From positions 1 through 64,000 of the IMG/VR virus record IMGVR_UViG_3300008113_000012: 64,000 bases of DNA; one strand, given 5' to 3'. Source of the stretch: a virus. The position numbers and the translations under genes were made by a program. Below, one piece after another: positions 1 to 64,000 of the stretch (within the stretch, counting starts at the first letter, position 1; every line of letters starts with the position of its first letter). Below the pieces are notes generated by a model. That model was not told the origin of the DNA. It did no database searches and saw only the letters and a list, made by a program, of their open reading frames with translations.

Positions 1-1020
1 ACCTTTTTTCACTGCGCCAATAACTCGAACAGGTACACGCCCTTTTAGTGCAACATAAGTACCGCCTTCTAATTCGCTATTCATCATGTAAGCAGGATTT
101 GTACTTACTGCACCAATTGCACGTTTGCCCCATGAACTAGCAGTTACTTCTTTTTCTCCACCTACTACCATAACAGTACCTGGTGCATATTCTGCATCTG
201 CAAGATATTTTTCTGCTAAGTCAGCAAATCTAGCTGTTGAAGCTATACCTTGGAATACATTAGCAAATAAATCTCCAGACCCGTCTCTAGCTGCAATAGT
301 ACTTGCGGTTGCTGCTGTAGCAGCAGTTCTTGCTGTTCCTGCAACATTTATACTATTTGCCTTTGTTGCATAACTAGCGGTTCCCCAAAATGTATGAGCT
401 GATCCTGTTGTAATACCTGTTATTCCGGTATTAACTAAAGTTAACCCCTGCTTAATAACTGAGAAACCTGTAAGATCTGTTTCTATTGCAGTGTCAACTG
501 TAAATTCATCTGCTGAAATAATATAAACAGTTTCATCATCGATTACTGCTTCTACAATAGCATGAATTCCTCCGCCTGGGGTATCTACTACTGTTCTAGA
601 TCTCATCTGTGTAGTGCCAAGACCCGGAGCAGTTTGTGGTCCAATTAACACATAATCGTCTGCATCAGTACGTGCATACAATTGATTATTACCATTATCA
701 AACCAAAGATCGCCAGTGCTTAACCCTGCAGGAGCAGTTGTTTTTACTTCTGCACCGCCTGTTGTACGCCAAACATTGTTTTTATCATAAAACTTTAATT
801 TGTTTTTTTCACTATCAAACCAAAGTTGTCCACTAGTAGGACGTGGAGGTGCGCTAGTGCCTGAGAAATTCTCCAGCAAATGTAAGAAATTCTCATTTTG
901 TACTTCACCATAACCTGCGTAGTTCTTACCGATAAGTTTAATATCGAGTGTACTGTCGATCGTACCGTCTTCTACTACTGTTAGTGTTGTACCATTATAC
1001 TTGTCAATACTATATGGCAT
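1..1020 (-). CDS. Distal tail/fibre structural protein, 3' end outside window
   Basis: An open frame runs without a stop from an ATG at 1020 to the window edge (340 codons visible), so the C-terminus is missing. The first ~250 residues share a domain with the next two upstream genes: an IGKNYAGYGE-type motif, LLENF, then two GQLWFD/GDLWFD motifs. The visible C-terminal part (YADLAEKY-like, then APGTVMVVGG and STNPAYMMN) is paralogous to the 195-aa protein at 4950-5537. It therefore looks like a fusion of two modules that are separate elsewhere in this cluster. A purine-rich GGGGTGG lies just upstream of the ATG. It is the last visible gene of the minus-strand baseplate and fibre operon. A structural role is inferred from context and module sharing; the exact position in the virion is unknown. 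Confidence 0.72.
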   Translation of the reverse strand, partial: MPYSIDKYNGTTLTVVEDGTIDSTLDIKLIGKNYAGYGEVQNENFLHLLENFSGTSAPPRPTSGQLWFDSEKNKLKFYDKNNVWRTTGGAEVKTTAPAGLSTGDLWFDNGNNQLYARTDADDYVLIGPQTAPGLGTTQMRSRTVVDTPGGGIHAIVEAVIDDETVYIISADEFTVDTAIETDLTGFSVIKQGLTLVNTGITGITTGSAHTFWGTASYATKANSINVAGTARTAATAATASTIAARDGSGDLFANVFQGIASTARFADLAEKYLADAEYAPGTVMVVGGEKEVTASSWGKRAIGAVSTNPAYMMNSELEGGTYVALKGRVPVRVIGAVKKG

Positions 1021-1044
1021 TTAGTTCCACCCCTTAACTTTATA

Positions 1045-1052
1045 TATTTAGT
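1045..1052 (-). promoter_or_regulatory. Candidate T4-type late promoter
   Basis: On the minus strand this reads ACTAAATA, one mismatch class away from the T4 late consensus TATAAATA. It lies 24 nt upstream of the ATG at 1020 and overlaps the stop codon of the preceding gene. It is one of several such sites in front of late genes in this window. Confidence 0.4.
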
Positions 1053-2166
1053 TCAAATCAGCCCAAGTGCCTGGTGCGCCTGCAACAGTGCAAACTTGAA
1101 CTACATTATCTGTTGTGTTATATATTAACTCGCCTTCTTCTGCATCTATTGCATCTCGATCGCCAGTAGTATATAACGGTAATTTAAATTTTGTACTTGC
1201 TCTAAAACTGCCTGCAACATCTAGCGTGTACGCAGGTGATGATTGAAAAATACCAATTCTTTCGTTTTGACAATCAATCTTAATAGCATCTTTAGTTCCA
1301 CTACCGTTTTTAACACGGATAGCAAACTCTGTAACACTTGAATTGATTGATTCTATTTTAAATTGAGATGTTGAAACATATACTTCAATTTTTCCGCCTA
1401 GAAGCATTAACTTTCCTGGAGTTGCAATACCAACAGCATCACCAGGAAGGGACAATGTGCCTCTCGCATAAATGAAAGGATCAGTCGTACTTAAGAAATC
1501 ATTAGTAGTTTTTAAGGTTTGTGAACTTACATCAAACAGTGCATCAGATTCTGTAGCTCTTACATTGAATTTCATACCTGCCAAAGTACCTGCATTAAAT
1601 CCTGGTTTAATTGTTCCAGTAAATCCTGGAATAGCAGTTATTGGTTGAAATGCAACGGTATTTTTACTAAAAATTCCAAGTAAAGTTTGTGCTACCCACA
1701 AATAAACAACTACTCGCAATGCACCATTGCTATCGTAAATAGACTCAACAGTAAATCCAGAAAGTCCTTGTGTATCTTTGTATATAGGACCTGCTAGTTG
1801 TAAATCTGTACCGTCAAAGAAATGTAATTGATTTTCTGCACTATCGATCCACAAATCACCTTGTACTAGATTTGTTGGTGCTGTACCAGTAACTAGTGGG
1901 CCGCTACCTATTCGAAAACCGTTGCCGTCGTATACTTTTAGTCTATTTTCAGCAGTATCAAACCATATTTGTCCAGTAATAGGATTGTTAGGTTCACTTG
2001 TATTTGCAAAATTTTCTAATAGCTTTACTAAGTTTTCGTTAATAAACTCGCCGTATCCTGAGACATTCTTACCAATAAGAGTAAGATCCGTAGCTATCTG
2101 ATCAATTGCACTATCTACAACTTCTGCTAACAAAGAACCGTCTGTTTTATTAATCTTATAAGTCAT
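1048..2166 (-). CDS. Distal tail/fibre structural protein
   Basis: The 372-aa product has the cluster's shared N-terminal domain (LTLIGKNVSGYGEFINENL, then GQIWFD and GDLWID with interspersed W/F-rich strands). A middle region with a SKN-x-AF motif aligns with both neighbours. The C-terminus ends with the recurring module YTTGDRDAI, EGELIYNTT, GTWADLN, a common ending of phage fibre proteins. Its start overlaps the upstream stop by one base (TAATG), which suggests translational coupling. No enzymatic motif is visible. Probably a homotrimeric fibre or baseplate-attached protein; the evidence is paralogy and position. Confidence 0.72.
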   Translation of the reverse strand: MTYKINKTDGSLLAEVVDSAIDQIATDLTLIGKNVSGYGEFINENLVKLLENFANTSEPNNPITGQIWFDTAENRLKVYDGNGFRIGSGPLVTGTAPTNLVQGDLWIDSAENQLHFFDGTDLQLAGPIYKDTQGLSGFTVESIYDSNGALRVVVYLWVAQTLLGIFSKNTVAFQPITAIPGFTGTIKPGFNAGTLAGMKFNVRATESDALFDVSSQTLKTTNDFLSTTDPFIYARGTLSLPGDAVGIATPGKLMLLGGKIEVYVSTSQFKIESINSSVTEFAIRVKNGSGTKDAIKIDCQNERIGIFQSSPAYTLDVAGSFRASTKFKLPLYTTGDRDAIDAEEGELIYNTTDNVVQVCTVAGAPGTWADLN

Positions 2167-4292
2167 TAGATAATCCTACCAGTAAAAATTATGTAGTTTA
2201 TTGTTAAGTATGGATTCATAACATTTAACGGAACATCAGTTATTACTGAATCTACGCCACCTGCGGTGGTTAAGAATTTAGTAAAACCTGGAATCATCTG
2301 TGCAGTACGGCCAACTGAATCACTATCAGTTATGCTGGCTGCTCCGCCTGTATCATCACTTGGAGCATAAAACTGTGTGCCGCCTGCTCCAGTTAAATCA
2401 TGAGTATGATCAGGCAAGTTATTAGTTAATATTGAGCGTTCTTCAACTCCATTTCCTAATCCTACTTGATCGGCTGTGATTTCTGTTACTCTATCTGCAC
2501 TAGATCCAATAGTTGGTCCAGCAGTTACCCCCGATGGTAATAAGGGAACAACTAATCCGTTGTTCATGTTATCAGCACCTAGCGGGAATCTTCCTCTAAG
2601 ATCAGGCAACCTAAATGTAGCTAGTCCCAAATAATCAGCAGGACCTTTATAAGTATTACCTAAAATTGCATACAATTCAGGGTACGAACTAATCTGAACT
2701 TCAGCGCCATCGCATAGCAAGTATCCGTTAGGAACAATTGATCCAGCAAATGGCATAATGCAACCTGCAGGAACAGTTGCTACTGTCGATAAGAAACTAG
2801 TCTTTGATAATTTTCTTACACCAGTTCCAACTCTATTAATTAAAAATTCATCAGTGCCTAATGATTCAAAAACTTCAGTTTTAGATGAAATTAAAGTTGG
2901 ACTTAGTGCTGTGGTAAACACTGCAACGCCTCCTACTTGTTGTCCATTAAAACTAATTGTGTTACTAGTAATGTCTCCAGTAATTGAAAAATTTGTTGGG
3001 CTAGTTAGTGTAGTGGCTGTACCTGTTACTGATCCATTAAATGCTCCGGAGAATTCTCCGGTAAACACAGTAGAACCATCTAAGTTTCCAACAGTGTTAG
3101 CAAATATTCTTTGATAACGTTTATCTTCAGCACCTAAATCCCAACTATCATCGTCGATAGGTTTAACAGTATTAGTTAAAGTAGTTCCTTCAATGCTTGC
3201 GCCGGTCCCTACTCGCAAAGTTTTACCAATACTAGCACCACCTGTTGTTGTGATACTACCGTTTGTAAGTGTAGTAGAGTCGTTAATGGCTGTAATTTTA
3301 AGGCCGCCAGTAGCTGCAATTTTTCCGATAATGTCCAGTGCTTCAGTCGGTGCTTTGTTTATACCAACTTTAGAATCTACAACAGTAATAACATCGGTCG
3401 CTGTTCCGCCTTGATTAGTTCTAATAAAAATACTAGAACCTTCATTCTTATTGTACAGAACTGCTGCACCATTTTTAACAGTTAAAGATGTAGTTAAGTC
3501 GGCTCCGATAGTTAGCCCTGCATCATTACGAAGGTTAAGTCCATAATTTGAAGTACCAGTAACGTCAGTACGGAGGAAACTATTTGCATCTAACCCGTCT
3601 GGATACCCGGACACAATTAATTTAGATGCTCTATCTGCTGTACCCCAAAATTTATTAAGTACAGTACCATCAAGGTCAAAGTCTTTACTAGACATATTAA
3701 TACCTTGATTAATTGTAGTAAATCCAGAGATAACTGACTTCGGAGTAAATGCATCTTTACTAACAATTGCTATTATTTCTCCACTAACTATAAAATTTAA
3801 AATAGTATGATCAATATTAAAAGTATCAGTTGCTATTTCAATTTTTGGTCCGGATTGTGCGCCTTCACTAAACTGTGGGCCTACTAAAATCCAGCTAGAA
3901 CCAGACCATAGATATAATTGTTGATTTGCAGTATCGACCCATAGATCGCCAATAACTGCCGTAGTTGGCTGTAGTGTTTTCTTTGTAACATTGCCGGCAG
4001 CTACCCAACTAGTGGCGCCACCGCCATCGACAGTACAAATTTTTAGCTGAGGCTGTGGTGGATTATTATCAGAATCTGTATCGTACCATAACTGACCAAT
4101 TACTGGATTTACAGGTGCTGTAGCACTGGCAAAGTGTTCTAATAAATGTAGGAAATTTTCTGCTAGAACTTTAGAATAACCTGTATAGTTCTTACCTACA
4201 AATCCTAAACTTGTTTCGACATTGATTGTTTGATCTTCTACAGTAATACTACCGTAGTTCGGTTTGTCTGTGCGGTCTATTTCATATGACAT
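2166..4292 (-). CDS. Short-tail-fibre-like protein with tail collar domain
   Basis: The 708-aa product starts with the same N-terminal domain as its two neighbours (GFVGKNYTGYSKVLAENFLH, then GQLWYD, GDLWVD). A central beta-rich region has repeats such as GGLKI and LRVGTGASI. The C-terminal third carries a phage tail collar domain at about residues 505-580: GCIMPFAGSIVPNGYLLCDG, then FRLPDLRGRFPLG. It is followed by LPDHTHDLTG, as seen in T4 gp12-type short tail fibres and in many collar-domain tip proteins. In T4, gp12 anchors the baseplate to the cell surface, so a receptor-contact role is plausible. Start and stop overlap the neighbouring genes by one base each (TAATG). This is the best candidate for a gp12-like adhesin, but it is not a simple gp12 orthologue because the N-terminus differs. 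Confidence 0.78.
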   Translation of the reverse strand: MSYEIDRTDKPNYGSITVEDQTINVETSLGFVGKNYTGYSKVLAENFLHLLEHFASATAPVNPVIGQLWYDTDSDNNPPQPQLKICTVDGGGATSWVAAGNVTKKTLQPTTAVIGDLWVDTANQQLYLWSGSSWILVGPQFSEGAQSGPKIEIATDTFNIDHTILNFIVSGEIIAIVSKDAFTPKSVISGFTTINQGINMSSKDFDLDGTVLNKFWGTADRASKLIVSGYPDGLDANSFLRTDVTGTSNYGLNLRNDAGLTIGADLTTSLTVKNGAAVLYNKNEGSSIFIRTNQGGTATDVITVVDSKVGINKAPTEALDIIGKIAATGGLKITAINDSTTLTNGSITTTGGASIGKTLRVGTGASIEGTTLTNTVKPIDDDSWDLGAEDKRYQRIFANTVGNLDGSTVFTGEFSGAFNGSVTGTATTLTSPTNFSITGDITSNTISFNGQQVGGVAVFTTALSPTLISSKTEVFESLGTDEFLINRVGTGVRKLSKTSFLSTVATVPAGCIMPFAGSIVPNGYLLCDGAEVQISSYPELYAILGNTYKGPADYLGLATFRLPDLRGRFPLGADNMNNGLVVPLLPSGVTAGPTIGSSADRVTEITADQVGLGNGVEERSILTNNLPDHTHDLTGAGGTQFYAPSDDTGGAASITDSDSVGRTAQMIPGFTKFLTTAGGVDSVITDVPLNVMNPYLTINYIIFTGRII

Positions 4293-4903
4293 TATGCTAC
4301 CTCACTTAAACCAGTTAAACTTTGAATACGCACAGTATAGTCAATTTGAATTAGACGATTTAATGATTTTTGAACTGGGTGAAAAATAACGTGAGTTAAC
4401 AACCGTCCTGAACCAGTTGGATCATAAGATTTTAATCCTAATTCATCAAATACAAATGTTCCATTTGTATTAGTAGAGTTATCAAATGCATCTTGTACGC
4501 CGGGCTCGCCGTAGTCAAGTAAACAAGTAATAAAGACATCAGTATAGTTTGTACCAGTAACATGACGTGTTTCAATTTTATTACGAATTGGATCAATGTT
4601 TATGCTTGACTGATCATCAACAACCTTAGAGTAAGTTTCGTTATATAAACTTGCATTAGTTCCTGTTGAATTTGGTGTTAAATATGTAATAATACCAGTA
4701 GGATCAATTGTTGTCCCGCCGTTACCAAACGCCATTTGATAGATAAATCCTTGTCCAGCATTTGCAATGCTCTCTGCTAGAGAAATACTCATGTTTTCAT
4801 AATGAATTGCATTACGCTTATTAATATACACTTCGCCTGTTTCAGGGTTATGTATTTTAATATGTCCTTCGATGTGGATTCCTGTTAAGTCTTTACCTTG
4901 CAT
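4292..4903 (-). CDS. Conserved-type virion protein, function unknown
   Basis: This 203-aa protein begins MQGKDLTGIHIEGHIKIHN and contains a GEVYINKRNAIHYENMS segment and a FDELGLKS motif near the C-terminus. It has no signal peptide, membrane segment or catalytic motif. The beta-rich composition and its position between fibre genes suggest a small structural or fibre-adaptor protein. Its stop overlaps the next start by one base (TAATG), so it is translationally coupled to the collar-domain protein. A late-promoter-like GGTAAATA lies 17 nt upstream of the ATG. I do not recognise a named T4 counterpart. Confidence 0.65.
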   Translation of the reverse strand: MQGKDLTGIHIEGHIKIHNPETGEVYINKRNAIHYENMSISLAESIANAGQGFIYQMAFGNGGTTIDPTGIITYLTPNSTGTNASLYNETYSKVVDDQSSINIDPIRNKIETRHVTGTNYTDVFITCLLDYGEPGVQDAFDNSTNTNGTFVFDELGLKSYDPTGSGRLLTHVIFHPVQKSLNRLIQIDYTVRIQSLTGLSEVA

Positions 4904-4920
4904 AGTTGTTCTCTTTTGTG

Positions 4921-4928
4921 TATTTACC
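4921..4928 (-). promoter_or_regulatory. Candidate T4-type late promoter
   Basis: The minus strand reads GGTAAATA followed by CACAAAAGAG, ahead of the ATG at 4903. It resembles the other TAAATA sites that precede late genes here. The short distance to the start codon leaves only a brief leader. Confidence 0.35.
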
Positions 4929-4949
4929 TAATAATATTAAGTACGTAGA

Positions 4950-5537
4950 TTATAATACTACTGCCATTACGATTCCTGCTTCTAAATCATCTTTAGATTC
5001 TAAACTTTTTGCAAAAACAGCATTAGCAGAAAAATTAGCCAGTGCAACTTGCGCAAAACCAGGAACATTACTAGTAACTAATAAATCTCCTTTAGCAACT
5101 GAACCTACTACTTTTACAGGAACCTTACCTCTAAGAGCCACTGCTTGTCCGGTACTTTCACTATTCATTACATATGCCGGGTTAGTAGAAATAACGCCAG
5201 CAACTCTAGTATCTGCAAATTTTTCTGTAATAGTAATTTCATCACTTCCGCCAAATACTACAACAGTACCTGGGTCATATGGCATATCACTAATATATTT
5301 TTCTGCTAAGTCAGCATATTGTGCCGACGATGCAATTCCTCTAAATACAGTTGCATATATATCTGCACTACTGTCTCTAACAGGAATAGTATTTGGTATT
5401 GCTGCAACTGATGCAGTTCTATTAACCCCAGCAACTCTTAAGCTGTCAGATGTTTCTGCTGTGCCTGCAAGACTATCTCCTTCTTGCAATTCTTGTATAT
5501 TTGATCCGTTTAATACTAGAGGATATCGGAGTGTCAT
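4950..5537 (-). CDS. Fibre-associated structural protein (stand-alone C-terminal module)
   Basis: The 195-aa product begins MTLRYPLVLNGSNIQELQEG. It then carries the module YADLAEKYISD, DPGTVVVFGG, STNPAYVMNSES, GKVPVKVVG and KGDLLVTSNVPGFA. The same module forms the visible C-terminal part of the truncated gene at 1-1020. Here it stands alone after a short N-terminal attachment region. An AAGGACAA sequence precedes the ATG. The family occurs in fibre and tail proteins of many phages; its biochemical role is unknown to me. Position inside the distal tail cluster supports a structural role. Confidence 0.65.
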   Translation of the reverse strand: MTLRYPLVLNGSNIQELQEGDSLAGTAETSDSLRVAGVNRTASVAAIPNTIPVRDSSADIYATVFRGIASSAQYADLAEKYISDMPYDPGTVVVFGGSDEITITEKFADTRVAGVISTNPAYVMNSESTGQAVALRGKVPVKVVGSVAKGDLLVTSNVPGFAQVALANFSANAVFAKSLESKDDLEAGIVMAVVL

Positions 5538-5547
5538 GTTGTTGTCC

Positions 5548-6222
5548 TTACGAAATTAAAGTTATGTTAGTTATCACTCCGATCCTCGAAGTGACTGGGA
5601 GAAATCCTGTAGCAATATTAATGTTAACTACTGTTCCTTGATTCTGTGTGATTGGCAAAAAATTATAAATTGTAGACCAAACTGGGGGTCTTGATACAGA
5701 CCCTGTACCAGTCTGTGCAAGAAATTTCTTAACATTGGTTAAGTTTCCAGGTAATAGTACAGTTTGGCTTGAGCTTAATTGGTAGGGGATAGAACCTAAA
5801 CTTCCTCCAGCTATATTCGAAGTTTCTGCTGAAATAACTCCATCGGTTATCGAGATGCCCGCGCCAATTTTTACGCCACCTAGTACAGTAGAACTAGCTG
5901 TTGGCAATGCATAATCTACACTTAAAACACTTGTTTCACTAATATTTAGACCCGAGCCGATTCTAACGCCACCTAATGCTTCTGCTGTAGCTGGTGGTAA
6001 AACGTAATCACTGTAATTTCTTACAGACAATACACCAGTATCGCTAATATTTAGACCGCTGCCTACTTTAACTGACCCTATAACAGTAGAAGAAGCTTGT
6101 TTTACTATAGCAGTCTTTAAATTAGCCAGAGTAATTTTTTTAGTGATAACTCCATCACTGATAGGAAACACAGCATTTTCTGCAGGCTGTTCAATTTTTG
6201 CTAGGTCTGATATTCGTGCCAT
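5548..6222 (-). CDS. Short repeat-containing tail fibre protein
   Basis: The 224-aa product starts MARISDLAKIEQPAENAVFP and then has three tandem beta repeats of the form LGGVxIGxGLNISxTxVLSV, between roughly residues 45 and 135 (IGSVKVGSGLNISDTGVLSV, LGGVRIGSGLNISETSVLSV, LGGVKIGAGISITDGVISAE). This pattern is typical of trimeric phage fibres built from stacked beta hairpins. The C-terminal 80 residues are unlike the repeats. The start lies two bases after the stop of the giant gene. It is probably a small fibre or fibre-connector attached near the giant protein. Confidence 0.68.
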   Translation of the reverse strand: MARISDLAKIEQPAENAVFPISDGVITKKITLANLKTAIVKQASSTVIGSVKVGSGLNISDTGVLSVRNYSDYVLPPATAEALGGVRIGSGLNISETSVLSVDYALPTASSTVLGGVKIGAGISITDGVISAETSNIAGGSLGSIPYQLSSSQTVLLPGNLTNVKKFLAQTGTGSVSRPPVWSTIYNFLPITQNQGTVVNINIATGFLPVTSRIGVITNITLIS

Positions 6223-6224
6223 GT

Positions 6225-9200
6225 TTAATCAAGCTCCAATGGTTCATTATCGTCTGTTAATAGTGTTACACCTTCGTCAGTTGCTAACACATATTGATAT
6301 TTATCAACCAAATACTGTGAGAATATTGTCTCAGTATTTTTAATAAAGTTGGCAATATCAGTGTTTGCGTAGGTTAAATCTTCATCATTTCTGTTCCAAA
6401 TGTGTCCAACTTTTTTAACTACTGTTACTTGTGCTTCTTCGTCTGCGGCAGTAGTTAATGTAACATTATTTGACGAATTATTGATTGTAAATTCAGCAGC
6501 TAGTTTTATATCGCCTTCTTTTGTTGTACCAACAGGGCTAAGTTCTGATATTGGTACTGCTGGGCTATATGGGTAACCGTTAGATTCTTTAAACAATGTA
6601 TAATTGTTTTTCTTTAATCTATATCCGCTAGCAAATACTTCCACAGAATTCTTAACAAGAGTAGTAGTTTCGTTAGCTGTCATTTCTCTACCTTGATATT
6701 GATATTCTGTTGTAAATGTGCTCGGTGTAAAGTTTAATGATATTGTTGCATCGACCCCATTACTAATCACAGTATCTGATATAATTCTATCTTTATACGG
6801 AATAGTTTCAGATGGTCCAATATCAAGTACAATAGTTCTAACTCTATGTAGTGCTGGTGCACCTGTACCTAATGTTGCTCTACGAAGTTGTCCAAGAACA
6901 TTACCTACCTTTGTAAAGTATTCAATACGCTCGCCGTTGATTTCAATAATACCGGGCAAGTTTAATGCAGGATTAGGCGGACTTAGATTATTACCGTCAA
7001 CTAGATAGATATTAAGATCTTTTTGTTGCAAGTCTCTAGCAAGTCTTGTAGATTTAGCTTTTGAAATACGTTTGTAATGTACACGATTTAACATGTCTTT
7101 AAACTGCATGTATCCATAACTAGCATTAACAATCCTATCACTAAAACAAATAACGTCTAACATATCAGATGTTAGAAGAGCAGTTTTTAACTTAATAGTT
7201 ACTAGATCAGAATCTAAATAATAATCAATACTATGTGTTAATAATTGATTGTTTTTAATGATCCAAACATAATCATCAATTGCAACAGTTCTATTCAGTT
7301 TAAATCTTTTACCAAGCAAGTTCTCATAACGGTAATAATCGTAAGAACCAGGTACAATTGATCCTGAAAAACTTGTAAACTCCGCAGTTCTTTGAATTTC
7401 CTCAACATCATGATTGAAGAATGAAATAACTTCTGTTGAACTTAAAGTCGGAGGAGCTGTAACAAATCTAATAAATCCAGAATCAATCGTATAATCAGCA
7501 TTGGCAAAAGATGAGACTGTTAATAATGCGCCGTCTTTATATACAGATTTTCTTAAATTTACACTCATAACTGCAATGTCAAAAATGTAATCTGAACCAT
7601 ATGCTAACTCAATACCGTCTACATACACCTTATAGTCTGTAGGTGTTGACACATATGGTCGAGATTTGTAAGTTGTTAGTGCATAATTTAAAACATCATC
7701 TGCAAGAGTAAAATACTCTGTTACGGATGGTTGTAAAATTTGTCCGTCTTGGATAACTAATACATTATTAGCAGCTGGTTCTTTTATACCTACAGGATTT
7801 GTCAAAGCAAACTCTTTATTAAGTCCGTTGCCAGCAATAGTTTCACTTCTAATAATAGAAGCTGCCTGATTTTGATCACTTGTTATCATATAAGTGATTA
7901 AAGATCCTTCAGCTATGCTAGATCCAAATCTAATACCTACCTTTCCTGGAGAGTCGTATGAATCGTTAGTGTTAAACAATTCATATGATACAGCCAATCC
8001 ATCAACTAGAACCACTGAGCCTAATCCTTGTAGTTGCCAGGCGGCTGCTGTTATATACTCTGATGTTGTGCCGTCAGCTACAAAATAATTAGTATCCATT
8101 AGATTATCAGCAGCTACACCAAACGATATTATGCTAACAATCTTCATACTAGCAGGTATTACTGTTAAAGTAATTGTTTGAGCTTGCCAGTTTACTGTGT
8201 AATCAATACCTTGTTTTAATATAACATTATCAATCTTAACAAATATCGATGCAAAGTTATTTAAAATTTGTCCAATAGTGAATTCATTAGTAACGCCGTT
8301 ACCGTATTGATTCTTAAAGTAAATTTTTGCAGAACCAGATGTAGGTAACTGATAAACTTTAATTGCCACTGCGTCTGTAATGTATCCTGGAACAATTTCT
8401 TCAGGAGCAGCACTTGTCATTGGAGTTACAAAGCCGTCACCGTCTAATATAATGTCATCAGGAGAAATACCTGTTGCGCTTGAATAAGCAAGGTCACCAC
8501 CACTTAACTGCGTATCATATTCGCCAGGTTGAGGAGCAAAACTTCCATCGCTTGTGCTCTTACGGAAAATAATTTTATCTCCGTTATTAATAGTTAAGTT
8601 TAAGCTAGGCAAATTAACTATAGAAGTTGTGCCGTTTCCAACAATAGTATCCATAACTACGTTTGGTTTGTTAGCCATAGGATATGATACAAAATCTGGG
8701 TCGTCAATTCTTATAAACGGATCATATGAATAACCAACAACAGCGCCGCCAGTACCTAGTACTGCAATAGCATCTAATGTGATTGAGAATCTGTTGTCAG
8801 CAATTACTTGACGAATTCTGTATGTTCCAGTGTAGTTACCAGTTGTTACTCCTGTAATTCTAACAAACATGTTGTCGGTTAAGTTATGAGGTGTAGCTGT
8901 AGTAATCCACACAGATGTAGTATCTAACGGAGATACTATTACAGAACTTATATTAACTGATACAAGCGGATTGTATCTAGAAATATAAACGTTAATTTTT
9001 TCTCCGTTTGACGGAGTATACGGTAATTTGAAGGACTGATACTGAGGTGTAGCTGTTCCAGTACCGCCTAGATTCTTAACTACTAACACTTGTGTGCCAA
9101 CAGTATAAGTTACATTGGTTGTACCTGCAACGGCATTCCAGTCAGTTGTACCAAGTGATACAATAGTATAATATCTGCCTTCAAAGAAGTTTCCAGCTTT

Positions 9201-12200
9201 TACAACAGTTGTACTTACAACAACAATATAGTCGTCAAGTGCCGAATCAAACCCGTCCCACGAATCAGTGAACCAAGGCAAACTATCCCAGCCTCCGCTA
9301 ATGTTAAATCCTAATCCAGTAACATTTACGCCACCGTAATCAATTCCGGTCATTAGCTGTGCTAAATCTTTACCATACATTCCGCTTTCTGGACTGTAGT
9401 AGAAATTAATTCTGTCAGTAGCTGACAAGTGAACTACGTTTTTCTTATAAGTTATCTCAACTACTGCACCAACTTCAGGCGCACTAGTTAATGTTAACAA
9501 TCCAGAGTAGCTAGTGTACCCTCTTGCTGTTGACGTTTTAGTTGATAGTGCATAGTCGTCTCTTAACAAGTCAATGCCGTTTACTCTAACATAACAATCT
9601 TTGTCAATTTTAATTTCAGGACTAAACTTTAACGGCCACTGCAATCTTGATCCAGTGCCTGTAAATGATTCAGTTTCTGTAATTTCAGATATAAAGTAAG
9701 TTTTAGTAATTCTATCAAACTTAATGCTAATCTTATTGGCCCTTACAACTTCACTTTCAATTATTACCGATGCTCTAGCTGCTGTTCCACCGACTGCTAA
9801 TCCGCCTTCAATTGTTATTGTCGGTGCTTTTAAATAACCAGTACCATTTGATACTAGTTGTATTCTATTAACTTTGCCATTGGCAATATATGCGTTAGCA
9901 GTTGCACCTTGTCCGAATCCGCCTTCAATTTTAACAACAGGATTTTCAATGTACCCGGCGCCGCCGTCAACAAGTTCAATACTTTTAACAGTAAAGCCAA
10001 CATGATCGTACCAATGTTTCCAGGGATATGTAAGAAGCTCAGGTGATTCTGATTCAATTTCTCCTAAACTATTAATTTTAACATCAATAGGTGTAACTTT
10101 AAATCTAAGATCAATTGTAGGTAATAAATCAAAATCTGTTACTGAAGTTTGAGAATTATCTAATCCAGTATAAGAACTGACATATTCTCTAACTTGTGTT
10201 CTGTATGGTTTAACTTCTTTAATGTAATCTTCAAAGTTTTCTAAATTATCACTATTATAATTTACTTTTTGTTTTAAGCTACCAACATTATGAGTAGCTT
10301 TTACAAAACTAGTTTTGAACGCCCAGTCAATAAATGTTTGTTCGTGTAGTGCATATCTTACAGATGCAAAGAATAGTTTTAAATAATCTACTCTTAATTC
10401 GTCAACAAGAATTTTGTCTCGTAGTGTATAGATAATTATTTTTAATTCAGCTTCTGCTAGATTGTCATAAATTTCAGAATCAAATAGCGCACTATCAAAA
10501 CCAATAGATCCGTAGTTGTATAAAATATCTGAGAATTGTATTGTTCCGTTATTTCTTCCTATAACTTTATAGTTCTGTGTATAATCAATAGTAACCAGAG
10601 TGTTATATTTTTCTAACAATAACCATCCACCAGTACCGATGTTATTAACTTTTACAATGCTGTTAACTGATACATCAAGTGTGGCAAGCTCATATGTGTT
10701 TTCAACAACGTAATCAATTTTAGTAAACTGATTGTATCCGGTTGCATACCAATCAATGTATTTCCAATATCTAGTAACATCATAAGACTGTCCTTTAGAA
10801 CGATCCCATTTTAATGTATTAGCATTCCAGGTATGTGTACTCCACTTATTAAAAGTATTTGAGTCACTAATAACTAGAACAGTGAACGGTCTTACAATTA
10901 ATCGTGTTTCTAAAATACCTTCTAGATATCCTTCTCCAGAATTTACTACTTCCACACTAGCAACTTGTCCGTTGGCATTTATTTGTGTGCGCAGAATGGC
11001 GTTACGTCCTTGAGTATTAGTCTCAATAGATACATAAGGTGCGTTAACATAACCACGGCCAGCCTTAATTATATCGGCGCCGACAATTCTACCATTTTCA
11101 ATGATAGGTATTAATTGAGCCTGTTCTAATGTAGCTACTCCGACAAATCTTAATTCGGCATCGGTATCAATAGTAATGTCCCATGTACCAGAAGATGCGG
11201 TTGGTAAAGCATCAAATTGTTCAAGGTCTGATAAATCATAATCATCAGCAAGCAATTTAGTAGACAGTACAGAATTAACACGCTCTATATATTGTTTCAA
11301 TGCTTCAACACGATTAACAAACATGCTTTGTCTTGGTCTAAATCCTACACCGTATCGTTGTTTGAAAGGTAGTTTAATGTCAGGCACAACACGATCATTA
11401 TCGTCTTTTCCAATTAAACTGTGTATCCATTTCTTTTCAATTTCTAAAGGTAATACAGTATTAGGATGCTCACTTACAATTTTCCATTGATTGTGTGCAT
11501 TTGTAGTAGTATAATTCATATCTACAGTCCAATATTGAACTGTAAGATTAAAGTTAGTACCGTCTATTAAGTTAGCTGCATTAACAAGGCTAAAAGAATT
11601 AGATCCAGTTAACGCCAAGCAGGTGTATCCTTCAGATATAGGATCTGAAATAAGTCTCGAAATGTTATGTGCAGAAAGAGAACGTCCTATAATGTCAGGA
11701 GCAACTGTAGGGTTCTTAACCCAGTAATAGTAAGTCTTTTGGAATGATTGCGATATCGAATCGTACTTTTTCTTAACGCTGTATGCAGAGTTTCCGTATC
11801 GACTTTTACCAGTAATGTTTAATGAGTCGCCCTTATCAGTGCCCGATAATGCATCCCACTCAGAAGGCTTGTATTTTGTCTCTATCCATTCATAGATATC
11901 AATGCTAGCAGTTTCATAAAGTTTATTCCATGTACTTGATCTATAAACAATATTACCGCACTGGTTATCAATAAACTTAGCTCTAGTTAAATCCCACCAC
12001 AACATTCCTACTTGCGATTTAGTCCAGTTCATACCATCATCATAATTTAATAATGAATTATTAGGAACAGTTCTATCAGTATCAAAGCTGTATGTTGCAG
12101 GGTCAAAGTAAGTTTTGTAACTTAATTCTTGATCAGCCGGGCCTGGAATTTTGCCTTGTATTGGATCAACAACATCAATGTAAGATGTTAATTGATTGTT

Positions 12201-15200
12201 AGTTCTATCATAGATAAAAGATTTTTTAATCTTATATGCATTAGGGCGTAGAGTTTCTTGATATAAGACTTGCCAAGATGTTTTTCCAACAGCTCTAGAA
12301 TATGCATAGATCTTTCCATCTCTTGAGTAATTAACAGATTCGTTAGGAGCACCAACAAGAATTATGTTATTAGCTAAAGCAATTGAATGTCCGTAATCAT
12401 CTTGCGAACTGTTATTCAAGCTAGTAACTAAACTTTCTCCATATACATATTTTGTATTATAGCAATCGTAAATATCCACTCGGCCAGCATCAACTTGTGT
12501 ATTTGAAATTCTAGTTGAATTGTTATCAAATGTTGTAGAGAAACCAGTTAACGGCGACAACGGATCGTTAATGTATCTAGTTCCATACGTTGCCAATGCG
12601 CCGTCGAGTAAATCAGAGTATACATCTAATGTTGCTGTATATTCAACATCACCATTGGCGGAAAAAATCGCCAACGTATTATTTGCGCAAACTACACTTA
12701 CACCAAAATGTTCATTTAGTTCTTTTTCATTACTGAATATTACTTGTAATAACTCATAATTAGTAGAATTAAGAACTAAAACTTTTCCAGAGTTAGCAGT
12801 TAATGTATTAGAAAACGGTGCGCTAGCTATTATCTTTGAGCCGTCTGGAGTTACTGCTAGCGATTCTCCAAATCTATCTCCGCTTACAATGGATGCATCC
12901 GTATTATCAAATACTGTAGAAGTATTAATAGTTGCATCTAAGCTGTATGCAGTGCCGTTTATTTTGTAAATGTAAACCGCACCAGAATTGGTACTTGTGG
13001 CCGGTGCAGATACTGCTAACAAGGCGCCACTACTAGACATGCTAATAGAATAACCAAACTCATTACCACTACCTACAGATAACGATGTCCCAAATGATGC
13101 CCATCCAGATTCATTATTAGTTGTAATATTTGTAATATTGTTAGAGGTAATTGTTACTGTATTTTTATAAGTATATACCTTGTTGGCTGCAGAAACTGCC
13201 ATATAATATACAGTTGTAGTTCCAGTAATAGCTGATGTACTCACATCAGTTACTGTATTTCCAATAACAACTTTACTTCCAAATCTTTCATTTGCTTGAG
13301 GCGATTGGCTTGTAATGATGCTATCTAGAGAATAAGTGTTATTACCAGTTCTGTTATATATTCCAACATATCCCTGGGCAGTTAATCCGCTGCCGTCAAC
13401 ATCAGATGCACCGGCTGCTGAAATTGCAATCCATGTACCATCTGGAGAAAATGCAATGTTATTTCCAAATTCCAATCCAACGCTATCTGAACGAGTAATA
13501 TCAGGTAGTATCTGTGCATTAGGAATCCAAGTAGTAGATGACGGATCCTTTGTATATGTATAAACAATATCGTCAGCTACTGTAATTGCTGCAAACTGTC
13601 CGTTTGGTGACAGCGCGACGTGCTGACCAAAATGTGAATTAATACTAGAGTTAAAATTATTAAATGTATTTGATTTAAAAACTTTATTGTTTTTATAAAC
13701 AGTAAATAGCCCTTGACCGTTATCGTCTACCCAAACTTGCTCTCCATCTTTTAATGTAGTAGGCATTGTTGCATTAATATCGTCAATACTATTTGATCTT
13801 ACTGATACAAAATTGTAAGTTAACACTTGCGACAAGTATTCAAAAGGACTAACCCAACCTACTATGGTTGTATTAATTTTGATTAATCTATCTGAAACTT
13901 CTGTAATTTCATAAAAGCCGTTAATGAACGATGCGTTTTCAATCCCAATAACATTGCCAGCTTGTAATAAAGGTATTCTGTCACATTCAATTGTTAAAAC
14001 GTTAGCTAAGTATGTTACGTTAACTATTTTAAAATTGTTACTAGTAAATCTGTAAATGTCCCAATTCCATACTACCGTAGTTCCGTTAATGTCCACTGGC
14101 TTATTTTCAAATGCACACCAAACATAATCACCTTCTGTAAAAGTTGATATGTCTGTCCCGACAACATCAGTTAACGTATCAACATTTAATTTAACATCTT
14201 CGTATCTAACATATCCCGGTGTTCGTAAATATGGTGCAGTACCAACCATAGGCCAAGGATTATTATTGTAACCTACAGGTTTAATATATACATCAGATGG
14301 TACTTGTCTATACACAAAATCTACTACAGAAGAATCAATCGCTGATGTTAACTCAAACGGTTGTGGATTTAATTTAAATTTACTTTCATCAAGTTTAAAT
14401 TCTATTTCATCAAATATTGCAGTCGATCCGTAGTTGCCTACACGGATTGCCCATTCTTCATTGAATGTTAGACTTTCTTGATTATCTGCACTCAGTACAT
14501 CAAACAATTTACTAAAGACATTTTGTGTGCCTTTTTCAATAATCATTCCTTGATAAAATTTATATTGGCTTACATCATCTTGAATAATATTTTCAAGGTA
14601 TTGACGCTTTTGATATCCAATTAAATGCTGAGCCATTTTTTGCTGACCGGTATCAAAGTTATCGCTGTCAAGACTATAGAAGTCAGTAAACTGCATAGTC
14701 TTATATTCCCAGTTAGGCAATAATTGAGCTTCTGGTTTTTCCTCTAGTCTAATCCAATTAATACTTTCAAAATTTTCAGTTCCTACTAAAAATACACTAG
14801 CAGAATAATAAAATTCTTTGTATTTGACAATGTCACCTAAATTATAATCTGTCCAAGGTTCCCAATCTTGTAATCTGGCTTGGTCGTAGATAAATCCAGG
14901 AATGTTATATCCTCCAGTCCAGTTAGTAGAAATATATCCTAATACTTTAATGCGCTCTTGCCTGTATCCAGGTTCTAAGTCATATATTATATCATTGAAC
15001 AGTGTACTGTTATCTAATAGAACTACATGTTCTTTCTGTACAAGATAGAGAGATGCACCATAAATTCCATAGTTAGTATTAGATGGTGTTAATACAAATT
15101 TTCCACCTTCTCTAAAAGTGTTAGTAAAATCAGAATCTAATTTTTGACCATCTACTCTAAATATTTTATATTCAAAGAATTTGTCTTTAATATCATTAAC

Positions 15201-18200
15201 TACTGCATCTGTTGTGTTTAACACTAAACTATTTGCAGCAGGACTTAATGAAATGACTGCACCCACTGACCAGTTTTGTGTTGTCCAGAATAAAAATTCT
15301 TTAATTGCACTTTCCCAGTTGTTGATGTTTCTTAGATTATCATTGTATTCATCAAATACAAATCCTTGTTTTTCTAAATAAACACCGTAACCTTGTATAA
15401 AATCAACAATACTTTGTATTGTTGTAAATTTTGTACCGTAACCAATGTTTAATTCAGTTCCAGTATCCCATGCACGTCTTAATTCTGCGTCTCGTCCGCC
15501 TGTTATTGGCAATTCTGCAATTCGAGTAAAATTAGAAGTATTGAAGGTATCTTCACTTGTATGAGAAACTTTAACTCTATAATATAATCCAGATGATCTA
15601 ACTATCTTCCCAACAACATAATACTTGTTAGATTCCCATACAGAATAACTTTCAGACATTCCACCAACATTAATTGTTTTGCCAGGTAATGTATAAGGAT
15701 AGTATGTAAAGTAAGGTTGATCAATATTATATCCTCTCACTTCATATCCATCAGGATATTTGGTAATTGCTATTCCACTGTAGACAATTTTCTTAATAGG
15801 AGATGAAACGTTTGAAACAATTTGATAATTTTCTTCAGGTACAAATACACCACCTGAGCTTGCAATACTCTTACTATCTAATAACAATTTAAATTTAGGT
15901 TTCGATGTAAATCCACCTAGTTTAGAGCCTATATTGTTTGTTAATAGAGACAAGTTACTTGCATATTCTGTTACTAATAAAGTAGTGTCGCTAGAAATAT
16001 AATCAATTATATAATTGATTAATCCAGAAGTAATTGTTCTAGTTGAGCTTAGAGCAGTTGATGGTAGTTTGATATCGGCTAGTCGAATTCTTAAACCAGT
16101 ATCGGCATACACTAATTGATTATTAAGATTTCGAACAATCCTACTACGATCTAAACAAGTAGCTAAAACATGATTAGGTTTTAATAAAAGAGCAGTCTGT
16201 ATTAAAGCAAACGCATAATACGAACTTCTACGCCATGCAGATTCAACTGGGCCTACATCGCCAAAAGTATAAAATCCTTCAGCAGTTGGATTAATATAAC
16301 CTTCAACATGACTTGCATCATAAGGTGCAACTAGTTCACCGCTTTCATTAACAGGGTATCCTGATGCTAAAATTGATTTAGCAAATCGAGGTAATGTTCT
16401 AATAGGGAAGCCGGGCTCTCTAATAATACCGTTTTTAATATCATCCCATAAAATAAAGTTGTCTTTTGTATACGGCACTGGTCCGTATACTGAAGTCCAC
16501 CAACTAGGTTGAATGCTAAATCCTAAACATTCCCAAGGATGTGTGTGAGGGCGATCTGTATCTAATGTCCAGCGATATATGCCTCTCCAAAAAGCAGGAG
16601 TTGATCTACTGTCTGGAAAAGAATTATTTCTATAATTCCACGTAAATGGATTTAATCTATCCCATAATGTATTATCTTGTTTTGTATAATCTTGACTAAT
16701 GTTAGTAGTCCAGTCAAAGAAATATTGACTTAGCACTAGATCAAATTCTTCTTTTGAATAATCTGTTTCTCTACTATATCCTGGGATGAACTCATAGATA
16801 TCAAATATACTAGCGTCATACTTAATTTTAATATTATTAAAAATTCGTTTTTCTAATTCTAAAATTAATTCATCACGGTAATCATTGTATGCAACTGTTA
16901 TACTGCCATCGTGTCCTTGAATTACTCGAGTAGGTTCAAGATATGAGTCGTCGACATAGATGCTAGGCTCAAACGCAGGATATAAACCTAACTTTGTAGG
17001 TGTTGCTGGACAGAATGAACCGTCAGTTGTTTCAAACTCAAATGCTTCAATTATATCACCTTCAGCAAGTGTTGATTTAATTTCAAAAAAGTTTTCTGAA
17101 CCAAATATATAATCTCTACCGTGTACTAGCTGTTGTTCGTTTACATAAATGTTTACTGCACGATTAGTTAGAGAATTTAAATTAAATGCCGTAATTAACG
17201 GATATGTTTTTACTCTTACATCTAATACTACATATTCTGATCGAACAGCTCCCGAATGTGCAAACATGTCGGACAGGTAATAAGGTTGTGTTTTTGTTTT
17301 ATCTTTTGATAATTCTTCTAGAATATAATCAACATGTCGTCTAGGATCAGTATCTATGCCTGATTCTGAGGCAAGTGTAATAAATGCTCGTTTAAATTTT
17401 CCGTAATCTTGTCTTGATTGATTTAGTCCTTTTAACACGTTTGCAGTTTTAGAACCAAAGTGATATAAACTTAAATTTAGCGGACCACTATGCTGTACAA
17501 ATCTTGTACCATATGCAGTTAAGTTGCCTAAATTTCTAAGATTACTATACCCCGGAAAAGCTCCGGAAAAACCGTTAATATTTTCTACAATAGAATCAAC
17601 ATGATCTATTACTTCTCCAAGTGTAAATTGAGAAATATCATTGTTCAATGGATTATTTTGTAAATTTAAAGGTATTTCGTAATAACCGTTTTCATTTTTA
17701 GGTTGTGATGAATAGCATTTTAAAGTTACTATGTCGTCAGCAGTAACCGCAGTTGTTAATACTACAGACTTTCTAGCTACACCATCGACAATAGCAAATG
17801 TTTCTTTATTTTGTCTGCGTCCATTAATATAAACTTTAATTTCTAGATCATCAAGATTATCTTTAAAGTCATACATGTCTAGTGGAAAATTATTTAATAA
17901 TCCGCTTTCTTTAAAAACTCTAACAATAGGTTGCGAATTGGCAATTTCAGAAGTTGTCCATCCGTTCTGATAATTAAAACTTGCTAAGTCTTTTACAATT
18001 TTTAAAAATCCAATATTTGTATTTTTTGTTAAAACTGCTGCAATTTGTTTATAATTGAAACTGTCATTTAGTAAATTAAATTCAAAAACAATATCGCCAG
18101 TGTTACTTACATTCCTGTAACTTAATGGAAATCCTAGAGCAGTATCGTTGCTACCTGTTCCAATTTTGTAAGAAAACAATTTTGTTCCTGCAAAGTTAGA

Positions 18201-20186
18201 TCCATCATATGCTAGTGTATCTCCGTAGCTGTTACCGTTATTGTCAAAAATATCAAAAAGCGGCGGCTGATTAATTGTAGTTTTACGTTGTCCCAATTTC
18301 CAAGTAGTACCATTATACCAATACATAGTACCCTGATTTTCAAAACCTCTATTAACTAATACTGTTTCGTTTAATAGTGGTTGAGCGTCAGATTCTTCTA
18401 CTAGATTAATTTGTCTACTAAGTCCTGAGAAAACTTCAAGTTTATGAGCACCGTTGCCAGTGGCAAATATATCTGCACGAACAGAAAGAGATTTATCTGT
18501 AAATAGTCTTAATTGTGTATTGTTAACTACAAATGCATAATAAATTTTTCTATTAACTAAACCGTCAATAGAATCATTACCATTATTTAAATATGTTATT
18601 TGATTGCCTGTAGTTAACCCATGAGGAGTAGTGCAGGTTATAATATCGTTTGCAATGTCAATTCCTAACAATGCATTAAATTCTATCTGTCGTCCAGGAT
18701 TTGTAACTGTTAAAAATTTAACTTTATAAATTTTATCATTGACAAATCTATCAGTGTCAGCAGTAAATAAAATTCGCATACCGTCAGACACATTGACTCC
18801 GTCAATGTTGTATCCTGGTGTACCTTCGATAGTAGAAAATACATCAGTAGTAAATGTATCGATCAAATCAACATTAAGTTTAGCCTTGTGACCAAAATTA
18901 AATAATTTAACGCCAGCTTCAAATTCAATAATTGGTCTGATTGCTCGTTGTGCTTGATCTAACTCGGGAACAACTCCTTGAGCTTTTGCCGTTGCAATAA
19001 CTACATCTTGATGGAACCATCGATTATATCTTGCCCATTGATTTCTATCAGGACTTGCTCTGTTTACTAGGACATAGTCTTTATCGCGTGGAAACGATGT
19101 AAGAGTACTAAACGGTGAAGCATCAAACGGTTCGTCATCAAATAATAGAGATGTCTCTTGAGAATAATCACTTATAATTTCAAGGTCATCACTTGATACT
19201 AATTTAATTGACGAACCAACTCCCTCTACATACCAGTATCCGGTAGCGTATTGTTCAGGAACAACTACGCCTGTGAAGAATAATTTCATTCCATTAGTTA
19301 ATTCTGTACCACTAGATAAAGTATAAGTTTTTTTGCCAAGTACATCTGCAGTTACATCTAAAAATGCGTTTTCATCAATGTCTTTTATTTCAAATACACC
19401 TCCAGTGTTTGCGTCTGCTTCACTAACGTAAAATAATACATCAGGAGAATTTAACGGAACTTTAAAAGTAATCACTCCGTTAGTAACACCTGATGCAGAA
19501 ACTCCATTTGTATATTTTTCCAACTCACCAGCAACTCTAGTAGTTTTAATTGTAAAAGGATTATTATTTGCAGAAATTTCAAAATAATAAGTTTGTCCTC
19601 TGTACAAAGTTAATGTAGGATTACGAGACAGGCTATTGAACAAATAAACATAATTGTCGCCTTGATCTTCAATGGTAATAGTATAAGTGCTCTCAATGTC
19701 TTGTTGCTGTCCTTGAACTTCTAATGATGCAGGACCGTAAGGTAACCAGTAGTACTGTTGAAAGTTTACAAATTTGTCCCAGCAAATATGAGGATTCCAT
19801 GAATAAAATTCTTGTTTGTTTAATCTTTCGTGATTTGTTACATTGCCACCAGCAACATTTATATGATTAATATGATCAACATAATCTTTATAAAAATTTG
19901 TATTTCCGAGATAATCTTGAATTACTGCTACAGGTTCTAATTGATAATTTTCTCTGTTGTTATCAGTGCCTGAAATAAAAACGTCAGACGCTTTTGCTGC
20001 TTTAGAATTTTTTCTTCCAACATAGCCTGTTATTTTTTTAGCTTTACCTGGCTGCAATAACTGATCTAACGTAGCTGAAAAGAATTTCTTATTGCTGTCA
20101 GTTCTATAAAAACGAGGCAATAGATCAGATGTTTTTCTTTCATCACTATTAGATAGTGGCAATTTTGGTTCGTCTTGATTAGCCAT
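6225..20186 (-). CDS. Giant virion structural protein (4653 aa)
   Basis: One uninterrupted 14-kb frame follows gp6 with a TAATG overlap. The N-terminus (LLPRFYRTDSNKKFFSATLD, FYKDYVDHIN, WDKFVNFQQYYWLPYGP) is of a type I associate with giant structural proteins of marine T4-like phages. Around residues 165-275 lies a cupredoxin-like beta region (LTLYRGQTYYFEI, then FKVPLNSPDVLFYVSE). Near 1600-1750 are two carbohydrate-binding-like W/Y motifs (YYVVGKIV, DYNLGDIVKY). Around 2180-2620 are seven FG-x-x-ia-s-pdG repeats, fitting a seven-bladed beta-propeller. Four GxGY-type strands occur in the 3100-3450 range, and a TDW-containing module near 3670. The C-terminus has NLPGIIEINGERIEYFTKVG followed by LGQLRRATLGTG. 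There is no signal peptide or enzyme motif. A baseplate-peripheral or tail-surface scaffold is inferred from its place between gp6 and the fibre genes. Confidence 0.82.
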   Translation of the reverse strand: MANQDEPKLPLSNSDERKTSDLLPRFYRTDSNKKFFSATLDQLLQPGKAKKITGYVGRKNSKAAKASDVFISGTDNNRENYQLEPVAVIQDYLGNTNFYKDYVDHINHINVAGGNVTNHERLNKQEFYSWNPHICWDKFVNFQQYYWLPYGPASLEVQGQQQDIESTYTITIEDQGDNYVYLFNSLSRNPTLTLYRGQTYYFEISANNNPFTIKTTRVAGELEKYTNGVSASGVTNGVITFKVPLNSPDVLFYVSEADANTGGVFEIKDIDENAFLDVTADVLGKKTYTLSSGTELTNGMKLFFTGVVVPEQYATGYWYVEGVGSSIKLVSSDDLEIISDYSQETSLLFDDEPFDASPFSTLTSFPRDKDYVLVNRASPDRNQWARYNRWFHQDVVIATAKAQGVVPELDQAQRAIRPIIEFEAGVKLFNFGHKAKLNVDLIDTFTTDVFSTIEGTPGYNIDGVNVSDGMRILFTADTDRFVNDKIYKVKFLTVTNPGRQIEFNALLGIDIANDIITCTTPHGLTTGNQITYLNNGNDSIDGLVNRKIYYAFVVNNTQLRLFTDKSLSVRADIFATGNGAHKLEVFSGLSRQINLVEESDAQPLLNETVLVNRGFENQGTMYWYNGTTWKLGQRKTTINQPPLFDIFDNNGNSYGDTLAYDGSNFAGTKLFSYKIGTGSNDTALGFPLSYRNVSNTGDIVFEFNLLNDSFNYKQIAAVLTKNTNIGFLKIVKDLASFNYQNGWTTSEIANSQPIVRVFKESGLLNNFPLDMYDFKDNLDDLEIKVYINGRRQNKETFAIVDGVARKSVVLTTAVTADDIVTLKCYSSQPKNENGYYEIPLNLQNNPLNNDISQFTLGEVIDHVDSIVENINGFSGAFPGYSNLRNLGNLTAYGTRFVQHSGPLNLSLYHFGSKTANVLKGLNQSRQDYGKFKRAFITLASESGIDTDPRRHVDYILEELSKDKTKTQPYYLSDMFAHSGAVRSEYVVLDVRVKTYPLITAFNLNSLTNRAVNIYVNEQQLVHGRDYIFGSENFFEIKSTLAEGDIIEAFEFETTDGSFCPATPTKLGLYPAFEPSIYVDDSYLEPTRVIQGHDGSITVAYNDYRDELILELEKRIFNNIKIKYDASIFDIYEFIPGYSRETDYSKEEFDLVLSQYFFDWTTNISQDYTKQDNTLWDRLNPFTWNYRNNSFPDSRSTPAFWRGIYRWTLDTDRPHTHPWECLGFSIQPSWWTSVYGPVPYTKDNFILWDDIKNGIIREPGFPIRTLPRFAKSILASGYPVNESGELVAPYDASHVEGYINPTAEGFYTFGDVGPVESAWRRSSYYAFALIQTALLLKPNHVLATCLDRSRIVRNLNNQLVYADTGLRIRLADIKLPSTALSSTRTITSGLINYIIDYISSDTTLLVTEYASNLSLLTNNIGSKLGGFTSKPKFKLLLDSKSIASSGGVFVPEENYQIVSNVSSPIKKIVYSGIAITKYPDGYEVRGYNIDQPYFTYYPYTLPGKTINVGGMSESYSVWESNKYYVVGKIVRSSGLYYRVKVSHTSEDTFNTSNFTRIAELPITGGRDAELRRAWDTGTELNIGYGTKFTTIQSIVDFIQGYGVYLEKQGFVFDEYNDNLRNINNWESAIKEFLFWTTQNWSVGAVISLSPAANSLVLNTTDAVVNDIKDKFFEYKIFRVDGQKLDSDFTNTFREGGKFVLTPSNTNYGIYGASLYLVQKEHVVLLDNSTLFNDIIYDLEPGYRQERIKVLGYISTNWTGGYNIPGFIYDQARLQDWEPWTDYNLGDIVKYKEFYYSASVFLVGTENFESINWIRLEEKPEAQLLPNWEYKTMQFTDFYSLDSDNFDTGQQKMAQHLIGYQKRQYLENIIQDDVSQYKFYQGMIIEKGTQNVFSKLFDVLSADNQESLTFNEEWAIRVGNYGSTAIFDEIEFKLDESKFKLNPQPFELTSAIDSSVVDFVYRQVPSDVYIKPVGYNNNPWPMVGTAPYLRTPGYVRYEDVKLNVDTLTDVVGTDISTFTEGDYVWCAFENKPVDINGTTVVWNWDIYRFTSNNFKIVNVTYLANVLTIECDRIPLLQAGNVIGIENASFINGFYEITEVSDRLIKINTTIVGWVSPFEYLSQVLTYNFVSVRSNSIDDINATMPTTLKDGEQVWVDDNGQGLFTVYKNNKVFKSNTFNNFNSSINSHFGQHVALSPNGQFAAITVADDIVYTYTKDPSSTTWIPNAQILPDITRSDSVGLEFGNNIAFSPDGTWIAISAAGASDVDGSGLTAQGYVGIYNRTGNNTYSLDSIITSQSPQANERFGSKVVIGNTVTDVSTSAITGTTTVYYMAVSAANKVYTYKNTVTITSNNITNITTNNESGWASFGTSLSVGSGNEFGYSISMSSSGALLAVSAPATSTNSGAVYIYKINGTAYSLDATINTSTVFDNTDASIVSGDRFGESLAVTPDGSKIIASAPFSNTLTANSGKVLVLNSTNYELLQVIFSNEKELNEHFGVSVVCANNTLAIFSANGDVEYTATLDVYSDLLDGALATYGTRYINDPLSPLTGFSTTFDNNSTRISNTQVDAGRVDIYDCYNTKYVYGESLVTSLNNSSQDDYGHSIALANNIILVGAPNESVNYSRDGKIYAYSRAVGKTSWQVLYQETLRPNAYKIKKSFIYDRTNNQLTSYIDVVDPIQGKIPGPADQELSYKTYFDPATYSFDTDRTVPNNSLLNYDDGMNWTKSQVGMLWWDLTRAKFIDNQCGNIVYRSSTWNKLYETASIDIYEWIETKYKPSEWDALSGTDKGDSLNITGKSRYGNSAYSVKKKYDSISQSFQKTYYYWVKNPTVAPDIIGRSLSAHNISRLISDPISEGYTCLALTGSNSFSLVNAANLIDGTNFNLTVQYWTVDMNYTTTNAHNQWKIVSEHPNTVLPLEIEKKWIHSLIGKDDNDRVVPDIKLPFKQRYGVGFRPRQSMFVNRVEALKQYIERVNSVLSTKLLADDYDLSDLEQFDALPTASSGTWDITIDTDAELRFVGVATLEQAQLIPIIENGRIVGADIIKAGRGYVNAPYVSIETNTQGRNAILRTQINANGQVASVEVVNSGEGYLEGILETRLIVRPFTVLVISDSNTFNKWSTHTWNANTLKWDRSKGQSYDVTRYWKYIDWYATGYNQFTKIDYVVENTYELATLDVSVNSIVKVNNIGTGGWLLLEKYNTLVTIDYTQNYKVIGRNNGTIQFSDILYNYGSIGFDSALFDSEIYDNLAEAELKIIIYTLRDKILVDELRVDYLKLFFASVRYALHEQTFIDWAFKTSFVKATHNVGSLKQKVNYNSDNLENFEDYIKEVKPYRTQVREYVSSYTGLDNSQTSVTDFDLLPTIDLRFKVTPIDVKINSLGEIESESPELLTYPWKHWYDHVGFTVKSIELVDGGAGYIENPVVKIEGGFGQGATANAYIANGKVNRIQLVSNGTGYLKAPTITIEGGLAVGGTAARASVIIESEVVRANKISIKFDRITKTYFISEITETESFTGTGSRLQWPLKFSPEIKIDKDCYVRVNGIDLLRDDYALSTKTSTARGYTSYSGLLTLTSAPEVGAVVEITYKKNVVHLSATDRINFYYSPESGMYGKDLAQLMTGIDYGGVNVTGLGFNISGGWDSLPWFTDSWDGFDSALDDYIVVVSTTVVKAGNFFEGRYYTIVSLGTTDWNAVAGTTNVTYTVGTQVLVVKNLGGTGTATPQYQSFKLPYTPSNGEKINVYISRYNPLVSVNISSVIVSPLDTTSVWITTATPHNLTDNMFVRITGVTTGNYTGTYRIRQVIADNRFSITLDAIAVLGTGGAVVGYSYDPFIRIDDPDFVSYPMANKPNVVMDTIVGNGTTSIVNLPSLNLTINNGDKIIFRKSTSDGSFAPQPGEYDTQLSGGDLAYSSATGISPDDIILDGDGFVTPMTSAAPEEIVPGYITDAVAIKVYQLPTSGSAKIYFKNQYGNGVTNEFTIGQILNNFASIFVKIDNVILKQGIDYTVNWQAQTITLTVIPASMKIVSIISFGVAADNLMDTNYFVADGTTSEYITAAAWQLQGLGSVVLVDGLAVSYELFNTNDSYDSPGKVGIRFGSSIAEGSLITYMITSDQNQAASIIRSETIAGNGLNKEFALTNPVGIKEPAANNVLVIQDGQILQPSVTEYFTLADDVLNYALTTYKSRPYVSTPTDYKVYVDGIELAYGSDYIFDIAVMSVNLRKSVYKDGALLTVSSFANADYTIDSGFIRFVTAPPTLSSTEVISFFNHDVEEIQRTAEFTSFSGSIVPGSYDYYRYENLLGKRFKLNRTVAIDDYVWIIKNNQLLTHSIDYYLDSDLVTIKLKTALLTSDMLDVICFSDRIVNASYGYMQFKDMLNRVHYKRISKAKSTRLARDLQQKDLNIYLVDGNNLSPPNPALNLPGIIEINGERIEYFTKVGNVLGQLRRATLGTGAPALHRVRTIVLDIGPSETIPYKDRIISDTVISNGVDATISLNFTPSTFTTEYQYQGREMTANETTTLVKNSVEVFASGYRLKKNNYTLFKESNGYPYSPAVPISELSPVGTTKEGDIKLAAEFTINNSSNNVTLTTAADEEAQVTVVKKVGHIWNRNDEDLTYANTDIANFIKNTETIFSQYLVDKYQYVLATDEGVTLLTDDNEPLELD

Positions 20187-23100
20187 TAGTTATTTCCTGC
20201 ACTTGTTATTGTTTGTTGACTTGTTATTCTTGCGGTAGTTGTAATTAATCCGGAACTCTTTATCTTACTAGCTGTGATTGCAGTAATAACTTCAATGTCA
20301 TCTACTGTTGCACCGTTAATAAAAATTTGATCTTTTTCAGCTCTTATTTCGTACAAACTACCAAATGTAAGAGTTGACTGTTTAGGAACTATGATAAAAT
20401 TTACTATGTTAGGCGCTAGTCTATTCATAACATACGCTGAAAGCTCTGTAAAGTAAAAGTTGCCGCCAAAATCCCAATTTTCTAATGCAAAAAATTCGTT
20501 GATTGCAGATAAAACTTTCGACTTAGCATCGTTGTCGCTGATAACAACTTCTGCATTTTTAACAATTTTAAAAACTGCTTGCACATCTGGACTAGCTTTT
20601 GATCCAAATAATACTTTATATTTTACTGGATGATAAATGATCTCATCTGAAATTGATTTAATTTTATTCAAATCAGTTGATAACATATTGTATAGAAAAT
20701 CAGAACTAGGTGCTAGAGGCTCTGTTGCAATAGTGTCATCTAACCATTCTCTAAATGTCTTGTCATAGTCTTTAGTTAAAATAAACACATCGACCATATT
20801 AGTCAATCCTGGATCAATTCTTGACTCATAGTCTGCATTATGAATATATTGGAATTTAATATTTGCTCGGCCGAAGTACACTCGATAATTTAAAGACACT
20901 ACAAATCCATTTACTAGACTATATTGTTTAACAACATTTGTATCTATAAAATAATAATACTGTCCGTCAACTCCACTTAAAGGTTGTGTGTTTAAAATTA
21001 ATACAGTGTTATTAGAATTATCAATCCAGCGGTAGTCTTCTTGTCCTTGCTCAATTATATACAATTCAAGTACTACATATTTTTCATTGTTTGCAACAGG
21101 ATTTAAAGGATCTGCAGGATCAACAATTTCATCAAAGATATTAGGATCGTCAACAATGCTGTCATCGTCAGTATCTGCAAAGGTTACTTCAATTTTTTTA
21201 GTATCAACATAACCGTCAAGTCCTTTGAACTCTTCAGTAATTTCCCATTCTCTATCATAGGTAAAAGGTATAGTGTCACTTGGCTGTGTGTTAATGCTTA
21301 AAATTTTAATTTTATCTTTAACAATTGTATTTGTTCTAGTATCATAAATTTTATCACTAGCATCAAAATAGAAACGTATTTGCTGATCACTTTCAAATAT
21401 AAATCTTAGTAGTCTAGATTTAACAGTATAAAATTCAGTATCAGTAGTAAACAATATCATCCAACTAGAATCTGATTGTTGGTTACTGTTGCTTCCTTGA
21501 TTACCTAGGTTAAAATTACTAGCAGTGTCTAAATTAACTTCAAAGATAATTTTCCAGACTCTGCTCTCAACATCATATCGAAGTCCAAACGGCTTGTTCG
21601 AAAATACTAGGTCGACCATTGTAGCAACTGTACTGTCATCGATCGTTGTTCTCCATGCAGGTACAATCTGTGCAAGTCTAGCCAATGTTGGTACTATATC
21701 ATTTAATATAATTGTGCCTGACCCGTCAGCTAATATGCCAGTGCCATTGTTTGTTCCGTCGCCACTAATTGATACAATCTTACACCATATAGTAGTTGCA
21801 GCATTAAGAGGAAACTGTGTTCCTGATAAGACTGTTACTATCTGATTATTATTACTTCTATCAAAGTATTGGGTAGTAGGATCAGCAACTGTAAATTTAA
21901 CCAATGCGCCAGGTGTAGCAAATCTTAATAATGTACTTGTGTATACTCCTGTTTTGTAAGGAGTATTTGGTTCAGGTGCGGTGCCACCAATATAACCAGT
22001 TGATTGATTAACATCTGTTGTTTTATTATACCAAGAAACACTTAGTGACTCGGTTGCAATTTTAGTAAATTTTGAATAATAGAAATCTCTAAGTTGTTTT
22101 GATTTTAAAGTTTCCAACAGTTGATTATAGATTACTGCTTGTATATCTGTACGAGTAGCATAACTGAATCTAAAACTGTCAGTGTATTCTTCTTTATACA
22201 GGGCACCATCGTCAGCAAATAAGTTTGTTTTAGAGTATTTTCCAGTTGGGTCAACTAGATCAAAATAACGACTAATACCGCTAGATGTGCGATTAATTGC
22301 TTTAACTTTGACTACTTGTTGATTAACACTTAAGGGAGTAATGTTGTAATCTTCCCCAGTAATCATACGATTCTGCGTGTAATACGTTGCAGGTGCATTA
22401 GCTTTAATGCTGTCGTTTGATTCTGTAGCTGCTGAATTTGCTACAGATGTTTGAAGGCTTACAGTTACTGATAATGTTTCTACTTGATTAAAATTAGAAA
22501 CATAAGGTATTTCAATTGTTACATTTCTAATGTCTTTAGGATTAATAGTAAACGCAATTCCAGTGCTTTGTCTGTAATATGTACGGAATGTGCCTCTTGG
22601 TAGATTACCAAAAGTACCGTCACTAAAAGACAAACTAACTTTGTCTTCGGCTTTTGTAATAACAGAATAAATGTTTCTTATAGATTTTTTTAGACTGTTA
22701 TAGATTGTATTGTTGCCTTCTAAAGACGAAATTTTAGCCCAATATTCCGACTCTTGGCCTTGACTATCAAGTTTGTATAACCAGACGTCATCATTATTAA
22801 TATTAATTGCATCAATATCAACAATTTCGTTCGTGCTAGGCTGGTCAATGGTAAATGTGCCTTGATTTAAAATGCCCTGACGGAAATGTATAAAGAATCC
22901 AGTATTAGTGCTACCGTTTCCTTTTCCGTCATTTCGGTAGATAAATGCCAGTCTATTTCCTACAGCAGGTGGTTCTTCATACAAATAAGTCTGATCCTTA
23001 AATGTTGTTGATACGATTTCAAAAGGTAAATTCCTGCCGTCTACTGATTTGTTAAATCCATAAACAGGAACATCAAGATTGCTGGCTTGAAAACGATATT

Positions 23101-23656
23101 GTTCTGTAGGAATACCGTAAATTTCATTTTTATCGTCTGGATTACCAAATTGACGATTAACTGGCAATGCTGCATTAATTACTTTAATAAATTGATCGTA
23201 CCAATTGGCATTTGAAGGATCGTTCCACGATACTGTCTGTCCTGAAAGATTTCTTCCGTTAGAATCGTATATAATTTGCGTGGTAGAAACTGTAGTAAAC
23301 TTTAATAATCCGCTAGCTGCAATATTTCGCTTGGCATTATAGCTTAATAGACGGGCAAGACGTATAATACTTTCTCTACGTTCAGATAACTCTAAAAAGT
23401 TATCTCTAGCATTCATGTCAATACGGAATGCAATACTTTGTCCAAGGAATGCGATAAGATCAATTAGAGCAAGATATTCGCTAGATTCAATATAATCGTT
23501 AAAATCTTCAGGATAATTTTCACGGATATACTGAACCATTACCCTACGTAGGTTCTCAAAGTCGTAGCTTTGAAAGTCTGCATTGCGGAAACTTTGGTAG
23601 ATACGTTTCCAATCTTCCGCTACTAGTAATCTATTTTGTCTATCAGTTGTTGACAT
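20186..23656 (-). CDS. 6: Baseplate wedge subunit gp6
   Basis: The N-terminal region is a clear gp6 match in character: MSTTDRQNRLLVAEDWKRIY, then NYPEDFNDYIESSEYLALID and FRIDMNARDNFLELSERRES, with SYNAKRN following. gp6 forms the baseplate wedge ring that dimerises neighbouring wedges around the hub. I chose the ATG at 23656 because GGGAAGG sits five to eleven bases upstream; an in-frame TTG at 23668 lies inside that Shine-Dalgarno region and is unlikely. The product is 1156 aa, well above T4 gp6 (660 aa), with extra beta-rich material in the middle. Its stop overlaps the giant gene start (TAATG). A late-promoter-like site precedes it. Confidence 0.9.
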   Translation of the reverse strand: MSTTDRQNRLLVAEDWKRIYQSFRNADFQSYDFENLRRVMVQYIRENYPEDFNDYIESSEYLALIDLIAFLGQSIAFRIDMNARDNFLELSERRESIIRLARLLSYNAKRNIAASGLLKFTTVSTTQIIYDSNGRNLSGQTVSWNDPSNANWYDQFIKVINAALPVNRQFGNPDDKNEIYGIPTEQYRFQASNLDVPVYGFNKSVDGRNLPFEIVSTTFKDQTYLYEEPPAVGNRLAFIYRNDGKGNGSTNTGFFIHFRQGILNQGTFTIDQPSTNEIVDIDAININNDDVWLYKLDSQGQESEYWAKISSLEGNNTIYNSLKKSIRNIYSVITKAEDKVSLSFSDGTFGNLPRGTFRTYYRQSTGIAFTINPKDIRNVTIEIPYVSNFNQVETLSVTVSLQTSVANSAATESNDSIKANAPATYYTQNRMITGEDYNITPLSVNQQVVKVKAINRTSSGISRYFDLVDPTGKYSKTNLFADDGALYKEEYTDSFRFSYATRTDIQAVIYNQLLETLKSKQLRDFYYSKFTKIATESLSVSWYNKTTDVNQSTGYIGGTAPEPNTPYKTGVYTSTLLRFATPGALVKFTVADPTTQYFDRSNNNQIVTVLSGTQFPLNAATTIWCKIVSISGDGTNNGTGILADGSGTIILNDIVPTLARLAQIVPAWRTTIDDSTVATMVDLVFSNKPFGLRYDVESRVWKIIFEVNLDTASNFNLGNQGSNSNQQSDSSWMILFTTDTEFYTVKSRLLRFIFESDQQIRFYFDASDKIYDTRTNTIVKDKIKILSINTQPSDTIPFTYDREWEITEEFKGLDGYVDTKKIEVTFADTDDDSIVDDPNIFDEIVDPADPLNPVANNEKYVVLELYIIEQGQEDYRWIDNSNNTVLILNTQPLSGVDGQYYYFIDTNVVKQYSLVNGFVVSLNYRVYFGRANIKFQYIHNADYESRIDPGLTNMVDVFILTKDYDKTFREWLDDTIATEPLAPSSDFLYNMLSTDLNKIKSISDEIIYHPVKYKVLFGSKASPDVQAVFKIVKNAEVVISDNDAKSKVLSAINEFFALENWDFGGNFYFTELSAYVMNRLAPNIVNFIIVPKQSTLTFGSLYEIRAEKDQIFINGATVDDIEVITAITASKIKSSGLITTTARITSQQTITSAGNN

Positions 23657-23676
23657 ACGCCTTCCCAATTATTGAG

Positions 23677-23684
23677 TATTTAGC
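23677..23684 (-). promoter_or_regulatory. Candidate T4-type late promoter upstream of gp6
   Basis: The minus strand reads GCTAAATA followed by CTCAATAATTGGGAAGG and the gp6 ATG. Spacing of 20 nt to the start codon allows a short leader containing the GGGAAGG ribosome site. Similar to GCTAAATA sites at 48318 and 52161. Confidence 0.45.
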
Positions 23685-23711
23685 GTATATTATTATGTGT
23701 GTAGTTAATTA

Positions 23712-24155
23712 TTAAGCAATTAAACCGTTATCTTGATCGAATTTAAACTGTATTGACTCTTGTATGTTGTAAGGAAAATAGACTAAGGTACACTCAACTT
23801 GTAAACCTGTTTCGTAAGGTGTTACTATAATTTTTTCTGCACGTACTCTGGGATCATAGTTAATAACTGTTTCTACATCTTTTGTAATCATTTCTACCAT
23901 TTCATTTGTTAACGGTTCAAAGATAACGTCCCAAATAATAGTTCCAAATGTAGGTTGCTCTAATCTTTCACCCAATCGTATGTGAAAATGATTTATAATA
24001 TCCTGTTTGATTAAGAATAAATCATACAGCGCAAAGCTCTCAGTAGCCGTAGATACTGTGCTAAAACCTTTGTAAGTCTTAGATCCTGTAATAACTTGCT
24101 GTTGAATAGAACCTCTTAATGTGATTCTATCATATAGTTGAGAACTTGTTGCCAT
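23712..24155 (-). CDS. 25: Baseplate wedge subunit gp25
   Basis: The 147-aa product has the gp25/lysozyme-like wedge signature: ALYDLFLIKQDIINHF (residues 42-57), then RLGERLEQPTFG (60-71) and WDVIFEPLT. These are the conserved features of T4 gp25 and of type VI secretion TssE, which nucleate sheath assembly on the baseplate. Length is close to T4 gp25 (132 aa). It follows gp5 by seven bases and precedes gp6, as expected for a wedge gene group. Despite the family name, no lysozyme activity is expected. Confidence 0.92.
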   Translation of the reverse strand: MATSSQLYDRITLRGSIQQQVITGSKTYKGFSTVSTATESFALYDLFLIKQDIINHFHIRLGERLEQPTFGTIIWDVIFEPLTNEMVEMITKDVETVINYDPRVRAEKIIVTPYETGLQVECTLVYFPYNIQESIQFKFDQDNGLIA

Positions 24156-24162
24156 ACTTTAT

Positions 24163-26010
24163 TTAACCTTGTTGAGACGGGCCAACTTTAGAGAACGTAT
24201 CAGTTGATGTAGAATATGTTCTCCAAGCGCCTGCTGGTTCTTTCATATCTAATGTAAAATCGCCTTGTGCGTTTAATTCTTCGCCGTCTGTAGACTCGTA
24301 CCTACCTTCTTTATCTCTATCAAGTTTATCTGGCTTATAGTTTAACGGATCTAAATTTTCATGATGCGGGTAAGGTTCTGGAGTAGGCATTCTACGTACT
24401 ATCGCTTCTGTACTAATTAAAGATTGCCATTCATCTTGACTGGTTAAATCTACTATTGTATGCAACTTTAATCTCTGTGGTAAGCCTGCTTCAGCAGCAT
24501 CAGGGCCGCCAGCGGCAGCGGCAGCCGGTTGTGCTGGGTTGCCACTACTGTTCATATGAATCTGACTAGCAGTTTCCAAATGATTTCCTGTAGTTTTGAT
24601 ATGATGCGTTCCGCCAGTTGTAACCTTCCTATCTCCAGTAACTGTGTGATCAAATGTGCCGTTGTGTGTTATCTTAATGTTTCCATTGATAATAACATCT
24701 GTATTTCCACCAGTAGTAGTTTTTACAGTTCCGCTTTGTGTAACAAAATTTTCAATTACACTGTTATAAACAGTGTGTAAGAAATCTTTTTCGTACAATT
24801 TATCTACTTGCAACTTTACATGATGTTTGTAATTTTGTTCGTAAGTTTTATCTACATCTTGTTTGATTTGTATTTTTTGATTGCCGTCTACAATTAAAAT
24901 TTGATCGCCTATAACATGGGTGTGCTTTTCACCTTTAACTTTTGTATTAAAGTTTCTACCTGCTTCCATGTTGATATCGCGGTCTGCATAAAAATTAAAG
25001 TCTTGCTTGGTCCTAAAACTGATGCTGTCTTCTGCATAGACTTCCATCTTACCGTCACTGGTTAATTCAATCCATGCTGTGCCGCGGCTGTTACTAATAT
25101 AAATCAAATCTTCACTATTATGCATTAAAATTTGATGCCCTGTACGTGTACGCAGTCTAATCAGTTCATTGTGCAAGATATCTTTTATACCTGACTCACC
25201 TTGTTCAACTGCACCGTATTCTGGCGGACCTTCGTGTGCTTTAGTTTTACGCAGAAACTTGTCGTCACCGTCATCCATGACAAAACTTGAGCCGCCTAAT
25301 CGACTAACATAAGCATTAGGAATCTTATGTTCGTGTTTTCCTACTTTTCCTTGTTTGCCTGTTTTATCTACCGGGCCCGGAGTACTGATGCCAAATACCA
25401 TGCTAGGTACTTCTCGACGAGCACTTGAGGTTGTAATACCTCTAATGTCGTCTTTTAACAATCCTTGTGCTTCTAACTTCTTAGCACTTGGATGTTCAGG
25501 TTTTAATTTTTTAGTAGTGTCAGATTGCGTTTCACTGTGTATAATTTTATTATATTCAGTAACTGGTACTCTAGTTTTTTCAGTATCAGTTTCTCTACTA
25601 CTGTCAACAACATACTGTGTAGCAGCATATCCCGGCAGGCTAAAATTTATATCTTCGTTTTGTACACAACCAAACCAAAAACCTTTTCTAGTGTCGCCGC
25701 CAATGAAAATACAAGCAACAATTTGCCCTACATCTGGCGGAACAAACCACATGCCGTAGGACTTCTGTGTATTATTATGAGTATCTGGATCTTCACTTAC
25801 ATAATCAATACTAGTAGATCCGTAGAAAGGATTAAGATACTTTACAGTCCTTAATTGTCCTTCACGATCCTCGTCATTACCTGATTCAAGTAAGAGTTGT
25901 ACTTCAAGTGTTCCCATATAACTAGGATCAAGATGACTAACAACTTTTGCAAGAAACGGTCCTGCGTCGGGTGTAGTGGCGTTTGCGCCTTTTCTAAAAT
26001 TTTCTGCCAT
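24163..26010 (-). CDS. 5: Baseplate central spike gp5-like (no lysozyme domain seen)
   Basis: The N-terminal region (residues ~15-130) fits the OB-fold domain of gp5/VgrG-type spikes: GPFLAKVVSHLDPSYMGTLE, then SYGMWFVPPDVGQIVACIFI and GDTRKGFWFGCV. The C-terminal half is a repetitive beta-helix-like region with regular short strands (DRDINMEAGRNFNTKV, GDQILIVDGNQKIQIKQDV, TTGGNTDVIINGNIKITHNG), as in the gp5 needle. I do not see an E-D-T lysozyme domain between them, whereas T4 gp5 carries one. The tip region after it ends in DTFSKVGPSQQG. The protein is 615 aa, against 575 for T4 gp5. It sits between the putative hub protein and gp25. Confidence 0.82.
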   Translation of the reverse strand: MAENFRKGANATTPDAGPFLAKVVSHLDPSYMGTLEVQLLLESGNDEDREGQLRTVKYLNPFYGSTSIDYVSEDPDTHNNTQKSYGMWFVPPDVGQIVACIFIGGDTRKGFWFGCVQNEDINFSLPGYAATQYVVDSSRETDTEKTRVPVTEYNKIIHSETQSDTTKKLKPEHPSAKKLEAQGLLKDDIRGITTSSARREVPSMVFGISTPGPVDKTGKQGKVGKHEHKIPNAYVSRLGGSSFVMDDGDDKFLRKTKAHEGPPEYGAVEQGESGIKDILHNELIRLRTRTGHQILMHNSEDLIYISNSRGTAWIELTSDGKMEVYAEDSISFRTKQDFNFYADRDINMEAGRNFNTKVKGEKHTHVIGDQILIVDGNQKIQIKQDVDKTYEQNYKHHVKLQVDKLYEKDFLHTVYNSVIENFVTQSGTVKTTTGGNTDVIINGNIKITHNGTFDHTVTGDRKVTTGGTHHIKTTGNHLETASQIHMNSSGNPAQPAAAAAGGPDAAEAGLPQRLKLHTIVDLTSQDEWQSLISTEAIVRRMPTPEPYPHHENLDPLNYKPDKLDRDKEGRYESTDGEELNAQGDFTLDMKEPAGAWRTYSTSTDTFSKVGPSQQG

Positions 26011-26022
26011 AGTTTATTTGAT

Positions 26023-28281
26023 TTAAGGATCTGGTGGTTGATCCGGCATAGGATTCTTATCAGGATAGTTACCAGATGACGGGGTGGATACAGCTGACGG
26101 TTGTCCTGGAATTCTATACAATGTTATTCGTTGGGTAAATTTACCTCTGTTAAATGTGCTTTCAACTTCTTGGACCCTGTACTTACCTGTAAACTCTCTT
26201 ACAATTTTTCCACCAGCAAAGTCATAAAATCCAGTGTCAGTATTAGCATCTTCTGGAGTTCTAAAAGTTACTTTTACAATAATCTGCCCTTCTTGCCAGT
26301 TCATTGAACCTTCTGAATTGATAGGACCGCTTCCTGGAATTGTAAAGTTGCCCATGCCACTATTTCCTATGAAGTACGGGTCTCCTAGTATAGTTAAATC
26401 AAGCTTCATTAAGTCGTTACCATTAGTGGCCAAATCGTGAAACTGTCTAGCTGCTTGAGTCGCATAGTCGTCAGGTACGCCAGCGCCGCCAAATTTAGCT
26501 GTTGAAGTTCCTGTTTTATCTCTACGAACTACTTCTGCACCAGTTCCGCCCGATGGTTGCTCTGATGGCGGGGATCCACCAGCTGGAGGTGGTACAGCAT
26601 TTCCAGTAGCAGGAGATAGCACAGTAGTTTCAGAATTCCTGCCGCCGTCAGCATTAAATGCTCTATAAAAATCAGTATTATAGTTAATCTGAAAATCTAA
26701 TATATCGTAATTTTTACCAGTGTAGATATAATTAAATTCTCTAGCAACAGGAGGATCATCTGGGGCTTTAGATTTTGTGTTTGGAGGCAAAAAGATTGTT
26801 GCGTCTACTTCGTAAGGCACAACTCTAAAAATTACTTTCTTAGCTTTTTCTCCGGTTTTTGGATCTTCGTCGGATATATTATGAAAATGCGTTTCAATAC
26901 GCCACCAAATAACTTTACCCTGTGCGGTTTGATTAGCTTCTTCTAACGCCTTTCTACCATAGTCACTTGTTAAAATAACCTGATTAATAATATCTTGAAC
27001 TGTAGATCCTTGAGCAAATTTAAAATCAGCATTTCTTGTATTAATTTTTATTTCGCCTCGAGTATAAACTCCTGAAGCTGGATCATAAGTTGCGCCATCT
27101 TTAGCAAATTGACTATCTGCTTTATTGTACTGATTTAACCCTAATTCTGATTCTCCAATTAAATTGCCGTCACTGTTGCTAGTGTACGGTGCTGGAGGAA
27201 ATACTATATCAATTTCATGTGCATAAGTGACATTCTTTTTTCTGTCTTTGTCATCTTTAAGTTTATCATTAATAATTTTCTTTAAGCTCTTAGCAGAATC
27301 TTTCAATAGTGCCTTAACTGTTTTTGGGCCGCCATCGTCGCAACTAAAACTAGCATCTGTTTTTATTTCTGCAAAACTAGTTGACATGCCACCTTCATTC
27401 CAAGGAGATGCAGCAATTTCATATTCAGAACCTTTTGCAGTAACTTTCATTGCAACATCTCGTATCTTTATATGAATAGCTTTATTAGTATTAGGTATAG
27501 TTTGAGATAGACTGTCTGCGTCAAAGTGTCCTGTAAACTCAATCTTTAACATGTATGACGCAGCGGCATAATTTTTGTTGCCTGCTTGTAGTGCCGCTGT
27601 TTGTAAACTTTCCCAAAATTTACCCATACTGTAGGGCTCAATTACTTTAAAAGTAATATCATGTACATTAGAATTTCCAGCTTGTTGATCTAATCCAACA
27701 GTTCCGCTTAGTCGTACATTGTCAATAAATGTAGTTGCACCAACTACAGGTTGACTGTGTTTTTCGCTAATGATACAGATTGATCCGCCTCTATCTCCGC
27801 CATTTACTTCACCGTCAGTTAATGCCCATAAAGAAAATAGATAGTTATATGATGCGTAGGCATGTAAGGGGTTAGACATGGCACTACCAGTAAATCCTGC
27901 CATACCTATACCAGAGCCGCTGCCGCCAAACAAATTAGCAATATTATTAACTGCACTTGTAATTGCTCCAACGGCTGCACCTGCTGCGGCAACTGCTCCT
28001 ACGGCACCCATAATTTTTCCAGCAGCATTTGTTAAGCCTGCATTGCCTGTTAGTGCTCCTAGAGCACCTACTGCGGCTGCGGCAGATCCTGCTCCGGCAA
28101 CTACTCCTGGAATTGAACCAACTATTCCAGTGCCAACATTAGTTAACCCGTTAACCGCAGAATTACGTATATCGGCAGCTGAACGACCAATTGAACTTAA
28201 TCCAGCGGCAGTCTGTTGAACTCCACTTACTACTCTTGAAGTAGTGGCGGCTGCTGTAGTTGCGGCATTTAATAACCCCAT
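26023..28281 (-). CDS. Putative baseplate hub protein (gp27 position)
   Basis: The 752-aa product lies directly upstream of gp5, where a hub partner of the spike is expected. The first ~125 residues are extremely Ala/Gly-rich with glycine-zipper-like hydrophobic stretches (VAGAGSAAAAVGALGALTG, IMGAVGAVAAAGAAVGAITS) ending in FGGSGSG. The following region starts SNPLHAYASYNYLFSLWALT, then TFIDNVRLSGTVGLDQQAGN and KVIEPYSMGKFWESLQ. A Pro/Gly linker (residues ~560-585) separates a C-terminal domain containing GDPYFIGNSGMGNF and TFNRGKFTQRITLYRIPGQ, a motif type common in hub and tail-tip proteins. The gp27-like role is inferred from position; I cannot show homology by eye. Confidence 0.65.
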   Translation of the reverse strand: MGLLNAATTAAATTSRVVSGVQQTAAGLSSIGRSAADIRNSAVNGLTNVGTGIVGSIPGVVAGAGSAAAAVGALGALTGNAGLTNAAGKIMGAVGAVAAAGAAVGAITSAVNNIANLFGGSGSGIGMAGFTGSAMSNPLHAYASYNYLFSLWALTDGEVNGGDRGGSICIISEKHSQPVVGATTFIDNVRLSGTVGLDQQAGNSNVHDITFKVIEPYSMGKFWESLQTAALQAGNKNYAAASYMLKIEFTGHFDADSLSQTIPNTNKAIHIKIRDVAMKVTAKGSEYEIAASPWNEGGMSTSFAEIKTDASFSCDDGGPKTVKALLKDSAKSLKKIINDKLKDDKDRKKNVTYAHEIDIVFPPAPYTSNSDGNLIGESELGLNQYNKADSQFAKDGATYDPASGVYTRGEIKINTRNADFKFAQGSTVQDIINQVILTSDYGRKALEEANQTAQGKVIWWRIETHFHNISDEDPKTGEKAKKVIFRVVPYEVDATIFLPPNTKSKAPDDPPVAREFNYIYTGKNYDILDFQINYNTDFYRAFNADGGRNSETTVLSPATGNAVPPPAGGSPPSEQPSGGTGAEVVRRDKTGTSTAKFGGAGVPDDYATQAARQFHDLATNGNDLMKLDLTILGDPYFIGNSGMGNFTIPGSGPINSEGSMNWQEGQIIVKVTFRTPEDANTDTGFYDFAGGKIVREFTGKYRVQEVESTFNRGKFTQRITLYRIPGQPSAVSTPSSGNYPDKNPMPDQPPDP

Positions 28282-28282
28282 T

Positions 28283-28588
28283 TTATAATCCTAATACTTT
28301 CATTAACCTATCGCCTTTAGGAATATAAATCTGTGTACCTGGTATAAAATCGTAGATAGGATCTTGTAGTACATCAAGATTTCTCTGCATAAACACCCAC
28401 CATAATTTAGAATTTTTATACAAGTCAAATGCTAGTAAATCTGGACGGTGATTATATTGTGACTCAATAGTATAAAGAAAATCGTCAGGCTCTGCAGGCA
28501 CAGGGCGAATCTTTAAAAAGTCTAGATAGCCTTCTTTTATAGAAGTTTCTTTCCAAAGACTTGTAGGTTTATATGTTGCTGTTGTCAT
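28283..28588 (-). CDS. 53: Baseplate wedge gp53-like / LysM-like small protein
   Basis: The 101-aa product contains SQYNHRPDLLAFDLYKNSKL followed by WWVFMQRN, then DPIYDFIPGTQIYIPKGDRL. The first part resembles the region in T4 gp53 where a short helix precedes Y/WWVLLxxN, and the last part looks like a LysM-type iPGtxIyIP strand. T4 gp53 locks wedges together and has a LysM-like fold in its C-terminal half. This version is about half the T4 length (196 aa). Its start overlaps the gp48/54-like stop by one base (TAATG). Assignment is by motif and position. Confidence 0.6.
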   Translation of the reverse strand: MTTATYKPTSLWKETSIKEGYLDFLKIRPVPAEPDDFLYTIESQYNHRPDLLAFDLYKNSKLWWVFMQRNLDVLQDPIYDFIPGTQIYIPKGDRLMKVLGL

Positions 28589-29400
28589 TATACGAATCCT
28601 GCACTTCCGCCATTAATAAAAGATTGTAAATTAAATGTTTTGATTTTTTCTCTACTATAGATAGGTTGTAAACTTACACTAAAGTTACTCTTAATAGGTA
28701 CATGACTTGATCCTGTACTAATGTAATCTACGCCACTTGGTAAATCAACACTATAAGATTTAATAATTACTGGGATGTCTTTAAAAACATAATTACCGTA
28801 AGCATTAAATTTTAAAATAATAGGCGGATTGCCGTCTGAAAACATTTTAGTGGTAGCTCTTAAAAAATTAACTGCTTTGATCCAAACATCTGCTTGCATT
28901 GCATCTTCAACATAAAATGGTGCTGAAATTGATATACTTTCAGCTTTGCTATTTTGATAAGAGAAAAAACTGTAATTCTGGTGTGTAATTGGTTGCTCGT
29001 CATAAGTAGCACCACCCTGAATTTGAATTGTTGGAGTATAGGGGAATACTAGTTCACCTAGGGGGCAAGTTAATCTTGCTCTCCAGTCGCCACTACCGCC
29101 ACCTCCACCAAATATACTAGCGATTGCGCCCAAAGCTCCGGCGGCTTGGCCGATAGCTCCGTTAAATAGTGCTGCTCCGGCTGCAAACTTAGCAACTGGA
29201 TTTCCGCCCGGGGGAAGACTAATACTTCTTAACGCACTAACAGACGCAACTGCACCTTGTGCAGAATTAATTGCACCTGAAATTCTTCCTGCGGTACCGG
29301 CGATCGTACCTAATGTACCCATGGCTTGTGTACCAATTGAACCTATTGTTGATGAGGCTTGGCCTACTGCTCCGGAAAAACTATCAAATGGACCTGGCAT
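28588..29400 (-). CDS. Baseplate/tail-tube junction protein (gp48/gp54-like)
   Basis: The 270-aa product has an Ala/Gly/Ser-rich N-terminal ~100 residues ending in FGGGGGSGDWRARL, then a folded domain with FPYTPTIQIQGGATYDEQPI, SISISAPFYVEDAMQADVWI and PSGVDYISTGSSHVPIKSNF ending in a tail-tube-like FSVSLQPIYSRE. Gene position, size and C-terminal strand pattern fit the tail-tube initiator/cap proteins gp48 or gp54. It is the first gene of the minus-strand block. Its ATG is preceded by AAAGGAG and a late-promoter-like ACTAAATA. I cannot separate gp48 from gp54. Confidence 0.62.
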   Translation of the reverse strand: MPGPFDSFSGAVGQASSTIGSIGTQAMGTLGTIAGTAGRISGAINSAQGAVASVSALRSISLPPGGNPVAKFAAGAALFNGAIGQAAGALGAIASIFGGGGGSGDWRARLTCPLGELVFPYTPTIQIQGGATYDEQPITHQNYSFFSYQNSKAESISISAPFYVEDAMQADVWIKAVNFLRATTKMFSDGNPPIILKFNAYGNYVFKDIPVIIKSYSVDLPSGVDYISTGSSHVPIKSNFSVSLQPIYSREKIKTFNLQSFINGGSAGFV

Positions 29401-29422
29401 TATTTGGACTCCTTTGTCATAC

Positions 29423-29430
29423 TATTTAGT
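29423..29430 (-). promoter_or_regulatory. Candidate T4-type late promoter of the baseplate operon
   Basis: The minus strand reads ACTAAATA, 22 nt upstream of the ATG at 29400, with AAAGGAG in the short leader. Its outer base is shared with the -35 element of the divergent early promoter, so the two transcription programmes start back to back. Confidence 0.5.
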
Positions 29431-29458
29431 TGACAAAATTAAGTACATAGTTTATAAT
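29430..29458 (+). promoter_or_regulatory. Consensus sigma70-type promoter for gp55
   Basis: TTGACA at 29430-29435 and TATAAT at 29453-29458 are separated by exactly 17 bp, a perfect match to the bacterial housekeeping promoter. The predicted start is near 29465, leaving a leader of about 13 nt that contains AGGAA (29462-29466). Host RNA polymerase could read gp55 without phage factors. Confidence 0.85.
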
Positions 29459-29477
29459 TATAGGAACTTGGACTATT

Positions 29478-30302
29478 ATGACAAAAGTTAATTACTTAAA
29501 CAACAAAGATTTACTAGAAGAAATACACAAAAGCAAAAATACATTCTGCTCATTTACGCAACCAGAGTATCATCGTTATGATTTGATATTGCCAAGTGTA
29601 GATAAAATTAATATTCGAACTATTGCTGAAGCTAAACGAGCGCAGGCAAAACGACAAAGCCAAGAAGCATATGTTGCCCGTAAGGCAGCTGGTGAAAAAG
29701 TTAAACAGGCAGATTGCGAAGTAGATTATAAAAAGATTCAAAAGACTGATGTTGTGTTTCGCATTATGACGTTTGATCATATTCCCCTGAACAATACCCG
29801 TAAAAAGAATCCTAAGACACTTGCTGACCATAGAGATAAAGTTAACTTTCCTCCGTTTCAACACTGGAAGTTTGATGATAAAGACATACTAGTGTGTGTT
29901 GGAAAAAGTCATTGGAAGGGTGATTTAGAAAAAGGCAAGTTTAATAAAGATCACGGGCAAATCACCAATACGCTAGCCCGCATGTATATTAAACTATGCG
30001 AACGCTATGCTACCCGTGGTAATGTTCGTGGCTACACTTACAACGATGAGATGCGTGGGCAGGCTATTCTACAGCTAACACAGATTGGCCTACAATTTGA
30101 CGAATCAAAGTCAGATAATCCATTTGCTTATTTTACTGCCGCAGTTACTAACAGCTTTGTTAGGATTATTAACTTAGAAAAACGTAATCAAAACATCCGT
30201 GATGACTTGTTAGAAATTAATGGCATGAACCCGAGCTATTCTAGAACTGGTTCTGGAGAACATGCTGCCGCTGTTAAGCGTTTCGACGAAACAACTGATT
30301 GA
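29478..30302 (+). CDS. 55: Late-transcription sigma factor gp55
   Basis: The 274-aa product starts MTKVNYLNNKDLLEEI, matching the YVNNKELL start region of T4 gp55. Its core contains KDHGQITNTLARMYIKLCER, then EMRGQAILQLTQIGLQFDES and NPFAYFTAAVTNSFVRIINL, the region-2-like helices that bind the TATAAATA element in gp55. This form is longer than T4 gp55 (185 aa) because of a Lys/Arg-rich insertion between about residues 50 and 150. gp55 binds host core polymerase together with gp33 and the sliding clamp; those partners are not in this window. It carries a near-perfect sigma70 promoter. Confidence 0.87.
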   Translation: MTKVNYLNNKDLLEEIHKSKNTFCSFTQPEYHRYDLILPSVDKINIRTIAEAKRAQAKRQSQEAYVARKAAGEKVKQADCEVDYKKIQKTDVVFRIMTFDHIPLNNTRKKNPKTLADHRDKVNFPPFQHWKFDDKDILVCVGKSHWKGDLEKGKFNKDHGQITNTLARMYIKLCERYATRGNVRGYTYNDEMRGQAILQLTQIGLQFDESKSDNPFAYFTAAVTNSFVRIINLEKRNQNIRDDLLEINGMNPSYSRTGSGEHAAAVKRFDETTD

Positions 30303-30327
30303 CCTGTAGCCTTAAAACAACTATAAT
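30299..30327 (+). promoter_or_regulatory. Sigma70-type promoter for gp47-gp46
   Basis: TTGACC (30299-30304) and TATAAT (30322-30327) are separated by 17 bp. The -35 element overlaps the gp55 stop region. The predicted start is near 30334, just ahead of CGGAGA, so the transcript would have a very short leader before the TTG start of gp47. Confidence 0.75.
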
Positions 30328-30347
30328 AGTGCAACGGAGATACTATA

Positions 30348-31361
30348 TTGAGTAACCTTTTTAAACGAGTAGCCTGCTTTACTGACATTCATTTTGGATT
30401 GAAGTCAAATAGTCAAGTACACAACCAAGACTGCGAAGATTTTGTAGATTGGTATATTGCTAAAGCCAAGGAGCAAGGATGTGACACAGGTATTTTTATG
30501 GGCGATTGGCATCACAACCGCAATAGTCTTAACATTACTACTATGGACTACTCACTTCGAGCACTGGAGAAACTTGGACAGGCTTTTGATCAGTTTTTCT
30601 TTTTTCCAGGTAATCACGATCTTTATTATAAGGATAAGCGTGATATTCATTCAGTAGAGTTTGGCAAGTATATTCCTGGAATTACTGTAGTTCACGAACC
30701 CACTACTATTGGCGACGTTACCTTATGTCCGTGGCTTGTAGGAGACGAATGGCGATCAGTAGGCAAAAAAGGCGGAAAATATATCTTTGGTCACTTTGAA
30801 TTGCCTAGCTTTTTCATGAACGCAATGATACAGATGCCAGATCACGGTGAAATTAATCTCGACAGCTTTAAAGGTTACGAAATGGGATTTAGTGGACACT
30901 TTCACAAGCGTCAGAGACAGCGTAATATGATCTATATTGGAAATGCATTTCCGCATAACTATGCAGATAATTGGGATGACGATCGTGGCATGATGATCTT
31001 AGAGTGGGACGGTGAGCCTGAATATCATACTTGGCCTATGCAGCCTACATTCCGCACAGTTAAATTAAGCGAACTAATTGACAATGCCGATACTATTATT
31101 AAACCTAATCAGCATCTACGTGTCAGTCTCGATATTGATATTAGTTATGAAGAAGCTAGCTTTATTAAAGAGAAGTTTATGGCAGACTATACCATACGTG
31201 AACTTACGCTAATTCCAGAAAAGAAAGAAATTGAAATCAACACAGACATTGACATTCAAGCGTTTGAAAGTGTAGATCAAATTGTCAGCAATCAATTGAT
31301 TAATATTGAAAGTGATACATTTGACAAAAAAGTACTGTTGGAGATTTATAACAGCTTATGA
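30348..31361 (+). CDS. 47: Recombination endonuclease subunit gp47 (Mre11/SbcD family)
   Basis: This is a calcineurin-like phosphoesterase with all the metal-binding motifs in order: TDIHFG (D13, H15), MGDWHHN (D53, H55/H56), PGNHD (N89, H90), IFGHFEL and SGHFHKRQ. With gp46 it forms the Mre11-Rad50-type complex that resects DNA ends for phage recombination and recombination-primed replication. The product is 337 aa, almost the same as T4 gp47 (339). The start is a TTG at 30348 with GGAG nine bases upstream; no suitable ATG exists before the first catalytic motif. The last bases overlap gp46 (ATGA). Confidence 0.95.
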   Translation: MSNLFKRVACFTDIHFGLKSNSQVHNQDCEDFVDWYIAKAKEQGCDTGIFMGDWHHNRNSLNITTMDYSLRALEKLGQAFDQFFFFPGNHDLYYKDKRDIHSVEFGKYIPGITVVHEPTTIGDVTLCPWLVGDEWRSVGKKGGKYIFGHFELPSFFMNAMIQMPDHGEINLDSFKGYEMGFSGHFHKRQRQRNMIYIGNAFPHNYADNWDDDRGMMILEWDGEPEYHTWPMQPTFRTVKLSELIDNADTIIKPNQHLRVSLDIDISYEEASFIKEKFMADYTIRELTLIPEKKEIEINTDIDIQAFESVDQIVSNQLINIESDTFDKKVLLEIYNSL

Positions 31362-33136
31362 TAAAAATTAAAGATTTAACAGTAAAAAACTTTATGAGTG
31401 TGGGCAATCAAACTCAGGCAGTAGATTTTGGTCGAGAGCAATTAACCCTTGTGTTAGGTGAAAACTTAGATCAAGGCGGGGATGACAGCGGCTCGAGAAA
31501 CGGAACTGGTAAAACTACCATTGTTAATGCACTAAGTTTTGCATTATTCGGCACTGCACTAACTAACATTAAAAAAGACAATCTGATTAATAAGATAAAC
31601 AACAGGAACATGTTAGTTACCTTAACGTTTGAAAAAGACGGTAACAAATATAAGATCGAGCGTGGGCGTAAACCTACAATCATGAAGTTCTATGTTAACA
31701 ATCAAGAGCAGAGTGCAGAGTCTACTGATGATAGTCAGGGTGACATGCGTGAAACGCAAAAGGATATTGACGAGTTGTTAGGAATGAGTCACGATATGTT
31801 TAAACACATTGTAGCTCTTAACACCTATACAGAACCGTTTCTCAGCTTGAAAGCTAATGAGCAACGTGAGATCATTGAGCAGTTGTTGGGCATTACTCTG
31901 TTATCAGAGAAAGCAGACACGCTTAAAGAACAGATTAGACAGACTAAAGAAAATATCTTTCAAGAAACAGCAGATATTGAAGCTGCTAAAAAGTCTAACG
32001 AAAAAATACAAGTAAGTATTACTGGTTTAGAAACTAGGCAATCAGCCTGGTATGCTCAACAGAAGACAGACTGTGCAAAAATTGAACAGAGCATTGCAGA
32101 ACTGCAAAGTGTTGATATTGAAAAAGAGCTTGTGCAACATGCTAAGTTAAAACAATATGACGAACATGCGGCTAAGATTAAAAGCCTTAACAAAGAAAAG
32201 GCCACACTAGAAACTGCTGTTATACAAGCTGACAAGACTGTAGCAAAATATACTAAAGAAGTAGAGCAGTTAAAAAATAAAACTTGTCCTGCGTGTGAGC
32301 AAGGGTTACATAGCCACAAGCACGAAGAAATGACTACCGGTGCTGAAAAGAACTTAGCAGATGCTGTTGCATATTTAGAAAGTATTAGTGATAGCTATGC
32401 AACTGTGCTTCAAGAGTTAGAGACTATAGGTGATATCAACGGCAGACCGCAGACTTACTACGACACTGTCGAAGAAGCATTAAAGCATCAAAACAATCTA
32501 ACAAGTCTAGAAGAAGCATTGACTAGGAGACATACAGAAACTGATCCTTATCAAGAACAAATTGATGATCTTAAGCATACTGCTATGCAAGATATCTCAT
32601 GGGATAATGTTAATTTGTTGAATAGTATGAAGGATCATCAAGAGTTCTTGTTAAAATTACTAACAAACAAAGATAGTTTTATCCGTAAAAAGATCATAGA
32701 TCAGAACCTTGCCTATTTGAATAACAGGCTTACGTACTATCTTGACAAGATGGGATTACCGCATCAAGTTAGTTTCTTAAACGACTTAAACGTTGAGATT
32801 ACACAGTTAGGACAGGATCTAGATTTTGATAACTTGTCTCGTGGCGAACGCAATCGTTTAATCTTAGGATTAAGCTGGGCGTTCCGTGATGTGTGGGAAA
32901 GTCTGTATCAAAGCATTAACTTATTGTTTGTTGACGAGCTTATCGACAACGGATTAGATGCAAACGGTGTAGAAAATGCGTTAGGTGTACTTAAGAAGAT
33001 GGCACGTGAACGTAAGAAGAACATTTTCTTAATCTCACACAAAGATGAATTGATTGGTCGTGTTAATAATGTACTTAAAGTTGTTAAGGAAAACGGCTTT
33101 ACCAGCTATGCAAACGATATTGAGGTTACAGAATAA
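31358..33136 (+). CDS. 46: Recombination endonuclease subunit gp46 (Rad50/SbcC family)
   Basis: The 592-aa ABC-type ATPase has Walker A GSRNGTGKT (residues 45-53), long coiled-coil arms, a zinc-hook CPAC at 310-313 in the middle, an ABC signature NLSRGERNRLILGLS near 492, and Walker B INLLFVDELID near 520, followed by FLISHKDE (H-loop). T4 gp46 is 560 aa. It overlaps gp47 by four bases (ATGA), so the two subunits are translationally coupled. It holds DNA ends and drives gp47 nuclease activity with ATP. Confidence 0.96.
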   Translation: MIKIKDLTVKNFMSVGNQTQAVDFGREQLTLVLGENLDQGGDDSGSRNGTGKTTIVNALSFALFGTALTNIKKDNLINKINNRNMLVTLTFEKDGNKYKIERGRKPTIMKFYVNNQEQSAESTDDSQGDMRETQKDIDELLGMSHDMFKHIVALNTYTEPFLSLKANEQREIIEQLLGITLLSEKADTLKEQIRQTKENIFQETADIEAAKKSNEKIQVSITGLETRQSAWYAQQKTDCAKIEQSIAELQSVDIEKELVQHAKLKQYDEHAAKIKSLNKEKATLETAVIQADKTVAKYTKEVEQLKNKTCPACEQGLHSHKHEEMTTGAEKNLADAVAYLESISDSYATVLQELETIGDINGRPQTYYDTVEEALKHQNNLTSLEEALTRRHTETDPYQEQIDDLKHTAMQDISWDNVNLLNSMKDHQEFLLKLLTNKDSFIRKKIIDQNLAYLNNRLTYYLDKMGLPHQVSFLNDLNVEITQLGQDLDFDNLSRGERNRLILGLSWAFRDVWESLYQSINLLFVDELIDNGLDANGVENALGVLKKMARERKKNIFLISHKDELIGRVNNVLKVVKENGFTSYANDIEVTE

Positions 33137-33409
33137 ATGAGCGAGAGTCTGCATGATCAGTTAATGAAAGAGTTTCGAAAGTATTTTGAAAATTATCAAG
33201 ACTGGGCTATGAATCAGACTCACGCAGCAGGCATGAGAACTAGGGCAAACTTATTAGAAATTAGACGACTTTCTAGAGAACTTAGAATAGATATTCTAGA
33301 AACTCGCAGAACGTTTCCAAAAATTAAATCACCAAAATATAGAGAAGCAAAGTTAAAAGAACAGCTCGCTCAAAAACAACAGGCACAAGGCGACAGCGGC
33401 ACTAACTAA
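33137..33409 (+). CDS. Small basic protein, histone H1-like (Hc1-type) helical region
   Basis: The 90-aa product begins immediately after the gp46 stop (TAAATG). Residues ~28-60 read HAAGMRTRANLLEIRRLSRE and continue LRIDILETRR. This resembles the bacterial Hc1/histone-H1-like repeat, usually AAGtRARkaLqEIkkLaqeiRkei. The tail is Lys/Gln-rich. The family includes DNA-binding nucleoid proteins, and similar short proteins accompany gp46 in related phages as far as I recall. It could bind DNA near the recombination complex; that role is inference. No enzymatic motif is present. Confidence 0.6.
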   Translation: MSESLHDQLMKEFRKYFENYQDWAMNQTHAAGMRTRANLLEIRRLSRELRIDILETRRTFPKIKSPKYREAKLKEQLAQKQQAQGDSGTN

Positions 33410-33413
33410 GTGC

Positions 33414-33851
33414 ATGTCATGGTATTATCAAGGAACTTTAATCGAAGCTTTACCCGAAGAGTGTATTGGCTTTGTTTATTGCATCACTAATAACATAACT
33501 GGTCGCAAATATATAGGCAAGAAATTAGCAAAATTCTCTAAAACAACTTATAAAACAGTAAAACTCAAAAACGGCAACAAGAAGAAAAAGAAGATTCGTT
33601 CTAAAATTGATTCTGACTGGCGTGAATACTATGGCTCAAGCGACCATCTAACAAAAGATATAGAAACTCTAGGCGCAGAGAATTTCAAAAGAGAAATACT
33701 TTACTACTGCACATCAAAGGCTGAATGTTCATACATCGAGGCAAGAGAACAATTTACAAGACGTGTTCTCGAAAGTGACGACTACTACAACGGACACATT
33801 GCTGTTCGTGTACACGGAAGTCATATCAAAGGCAAACAACTAAACGGTTAA
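33414..33851 (+). CDS. GIY-YIG-like endonuclease
   Basis: The 145-aa product contains ECIGFVYCITNNITGRKYIG (GFVY at 19-22 and KYIG at 32-35), the two beta strands of a GIY-YIG nuclease fold. It is followed by a Lys-rich stretch, then WREYYGSSDHL and later EREQF-like and DDYYNGHIAVRVHG motifs. T4-like phages carry both free-standing homing endonucleases and small conserved GIY-YIG proteins in this genomic region. The Lys-rich insertion replaces the usual catalytic Arg helix, so activity is uncertain. It starts four bases after the preceding gene and belongs to the same early operon. It does not interrupt another gene. Confidence 0.68.
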   Translation: MSWYYQGTLIEALPEECIGFVYCITNNITGRKYIGKKLAKFSKTTYKTVKLKNGNKKKKKIRSKIDSDWREYYGSSDHLTKDIETLGAENFKREILYYCTSKAECSYIEAREQFTRRVLESDDYYNGHIAVRVHGSHIKGKQLNG

Positions 33852-34084
33852 AGCTCGCACAGGCTAATTTCGTGTGCCGAACAGTAGAAACCTGGACTCA
33901 GTGTCGCAGGGATCCGTAGACTCTTGCCGTTAAGAGCACTCAATCAGTATCCTTTACAGGACCAGGATCGCAAAGCTGCCGCGGTTTGATTGTTTTAAGG
34001 AAATAAAGGCAAAAAGAGGGGAAATAAGCCCCACGTTTGCATGTATGTTAGCGTATGCATGTAGGCCGCCGTCATAATAAAGAC

Positions 34085-34124
34085 ACAGCTCGAGGTACCG
34101 GATGACCGCCTCTGTAACTGCTGT
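34085..34124 (+). ncRNA. Candidate structured RNA element (three-tier stem)
   Basis: ACAGC (34085-34089) pairs with GCTGT (34120-34124). Inside, GAGG (34092-34095) pairs with CCTC (34109-34112), and CGG/CCG closes an ATGA loop. Strand is assumed to be that of the flanking genes. Function unknown; the element lies in a non-coding region with further hairpins. Confidence 0.4.
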
Positions 34125-34154
34125 AACGCTAAGTGGATTGTGCAACTCAGATAA

Positions 34155-34197
34155 TGTTCAATTTTCTTTGCCCGCAAGGGCAAAGTGTGACTGAACA
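34155..34197 (+). ncRNA. Nested stem-loop with GCAA tetraloop
   Basis: CTTTGCCC (34166-34173) pairs perfectly with GGGCAAAG (34178-34185) around a GCAA tetraloop, enclosed by TGTTCA (34155-34160) and TGAACA (34192-34197). There is no downstream T-run, so it is not a standard terminator. AGATAAT motifs flank it on both sides. Confidence 0.45.
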
Positions 34198-34270
34198 ATC
34201 TAGATAATATTTAAACTGCTTCGCAGCAATTAATAAAAGAAAAATAGTTCGAGCTGAAAAGCGAAGAACT

Positions 34271-34288
34271 GATGTACGCAAGTACATC
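34271..34288 (+). ncRNA. Perfect 7-bp hairpin with GCAA loop before a late promoter
   Basis: GATGTAC and GTACATC flank GCAA. It ends four bases before the AATAAATA promoter element at 34292, so on the plus strand it would be at the 3' end of an incoming transcript rather than in the leader of the following gene. Confidence 0.45.
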
Positions 34289-34291
34289 ATT

Positions 34292-34299
34292 AATAAATA
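34292..34299 (+). promoter_or_regulatory. Candidate T4-type late promoter
   Basis: AATAAATA followed by CACTACTATG. The ATG at 34307 follows after only seven bases and no Shine-Dalgarno is visible, so the transcript would be almost leaderless. Confidence 0.4.
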
Positions 34300-34306
34300 C
34301 ACTACT

Positions 34307-35383
34307 ATGAAAATATATGAAATTGTTACTGAAGATCGTGCTAATGAAGGGATAGCTGACATTGCTAAAGGGGCAGCTACGGGTATAGCTAAAGGGGCTA
34401 AATGGGCTAAAGATGCTATTACCGGAACTAAAGCAGGTGCTGAAGTAGCTAAGGATGCTGGAAAAGCAAAGAAAGGTGTTGAAGTAGCTAAAGATGTGGC
34501 AAAAAATGCTGACAAGCTAAAGGTATCTGCAGAAGCAATGTCCAAAGTTAAGTCATTTGGCAGTGCTTTCATGTCTATATTAAGTGCGCTAGGTATAACA
34601 TACTTTGTCTATGAGTACTGGACTGAGATATTAAAACTTGAAGCAGAGTGGACTGAGTATAATAATGCAATTAAATCAAAGACTCAAGTGCCGTCAACTA
34701 ATAAATTTGCTGGCAAAGATTACGAAACAGCACTAAACGAAGCAGAGAACATGCGTTCGGACCTATTAGGTAAAGCAGTTGCTGGATGTTTAACGTCTGC
34801 AGGAATATTTGGAAAAGTAGTGCAAGTGTTTGGAACATTATTTAAAGCACTTCCTGTATTTGGTCCGCTAATAGGATCAACTATTGTAGGCGCAGGCTGG
34901 ATTATATCTAAAATAGAAATTGCACGAGCACCGTTTTTAATTTGGTTAGAAACTACTGACTCTGGTAAAGAGTTTATGAAGAATGTTTTTGTAGTGCTTA
35001 TTCTCGGCGGAACTGGCAAAGTTGCCGCCGATGCGGTTGATGCTCTTATGAAGTTAGCTGATATTGCAGTTGAGTTTATTAACGAAAAGTTTGGAACTAA
35101 CATTAAGAAACCTTCTGATACAGGTTTAGGTACAAAAATTAAACCAGATGCAGAAGCAGAAAAAGAAATAGATGCAAATATAAAAACTATTGACGGTGTT
35201 CCTGCTACTACAGCTGATGGTTACTTAAGATCTGATAGACCGTTCTGGGTACACAATAAAGTCAAATGGGAAATTGAAAAGCAAATGAATAAAGGACAGC
35301 CTAATCCTTTAGATAGTATCCCTAAGAATCCAAAATTAACTTATCCAACTGACTTGTTTAGAAATCTAAACTATGCAGGTTAA
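34307..35383 (+). CDS. Membrane-segment protein, function unknown
   Basis: The 358-aa product starts MKIYEIVTED and has an Ala/Lys-rich amphipathic region (IAKGAATGIAKGAKWAKDA, residues 18-36, and further KDAGKAKKGVEVAKD repeats). A hydrophobic segment follows (84-104), then a long hydrophobic hairpin region (about 152-202) and another segment (224-240). The C-terminal 100 residues are polar. No catalytic motif is seen. The IYE near the N-terminus fits the I/L-x-E cleavage preference of T4 gp21, so a protease-processed internal head or ejected protein is possible; that is inference. It ends tail-to-tail with the gp51-like gene, overlapping stop codons. I do not recognise a family. Confidence 0.68.
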   Translation: MKIYEIVTEDRANEGIADIAKGAATGIAKGAKWAKDAITGTKAGAEVAKDAGKAKKGVEVAKDVAKNADKLKVSAEAMSKVKSFGSAFMSILSALGITYFVYEYWTEILKLEAEWTEYNNAIKSKTQVPSTNKFAGKDYETALNEAENMRSDLLGKAVAGCLTSAGIFGKVVQVFGTLFKALPVFGPLIGSTIVGAGWIISKIEIARAPFLIWLETTDSGKEFMKNVFVVLILGGTGKVAADAVDALMKLADIAVEFINEKFGTNIKKPSDTGLGTKIKPDAEAEKEIDANIKTIDGVPATTADGYLRSDRPFWVHNKVKWEIEKQMNKGQPNPLDSIPKNPKLTYPTDLFRNLNYAG

Positions 35384-35610
35384 ATTAAGTTAATGCCGCT
35401 TTTCTTAGTGGCTTCGATATTTTCTTTAATTATTTCGTTTATAATTGTGCGATCTTCATACGAGTATGTATGAAACAGTAATTCGCTACTAACACCACCT
35501 CGCATATACCAACTTATGCGAAATATCTCGTCTTTTATACTTTTTATTTCGAATTCTAAGCCCTTAACAAATCCCTCAATCTCAGAGTTTGAGAGACGTA
35601 AGAGCTTCAT
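35380..35610 (-). CDS. 51: Baseplate hub assembly protein, gp51-like
   Basis: The 76-aa product has EIFRISWYMRGGVSSELLFH followed by TIINEIIKENIEATKKSGI. This WYMRGG pattern occurs in short proteins next to gp26 in T4-like phages. In T4 the hub assembly catalyst gp51 (249 aa) lies directly after gp26, so position also fits; the length does not, and homology to T4 gp51 is not demonstrable by eye. The start overlaps the gp26 stop by four bases (ATGA). The stop codon overlaps that of the convergent gene at 34307-35383. Confidence 0.55.
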   Translation of the reverse strand: MKLLRLSNSEIEGFVKGLEFEIKSIKDEIFRISWYMRGGVSSELLFHTYSYEDRTIINEIIKENIEATKKSGINLI

Positions 35611-36431
35611 ACGAAAAAATTTGCTTGGTCCAATGTGATAGTAATAGAGTTTTCAGCACTGCAACTAGAGCATAGAACAGGCTGCGGCGGCATACCCCAA
35701 GCTTCTTTGTTTTCTTCTAATTTGTTCTTAATTAATTTATAAGTATCTCGCTCAGTGTTGCGCAACCATTCTTCGATATGCACTTTTTCAGTTACTAGTA
35801 TACCTTCAACTTGAACGCTTTCGATTGCAGTTAAAAACAATTGCAATTGCAACTCCGATAAATCTTTATAAATTTGATCTACTTGTTGTTGTCTATTGTC
35901 ATCAGTTAAATCGGCAGTTTGAAACAATGTCTTTTGTAATTTAAAGTTCTCAATACTAAAATAACTCATTTCTTCATACTGTAACGGACGTATTCTAATA
36001 GTTAACGTATCAGAAACGGCAATTGCATTAACAAATTTTAAATTATTAAAGTGATCTAACAGTTTACCTAACTCAATCTCATATTCATTTTCTGATTCAC
36101 ATTTTTGACAAGTCTGTGTAACAGTCATTTTTTCGCCAAAGGTAGCAATACGTATAGCAATTAACAGTGCATCAATATCAATACTAGGCATTGTTTTTGC
36201 ATTTTTAATATATGGACAGCAACTTTCAATTACTTTAGCAGTAGCTTCTCCAGTAAATAATGCGTCTGGAGTTTTCATAATGATTTCGTCCATGCCGCTC
36301 ATAGCAAACACGGGAACATTGTTATAATCGCCGATTAACGAACCAGGTTCATAGTATAAACCCTTGCTAGGCAACGAAACATAGACTTTTGGCTGTCTAA
36401 AAAACTTTTGTAATGGATTTGGCTGGCTCAT
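35607..36431 (-). CDS. 26: Baseplate hub subunit gp26-like, zinc-ribbon type
   Basis: The 274-aa product contains KVYVSLPSKGLYYEPGSL, then SGMDEIIMKTPDALFTGEA and a pair of CxxC motifs far apart (C108-x2-C111 and C254-x2-C257), which together could bind one zinc ion. This architecture is that of the T4-type gp26 baseplate hub/assembly family in marine phages. In T4, gp26 is required for hub assembly. The gene is transcribed with the gp51-like gene from a minus-strand late promoter shared back to back with the tape-measure promoter. Confidence 0.75.
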   Translation of the reverse strand: MSQPNPLQKFFRQPKVYVSLPSKGLYYEPGSLIGDYNNVPVFAMSGMDEIIMKTPDALFTGEATAKVIESCCPYIKNAKTMPSIDIDALLIAIRIATFGEKMTVTQTCQKCESENEYEIELGKLLDHFNNLKFVNAIAVSDTLTIRIRPLQYEEMSYFSIENFKLQKTLFQTADLTDDNRQQQVDQIYKDLSELQLQLFLTAIESVQVEGILVTEKVHIEEWLRNTERDTYKLIKNKLEENKEAWGMPPQPVLCSSCSAENSITITLDQANFFV

Positions 36432-36441
36432 GATTAGTTCC

Positions 36442-36449
36442 GATAAATA
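36442..36449 (+). promoter_or_regulatory. Candidate T4-type late promoter for tape measure/head operon
   Basis: GATAAATA followed by TATTAACCG, 42 nt upstream of the ATG at 36492. Same form as the site at 45340. It lies 10 bp from the opposing late promoter for gp26. Confidence 0.55.
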
Positions 36450-36458
36450 TATTAACCG

Positions 36459-36466
36459 TATTTATA
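36459..36466 (-). promoter_or_regulatory. T4-type late promoter for gp26, exact consensus
   Basis: The minus strand reads TATAAATA, the exact T4 late consensus, followed by CGG and a 27-nt stretch to the ATG at 36431. Because the opposing late site is only 10 bp away, the two promoters are interleaved and divergent transcripts would overlap. Confidence 0.7.
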
Positions 36467-36491
36467 TACGCAGATTTCACCTGGAAAAATA

Positions 36492-39374
36492 ATGGCAGAA
36501 CGAAATTTTACTGACGGAGACGTTAAAGCACTAGGCAAAGAAATTGCCAGCGCCATCCGTGGCGGGGGTGGCGGAGGGGGTGGCTCTGGTGGAGGGGGTG
36601 GCGGAAAGGCAGATACAACACCTTCAAAAGAAGCAGCTACTACGTTTAATTCCATGATGAAAGACTCTGCTGATGCCGCTAATAAAGTCACAGCAGCGTA
36701 TAACAAAGTAGCTCCCGGTATTGAAATAGGTCTTAACACTTGGAGAGATCTAAGTAAAGTTGGCGCAGGATTTAGCAATGACATTGTAGGAATGACAGCG
36801 GCGGCTGCTGGAACACGCATGCCGTTAGGTGAATTTGCAGGCGTTATTAAAGAAAACGCTGCAAACTTGTCTGGATTTGGTGGAAATGTTACTCGAGGTG
36901 GAGAAGAATTTGCTAGATTGAGCAAGCGAATGTTTGATGATTATGCACCAAACACTGATCAACTGCGTCAAATGGGCCTTACTAACAAGGACCTTAACGA
37001 ACTTCTAATGATACAGAGCGTATCTACTCGTGCTAAAATGAAAGACGGGGACGAAAAAGATAAGAAACTAATTGAAAACGCAATGGCATTAGGTACAGAA
37101 ATGGATCTAATGGCCAAGCTAACTGGTAAGAGTCGAGAAGCTCAAATGGAGCAACAGCGTAAGAATCAACAAGACATGGCGTTTGAAGCTGCTATCCGTA
37201 GAAAAACTATTGGGATGAGTGCAGACGAAGCTATGGAGTTTGAGAAAAATGCACGTAATCAACTTCGTGATGCCCAACTGCGTGGACAAGAAGCAGTTTT
37301 CAAAGATGTATTTTCGACAGGAACTATTAAAAGTAAAGAAGCAGCAGCACAAGCAAGTATAAATCAAGAACAAGCCGCTGCTACAATGAAGCAAGCACAA
37401 GTATCCGCTGATAAAACAATGGATTCTAAAGAAAGAGAACGTCAAGCTAACGTTGCTGCTGCTGAAGGTCGTAGAGCATTTGATAAAGACATGCAAAACG
37501 ATACCAAGTTGATGTATGCATCTCTAGGAGAACAAGGCGGCACAGTAGGCAAAGTCATGCGTGACAGCATGGGCGCCAACATTGAATACCAACGCAACTT
37601 AGAAGCTACTGCAACTAAAATGAACATCGTCATGAAAACTGACGAAGACCGTGCTAAAGTGCAAAAACAAATGGAAGAAGATGCTAAATCAGCAGCCGCG
37701 GGCAAGAAAGCTGACGGTACACAAGCTGATGCATCAACAAAAGCTCTAGTCAATCTTGGAGCAAGAGCAGGCGATGTAGAAAGTGCCTTTATGAATAAGA
37801 TAGTTAAACCTTTAAATGAAAAAGTTAACCCGGCATTTGAAAAACTAGCAGAGGGCGCATTAGGTGCAACTAAGAAAGGTGCTACTGAAACTAGAGTCAA
37901 CGCAGCAGAACGTGAGTTAGCAGAAGGAGCAGCAGGAAAAACTACTACCGGATTAAACAAAGTAGGTGCAGTCGTTAACGAAACTGGTGACATAGTTAAT
38001 CAACTAGCTGGAGTTAAAAATCCTCCTAAGCCAGCGCCTACAAAATCAATTCCACAAAAAGCTCTTGGAGGCCCAGTTGAAGAAGGTGAACCGTATATTG
38101 TAGGTGACGGTGGCGAAGAAGAAATATTCGTACCTAAGACAGCTGGAGAGATCATTCCTAAGAGTATGCTATCACCAAAAGGATTAGGTAGCCGTTCTCA
38201 AAATATGGATGGTGCTTATAAGTCAATGCAGTCAATGAATCCTGCTAAAATGTTTGAAGAACTTAAAGCTAAAACTAGCGGTGGTGGATTAAATCTTAAC
38301 GAGATTTCTAAAGACATTAGTACAACAGTCAGTGGCGGCGGCTCGAGCACTGTAAAAGTTCCAGACATGGCAGAGATGACTAAGAAGTTTGAAACTTCCT
38401 TTGCTGAGTTTGATAAAGTTGCTATAAAAAATATCAAGTTTGATGACTTATCAAGTTCTTTTAAAACTTCGTTTGATGATTTTGGATCTGAAATATCAAA
38501 CTATGCAGATCTTAACGATCTAATGTCTCCGTTTGAAGAATCGTTTAGCAGTTTCAATAACGATTTTGAAAGTATGATTGTATCCTCAAGTGAGGATATT
38601 GCTGATGCAATGGGCGGCTCAAAAGCATCGGCTGCACAAGCAAAGATTGACGATGCAATTGCAGAAAAACAGAAAGCACTAGATAAAATAACCTACATGT
38701 TAAATGAAGTATCTGACGAAGATTTTGATCAATCTGCATGGGATGAAGCTATTGCAGAACGTGATGCGGCTCAAGAAAAGTTAGACAAAGTTATTGAAGA
38801 GTCGATAAGTGATCTAGCAGGAGGATTTGACGATTTTAGTGATAACTGGGAAGAATCATTAGATAAAGTTAGTGCAGATATTACAGATGCTATCCCGTAT
38901 GACGAATTTGGCGGACTCGATGAAGCTATTGCACGAAATCAAGCAGACGATAAACAAAGAGCAAAAGCAACTAGTGGTGCAATGCAAGAAGTTGTTACTG
39001 GCTCTAGCCCTGCAAAGTTAGATCGAGGTATCACTACAGACAGCTTTACTTTAGGACCAAACGGATTACCTATTGCGAAACCAAAATCAACAGCAGCCGC
39101 TGTTCCAGAAAAGAAAAATGAAGGAAAAACTGCCGAAGAACAAGTTAAAGAACGAGAAGAACAAGCCAAAGCTGACATGGCAAAAGGTGACAAAGGCGAA
39201 AAATCTATTAAGAAAGAAGGCAGTGACAGCAAAGGCGCTACTCTAGATGACCTACTTAAGAGCATGAATGCGTTAAATACTAAGGTAGGTCAACTGATTT
39301 CTGTTAATGAAGATGGTCATAAAGCCTCAGCCAAAGCTGCAAAAAGCAATAATGCTAACCTATATACGAGATAA
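36492..39374 (+). CDS. Tail tape measure protein (gp29 role)
   Basis: The 960-aa product has the typical tape-measure layout. A short N-terminus is followed by a poly-Gly linker (RGGGGGGGGSGGGGGGK, residues 23-39) and long Ala/Lys/Glu/Gln-rich helices through most of the protein. Near residues 524-555 is the diagnostic KALGGPVEEGEPYIVGDGGE followed by FVPKTAGEIIPKSML. A further helical and acidic C-terminal part contains DxF repeats. In myophages it sets tail length and is ejected with the DNA. It is longer than T4 gp29 (590 aa), so the tail should be longer if the usual proportionality holds. It stands next to the portal gene, unlike T4. Confidence 0.82.
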   Translation: MAERNFTDGDVKALGKEIASAIRGGGGGGGGSGGGGGGKADTTPSKEAATTFNSMMKDSADAANKVTAAYNKVAPGIEIGLNTWRDLSKVGAGFSNDIVGMTAAAAGTRMPLGEFAGVIKENAANLSGFGGNVTRGGEEFARLSKRMFDDYAPNTDQLRQMGLTNKDLNELLMIQSVSTRAKMKDGDEKDKKLIENAMALGTEMDLMAKLTGKSREAQMEQQRKNQQDMAFEAAIRRKTIGMSADEAMEFEKNARNQLRDAQLRGQEAVFKDVFSTGTIKSKEAAAQASINQEQAAATMKQAQVSADKTMDSKERERQANVAAAEGRRAFDKDMQNDTKLMYASLGEQGGTVGKVMRDSMGANIEYQRNLEATATKMNIVMKTDEDRAKVQKQMEEDAKSAAAGKKADGTQADASTKALVNLGARAGDVESAFMNKIVKPLNEKVNPAFEKLAEGALGATKKGATETRVNAAERELAEGAAGKTTTGLNKVGAVVNETGDIVNQLAGVKNPPKPAPTKSIPQKALGGPVEEGEPYIVGDGGEEEIFVPKTAGEIIPKSMLSPKGLGSRSQNMDGAYKSMQSMNPAKMFEELKAKTSGGGLNLNEISKDISTTVSGGGSSTVKVPDMAEMTKKFETSFAEFDKVAIKNIKFDDLSSSFKTSFDDFGSEISNYADLNDLMSPFEESFSSFNNDFESMIVSSSEDIADAMGGSKASAAQAKIDDAIAEKQKALDKITYMLNEVSDEDFDQSAWDEAIAERDAAQEKLDKVIEESISDLAGGFDDFSDNWEESLDKVSADITDAIPYDEFGGLDEAIARNQADDKQRAKATSGAMQEVVTGSSPAKLDRGITTDSFTLGPNGLPIAKPKSTAAAVPEKKNEGKTAEEQVKEREEQAKADMAKGDKGEKSIKKEGSDSKGATLDDLLKSMNALNTKVGQLISVNEDGHKASAKAAKSNNANLYTR

Positions 39375-39377
39375 TAA

Positions 39378-41093
39378 ATGAGCTGGAAAAAATATTTTAC
39401 ACCTGTGCAAGTAGACGCAACGTCTAGTAGCTATAGTCCAATGGGCAATGGCGCATCTCGTCCAGGACCAGCTCGAGCAAACTATTCTAGTTTTTTACCT
39501 GATGTCTATACTGGTGCTCCTAATCGTGTTGACCGTTATTTGCAGTATGATACAATGGATATGGACAGTGAAGTCAATGCTGCCTTAGATATTATTGCAG
39601 AGTTTACTAGCCAAAAAAATAGAGAAAACCACACTCCTTTTAACTTATTCTACAGAAATAAAGCCACTAACAGCGAGATTACTATCCTTCGCGAGTACCT
39701 ACAGCAGTGGTGTAAACTACAAAAATTTGAAACTAGAATCTTCCGTATTGTGCGTAACGTGTTCAAATACGGTGATGCGTTCTTTGTTCGCGATCCTGAA
39801 ACTAAAAAATGGGTCTACATTGATCCAGGTAAGATTACTAAAATTATTGTAAATGAAAGTGACGGCAAGCGTCCTGAGCAGTATGTTATCCGTGATTTAA
39901 ATCCTAACTTTCAAGATTTAATTGTTACAGCTATTAATCCTAACACTACTAACACAAACAATCGTGGCACTGCCTATGTAGCTGGCGGAGCAGCAGCTAG
40001 AGGACAAGCTGGTGCATACCCTGCTAGTAACGGTACACGTTTTAGCAATAATCAAAACGAAGTAGCAATTGATGCTAAACACGTTATACATTTGTCATTA
40101 TCAGAAGGTTTAGACAATAATTTTCCGTTTGGAAACAGCTTGTTAGAAAACATTTTTAAAGTTTTTAAACAAAAAGAATTGTTAGAAGACGCTATTATTA
40201 TCTATCGTGTACAACGTGCTCCTGAGCGTCGAGTGTTCTACGTTGACGTGGGTAACATGCCAAGTCACTTGGCTATGAGCTTTGTTGAAAGAGTTAAAAA
40301 CGAAATACATCAACGTAGACTTCCAAGTGCTACTGGCGGTGGTACTAATGTTATTGACAGTGCGTACAATCCATTAAGTATCAATGAAGACTACTTCTTT
40401 CCGCAGACAGCAGAAGGTCGCGGAAGTAAAGTTGAAACTTTACCAGGCGGCACTAATCTAGGTGAAATTGACGACTTGAAGTATTTTACCAACAAGTTAT
40501 TCCGCGGGTTACGTATTCCGTCAAGCTACTTACCAACAGGTGCAGATGACAGCGCATCTCAATATAACGACGGGCGTGTGGGTACTGCGTACATTCAAGA
40601 ACTGCGTTTCAATAACTATTGCCAACGACTACAAAGTCTAATGCAAGATGTATTTGATCAAGAATTTAAATTGTATTTGTATGATCGCGGAGTTAACATT
40701 GACTCTAGTTTGTTTGAAGTACAGTTCCAACCGCCACAAAACTTTGCTACATACCGTCAAGCAGAACTAGATGGACAACGTGTGCCACAGTTCCAAACTA
40801 TGAGTCAGATCCCGTTTATGAGCAAACGATTTGCTATGAAACGTTTCTTAGGCATGACAGACGAAGAGTTAGCAGAAAACGAACGTATGTGGGCAGAAGA
40901 AAACGGCAAAGGTAAATCCACGCCAACTGATAGCTCAGGCGAACTTCGAGGTGCTGGCATTAGTTCAGCAGGTATTGAAAGTGATCTAAGTGACTTATCA
41001 GATGAAACTGCTTCTCCAGAAGCCGGCGGAATGCCTGGCGCTGAAGGAACAGCACCTCCTCCAACCGCAGCAACACCAGCACCTGCTGCATAA
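39378..41093 (+). CDS. 20: Portal vertex protein gp20
   Basis: The 571-aa product matches T4-type portals throughout: RVDRYLQYDTMDMDSEVNAA, DIIAEFTSQKN, KYGDAFFVRDPETKKW, EDAIIIYRVQRAPERRVFYV, SINEDYFFPQTAEGRGSKVE and KYFTNKLFRGLRIPSSYLPT. It forms the dodecameric ring at the head vertex for packaging and tail attachment. T4 gp20 is 524 aa; the extra length includes an Asn/Gly/Ala-rich loop near residue 200 and an Ala/Pro-rich tail (EAGGMPGAEGTAPPPTAATP). It starts three bases after the tape-measure stop. Confidence 0.96.
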   Translation: MSWKKYFTPVQVDATSSSYSPMGNGASRPGPARANYSSFLPDVYTGAPNRVDRYLQYDTMDMDSEVNAALDIIAEFTSQKNRENHTPFNLFYRNKATNSEITILREYLQQWCKLQKFETRIFRIVRNVFKYGDAFFVRDPETKKWVYIDPGKITKIIVNESDGKRPEQYVIRDLNPNFQDLIVTAINPNTTNTNNRGTAYVAGGAAARGQAGAYPASNGTRFSNNQNEVAIDAKHVIHLSLSEGLDNNFPFGNSLLENIFKVFKQKELLEDAIIIYRVQRAPERRVFYVDVGNMPSHLAMSFVERVKNEIHQRRLPSATGGGTNVIDSAYNPLSINEDYFFPQTAEGRGSKVETLPGGTNLGEIDDLKYFTNKLFRGLRIPSSYLPTGADDSASQYNDGRVGTAYIQELRFNNYCQRLQSLMQDVFDQEFKLYLYDRGVNIDSSLFEVQFQPPQNFATYRQAELDGQRVPQFQTMSQIPFMSKRFAMKRFLGMTDEELAENERMWAEENGKGKSTPTDSSGELRGAGISSAGIESDLSDLSDETASPEAGGMPGAEGTAPPPTAATPAPAA

Positions 41094-41101
41094 ATACTCA
41101 T

Positions 41102-41341
41102 ATGATTTTAAGAGAATTGTTTTACGCTGATAAAGATTTAAAAAGTGTTTCTAACGACATGCAATATTCTGCAGGTCGTGATAGCAGTGCTATGAAACGT
41201 AAAGATACACGTAAAACGAGATTAACATTACGTCAAATTAATGAGCTCCGTAAGGCTAGCGAAGCTCACATTCTTGAACAAGAAAAAGATTTAGAGTTAG
41301 TGTCTGCAATGTATATGACACCGGCAGCACCTGCTGTATAA
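41102..41341 (+). CDS. Small protein between portal and prohead core
   Basis: The 79-aa product has DTRKTRLTLRQINELRKASE followed by AHILEQEKDLELVSAMY. It is a charged helical protein without recognisable catalytic features. Similar short proteins occur between gp20 and gp21 in related phages, the place where T4 encodes gp67/gp68 prohead core components. A core or scaffold accessory role is inferred from position only. No clear Shine-Dalgarno precedes the ATG at 41102; the portal stop lies nine bases upstream, so reinitiation is likely. Confidence 0.6.
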   Translation: MILRELFYADKDLKSVSNDMQYSAGRDSSAMKRKDTRKTRLTLRQINELRKASEAHILEQEKDLELVSAMYMTPAAPAV

Positions 41342-41347
41342 TAAATA
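41340..41347 (+). promoter_or_regulatory. Candidate T4-type late promoter
   Basis: AATAAATA followed by ACTCGATG, about 115 nt upstream of the ATG at 41463. It would give the core, protease, scaffold and capsid genes a promoter of their own. The AT-rich spacing region up to the AGGAG at 41453 contains no gene. Confidence 0.4.
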
Positions 41348-41462
41348 ACTCGATGACGATTTTTTTACAAAATTGTCAAAAAATCCACCATTATACGGTA
41401 TATATTACAATTAAGTGTAAATATATTTGACAGCCTTGCAATATAACATATAGGAGATAAAC

Positions 41463-42347
41463 ATGACTGATCGAAATAAGTTCGAACAGATGCTCGAGCA
41501 TCTAATTAATGAAGATAGTGACAAAGCCAAAGAGCTTTTCCACCAACTAGTAGTTGAAAAATCTCGTGAAATTTACGAGAACATTTTAGCTGAAGACTTT
41601 ACTGTTGAAGGTGAAGAAGAGGAAGAAATGGACGAAGCAGCTGAAGGCGACGACGAAGAACAAGTCGACGAAGCAGCTGAAGACGACGAAGACATGGACG
41701 AGAGTTTTGGTTTTGCCGAAGGCGGAGATGAAGAAGATTCAGGCGACATTGGCGGCGACGCTAGTGATGACTTTATTGATGACATCGATGCAGAAGGCGG
41801 CGACGAAGGTGACGAAGAAGGCATGGGCGGCGAAGGCGATATTGAAGATCGCGTAGTTGACCTAGAAGATGCTCTTGATGACCTACGTGCTGAATTTGAA
41901 GCATTAATGGGTGACGACATGGGTGGTGACGACATGGGCGGAATGGAGGACATGGGTGATGACGACATGGGCGGAATGGACGGCATGGAAAAAATGCCAG
42001 AAGATGCTTTCATGCGTGAATACGTAGAGAAAGTTGGTAACCCAAAGCATGGTGACAATGGTGCAAACGCCAAGTCAGTCATGGCAAAAGCAAACAATAT
42101 GGGCGGTACAACTGCTAATATCGTAAAAGGTGGAGAAAGCACAACAGGCGGCACAAAAGGCGGTTTGTTAAATCCATCGACTAAAGAAGAAAACTTTGGT
42201 AACGTTAATGTCCCAGGCGGCAACGCAGGTAAGACAGCGTTTAAGAAGAAAGAACCTGGACACGGCGCAGAAAAGAAAGCAACTGGCGACAATGGCGACA
42301 GAAGTGCTGACAGCCCGTTAAATGGCGCTCCTAAAAGAGCAAAGTAA
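41463..42347 (+). CDS. 67: Acidic prohead core protein, gp67-like
   Basis: The N-terminus (FEQMLEHLINEDSDKAKELF, then VEKSREIYENILAEDF) resembles the start of T4 gp67 (LIEAIKSNDLVAARKLF...), followed as in gp67 by a very acidic stretch. Here the acid region is long (residues ~50-185) with Asp/Glu/Gly runs and DDMGG repeats. The C-terminal third is basic-neutral (NFGNVNVPGGNAGKTAFKKK). T4 gp67 is only 80 aa; this 294-aa form is an extended version. In T4 it is an internal core protein cut up by gp21. RBS AGGAG lies eight bases before the ATG. Confidence 0.72.
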   Translation: MTDRNKFEQMLEHLINEDSDKAKELFHQLVVEKSREIYENILAEDFTVEGEEEEEMDEAAEGDDEEQVDEAAEDDEDMDESFGFAEGGDEEDSGDIGGDASDDFIDDIDAEGGDEGDEEGMGGEGDIEDRVVDLEDALDDLRAEFEALMGDDMGGDDMGGMEDMGDDDMGGMDGMEKMPEDAFMREYVEKVGNPKHGDNGANAKSVMAKANNMGGTTANIVKGGESTTGGTKGGLLNPSTKEENFGNVNVPGGNAGKTAFKKKEPGHGAEKKATGDNGDRSADSPLNGAPKRAK

Positions 42348-42351
42348 GTAA

Positions 42352-42984
42352 ATGACGATGAACTATCTTCGTGAAAACCTGAGTTTCGACCAAGCAAAAG
42401 TGGTCGTTGAATCCGATGGCGAGAACGGAAAGAACCTTTATATGAAGGGAATTTTCATTCAAGGCGACAAGAGGAATCAGAATCAGCGAGTTTATCCTGG
42501 AAGAGAGATTGCCAGGGCTGTCAAGACCCTGAACGATCAAATTGCAGGTGGCTATTCAGTTTTAGGCGAAGTAGATCATCCAGACGACTTAAGAATCAAC
42601 CTTGACCGTGTAAGCCATATGATCACAGAAATGTGGATGGATGGTGCAGACGGTTATGGAAAATTAAAAATCCTTCCAACACCCATGGGACAACTAGTGA
42701 AAACTATGTTAGAAGCTGGAGTGAAGTTAGGAGTATCAAGCCGCGGATCCGGAAATGTCAGCGATGGCAGTTCCGGTGAAGTATCAGATTTTGAGATTAT
42801 CACAGTAGATGTGGTAGCTCAACCTAGTGCCCCTGGCGCATATCCTACACCAATTTATGAACACCTGATTAATAGTCGTGGTGGTTATAATGCCTTACGC
42901 ATAGCGCAAGAGGTTAAAGATGACCCTAAAGCACAAAAATATCTCAAAGAGAGCTTATTAGGTATAATAAGCAAACTCCAATAA
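42352..42984 (+). CDS. 21: Prohead core protease gp21
   Basis: The 210-aa product has the serine-protease features of T4 gp21 type: LYMKGIFIQGDKRNQNQRVY, YSVLGEVDHPDD (catalytic His candidate H76), and GVSSRGSG (Ser candidates S129/S130), followed by VSDFEIITVDVVAQPSAPGA. Length equals T4 gp21 (212 aa). It digests scaffold and core proteins and trims gp23. Start may be ATG 42352 or the in-frame ATG 42358; neither has a strong ribosome site, so reinitiation after the core gene (stop five bases upstream) is likely. Confidence 0.93.
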   Translation: MTMNYLRENLSFDQAKVVVESDGENGKNLYMKGIFIQGDKRNQNQRVYPGREIARAVKTLNDQIAGGYSVLGEVDHPDDLRINLDRVSHMITEMWMDGADGYGKLKILPTPMGQLVKTMLEAGVKLGVSSRGSGNVSDGSSGEVSDFEIITVDVVAQPSAPGAYPTPIYEHLINSRGGYNALRIAQEVKDDPKAQKYLKESLLGIISKLQ

Positions 42985-42997
42985 GAAGGAGAATCAC

Positions 42998-44095
42998 ATG
43001 TTGGACGCACTTAAAAATTTGTTTGAAAACAACGTGGTTTCGGAAGAGATCAAAGCTGACATTGAGGCTGCTTGGGAAACTCGTATCAACGAGAATCGTA
43101 CACAAGTAACTCAACAACTACGTGAAGAATTTGCACAACGCTACGAGCATGACAAACAAGTTATGGTTGAAGCGATTGATCGCATGTTGGGCGACCAACT
43201 ACGCGAAGAAATTCAACAGTTTGTAGAAGATCGTCAACAGTTGGCTGAAATGAAAGCCAAGTATGCTGTTAAAATGCAAAGCAACACAAAACTAATGCAA
43301 GAGTTTGTAACTCGTCAATTAGCTAGTGAAGTTAAAGAATTGCATGAAGATCAAGTACAAATGTCCGCCAAGTTTAAAACACTTGAGCGTTTCGTAGTAG
43401 AAGCTCTGGCTCAAGAAATTGCAGAGTTCCACACAGATAAGCAAGACATTGCAAACGCTAAGGTACGTTTAGTTCGCGAAGGCCGTGAGGCTTTAGCTAG
43501 TATGAAAGAACAATTCATCAAACGTGCTGCTAAACTTGTCGAATCTACAGTTGAAAAGACTCTTACCAAAGAGATCGGTCAATTGAAAGAAGACATTGAA
43601 GTAGCTCGTAGAAACGACTTCGGTCGTAAGTTGTTCGAAGCATACGCTAGCGAATATCAAAACAGTTATCTTAACGAAAAATCAGAAACAGCTAAATTGC
43701 TCAAAGTCATAGACAAGAAAGATTTCGAGGTTGCAGAGGCTAAACACGCTGTAGCACAAGCAACAAAAATCTTAGAAAGCAAAGAAGCAGAAGTAAAATC
43801 TCTAATGGAGAGCAAAGACCGTCAAGAAATTATGAACGAACTAGTAGCACCTTTGGCTAATACCCAGAAAGCTATTATGATCGAATTACTTGAGAGTGTA
43901 CAGACTGCAAAACTACGCGGTAGTTTTGACAAGTACCTTCCAGCAGTTATCGCTGGCGAAGCTCCTCAGAAGAAAAAACAGGCATTATTAGAGGCAAAAG
44001 AAGTAACAGGCAACAAGGAAACCAACAGCGTAAGTAGAAGCGAGCACGAGCACAATATTTTTGATATGCGTCGTCTTGCTGGAATTAAACATTAA
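42998..44095 (+). CDS. 22: Prohead core scaffold protein gp22
   Basis: The 365-aa product is almost entirely charged alpha-helix with coiled-coil pattern (Glu/Lys/Gln/Ala-rich; EEIQQFVEDRQQLAEMKAKY, RQLASEVKELHEDQVQMSAK). It sits between gp21 and gp23, as in T4, where gp22 (269 aa) is the major scaffold. The C-terminal segment ends SRSEHEHNIFDMRRLAGIKH. A strong AAGGAG precedes the ATG by nine bases. It should be degraded by gp21 during maturation. Confidence 0.9.
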   Translation: MLDALKNLFENNVVSEEIKADIEAAWETRINENRTQVTQQLREEFAQRYEHDKQVMVEAIDRMLGDQLREEIQQFVEDRQQLAEMKAKYAVKMQSNTKLMQEFVTRQLASEVKELHEDQVQMSAKFKTLERFVVEALAQEIAEFHTDKQDIANAKVRLVREGREALASMKEQFIKRAAKLVESTVEKTLTKEIGQLKEDIEVARRNDFGRKLFEAYASEYQNSYLNEKSETAKLLKVIDKKDFEVAEAKHAVAQATKILESKEAEVKSLMESKDRQEIMNELVAPLANTQKAIMIELLESVQTAKLRGSFDKYLPAVIAGEAPQKKKQALLEAKEVTGNKETNSVSRSEHEHNIFDMRRLAGIKH

Positions 44096-44109
44096 TTAGG
44101 AGAAAATAA

Positions 44110-45279
44110 ATGTCGGAACTACTAACAGGCCGTTGGGCAGAAACAAAAGAAGCACTTCTTGAAGGTCTATCAGGCACCAAGAAATCCGTAATGGCATCAA
44201 CACTAGAGAACACTCGTAAGTATCTAGCTGAAAGTGCTAGCGTGGGTGCCACTTCTGCCGGCAACGTCGCAACATTAAATCGTGTGATCCTTCCAGTGAT
44301 CAGACGTGTCATGCCAACAGTTATCGCTAACGAGTTGGTCGGTGTACAACCAATGACTGGTCCAGTTGGACAAATCCATACTCTACGTGTTCGCTACAGC
44401 GATACAAACGGTAGCGGTACAGGTGATGCTACAGCTGGTGAAGAGGCACTAAGCCCATTCAAGATTGCAGAAAGCTATTCTGGTGCTGCTGGCACTGGTA
44501 AGGCAGCTTCTACAGCCGCTCTAGAAGGTGCAGCTGGTAAGCGTCTAAGCATTCAAATCTTGAAGCAAACTGTAGAAGCTAAGACTCGTAAGTTATCAGC
44601 TCGCTGGACTTTCGAATCTGCACAAGATGCACAAGCCCAACAAGGTATTGACATCGAAGCAGAAATCATGGCTGCTCTTGCACAAGAAATCACAGCAGAA
44701 ATTGATCAAGAAATTATTTCTTCATTAACAACTCTAGCTGGTACACAGAACCAACAGGCTTATAACCAAGCTGCTGTTTCTGGTACTGCTACTTTCGTTG
44801 GTGACGAACATGCTGCTTTAGCAGTTATGATCAACCGTGTTGCTAACACAATCGCCCAACGTACACGTCGTGGCGCTGGTAACTGGGCAGTTGTAAGCCC
44901 AACAGCATTGACAATTCTACAATCTGCTACTACAAGCGCATTTGCTCGTACAACAGAAGGTACATTCGAAGCACCTACAAACACTAAGTTTGTTGGTACA
45001 TTGAACAATGCTATGAAAGTTTATGTTAACACATATGCATCCAACGATACAATTCTTGTTGGTTACAAAGGTGCTAACGAGAGCGATGCAGCAGCATTCT
45101 ATTGCCCATACATTCCATTGATGAGCAGTGGTGTTGTTCTTGACCCATCAACATTCGAGCCAGTCGTATCATTCATGACACGTTATGGTTATGTTGAGTT
45201 GTCAAACACAGCTAGTTCTCTAGGTAACGCAGCTGATTACCTAGGTACAGTTACTATCAGTAACGCTGTATTCAGCTAA
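44110..45279 (+). CDS. 23: Major capsid protein gp23
   Basis: The 389-aa product carries gp23 features: an N-terminal propeptide (MSELLTGRWAETKEALLEGL), TLNRVILPVIRRVMPTVIAN followed by ELVGVQPMTGPVGQIHTLRV, ARWTFESAQDAQAQQGIDIE and MTRYGYVELSNTAS. The YLAE-SASVG at residues 38-45 fits the L-x-E cleavage site of gp21, so the mature protein likely begins at S42. It is shorter than T4 gp23 (521 aa), as in many marine T4-like phages. AGGAG lies upstream; a strong terminator follows. Codons are unusually rich in GCT/GGT/CGT relative to the fibre genes, fitting high expression. Confidence 0.97.
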   Translation: MSELLTGRWAETKEALLEGLSGTKKSVMASTLENTRKYLAESASVGATSAGNVATLNRVILPVIRRVMPTVIANELVGVQPMTGPVGQIHTLRVRYSDTNGSGTGDATAGEEALSPFKIAESYSGAAGTGKAASTAALEGAAGKRLSIQILKQTVEAKTRKLSARWTFESAQDAQAQQGIDIEAEIMAALAQEITAEIDQEIISSLTTLAGTQNQQAYNQAAVSGTATFVGDEHAALAVMINRVANTIAQRTRRGAGNWAVVSPTALTILQSATTSAFARTTEGTFEAPTNTKFVGTLNNAMKVYVNTYASNDTILVGYKGANESDAAAFYCPYIPLMSSGVVLDPSTFEPVVSFMTRYGYVELSNTASSLGNAADYLGTVTISNAVFS

Positions 45280-45307
45280 TCAACTTACCGCAAGGTACGT
45301 TAATTAT

Positions 45308-45329
45308 AAAGGGCTCTTCGGAGCCCTTT
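45308..45329 (+). terminator. Rho-independent terminator after gp23
   Basis: A perfect 9-bp stem AAAGGGCTC/GAGCCCTTT closes a TTCG tetraloop, followed by CTTA. A weaker hairpin with a GCAA loop (ACC/GGT, near 45287) precedes it. It should end the head-gene transcript. Confidence 0.85.
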
Positions 45330-45339
45330 CTTACGAACG

Positions 45340-45347
45340 GATAAATA
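45340..45347 (+). promoter_or_regulatory. Candidate T4-type late promoter
   Basis: GATAAATA lies just after the gp23 terminator and 88 nt before the next ATG. It starts a new late transcript with a structured leader. Confidence 0.6.
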
Positions 45348-45434
45348 TATTGTATGATTCACACAGGGTGAATTTTATGCGGAAATCCAACCGCGTATGG
45401 CCTAGAACGCCATGTTTCTTAAGGAGAAAATAAA
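45348..45434 (+). ncRNA. Structured 5' leader with three hairpins
   Basis: Three adjacent perfect or near-perfect hairpins: ATTCAC/GTGAAT (45357-45373), TATGCGG/CCGCGTA (45376-45397, one G-T pair) and ATGGC/GCCAT (45397-45413). They precede AAGGAG (45421-45426) and the ATG at 45435. It could stabilise the mRNA or regulate translation. Confidence 0.5.
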
Positions 45435-46145
45435 ATGGGACGTCCTTTACATAAAAAATATTTTGGTAATACAATTACCCCGTTCAACAACTATGCACAA
45501 GGTGGCAACACTGGTGTAGGCGGAGAAGGCGTTGCTAGTGTAACAATCGCAGCACCAATCACGGCAGATCTAACAGGAACAATTACTGTTACATTTTCAG
45601 CTCCTCAAATTTCAGGCGGCATTACTGCAACAGGTACTGCACAAGTTAACGGCAGCAATGACCTAACAGGTATTTTGATTACTAATGCTGGTTCTGGTTA
45701 TACTTCAGTTCCAACATTCACAGTTGCCGACGGTAACGAGACTGCAACTTATACTAGTGGTTCAGGCGGCGTTACAGTTGCATTGACTAGCGGTGCAAGT
45801 GCTCGTCAAAACGCAATTAAATTTGAAGCACAAATTGGTTCAGGTACTGAAGTTACTACAGGTGACATTATCAAACAAGTTGGAAATCACAGATTTAGAG
45901 TTAGAACAAGTGATGGTACAGAAACATGTAAACTAGTTGCTAGTGCAAATCTTGGTGTAAACGAAATGAGCATTACTGCTACTGACTCAGCAACTAACAC
46001 TTATTTTGTAACTAAAATAACTGCCCGCCGTGTACAGCTAACTCAGATTGCAGGCGGTTCAAACTATGTATACGCAACCGGTGAAAGTGCTCCTTGGAAG
46101 TTTGATGCAGCCGCTGGTATCTACGTACAGATTGAAAATCAGTAA
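45435..46145 (+). CDS. Virion structural protein downstream of capsid (MGRPL type)
   Basis: The 236-aa product begins MGRPLHKKYFGNTITPFNNY. A protein with this start is, as I recall, regularly encoded near the capsid gene in marine T4-like phages. It then has beta-rich Gly/Thr/Val sequence with a GxGY strand pair (ILITNAGSGYTSVPTFTVAD) like those in the giant protein, and GNHRFRVRTSDGTETCKLV. It has its own late promoter, structured leader and strong AAGGAG, implying high expression. It may be a capsid decoration or neck-associated protein; function is unknown. Confidence 0.68.
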   Translation: MGRPLHKKYFGNTITPFNNYAQGGNTGVGGEGVASVTIAAPITADLTGTITVTFSAPQISGGITATGTAQVNGSNDLTGILITNAGSGYTSVPTFTVADGNETATYTSGSGGVTVALTSGASARQNAIKFEAQIGSGTEVTTGDIIKQVGNHRFRVRTSDGTETCKLVASANLGVNEMSITATDSATNTYFVTKITARRVQLTQIAGGSNYVYATGESAPWKFDAAAGIYVQIENQ

Positions 46146-46150
46146 TTAAC

Positions 46151-46170
46151 ATAGGGACTACGGTCTCTAT
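46151..46170 (+). ncRNA. 8-bp intercistronic hairpin with TACG loop
   Basis: ATAGGGAC pairs with GTCTCTAT (one G-T pair) around TACG, in the 37-nt gap after the MGRPL-type gene. No T-run follows; AGGA precedes the next ATG. It may stabilise or attenuate the transcript. Confidence 0.5.
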
Positions 46171-46182
46171 TTAGGAAAATAA

Positions 46183-47232
46183 ATGAAAGTAGTTAATGTA
46201 TCCAATGGCGATTATAAACTGATTGTGCAAAGCGGTGGCGAGATCACTTTTAACACTGGCAGTCAAACGGGTTTAGTTCGCATCACTGGTGACTTGCTAG
46301 TTGAAGGTAATACTACGACTGTACAGTCAGAAACAATGACTGTTAGAGACAACATTATTGTTGTCAACGCAGGCGAAACTGGTAACGGTGTTTCATTAAC
46401 TACTTCTGGTATTACTGTTGACAGAGGAAATTTTTCTGATGCATCATTATTGTTCGACGAAAGTGTGTCGCACCGCAATGCAGCAGGTAGTGCAACAAAT
46501 GGTACATTTACATTTGTAAATGATTTAAACGCACTAGTTGGAATTCAGACCTGTAGTATTAATACCAGAGGTGACAACTTATATTTGATTAATGCGCCAG
46601 GATCAGGTTATGTGACTGTTACTGGTACAACAAATTACGAAACTAATATGTTAAGTTATGCTGCATATTGGCCTACATACCCAACAGGTTCTCCAACTTA
46701 CAGTGGTCCTATTACTATCGTAGAGGATGATACTATTCCAAACATGAAGGCAGTGGCAGATTACTTAACTTCTGGATTATACTTCTTTGACGACTGGAGA
46801 ATTATTGAAGCTAACACTAGTGTGTCAGTTTATGATAGTGCTGGTGGAAATACATACAGACCAACAGGTTACACACCACCTGTTACTAGTAACATTAGTT
46901 TTACTGTTGACGGAAATGAAAGAGGAAAATTTACTCCTTTAGGATTAGATGTTGATAATATTAACGTTTATACAAATACTATCAATAACGCAACTGCTAA
47001 TTTAGTACTAACATCAACTGCAACTGATAATATTGTTCAAGTTGATGCAGTCTTACAATTAGACGACACTGGGTTAAGTCCAACTGCTGTTACAGGATCA
47101 ACAAAGATTTATACAGTGAATTCAAATACAACTCCTGCTCCGGGAAAAACCGGTATATATTTTACCAACCAAGGTAACTCAGACGAACTAGTTGCTAAGA
47201 ATAGAGCACTATTGTTTAGCGTACTATTTTAA
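46183..47232 (+). CDS. Fibre-type structural protein
   Basis: The 349-aa product starts MKVVNVSNGDYKLIVQSGGE, then ITGDLLVEGNTTTVQSETMT and RDNIIVVNAGETGNGVSLTT. This is a common N-terminal beta-repeat module in phage fibres. Later it has FTVDGNERGKFTPLGLDVDN and a repeat of the NxTxxLVLTSTATDN type found in the two large fibre proteins downstream. Composition (Thr/Asn/Gly/Val-rich) is typical of a trimeric fibre. It is the first gene of the distal fibre group and starts with an AGGA ribosome site. Confidence 0.65.
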   Translation: MKVVNVSNGDYKLIVQSGGEITFNTGSQTGLVRITGDLLVEGNTTTVQSETMTVRDNIIVVNAGETGNGVSLTTSGITVDRGNFSDASLLFDESVSHRNAAGSATNGTFTFVNDLNALVGIQTCSINTRGDNLYLINAPGSGYVTVTGTTNYETNMLSYAAYWPTYPTGSPTYSGPITIVEDDTIPNMKAVADYLTSGLYFFDDWRIIEANTSVSVYDSAGGNTYRPTGYTPPVTSNISFTVDGNERGKFTPLGLDVDNINVYTNTINNATANLVLTSTATDNIVQVDAVLQLDDTGLSPTAVTGSTKIYTVNSNTTPAPGKTGIYFTNQGNSDELVAKNRALLFSVLF

Positions 47233-47241
47233 GGAAAGAAC

Positions 47242-47574
47242 ATGGCAATTAAGAATACAGCAATTCCAGCAACAACAGATACATCAATTTATACTAGTAG
47301 TGGTGTTAACGCTATTACAACTATTATTGTATGCAACACTAATACAACTCCTAGTACTGGAGATAGAACACTAACTTTATATGCAGTAGAAAACAATGCA
47401 GGTGCTGTAGGTACTCCTGCTACTGGAAATATGATTGTACAAACACTAACAATTCCTGCCGGAGATACAATTAGTTTTGATCAAGAAAAAATGGTGTTAA
47501 TTAATAACGATGCTATTTTTGCCTATACTAGCGGAACCGGATTAACAGCAACAGTAAGCACATTACCGGTATAA
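47242..47574 (+). CDS. Small beta-sandwich virion protein
   Basis: The 110-aa product begins MAIKNTAIPATTDTSIYTSS and runs through alternating beta strands (ITTIIVCNTN, RTLTLYAVENN, TLTIPAGDTISFDQEKMVLI) to a C-terminal LTATVSTLPV. It shares its strand layout, including IPaG/IPPN-x-S-F/L and a keMVLI/eKLIL strand, with the 109-aa protein at 57542. Both follow a fibre gene by under 10 bases. A structural accessory role, perhaps fibre tip or adaptor, is inferred. AAGGAAAG precedes the ATG. Confidence 0.62.
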   Translation: MAIKNTAIPATTDTSIYTSSGVNAITTIIVCNTNTTPSTGDRTLTLYAVENNAGAVGTPATGNMIVQTLTIPAGDTISFDQEKMVLINNDAIFAYTSGTGLTATVSTLPV

Positions 47575-47579
47575 TACAC

Positions 47580-48311
47580 ATGAGATTTCTAAAAACACTA
47601 ACGCTTAATCGTAGAGCAATTTATGATGACAGACTTGCAATTGATACTGCAAGTGGTGTTATAATGAATACTCCTAATAATCTTTTAATTCCTAAAGGAT
47701 CTACTGCTGACAGACCAGTTAGTCCTGTTAACGGGATGATTCGTTACAATACTACATTAAACGAGATACCCGGATCACCAGGAACGTATTACGGCGATTT
47801 TGAAGTATACCAAGGAAGTTCTTGGAGAGTCGTTAGATTTAAAGAATCTAACGGAGTTACTCTTCAGGACGCTGGCACCGGAAATGATGTATGGACAACG
47901 TTTGGTCCTCTAACTCCTGATCCTTTTGATAATAATTATCAAGCTGAAGTTACATGGAACGCAGCTCAGATTGCAAAAAATATAACAGTTATTGTAGAAA
48001 ACGTTTATCAAATAGGTACAGTAAACTTTGAAATTGTACAAAACCCAACCACTACTGGCACAGGTGCTGAGATTACAACAGGTGCATTTGTAGAAGGAAC
48101 TCAGTATATAATTACCAACGTAGGCGATACTGATTTTACAACATTAGGTGCAAGTGCCAATACTGTTGGAGTTGTGTTTACTATTCCTGTAGCAGGAGGC
48201 ACTGGCAACGGCACTACAGGTAAAGTAAGAAAAACAGGAACTTATCTAGAGTTTTACACTTTTGTTCCTGACACAAAGAAAGTATACGTTCTCCAAAAGT
48301 TTGATCAGTAA
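47580..48311 (+). CDS. Fibre-associated protein with shuffled modules
   Basis: The 243-aa product has an N-terminal start RFLKTLTLNRRAIYDDRLAI, then the recurring module LIPKGSTADRPVSPVNGMIR with YNTT and a W-containing end, also present in both large fibres. A C-terminal insert (ITTGAFVEGTQYIITNVGDT followed by DFTTLGASANTVGVVF and a GTGNGTTG turn) closely parallels a TDW module in the giant protein. It ends in TFVPDTKKVYVLQKFDQ. It is probably a small fibre or chaperone-like adaptor; no enzyme motif is seen. Confidence 0.62.
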   Translation: MRFLKTLTLNRRAIYDDRLAIDTASGVIMNTPNNLLIPKGSTADRPVSPVNGMIRYNTTLNEIPGSPGTYYGDFEVYQGSSWRVVRFKESNGVTLQDAGTGNDVWTTFGPLTPDPFDNNYQAEVTWNAAQIAKNITVIVENVYQIGTVNFEIVQNPTTTGTGAEITTGAFVEGTQYIITNVGDTDFTTLGASANTVGVVFTIPVAGGTGNGTTGKVRKTGTYLEFYTFVPDTKKVYVLQKFDQ

Positions 48312-48317
48312 AACCTC

Positions 48318-48325
48318 GCTAAATA
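48318..48325 (+). promoter_or_regulatory. Candidate T4-type late promoter for first large fibre
   Basis: GCTAAATA followed by GTGTAATGGAG and the ATG at 48343. The spacing leaves a leader of roughly 12 nt including GGAG. Same eight bases as the sites before gp6 and the second large fibre. Confidence 0.45.
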
Positions 48326-48342
48326 GTGTAATGGAGCACTAA

Positions 48343-51300
48343 ATGGCAAATGCATTAGGTAGAATTTCTGGTCAACTTTTAAAAGATAATCTAACCCGCA
48401 GCGGCAATGATTTAAAGTTTGACGAGTTTGGATCAACTGATCCGTTACTAAACCTTAATGTTACTGGACGTTATATTAGTGTCAACTCAGACACTACATT
48501 TAGACCGCTGTTTGTTAACGGCAAAACATTTACATCTAATTTAATATCTTTAGACGGACTGCAAGGCTCTTCAAATTTAAAATTAAGTGTCAACGGAAAT
48601 ACAATTGTATCAATACAAGATTTAAATCTTTTTGCAGCTACGCAAGTAAATGCAAACATTATTGATACTGATAACATTCGTATCGACGGCAATGTTATAT
48701 CAACTAAGACTCTTAATACAGTATTAGATATCACCCCAGCTGGCTCATTAGACATTTACAACAAGCTAAATGTTACAGGTAATCTATGGGCAAAAGAAAC
48801 AGCTCCAGGTAACGGTACAGGTAGAATTACTCTAGATGGTAATATTACTTTTGGAAGTGATGGCGCAGATACTATAAGTTTTGCCGCTGATATTAATACA
48901 GATATTAATCCAAATGTAGACGAATTATATAGTATAGGATCTACATCTCAAAAATGGGAAGGACTATATACAGCATTAATCAACGGCCAGCAAGTTTCAT
49001 CTACTAGCATTGCATCTGGCGGAATTGATTTAGCATCTAGACAAGGTAAAATTTGGTACGTAGCTTCCAATGGATTAGACACTAATGTTGGCGATCATCA
49101 GAACGGTGCATTTGCCACCATCAGAGAAGCACTATTAAACGCAACTGCTGGCGATACCGTTTATATCTATCCAGGCACTTATACTGAGATAACCCCGTTA
49201 ACTATTCCTGTAGGAGTTACAGTTAAAGGTACAGGCATTAGATCAGTCACAGTAGTTCCAGATGCAACAACTGACACTGAAACAGTATTTTTAATAAACG
49301 GTGAGTCAACTATTAGCGACTTAACTGTTAAAGATTTTTATGCACCAGGTTATGCATTTGCATTTGCTCCGGGATTTACAGTAACAAGTCGCAGCCCGTA
49401 TGTACAAAACATAACTGTAATTACCAAAGGTAGTGTAATATCACCAAGTGATCCAAGAGGTTTTGATGAAGGAGATGCTGGTGGCGGTGCCCGTGTTGAT
49501 GGTAGTCTAGCAACAGCATCTAGCAAAGAAGCTAGTATGTTATTCCACAGCGTGACATTTATTACACCAGGTGTAGATGCGCTGGTAATGACTAACGGTG
49601 TACGTGTTGAATGGCTTAACTCTTTTAGTTACTTTGCTAACAGAGGAATATATGCTACACAAGGCACACTTGGACTTGCAAGTTTAGGTGTTAGATTTGG
49701 TGCTGAAATTCGAAGCATTGGATCTGCTAACGTATATGGTAACTACGGAGCCGAAGCTAACGGCGCAAGTACATTAATGTATTTGATACAGCACAACTTT
49801 GCCTATATTGGTGCAGGCAAAGATGTTACTAATGATCCAAGTTTAAATATTGCTGCTAATGAAACAGTTGAACTTGCAGCAGGTAAAATCTATTATCAAA
49901 GTTTAGACAACAAGGGTAATTTTAAAGTTGGAGATGCTTTTGGAGTTAGTTTTGATACTGGGCGTGTTACTATTAGCGGAGTGTCTGTCTCAGCTGGCGG
50001 AGTAACATCAATTAATTTTGCCGCAGGAACTGACGAAACTGTTATCGACGCTACACAAGTAACTGTTAACAATGTTACATTTAGCGATAATCTTATATCA
50101 ACACTATCAGGTCCTGTTAATTTAGATAGCGGTACTGGTGAAATTAAATTAAATGCCAATACAGATGTAACAGACAATTTAATTATTGATGGTAATTTTA
50201 ATATAGATGGACAATTAACAATCGGTAATGCGTACATTGATATCGTTAGATTTGAAGCACCTGTTGAATTTGATCTACGCCCAGTAACAGATGATGACTA
50301 CACACTCGGCGGTCCTACAAACAAAAGTTGGGATTTTGTTTATCTTGATACATCGTATATTGGCAGCTACAAGTTAGAAAATGCAACTATTTCTACACTG
50401 CCTACTAATGCAGATGTTGAACTAAGAGCAGATACTACTGGTAAGATTTATGTTCCTACTAATAATGTAGAGTTCGATAATGACTTAACAGTTGATACTA
50501 CTACTGCTTTAAAACTTACAATAGTTACAGGCGAGATAACGCAATACGGCGACTACTACCAAACTGGAAATACTCTACAAACCGGCAATCGTGAAATAAC
50601 TAACACTCTAGATGTAACAAATAACATTTATTTTGACAATATAAACATTGTTGATAATAGAATTTTTACAACTAATTTAAATGATAGTCTAGAGCTAAGA
50701 GCGGCTGGCACAACTGGCAAAGTTATCTTCAATGAAATAACAGAGTTTAGCCAAAATGCACTATTTGGAACATTAGAATCTAATGGTTTAGGCAACTCTG
50801 GTACTATTACTTCTGATATATTCTCAGACAGTGATATAGAAATTAACGACAACTATATTACCACTACAGTTGGTAATAACGATCTTAGACTAGTTCCTAA
50901 CGGCATTGGAAAATTATTGTTGCCTTTAGATCCTTTAGCAATTGATCAAGCATTAACAGTAGAAGATACATCTACGCTAAAGAGCGTTAACATGAACGGG
51001 AATTTAGTGCATGTTGGCACTACTAGTCAAACAGGAAATGTAACACAGACTGGTAATTTTGATTTATCTAATGACCTAACAGTAACAGGTACTAATGCGT
51101 TCTTTACTGATGTTCGTATAATTAACAATAGTATTGCTACTTCAACAGGTAATAATAATTTAGAGTTACGTGCTAACGGAACTGGTATTATTAACATTAC
51201 AGATTTTGCTGCATTTGGTCAAACATTAACAGTTAACGGTATAACTTCTACTACTACTCTTAGTACAGTAACTGGTACTATTACTTCAGATATTTTTACC

Positions 51301-52149
51301 GACAGCGATATTGAAATTAATGACAACTATATTACCACTACAGTTGGTAATAATAATTTAATACTAACTGCAAACGGAACAGGCGGCCTAAGGTTAGAAA
51401 AACTTAAATTCAATGCAGGAACACTCAGTACAGAAAGCAATAATGACAGTATTATTTTATCAATACCTGCAGGCAATTTACTAATTGACAGTGCAACTGC
51501 ATTAAAAATTCCTGTTGGAACTACTGTAAATCGTCCTACGCTAACACAAGGTGAATTGAGATTTGACACGACTGATAATTTGTTTAGAGGATACAGTGCA
51601 TCTACAGTTACCTTTGCAGGTGTGTATTCTGCAGATAGATTAACAAAAGTTTTGGCTCATCCAACTAATAACACTATAGGATTTACTACTAATAATAGTA
51701 CATCAATGACTGTTAGCTCTACTGGATTTAATATTAATGCCTTAGCTGTAGATAACTTGTTATTTAACAACAGTACAATTTCTTCAACAGCTACAAACAC
51801 AAACATTACTTTAAATTCAAACGGCACTGGCTATGTTAAAATTGGAGATATAGCATTAGAAACAAACGAGTTTCTAAACTTAAATGCAACTAATCCATTA
51901 ATATTACAAAATACTGGAGCAGGTTATATCAAATTTGCTGGCACATATGGACTAGCAATTCCTTCAGGTGATATTAATTCTAGACCACTATCACCTGAAA
52001 CAGGAGACTTACGTTGGAACACTGAACTAAGTGAAGCAGAAGTGTTTAACGGAGTAAACTATCAAGCTCTGTCAGGTAGTGGTGGAGATCTTCTTAGCGC
52101 AGAAGAAGTACAAGAAGCAACTAATCTTTGGGCCCTTGTACTAGGCTAA
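48343..52149 (+). CDS. Large fibre protein with beta-helix domain (1268 aa)
   Basis: The N-terminus MANALGRISGQLLKDNLTRS is nearly the same as that of the next gene and is probably its attachment site. A right-handed beta-helix domain starts near residue 234: KIWYVASNGLDTNVGDHQNG, AFATIREAL, YIYPGTYTEI, then VKGTGIRSV and NITVITKGSVISP. It continues to about residue 500. The C-terminal half has six copies of a GNNxLxLxANGTGxIxI repeat alternating with LTVxGTT strands. Two copies of the xRP-x-G-RxNT module occur near the end. These features fit a trimeric fibre with a polysaccharide-facing beta-helix. A 32-nt exact DNA repeat lies in two of the repeats. No catalytic residues can be assigned. 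Confidence 0.75.
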   Translation: MANALGRISGQLLKDNLTRSGNDLKFDEFGSTDPLLNLNVTGRYISVNSDTTFRPLFVNGKTFTSNLISLDGLQGSSNLKLSVNGNTIVSIQDLNLFAATQVNANIIDTDNIRIDGNVISTKTLNTVLDITPAGSLDIYNKLNVTGNLWAKETAPGNGTGRITLDGNITFGSDGADTISFAADINTDINPNVDELYSIGSTSQKWEGLYTALINGQQVSSTSIASGGIDLASRQGKIWYVASNGLDTNVGDHQNGAFATIREALLNATAGDTVYIYPGTYTEITPLTIPVGVTVKGTGIRSVTVVPDATTDTETVFLINGESTISDLTVKDFYAPGYAFAFAPGFTVTSRSPYVQNITVITKGSVISPSDPRGFDEGDAGGGARVDGSLATASSKEASMLFHSVTFITPGVDALVMTNGVRVEWLNSFSYFANRGIYATQGTLGLASLGVRFGAEIRSIGSANVYGNYGAEANGASTLMYLIQHNFAYIGAGKDVTNDPSLNIAANETVELAAGKIYYQSLDNKGNFKVGDAFGVSFDTGRVTISGVSVSAGGVTSINFAAGTDETVIDATQVTVNNVTFSDNLISTLSGPVNLDSGTGEIKLNANTDVTDNLIIDGNFNIDGQLTIGNAYIDIVRFEAPVEFDLRPVTDDDYTLGGPTNKSWDFVYLDTSYIGSYKLENATISTLPTNADVELRADTTGKIYVPTNNVEFDNDLTVDTTTALKLTIVTGEITQYGDYYQTGNTLQTGNREITNTLDVTNNIYFDNINIVDNRIFTTNLNDSLELRAAGTTGKVIFNEITEFSQNALFGTLESNGLGNSGTITSDIFSDSDIEINDNYITTTVGNNDLRLVPNGIGKLLLPLDPLAIDQALTVEDTSTLKSVNMNGNLVHVGTTSQTGNVTQTGNFDLSNDLTVTGTNAFFTDVRIINNSIATSTGNNNLELRANGTGIINITDFAAFGQTLTVNGITSTTTLSTVTGTITSDIFTDSDIEINDNYITTTVGNNNLILTANGTGGLRLEKLKFNAGTLSTESNNDSIILSIPAGNLLIDSATALKIPVGTTVNRPTLTQGELRFDTTDNLFRGYSASTVTFAGVYSADRLTKVLAHPTNNTIGFTTNNSTSMTVSSTGFNINALAVDNLLFNNSTISSTATNTNITLNSNGTGYVKIGDIALETNEFLNLNATNPLILQNTGAGYIKFAGTYGLAIPSGDINSRPLSPETGDLRWNTELSEAEVFNGVNYQALSGSGGDLLSAEEVQEATNLWALVLG
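50848..51353 (+). repeat. Pair of 32-nt exact direct repeats inside fibre gene
   Basis: The same 32 bases occur at 50848-50879 and 51322-51353, 474 nt (158 codons) apart and in frame. They encode the DNYITTTVGNN strand at the start of two repeat units. Such identity within otherwise diverged repeats suggests recent duplication or gene conversion. Confidence 0.8.
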
Positions 52150-52160
52150 AACTCAAAACG

Positions 52161-52168
52161 GCTAAATA
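52161..52168 (+). promoter_or_regulatory. Candidate T4-type late promoter for second large fibre
   Basis: GCTAAATA is followed by a structured leader of about 120 nt and the ATG at 52296. Same eight bases as the site at 48318. Confidence 0.5.
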
Positions 52169-52295
52169 CTACTGATTACAAGAAATGGCATTTCTTGTAT
52201 GGTTAAACTGTGGTAAACCAGCAAAGAGCCCTCAGGGATGCAGACTCAAGTCTAAACTAGGTTAACCGTGAAACACGGGGTCTAAAGGAGCGCAC
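52169..52295 (+). ncRNA. Structured 5' leader with cloverleaf-like fold
   Basis: A perfect hairpin ACAAGAAA/TTTCTTGT (52178-52198) comes first. Then GGTTAA (52201-52206) pairs with TTAACC (52262-52267), enclosing three small hairpins: TGG/CCA near 52211-52220, CCC/GGG near 52229-52237 and AGAC/GTCT near 52242-52253. A hairpin CCGTG/CACGG (52266-52278) follows, sharing a few bases with the closing stem, so the two compete. AAAGGAG (52284-52290) is the ribosome site. AGACTC could also pair with GGGTCT next to that site. Confidence 0.55.
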
Positions 52296-55200
52296 ATGAG
52301 CCAGCTTGGTCGAATTTCCGGTCAACTTTTAAAAGATAACCTAACCCGCAACGGCCATGACTTAACGTTTGATGCAACTGATGCACACCCAGAAGGCTTA
52401 CTCCATTTAGACGTTAATAATCGTAGAGTTGGTATTAAAACACTTACTCCTGATCACGAACTAGACGTAAACGGTACAACAAGAACAACAGATTTAGAAG
52501 TTACAAATCAAGCAGTGCTTGATGACTTAACATTTTCTACAGACACTATTACTAGCGGTACAGGCACGTTAAATTTAACCAACGGTACAGGCGATCAAAT
52601 TAACTATCAAGCAAAACTAGTAGTTGACAATGTTGAACTTGAAAACAACGTAATTAGAACTAATAGTGCTGCAAATTTAGAACTCCGTCCAAACGGCACA
52701 GGAACTGTTGATGTCTACGCAGATACAAACATCTACGGTGATGTTTACGTATCTGGTAATATTCGTGCGGATGGTAATATTACAGTTGGTGATGCTAATA
52801 CAGACAATATTACAATTAATGCAGATGTTGCAAGTGATATTATTCCAAATACCGATATTACATACAAGCTAGGTAACGGCGGAACTAGTTATATAGAAGG
52901 TGTAGAATTTACACTAGGTGATGTTACTTTAACTGTTAGCGGAACAGGAACAACTGTTGTGTTGTCTATACCAGCAGCTGGTCCAACTTGGATTAATACA
53001 TTAGTTGCACATACTACCGGTAAATCATATCAAATAGTTTTAGACAACGAGCCAGGCAGCTATTCTCTAGTTACATTAGGATCGTGGACTGGAACTAATC
53101 CACAAACAGTATCAACTAGTAACGACGGATTAATAGATGGCGTTTACAATGTTGCGTCAATTAGATTTGATCAAAAACGTTGGTTAGACTTATGGGTTAA
53201 AAATGTTTATACAGATGCAGTAGTATCTGGAGACATTACCATTGACGGAATCAATTTAAATTCTACACAGGGTAAAATTTATTATGTTGCTACAAACGGT
53301 TCAGATTCTAATGCAGGCGAACATCAAAATGATCCGTTTGCCACAGTTAAGAAAGCTCTAAGTGTAGCAACTAGTGACGATGCTGTTTACATTTATCCAG
53401 GAACCTATACCGAAATATTTCCGTTAACTGTTCCTGTAGGAGTAGATCTTAGAGGCGCTGGAATACGTTCAGTAAAGATTACTCCAACTACTGCAACTCG
53501 CTATAACGATGCGTTTTTAATTAATGGCGAATCAACAGTTGAAGACATTACCATTGCTGATTTCTTCAGCGGCGGAAATTATTTTACAGTAACAGCAGCT
53601 AGTCTAAACTCAACAACAGTTAATGTTGGAACAGCACCATACGCTCACACATATGTAAGTGGCGGAACTATTAACATTGGCGGAACAGATTACACAATTA
53701 CAAATGCTGTTTACACACATACAACTGGAGTTTTAGTACTAACTCATACTGGCGGTACAGCAACTCCGACTACTACAGTATTTTTATCTAATCTAACATT
53801 CAGCTGCAATGGTGGCGAAAGAGTATTTCCAGACAACGGATATGCATTCCGCTTTGCAACAGACTTTGCAGTTACAAGTCGTAGTCCATACATTAGAAAC
53901 ATAACTGTATTAACTAAGGGTAGTGTTACTAGCTTATCAGATCCATTAGGCTACAACGAAGGTGATGCTGGTAAAGGTGCGTACATTGACGGTGCTTATG
54001 CAACTGCATTGAGTAAAGAAGCGTCAATGCTATTCCACAGTGTGACATTCATCTGTCCGGGTGTTGATGTAATTGTTGCTACTAACGGCACTCGAGTAGA
54101 ATGGCTAAACTCGTTCACTTACTATGCAAATCGCAGTATGTATTTGTACAGCAGCAACGATGGATTTGCTGGCGCAGGTTTAACTAGATTAAAACTACCA
54201 GTAGCTACTCGAACAGGCACCTGGGCAGTAGGCAATACTGTTAGCTATTATGATACCAATGGAACTACCGTATTAACTTCAGGTACTGTTACTAGCGTTG
54301 ACGGTGACTGGGTTAACTTAACAGGAAGAGTACAAGGATTTTTAATTCCAGATGATCGTGCTCCTAAGACTGTAACACTAAACGGTGATGCAAAATTAAG
54401 CACTGCACAGAAAAAGTTTGGTACAGCAAGTCTTGTATTAGATGGCACTGGTGATTTTATCACATTAAGCAGTCAAGTTGACTTCGGCTACGGAACTGGT
54501 GATTTTACTATTGAGTTTTTCTGGAGACCTACTGCCATTGGAGTAGCTCAAGTTTTATTAGATTGTAGAACAGCAACTAACGATACTGCATTGTACTTGG
54601 AAATGAATGCTGCTGGCAATGTTAGATTATTTGTTAGCAATGCATATCGAATAACATCATCTGTAGTTTGTACAGCAGGAACATTTAATCACATAGCGTT
54701 ATTCAGAACTGGAGGCACTACTAAGTTAGCAGTTAACGGAACTATCACTCCAACAACATTTGCTGATGCTACAGACTATCCAGCAAGACCATTTAGACTA
54801 GGAGCCACTTGGGTAGGAACTGCTCCATGCACAGGATATTTTGACGAACTGCGTGTAGTAAAAGGTGTAACCAAATATACTACTACCGTTACTGTTCCTA
54901 CAATACCATTCTTAGCTGACACATCAACAGTTCTATTATTGCACTTTAACGGATTAAACAACAGTACAAACGTTGTTGACGACGGTGTTACGTTTGTTGA
55001 TATCCGCAGTTCAGCAGGCGGCGCAACTACAGACCTAGCTGTCGCAGACTATTCAGACTTTGGTGTTGAACTACGCTCAATTGGTTCAGCTGCTGTCTAC
55101 GGTAACTACGGTATCTACGGTGACGGTGCTGGTGTTATTGCTTACCTAATTGGACAAAACTTAGCCTACATTGGTAACGGCAAAGAGACTACAAACGATC

Positions 55201-57536
55201 CTACTACTGTTATACAAGCTAACGAAGTTGTTGAACTTGATAATGCCAAGATTTTCTATAACAGTGTGGACCACAAAGGTGATTTCCGTATCGGAGATTT
55301 ATTCTACGTTAATCAAGCTACAGGTGAAGTTAGCTTTACAAACTCGGCAGTTAGTATTGGCACAAGCCTGACATTTGACGACGGCGGCGGCAACATTACT
55401 TACATCGATGCTACTAAAATTGAAACCGGTGATTTTAGAATCAGCGATAACACAATTGAAACATTAAGTTTAGATTTCAATGTTGATTCTGCGACTAATC
55501 AAATTAACCTACAGAGTAATGTTACTGTAACTGGCAACTTAGATGTTACAGGCGATGTTACCGTTGGCGGCAATGTTACAATTGGTAACGAGTCAACTGA
55601 CACTGTGCAATTTGTTGCCGGAGTTGACAGTGATATTTTACCTGCATTACCTAGTACATATGATTTAGGTACCCCTACAGAACGTTGGAGTACATTATAT
55701 TCTACAACGTTAATTAATGCTAACATTCAAATTAGCACTAATGTTATTACAACTACTGATTCTAATTTAGATTTAACTTTACAAGCTAACGGCACAGGAC
55801 GCATCTATGTACCTGCTAACAATGTTGAAATTACTAACAATCTAACAGTCAACGGAACTACAAATCTAGCAACAACCAACATTGGTGTAGTTGGTACCCC
55901 TGCGACTGTTACACACGTAGGCGGAGTAACTCAAACTGGAGACTTGTTCCAAACTGGTAACACTGAAATTACTGGAACATTAACTGTTGGGTCAACTGCA
56001 CAGTTTGAAGACATACAAATAGATAATAATATTATTACTACTACAATTGGTAATAATAATTTAGTATTAGAAGCTGCTGGTACAGGTAAGATTATTGTTC
56101 CTTTAGATAATGCTGAGGTAACAGGCACACTTACAGTAACAGGAACAACTAGTACTACTACAATTAACAACTCTGGTACTGTTACTTCTACTATTTTTAC
56201 TACTGGTAATTTAAGAATTACCACAAATAATATTACCACAACTGTAGCTGATACTGATCTAGTTTTAGAAGCAAGTGGTACCGGACGTATATATGTTCCA
56301 AGTAATGATGTTACACTAGGTAAAACACTAACTGTCACAGGCTTAACAACTCTAGTTGATACTGGTATTACTGGAACACTAACACATATTGGTGCAACTA
56401 CACGAACAGGCGACGTTAATCAAACTGGCAACTATGTATTAACTGGAAACTTAACAGTATCAAACATTGCACAGTTCAAAGATGTTAACATTACCAACAA
56501 TGTAATCACAACAACTTTAACTAACAGCAATTTATTATTAGGTGCAGCCGGAACTGGAATTATTTCTGTACCTACTAACAACGTTACAATTGATAACAAT
56601 CTAACCGTTACAGGAACAACATTCACAGCCAATATTAATAACAGCGGAACAGTTACAGCTGGAACATTCAGCACTGGCAATATTAGTATAAATGGTAATA
56701 CTATCCAGACTACTTCTACTAATAGTAATTTACAATTGCAAGCCGCTGGCACTGGATTTATTGAACTTGAACAATTTGATGTACAAGAAAATGAATTAAG
56801 AATTAACAGCGGCACTGATATGACTATTGCGCCAAACGGCACAGGTATAGTTAATATCAATTCTACACAGAGTATTAAGTTACCAGTTGGTGCTACAGGA
56901 GATCGCCCTACACCAGTAACTGGTATGATTCGTTTCAATAATTCATTGAATAGATACGAAGGATACGATGGTGCTAATTGGATTAGACTAGACGGTGTTA
57001 GTGACAGTGACGGTAATACCTATATTACAGCTGAACTAACACCTGGTGCAAACGATAACACTATTAGATTCGTCATCGATGGAACACAGGTTGCAGATTT
57101 AACATCAACAAGATTAGATGTTATTAACGTAGATGTTGATAGTATTAACATTAATAATAATACTATTTCTACAACTACTACAAACACTGATTTGATCATA
57201 GCACCTAACGGTACCGGTGCACTAAGAATTGGGAACTTTGCCTTTCGTAGTAACTTGATCACAAATACTGTAAATAACAGTATCACATCATTTAATCAGA
57301 CCGGTGACGGTTACGTTAAAATTAACAGCACTGGTGGATTTGTTATTCCTGTTGGTGAAACAGGACAACGCCCTGCACTATTTGAAGTTGGTATGATGCG
57401 CTACAACACAACAGATCAACGTGTTGAAATTTGGGACGGCGCTTTATGGGTAGGCGCAGGACAAGGCGCAGGCGGCGGAGTAACAGCTAACGAAGCACAA
57501 GACATTGGTATTGTTAGTGCAATTATATTTGGATAA
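52296..57536 (+). CDS. Large fibre protein with beta-helix and LamG-like domains (1746 aa)
   Basis: The N-terminus (GRISGQLLKDNLTRNGHDL) and overall plan match the preceding 1268-aa fibre. The beta-helix begins near residue 325 (KIYYVATNGSDSNAGEHQND, YIYPGTYTEIFPL). It carries extra insertions, the largest being a LamG/concanavalin-like domain at about 700-875: KFGTASLVLDGTGDFITLSS, TIEFFWRP, NHIALFRTGGTTKLAVNG, GYFDELRVVKGVTKY. The C-terminal region has eight ANGTG/AAGTG-type repeats and two xRP-G-RxNT modules (GATGDRPTPVTGMIRFNNSL, GETGQRPALFEVGMMRYNTT), ending GIVSAIIFG. LamG-like domains usually bind glycans, so this is a strong receptor-binding candidate. It has its own late promoter and structured leader. 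Confidence 0.78.
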   Translation: MSQLGRISGQLLKDNLTRNGHDLTFDATDAHPEGLLHLDVNNRRVGIKTLTPDHELDVNGTTRTTDLEVTNQAVLDDLTFSTDTITSGTGTLNLTNGTGDQINYQAKLVVDNVELENNVIRTNSAANLELRPNGTGTVDVYADTNIYGDVYVSGNIRADGNITVGDANTDNITINADVASDIIPNTDITYKLGNGGTSYIEGVEFTLGDVTLTVSGTGTTVVLSIPAAGPTWINTLVAHTTGKSYQIVLDNEPGSYSLVTLGSWTGTNPQTVSTSNDGLIDGVYNVASIRFDQKRWLDLWVKNVYTDAVVSGDITIDGINLNSTQGKIYYVATNGSDSNAGEHQNDPFATVKKALSVATSDDAVYIYPGTYTEIFPLTVPVGVDLRGAGIRSVKITPTTATRYNDAFLINGESTVEDITIADFFSGGNYFTVTAASLNSTTVNVGTAPYAHTYVSGGTINIGGTDYTITNAVYTHTTGVLVLTHTGGTATPTTTVFLSNLTFSCNGGERVFPDNGYAFRFATDFAVTSRSPYIRNITVLTKGSVTSLSDPLGYNEGDAGKGAYIDGAYATALSKEASMLFHSVTFICPGVDVIVATNGTRVEWLNSFTYYANRSMYLYSSNDGFAGAGLTRLKLPVATRTGTWAVGNTVSYYDTNGTTVLTSGTVTSVDGDWVNLTGRVQGFLIPDDRAPKTVTLNGDAKLSTAQKKFGTASLVLDGTGDFITLSSQVDFGYGTGDFTIEFFWRPTAIGVAQVLLDCRTATNDTALYLEMNAAGNVRLFVSNAYRITSSVVCTAGTFNHIALFRTGGTTKLAVNGTITPTTFADATDYPARPFRLGATWVGTAPCTGYFDELRVVKGVTKYTTTVTVPTIPFLADTSTVLLLHFNGLNNSTNVVDDGVTFVDIRSSAGGATTDLAVADYSDFGVELRSIGSAAVYGNYGIYGDGAGVIAYLIGQNLAYIGNGKETTNDPTTVIQANEVVELDNAKIFYNSVDHKGDFRIGDLFYVNQATGEVSFTNSAVSIGTSLTFDDGGGNITYIDATKIETGDFRISDNTIETLSLDFNVDSATNQINLQSNVTVTGNLDVTGDVTVGGNVTIGNESTDTVQFVAGVDSDILPALPSTYDLGTPTERWSTLYSTTLINANIQISTNVITTTDSNLDLTLQANGTGRIYVPANNVEITNNLTVNGTTNLATTNIGVVGTPATVTHVGGVTQTGDLFQTGNTEITGTLTVGSTAQFEDIQIDNNIITTTIGNNNLVLEAAGTGKIIVPLDNAEVTGTLTVTGTTSTTTINNSGTVTSTIFTTGNLRITTNNITTTVADTDLVLEASGTGRIYVPSNDVTLGKTLTVTGLTTLVDTGITGTLTHIGATTRTGDVNQTGNYVLTGNLTVSNIAQFKDVNITNNVITTTLTNSNLLLGAAGTGIISVPTNNVTIDNNLTVTGTTFTANINNSGTVTAGTFSTGNISINGNTIQTTSTNSNLQLQAAGTGFIELEQFDVQENELRINSGTDMTIAPNGTGIVNINSTQSIKLPVGATGDRPTPVTGMIRFNNSLNRYEGYDGANWIRLDGVSDSDGNTYITAELTPGANDNTIRFVIDGTQVADLTSTRLDVINVDVDSININNNTISTTTTNTDLIIAPNGTGALRIGNFAFRSNLITNTVNNSITSFNQTGDGYVKINSTGGFVIPVGETGQRPALFEVGMMRYNTTDQRVEIWDGALWVGAGQGAGGGVTANEAQDIGIVSAIIFG

Positions 57537-57541
57537 AGAAC

Positions 57542-57871
57542 ATGGCATCATTTTTTAGAAATAAGGTATTGAAGGATGTGGGCGTGACCCCAGTAACTGC
57601 ACTAACAACGGCAGCAAATACTCGTATGACTATCATCGGTATGAGTTTTGCTAACTTAACAGAAAGTATTGTACTGCTTGATGTAAAACTTACAGATGCT
57701 ACACCTACTACAGGTTACTATGCTAAACAAGTTTTAATACCTCCTAACTCTAGTTTAAGATTAGTAAATGGTGGTGAGAAATTAATTCTTGCAGAAAGTA
57801 ATTCATTAATTGTTAATGCAAATGTAGCAGCAGGATTAGATGTTATTATCAGCTACGTTGAATTAGTATAA
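57542..57871 (+). CDS. Small beta-sandwich virion protein
   Basis: The 109-aa product (MASFFRNKVLKDVGVTPVTA, TRMTIIGMSFANLTESIVLL, KQVLIPPNSSLRLVNGGEKL, VIISYVELV) has the same strand layout and length as the protein at 47242. It starts five bases after the stop of the large fibre, so the pair is co-translated or coupled. It may cap or connect the fibre. No enzyme motif. Confidence 0.62.
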   Translation: MASFFRNKVLKDVGVTPVTALTTAANTRMTIIGMSFANLTESIVLLDVKLTDATPTTGYYAKQVLIPPNSSLRLVNGGEKLILAESNSLIVNANVAAGLDVIISYVELV

Positions 57872-57881
57872 GGAACATATC

Positions 57882-58256
57882 ATGGCATATTACGTTGGAC
57901 AAAATAACAATTTAAATGAGATATTAGGGGAAGGAAATGCAAGATATTTTTATGCTTTGCGTAGAGACGACGATGGATTACTTTTCTTTGCAAAAATTGA
58001 TCAATTAATTGATGAAGATACTATTACTATTAACAATTCTGGACTAACAGAAGATGATTATACTGAATTTGAATACGGTGTTGACTTTTTTGACGGACGA
58101 TTAGAAGAAGACCACAGCAGACCCTATGCAAATTTGCAATGGGATCAATTTAGATGGGACAGCAAGAATGTGTATTATTATATAAACACTTCTGGAGAAC
58201 TAATTGTAAGAATAAATCAAGCGTACACTTATCCACCTGAATTAATTGTAAGCTAA
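57882..58256 (+). CDS. Small acidic virion protein
   Basis: The 124-aa product reads MAYYVGQNNNLNEILGEGNA, then RYFYALRRDDDGLLFFAKID, DYTEFEYGVDFFDGRLEEDH and PYANLQWDQFRWDSKNVYYY. Many Tyr/Phe/Asp residues and no membrane segment. It lies between fibre genes with AAGGAACA upstream of the ATG, so a fibre accessory role is likely. I do not recognise a named family. Confidence 0.62.
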   Translation: MAYYVGQNNNLNEILGEGNARYFYALRRDDDGLLFFAKIDQLIDEDTITINNSGLTEDDYTEFEYGVDFFDGRLEEDHSRPYANLQWDQFRWDSKNVYYYINTSGELIVRINQAYTYPPELIVS

Positions 58257-58277
58257 AAGACATAAGGAAAATTTAAA

Positions 58278-61200
58278 ATGGCAGCAGAATTTAAAATTGG
58301 CAGATTGCGTTACACATGGAAAGGCGCTTGGGGAACAGCAACTTTTTATAATAGAGATGCGGTTGCATCATTTGACGGTAAAACTTATGTTTGTTTAGTA
58401 CCTCACACATCTAGTCAGTTTTACAGCGATTACAATTACGTCGATCCAGTAAACGGTAGTGCTCCTCGCTGGACATTAATGTTAGATGGAACTTCTTGGA
58501 AGGGTGAATGGCAACCTCTTACATCATATACACTAGGTGCTATTGTTCTTTATGGCGGAAGTTTATATAAGCGTATTGTTAATGCACCTAGCGGCCCAAC
58601 ATTTAATACTGCTAATTGGGAAATTTACATCGATGTAAACAGTAATTGGGCAGGAGAGTGGATCACAGCTACGCTATACAAATTAGGTGATATTGTAAAA
58701 TATGGCGCAACTACTTACAGATGTATAGTTCAACATACTTCTGCACTCCTTCTTGAAACTAATTTAGCAAATTGGGAAATTGTAGAAGCTGGTATCGAAT
58801 TTAAAGGCACATGGAATCCTAGCGCAGTGCGCTATAAAGTTAACGACATAGTTAAATACGGCCCAGACTTGTGGATTGCTAACGTAGGCCATACTTCAGC
58901 ACTGCCATTTAATGCCAGCACTGACATTGAGAATACATTACTGTCATGGCGCCTATGGCTTCCAGGCGCAGAGTATACAACATCGTGGAGTTCGACTACA
59001 ATTTATCAACCGGGCGAAGTTGTAATGTATGGAGGTTATTCATACGTTAACTTAACTATTAATAATCAAAACATTTTACCAACTGCTCCGGGTAGTGATT
59101 GGGAAGTAGTCACTACTGGATATAGTTTTCAAAATGATTGGTTAGTAGGAACAGCATATAAAATTGGTTCAGTTGTTAGACGCGGCGGCAATTTGTTCGA
59201 AGCAATAATAGATACTCAAGGTGAAGATCCTACAGAGGCCACTGTTACCGTAAATTATACCGCTGCCGGCAGTAGCGGAACTACATTAGTAGTTAATGAT
59301 ACAACTGGAATATACCCAGGCATGATAATTTCTGGAGACGGATTCGGATTAGGACAATTTGTTACGGAAGTAGTCGACGGAACTACACTAGCTATTAGCC
59401 TCGCACCAGACAATACAATTATTGACAATTACCCATTATCGCTAACAGGAGTTAACGGAACAGACTGGAAATTAATTACACCTGGAATTAGATGGAGAAA
59501 TAGATGGCTAGCTGGCAGCACTTACGTAGTTGGTGATATTGCAATATGGAATAATGCAACATATAAGTGTGTTAAGACAAATGTAGCAAGTACACCTAAT
59601 AGACCAGATAATAATATAACAAATGATATTTGGATTCTACATCTCCCACATGACCAGTACAACGTTTTAAATCTACCTGGAGATATGGTTGTTAATACAG
59701 ATGGTACTAATGAAGCATTGTCTATCGGCCCTGAAGGTTTCTTATTAAAATCAATCAACGGTATTCCAACATGGTCAAACGTATTCCAAACCCCAGCAGT
59801 ATATTATGTCACTCCAGACGGAACTGATTTACCAGGCAGTGGCAGGACTTGGGACAACCCGTACAAGTCTATAAAATATGCATGTGATCAGATTAATACA
59901 GGTATTTTTAATCTTTTTGCTAAAACTAGATTATTAAATAACAAAGAATTTTTAGTAGAAGAAGTAGTGCAATGGCAAATCTATCAAGTTGCTCAAGGTA
60001 ATGCACCCTTTACTATTAATGTATTTCCAGACGAATTTAAAACTAGACGAGATACTGGGTATCTAATTGATGCAATTATATTTGATTTATCTCGCGGAGG
60101 TAATAGTCAAACTGTTGCATTTGTTTTATCATTTTTTGATAGAGAATCAGATAACAAGTTTGTCACTGACGAAGTAGCAGACGAAATTGATACATTTATT
60201 GCAACTTTAAATCATTTATTTGATATTATTCTTGATGTATTAAACGGGGTAACAGTCACTCCTTCATACATTGATCTTAACAACGTTGTTACAGATCTAG
60301 TACAAGTTATTGGCGCTCCAGTCGAAGTATTAGTCATTAATCTTGTAAATGATTATAGATCAATAATCATTACACCACTAGTTGATGCTAACACTAATAA
60401 CGTTCCTCCTGAAAATCAAGGATTAACATCAACCGTTATGGTTAAAACTGGCGCTTTCTTTGAAGACCTTCCTATTGTTGTTCCATCAAATACTGCATTA
60501 GTTGGCGATGAGTTACGAGGAACAGTAGTTTCTCCAAAAGTAACAATTAACACAATTATTACTAGAACTTTGGCCAGCACTAACGTTTTTGTAACAGTAT
60601 CTACAGTAGGAATGGTTGAAGGAATGGGAGTACAATTTGTATCATCAAATCCTGTAGACGACAAAACTACAATTTTTGGCGGAGTGACTGCAGGACAGAC
60701 ATATTATATTGTTGGAGAAATTACAGCTACTCAATTTCAAGTTAGTGAAACAGTAGGCGGTTCTCCAATAACAGTTACAAATAATATAGGTGTTATGAAA
60801 ATTTACGGAGGCGATGCACTAAAAGATATGTTTTATGTGCAAAACGCTACAGGTATTCGCAATATGACACTTACAGGATTGTTAGGTACGTTGACAGATG
60901 TAAATGATTTTAATACACGTAGACCAACAGGCGGCGCATATGTTAGTTTAGATCCAGGTTCTGGACCAGATGATACTAGTGCATGGATTATTAAACGAAG
61001 TCCTTATATACAGAACGTAACAACATTTGGCATTGGCTGTGTTGGGTTGAAAGTAGATGGAACACTTCACTTAGGTGGAAATAAATCAGTAGTTGCTAAC
61101 GATTTTACGCAAATTTTAAGCGACGGCATAGGTGCGTGGATCACTGGACCAGATGCGTTATCAGAACTTGTTTCAGTATTCAGTTACTATAACTATGCTG

Positions 61201-64000
61201 GATATTTTGCTGAAGATGGAGGACGTATCCGTGCTACTAACGGTAACAGCTCATATGGAACATTTGGTGTTATTGCTGAAGGATTTAATGAAGACGAAGA
61301 CCCTATTTTGGGAAATATTTTCAATAGGTACTTTGAAGCAACAGCTGAACCGTTTAGCTCATTAGGTTCAAACGCAGAAATTTTAAAATTACAATATAGT
61401 CACGCAGGAGAAATGTATGTAGTTCCCACTACTAATCTGTTAAACTATAGTAATTTATTTACTAACTGGTCGAGTGACGGTGGTGTTACATTAATCCAAT
61501 CTATAGTTTCACCGTTTGGAATATCTAACGCATGGTTATCTATCGGAAATACGTCAGCAGCAGATGCTAATTTATTTTATCAAGATATTACGATAACTCC
61601 ATCTGGGGCACAATACACAGAAGTTGAAGGTACAAACGTACCTGGTGAAGGTTCAGGATCAGGCGCTAAATTTAATATTACAGTAACTAGTACTGAATAT
61701 CTTATTGCCGTATTTGATGGAGGTACTGGTTATGTTGCTACTAACAAGATTAGAATCCTTGGCTCACAGTTAGGAGGAGTTGACGGAGAAAATGATCTAG
61801 TCATTACTGTTACTGGACTTCTTGGTACTGCCATTTCAACCGTAAGCATTACGCCAACGGGCGAATATCCAAACACTGTGCAAGTAGGAAGCATACAACC
61901 TTACACATTTAGTATCTACTGTAAAAAGGGTACTGCGACATTATTTGAAGTAATAGCAACCTTTAGCGGATATTCTACAGCATCAAGTGGAATTACTTTT
62001 AATTTTAATACATTAGAAGTAACGCCTTTTGCATTAACAGGCGGCCTTACACCTACAGTGTATTCTGCTATTCCTGTATCTGGAGCCGAAGGATGGTATA
62101 GATTGTCTTTTAGATTCAACGATGTATCTGCACTTAACAGCTCGTTAAGAATAACCATATATCCAAGATCAAGAAATGGTAGTAGTAGCTATACATTATT
62201 ATATGGATCACAATTAGAACTTGGAAATACTATAGGATTCTATCTAGATACTACTACAAATAAATTTACTTCATATGCAAATTTTGAAATTACAGGCGCA
62301 GGCACTGGAGTTAGTGTAGTAGGAGACGAAATTAGAACTAAGAGTGTATATCAGACTCGATTGTTAGAAGTTAACTCAGTTACTGGCGGTCAAAACTATT
62401 TGGTATCTACTAACAATGGACAAGCTGGTACTTTTGCTACCTTCACTATTGCGGCTTCTGACCAAGCTGGAGAAAAAGAATACTTAGGAATGCGACTATT
62501 CATTAATAGCGGAACAGGAGCAGGACAATACGGTACTATTTCATTCTTTGACACACTACTTAAAACAGCGTCGATAGTAAAAGAATCTTTTATTCCAGTT
62601 GAAATCACATCAACAGAGACTACAACAGATACGTTTACACTAAGCGGTCCAAGTGATGTAAATTCTCTATATGTTGGACAAATAGTTCAATTTGTTCCTA
62701 CTACATACAATGTATCTGTAGGTATTGTTTCTCAAAGTAGTGTTAGCGCAACAGCAACAACAGGTGGCACTGTAAATACTATCACAGTTACTAGTACTTC
62801 AAGCCTAACAGTAGATATGCCTATAGTATTTACAGGAGTAACTTTTGGTGGAGTAACTTCAAATTTTACATACTATGTGTTGACAATTATTGACGATACT
62901 AACATTCAAGTGTCTACTTTAATAGGCGGCGCAGTAGTATTATTAACAACAGTTTCACCTGGGTTAATGCAATTAAATTATCCTAATAACACCAGTTACC
63001 TGCAAGGTATTACTACAAATATGCAAGTAAATTTACCAATTTACTTTACAGGAAATCCGTTATCATCTATAGTTGCAGGAACTACTTATTTTATTAATGA
63101 GATTTATGACGGAACTAATTTTACGATCTCTCCCTCATTAATTACACTAACTGCAACCAATACTACAACAGTTAGCAATACAATAACAGTGAATGACACT
63201 ACTGGGTTAAAGTCATTAACTCCAGTAATATTTACAGGAACTTCATTTGGAGGAGTGTTAGCTAATACCAAGTATTATATTAATCATGTAGTTGATGCAA
63301 GTAAAATTACTATCTCTGCATCTGTAACAACAACTACAATTACTTCTACAAAGATAACAAGTAATTTAATCACAGCAACATCTACAACAGGATTTATAAT
63401 TGGAAACCCAATTGTATTTACAGGTACAACATTTGGAGGTATTGTCAATGATCAAACTTATTTTATATTGTATGTTGCAAACAGCACAAAGTTTACCGTA
63501 AGTAATACCTCAGTTGCATTGAATATTGCAGTATCTGAAACAACAGTATCTACAGATCCAACACGACCAAATGAACTTACTGTAGCATCGTCTAACAACC
63601 TAACGCCGCTAAATCCAATTGTATTTACAGGTACAACATTTGGAGGTATAACTGCAAACATAACATATTTTGTAAACAGAATTATTGATGCACAACATAT
63701 AACTGTTTCACCTAGTATTATTAGTGCAACGGCAACAGAAACTGAAGCAGTTTCTAATCTTATTACAGTAAATGATACCACTGGCTTTGTTCCTAATAAT
63801 CCTGTAATATTTTCAGGTGATACTTTTGGTGGTCTTGTATCTGGAACCGTGTATTATGTTTCGGCTGTAAACTCCATAACATCATTTACTGTTAGTACAG
63901 TTCCTTCAGGTTCGGCAGTTACATTAACTGATGGATTTGGTATTATAACAGTAAGAACTACTTCTGCAAATGTAACATTAACTTCAGCAACAGGTTCTTT
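58278..64000 (+). CDS. Very large fibre/adhesin with repeats, 3' end outside window
   Basis: The frame is open from ATG 58278 (AAGGAAAA upstream) to the window edge: 1907 codons, incomplete. Residues ~10-440 hold seven tandem units of the type WxGxW-x5-Y-x-x-G-xxV-x-YGG-xx-Y (KLGDIVKYGATTYRC, PGEVVMYGGYSYVN), resembling CBM5/12 carbohydrate-binding folds. A beta-helix start follows near 507 (YYVTPDGTDLPGSG, WDNPYKSIKYACDQI) with SPYIQNVTTFGIGCVGLKVD. After about residue 1495 a tandem array of ~69-aa units (PIVFTGTTFGGI, TYYV/TYFV, a D-x-x-x-x-x-I-S strand) runs past the window end. It is likely a receptor-binding or long surface fibre. Confidence 0.75.
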   Translation, partial: MAAEFKIGRLRYTWKGAWGTATFYNRDAVASFDGKTYVCLVPHTSSQFYSDYNYVDPVNGSAPRWTLMLDGTSWKGEWQPLTSYTLGAIVLYGGSLYKRIVNAPSGPTFNTANWEIYIDVNSNWAGEWITATLYKLGDIVKYGATTYRCIVQHTSALLLETNLANWEIVEAGIEFKGTWNPSAVRYKVNDIVKYGPDLWIANVGHTSALPFNASTDIENTLLSWRLWLPGAEYTTSWSSTTIYQPGEVVMYGGYSYVNLTINNQNILPTAPGSDWEVVTTGYSFQNDWLVGTAYKIGSVVRRGGNLFEAIIDTQGEDPTEATVTVNYTAAGSSGTTLVVNDTTGIYPGMIISGDGFGLGQFVTEVVDGTTLAISLAPDNTIIDNYPLSLTGVNGTDWKLITPGIRWRNRWLAGSTYVVGDIAIWNNATYKCVKTNVASTPNRPDNNITNDIWILHLPHDQYNVLNLPGDMVVNTDGTNEALSIGPEGFLLKSINGIPTWSNVFQTPAVYYVTPDGTDLPGSGRTWDNPYKSIKYACDQINTGIFNLFAKTRLLNNKEFLVEEVVQWQIYQVAQGNAPFTINVFPDEFKTRRDTGYLIDAIIFDLSRGGNSQTVAFVLSFFDRESDNKFVTDEVADEIDTFIATLNHLFDIILDVLNGVTVTPSYIDLNNVVTDLVQVIGAPVEVLVINLVNDYRSIIITPLVDANTNNVPPENQGLTSTVMVKTGAFFEDLPIVVPSNTALVGDELRGTVVSPKVTINTIITRTLASTNVFVTVSTVGMVEGMGVQFVSSNPVDDKTTIFGGVTAGQTYYIVGEITATQFQVSETVGGSPITVTNNIGVMKIYGGDALKDMFYVQNATGIRNMTLTGLLGTLTDVNDFNTRRPTGGAYVSLDPGSGPDDTSAWIIKRSPYIQNVTTFGIGCVGLKVDGTLHLGGNKSVVANDFTQILSDGIGAWITGPDALSELVSVFSYYNYAGYFAEDGGRIRATNGNSSYGTFGVIAEGFNEDEDPILGNIFNRYFEATAEPFSSLGSNAEILKLQYSHAGEMYVVPTTNLLNYSNLFTNWSSDGGVTLIQSIVSPFGISNAWLSIGNTSAADANLFYQDITITPSGAQYTEVEGTNVPGEGSGSGAKFNITVTSTEYLIAVFDGGTGYVATNKIRILGSQLGGVDGENDLVITVTGLLGTAISTVSITPTGEYPNTVQVGSIQPYTFSIYCKKGTATLFEVIATFSGYSTASSGITFNFNTLEVTPFALTGGLTPTVYSAIPVSGAEGWYRLSFRFNDVSALNSSLRITIYPRSRNGSSSYTLLYGSQLELGNTIGFYLDTTTNKFTSYANFEITGAGTGVSVVGDEIRTKSVYQTRLLEVNSVTGGQNYLVSTNNGQAGTFATFTIAASDQAGEKEYLGMRLFINSGTGAGQYGTISFFDTLLKTASIVKESFIPVEITSTETTTDTFTLSGPSDVNSLYVGQIVQFVPTTYNVSVGIVSQSSVSATATTGGTVNTITVTSTSSLTVDMPIVFTGVTFGGVTSNFTYYVLTIIDDTNIQVSTLIGGAVVLLTTVSPGLMQLNYPNNTSYLQGITTNMQVNLPIYFTGNPLSSIVAGTTYFINEIYDGTNFTISPSLITLTATNTTTVSNTITVNDTTGLKSLTPVIFTGTSFGGVLANTKYYINHVVDASKITISASVTTTTITSTKITSNLITATSTTGFIIGNPIVFTGTTFGGIVNDQTYFILYVANSTKFTVSNTSVALNIAVSETTVSTDPTRPNELTVASSNNLTPLNPIVFTGTTFGGITANITYFVNRIIDAQHITVSPSIISATATETEAVSNLITVNDTTGFVPNNPVIFSGDTFGGLVSGTVYYVSAVNSITSFTVSTVPSGSAVTLTDGFGIITVRTTSANVTLTSATGS
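62770..64000 (+). repeat. Tandem ~69-codon repeat array
   Basis: At least five units of the NPIVFTGTTFGG type begin near 62826, 63228, 63411, 63618 and 63804, with a divergent unit near 63040. Two units share a 35-nt exact DNA match (63408-63442 and 63615-63649), exactly 207 nt apart. The array continues past the window end. A single related unit lies earlier in the same gene near 60600-60790. Confidence 0.75.

Follow-up and report, generated by a model that had tools for sequence, protein, structure and literature searches.

The gene-free gap downstream of the recombination genes gp47 and gp46 in a 64,000-nucleotide stretch of viral DNA (positions 1 to 64,000 of IMG/VR record IMGVR_UViG_3300008113_000012, hereafter "the window") encodes what comparative evidence identifies as a definite structured RNA, about 370 nt long and conserved among related uncultured phages, of which well over 150 carry it. 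As read from the alignment, its fold comprises three domains: a domain corresponding to the Polynucleobacter-1 RNA (Rfam RF01718), a double-pseudoknot domain, and a 3' domain with two copies of a short word that change in concert. The explanation that we favor, and hold to be moderately probable, is that this is a noncoding RNA of T4-like phages, forming the 3' part of an early operon, which would act in trans, as RNA or as a ribonucleoprotein, through its two words.

The gap, first noted in a preliminary description of this DNA, extends from the SegE stop codon (33849-33851) to the next ATG at 34307 and is crossed only by small overlapping ORFs. The hairpins named for it at that time, both those with GCAA loops and the nested stem, are real, but inverted repeats do not by themselves prove a structured RNA; that proof comes from covariation, and the most important pairings turned out to be two pseudoknots, which fall outside any inverted-repeat list. 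The single sequence has an unremarkable folding energy (z = -1.28; 11 of 100 shuffles fold equally well). The idea that one structured element fills the whole gap holds for about 33852-34226, where the sequence is conserved, but not for the final 80 bases, in which the second GCAA hairpin lies. The preliminary description had also put forward a phage small RNA and proposed a covariance search of Rfam; that search matched RF01718 above its gathering cut-off, and the small-RNA reading is borne out by this match, by long-range conservation, and by extensive compensatory change in relatives, including in the pseudoknots.

Homologs were collected with a domain 1 pattern, which hit 39 viral contigs (all real except L036), with two domain 2 patterns that added further loci, and with an iterated profile search, yielding 211 loci, of which 190 are full length (157 unique). 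Since the patterns were fixed and overlap domains 1 and 2, the core motifs there are partly imposed, and one pattern demanded TTAGC in the loop; the searches were made without the twin words, the 3' strand of pseudoknot a, and the 3' domain. In all real domain 1 copies that are not ended by a contig edge, the similarity continues into the same sequence beyond the end of the Rfam model. An alignment of 80 sequences, all less than 85% identical, covers the RNA over its full length and contains 54 invariant columns. Identity to the window across all relatives is 51 to 100% for the RNA; for the small upstream ORF, the median is 34 to 63%, depending on the band of relatives, and for the downstream gene, where recognizable, it is 29 to 36%.

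Covariation was evaluated with a home-made test rather than with R-scape, using a background-corrected G statistic and a null in which substitutions are re-placed on the tree. By this test, 27 column pairs are significant, and 17 of these are Watson-Crick. The named structure contains 16 helices, including the two pseudoknots, and was counted on an alignment built without it: 90.9% of cells pair, versus 77.7% with shuffled partners and about 40% with partners slid, and 59 of the 77 pairs show changes on both sides (791 cells, versus 233 in shuffles). Pseudoknot a, exemplified by the pairs TTAGCGT/ACGCTAA, ATAGCAT/ATGCTAT, and TGATAT/ATATCA, is paired in 97.1% of cells and has compensatory changes in 7/7 pairs, while pseudoknot b is paired in 99.8% of cells, with pairs 34073-34104 and 34074-34103 significant. 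Within the nested stem, pairs 34086-34123, 34087-34122, and 34088-34121 covary significantly. Toward the 3' end, helix counts for the hairpin between the words are affected by partial misalignment, and the GCTTCGC-like loop of the terminal hairpin was seen in 111 of 156 relatives.

Features of the RNA and its surroundings in window coordinates, from 5' to 3' on the plus strand
Feature	Position	Strand	Basis or remark
Sigma-70-like promoter TTGACC-17-TATAAT, 20 bases before gp47	30299..30327	+	11/12 consensus bases
gp47-like SbcD subunit	30348..31361	+	phrog_100, 5.2e-66
gp46-like SbcC subunit	31358..33136	+	phrog_77, 7.4e-106
SegE-type GIY-YIG endonuclease gene, directly upstream of RNA	33414..33851	+	PF19835, 2.8e-33
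Conserved structured noncoding RNA, whole extent	33852..34226	+	190 full-length homologs; 3' end approximate, 34216-34226
Domain 1, RF01718 Polynucleobacter-1 RNA	33852..33995	+	83.5 bits, cut-off 37
Linker stem	34019..34032	+	Covarying pair 34020-34031; 84% of cells paired
Domain 2, double pseudoknot, relative of RF02947 cow-rumen-2	34037..34132	+	Model matches and architecture
Hairpin P8, loop GTTAGCGT enters pseudoknot a	34037..34064	+	Helices 8 and 9; compensatory changes in 10/10 pairs
Pseudoknot a, 5' strand (P8 loop, TTAGCGT)	34048..34054	+	Pairs with 34126-34132; helix 10
Pseudoknot b, 5' strand	34071..34075	+	Pairs with 34102-34106; helix 11
Nested stems P9 (85-89/120-124) and P10 (92-95/109-112), three-tier stem	34085..34124	+	Helices 12 and 13
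Pseudoknot b, 3' strand, in P10 loop	34102..34106	+	Helix 11
Pseudoknot a, 3' strand	34126..34132	+	Helix 10
Twin word A, NNA-CTC-NNATRAN, in the window CAACTCAGATAAT	34143..34155	+	Same-letter covariation with word B
Hairpin between twin words, CTTTGCCC-GCAA-GGGCAAAG	34166..34185	+	Sequence; helix 14
Twin word B, NNA-TCT-NNATRAN, in the window CAATCTAGATAAT	34196..34208	+	7-mer identical to word A
Terminal small hairpin, GCTTCGC-type loop	34216..34226	+	Helices 15 and 16
Distal GCAA hairpin, outside conserved RNA	34270..34289	+	Comparable hairpin (perfect GNRA, at least 5 bp, 3' of RNA) in 24/151 relatives
T4-type baseplate protein, converging on RNA	35607..36431	-	PF12322, 5.4e-16

The match of domain 1 to RF01718 spans the whole model (1-141 of 141), and the consensus helices of the family (helices 1 to 6) are kept with compensatory change; covarying pairs are 33859-33875, 33861-33873, 33941-33945/33988-33992, and 33969-33971/33981-33983. 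By the extent of the alignment, the Rfam model is just the first 40% of the RNA, and the remainder is newly described here, so that a catalogued orphan RNA is corrected and more than doubled in length. Polynucleobacter-1 stems from Weinberg et al. 2010 (PMC2864571), whose Table 1 gives it as probably an RNA, probably cis-regulatory (cis-reg "y"), and uncertain as a switch ("?"), with the range "Burkholderiales, fresh water/estuary"; the cis-reg label was assigned by position upstream of genes. No further paper in the open-access library searched names it. Although domain 1 fits the entire 141-nt model with the same helices, the model lacks both pseudoknots of the phage RNA as well as its cow-rumen-2-like domain and its twin words, and the label "probably cis-regulatory, Burkholderiales" does not match the phage gene setting found here. 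In this way, Polynucleobacter-1 is reassigned from that label to the phage RNAs, with a constant position next to recombination genes, and it is linked to a second orphan family, cow-rumen-2. A further observation in domain 1 is a strong non-Watson-Crick covariation between 33950 and 33962 (T with C in 103 sequences, C with T in 54), perhaps a tertiary contact.

The link to cow-rumen-2 (RF02947) lies in domain 2. In the window, the RF02947 match is weak (34035-34132; 19.1 bits versus a cut-off of 66; E = 0.76 across all families). When 20 complete records of phages with the RNA were scanned, 12 matches at E<=1 were obtained, of which 10, from ten phage genomes, sit exactly on domain 2 at full model length and at an RNA offset of 174-186; the gathering cut-off was reached in 0 of the 20 records (12 to 21 bits versus 66). 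Because these records had been chosen by patterns other than RF02947, we take the matches as evidence of homology, which suggests that domain 2 is the counterpart of cow-rumen-2, though the scores are too low for membership. In the opposite direction, a model derived from the phage RNA (R1) gave hits of 11 to 20 bits in 14 of 26 sources, a range that overlaps with motif-bearing chance loci, which reach 13 and 18.5 bits. Cow-rumen-2 also shares the order of parts of domain 2, that is, a hairpin with a TTAGC loop, GCCGCC, a stem around a stem with an ACxGGATGACCG loop, and GTAA. It is likewise phage-borne, with 1 to 4 copies per viral record of 41 to 424 kb, and in two loci (L286 and L304) a copy lies beside gp47/gp46. 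In contrast to the phages described here, cow-rumen-2 phages yielded no RF01718 domain 1, no SegE, and no twin words; in cow-rumen-2 itself, no words were obvious by eye. The conserved sequence of cow-rumen-2 reaches beyond the Rfam model on both sides, and this 5' and 3' extension is also seen in a single viral contig of 415,750 bp that holds four copies (L296, L303, L304, and L309). The cow-rumen-2 loop may pair with a downstream GCTGA or GCTTA. In another viral contig, a divergent domain-2-like RNA (L283:8097-8155; GCCGCC ... GGTACAGGATGACCGCCT) has different flanking stems.

The 3' domain carries a pair of 7-base words at 34149-34155 and 34202-34208. Read alignment-free as NNATRAN 7-mers in ACTC-[word] and TCT-[word], they are identical in 155/155 RNAs where both are readable. 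The significant non-Watson-Crick pairs 34149/34202 (AA or GG), 34153/34206 (AA or GG), and 34155/34208 (TT, AA, or GG) carry the same letter on both sides without exception. Ten variants of the word occur, the commonest being AGATAAT (64), GGATGAA (25), GGATAAT (19), GGATGAT (17), and AGATGAT (11), followed by GCATAAT (6), AGATGAA (6), AGATGAG (5), GAATGAT (1), and GGATGAG (1), and parsimony counts about 37 word changes on the tree. Sharing extends weakly to the preceding bases (34143-34145), but the three-base cores before the words, CTC for word A and TCT for word B, are constantly different, as are the flanks, and the spacing between the words varies from 47 to 61 nt. In the RNA, the frames would read NNA-CUC-NNAURAN and NNA-UCU-NNAURAN. 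Gene conversion between the repeats was considered and rejected, since the cores inside them stay different and a copied tract therefore cannot explain the identical words.

Given that the words are identical in all RNAs read, have changed many times on the tree, and lie in flanks that remain different, both probably bind one common partner in trans. A Watson-Crick covarying column that could serve as their partner inside the RNA was not found, and no enrichment of the word or of its antiword was seen in the 8 kb flanking the RNA on each side or in the window. SegE was tried as the partner and set aside, its association with word type being no stronger than that of gp46 or the baseplate protein. 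The concerted words provide a handle for a partner search: any genuine partner has to recognize both of them and is expected to vary among phages whose words differ. The function of an unexplained class of phage RNA thereby becomes open to testing.

The association with gp46/47, to which the preliminary description had drawn attention, is real: the order gp47, gp46, small ORF, SegE, and RNA is conserved. SegE lies immediately upstream of the RNA in 133 of 142 loci, with 0 to 64 nt between its stop and the RNA, and in 101 of 107 relatives the baseplate gene follows downstream in minus-strand orientation. A PDDEXK_15 gene replaces SegE in L038 (identified by Pfam) and L009, and these contigs, which are fragments, contain no SegE. 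The promoter site before gp47 recurs in close relatives (scores of 10 to 11 in 21 of 57 relatives, versus 3 of 57 control windows) and is the probable start of an early transcript. No promoter or terminator adjoining the RNA was found; a search of both strands between 30000 and 34500 gave no terminator-like site, and a terminator was rejected.

Under the explanation that we favor, the RNA would be made as the 3' part of an early gp47-gp46-orf-SegE transcript from the promoter before gp47, and would then be processed or simply be kept at the transcript end. In trans, its two words would engage a single kind of partner, either a protein or an RNA, present as two copies or as a dimer and varying between phages. 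A more far-reaching version, which we put forward tentatively and would sooner doubt than assume, is that the RNA is a bivalent, adaptable decoy or scaffold, whose concerted variable words in constant frames are tuned to a fast-changing partner such as a host factor, and that Polynucleobacter-1 and cow-rumen-2 form one phage RNA superfamily. A processing or stability element, also raised in the preliminary description, may be an alternative reading of the gap RNA.

A related alternative is that the RNA works in cis, as a 3' element of the gp47-gp46-SegE mRNA whose pseudoknotted fold blocks 3'-to-5' decay or converging baseplate transcription and whose words bind a regulator of the message. This would fit the constant location of the RNA, which follows the same genes at their 3' end, after SegE and facing minus-strand baseplate genes at the frequencies given above, and no intrinsic terminator was found there. 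However, a decay block needs neither 54 invariant columns nor two concerted words, the related cow-rumen-2 RNAs occur in up to four places per genome in phages where SegE was not found, and a PDDEXK_15 gene takes the place of SegE in L038. We therefore regard a cis-acting 3' element as unlikely.

It is tempting to see in the proximity of SegE and RNA a mobile or RNA-guided nuclease system, since TnpB/IscB-type RNAs are likewise structured and directly 3' of a nuclease gene, since the distance from the SegE stop to the RNA is 0 to 64 nt in nearly all loci, and since the conservation of SegE in distant relatives exceeds that of gp46 (median amino acid identity of 76% versus 57 to 72%). Yet the nuclease here is a GIY-YIG enzyme that can be absent or replaced rather than an obligate partner: the RNA occurs without SegE on the partial contigs L038 and L009, and SegE was not found in cow-rumen-2 phages. 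Synteny is moreover fixed, with no mobility seen, SegE relatives elsewhere come without a matching RNA, and the words do not specially track SegE residues, all of which makes such a system very unlikely. Conservation above that of gp46 is, as a separate observation, unusual for a selfish homing endonuclease.

Highly improbable, too, is that the RNA serves the downstream gene as a 5' leader (a riboswitch or other cis-regulatory RNA), as the cis-reg label in PMC2864571 and the start of a plus-strand gene 81 nt 3' of the RNA in the window might imply. A same-strand ORF of at least 120 aa within 300 nt downstream is absent in 51 of 124 loci, and in the others it belongs to several unrelated families; leader function is disfavored because there is neither a conserved same-strand gene nor a functionally coherent gene set downstream. 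In addition, TTAATAAATA (34290-34299, plus strand), which resembles a T4-like late promoter, separates the RNA from the next gene. That gene (34307-35383) encodes 358 aa, with nothing in Pfam or PHROG matching it at E<=0.01. Finally, a DNA site (an origin, a recombination site, or protein-binding repeats) with incidental hairpins, of which a replication or recombination site had been proposed earlier and which the nearby gp46/47 genes and the direct repeats might suggest, is extremely improbable, as conservation tracks RNA pairing, compensatory changes preserve RNA pairs including G-U pairs and pseudoknots, and the repeat spacing of 47 to 61 nt lacks 10.5-bp helical phasing; DNA iterons were rejected on the same grounds.

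Among known RNA classes, GOLLD and ROOL are ornate RNAs of phages and assemble into RNA cages (PMC12286853). The gap RNA resembles them in being large, phage encoded, and pseudoknotted, but it is smaller and does not lie beside a tRNA island, the window being without tRNA; their Rfam models gave no match to the window at gathering or at E<=5. Rfam families of group I or II introns had no match in the window either.

With respect to distribution, blastn against 50,697 phage records returned no match to the RNA, and the nearest cultured phages by SegE/gp46 (Melnitz, PA5oct, V45v66, Phosso, Atu_ph07, ACP17, and phiN3) were without a match to R1 or RF01718 at that sensitivity. A pattern scan of 84,980 prokaryote genomes gave 56 matches, of which L342 and L357 alone are real; as both are short MAG contigs, this argues for a phage RNA, and by its occurrence in these data sets the RNA belongs to uncultured phages. 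The same phage carries a second catalogued RNA, freshwater-2 (RF02980; window 45357-45437, plus strand; 72.2 bits, cut-off 49.9), which ends right at an ATG (45434) and is likely a 5' leader.
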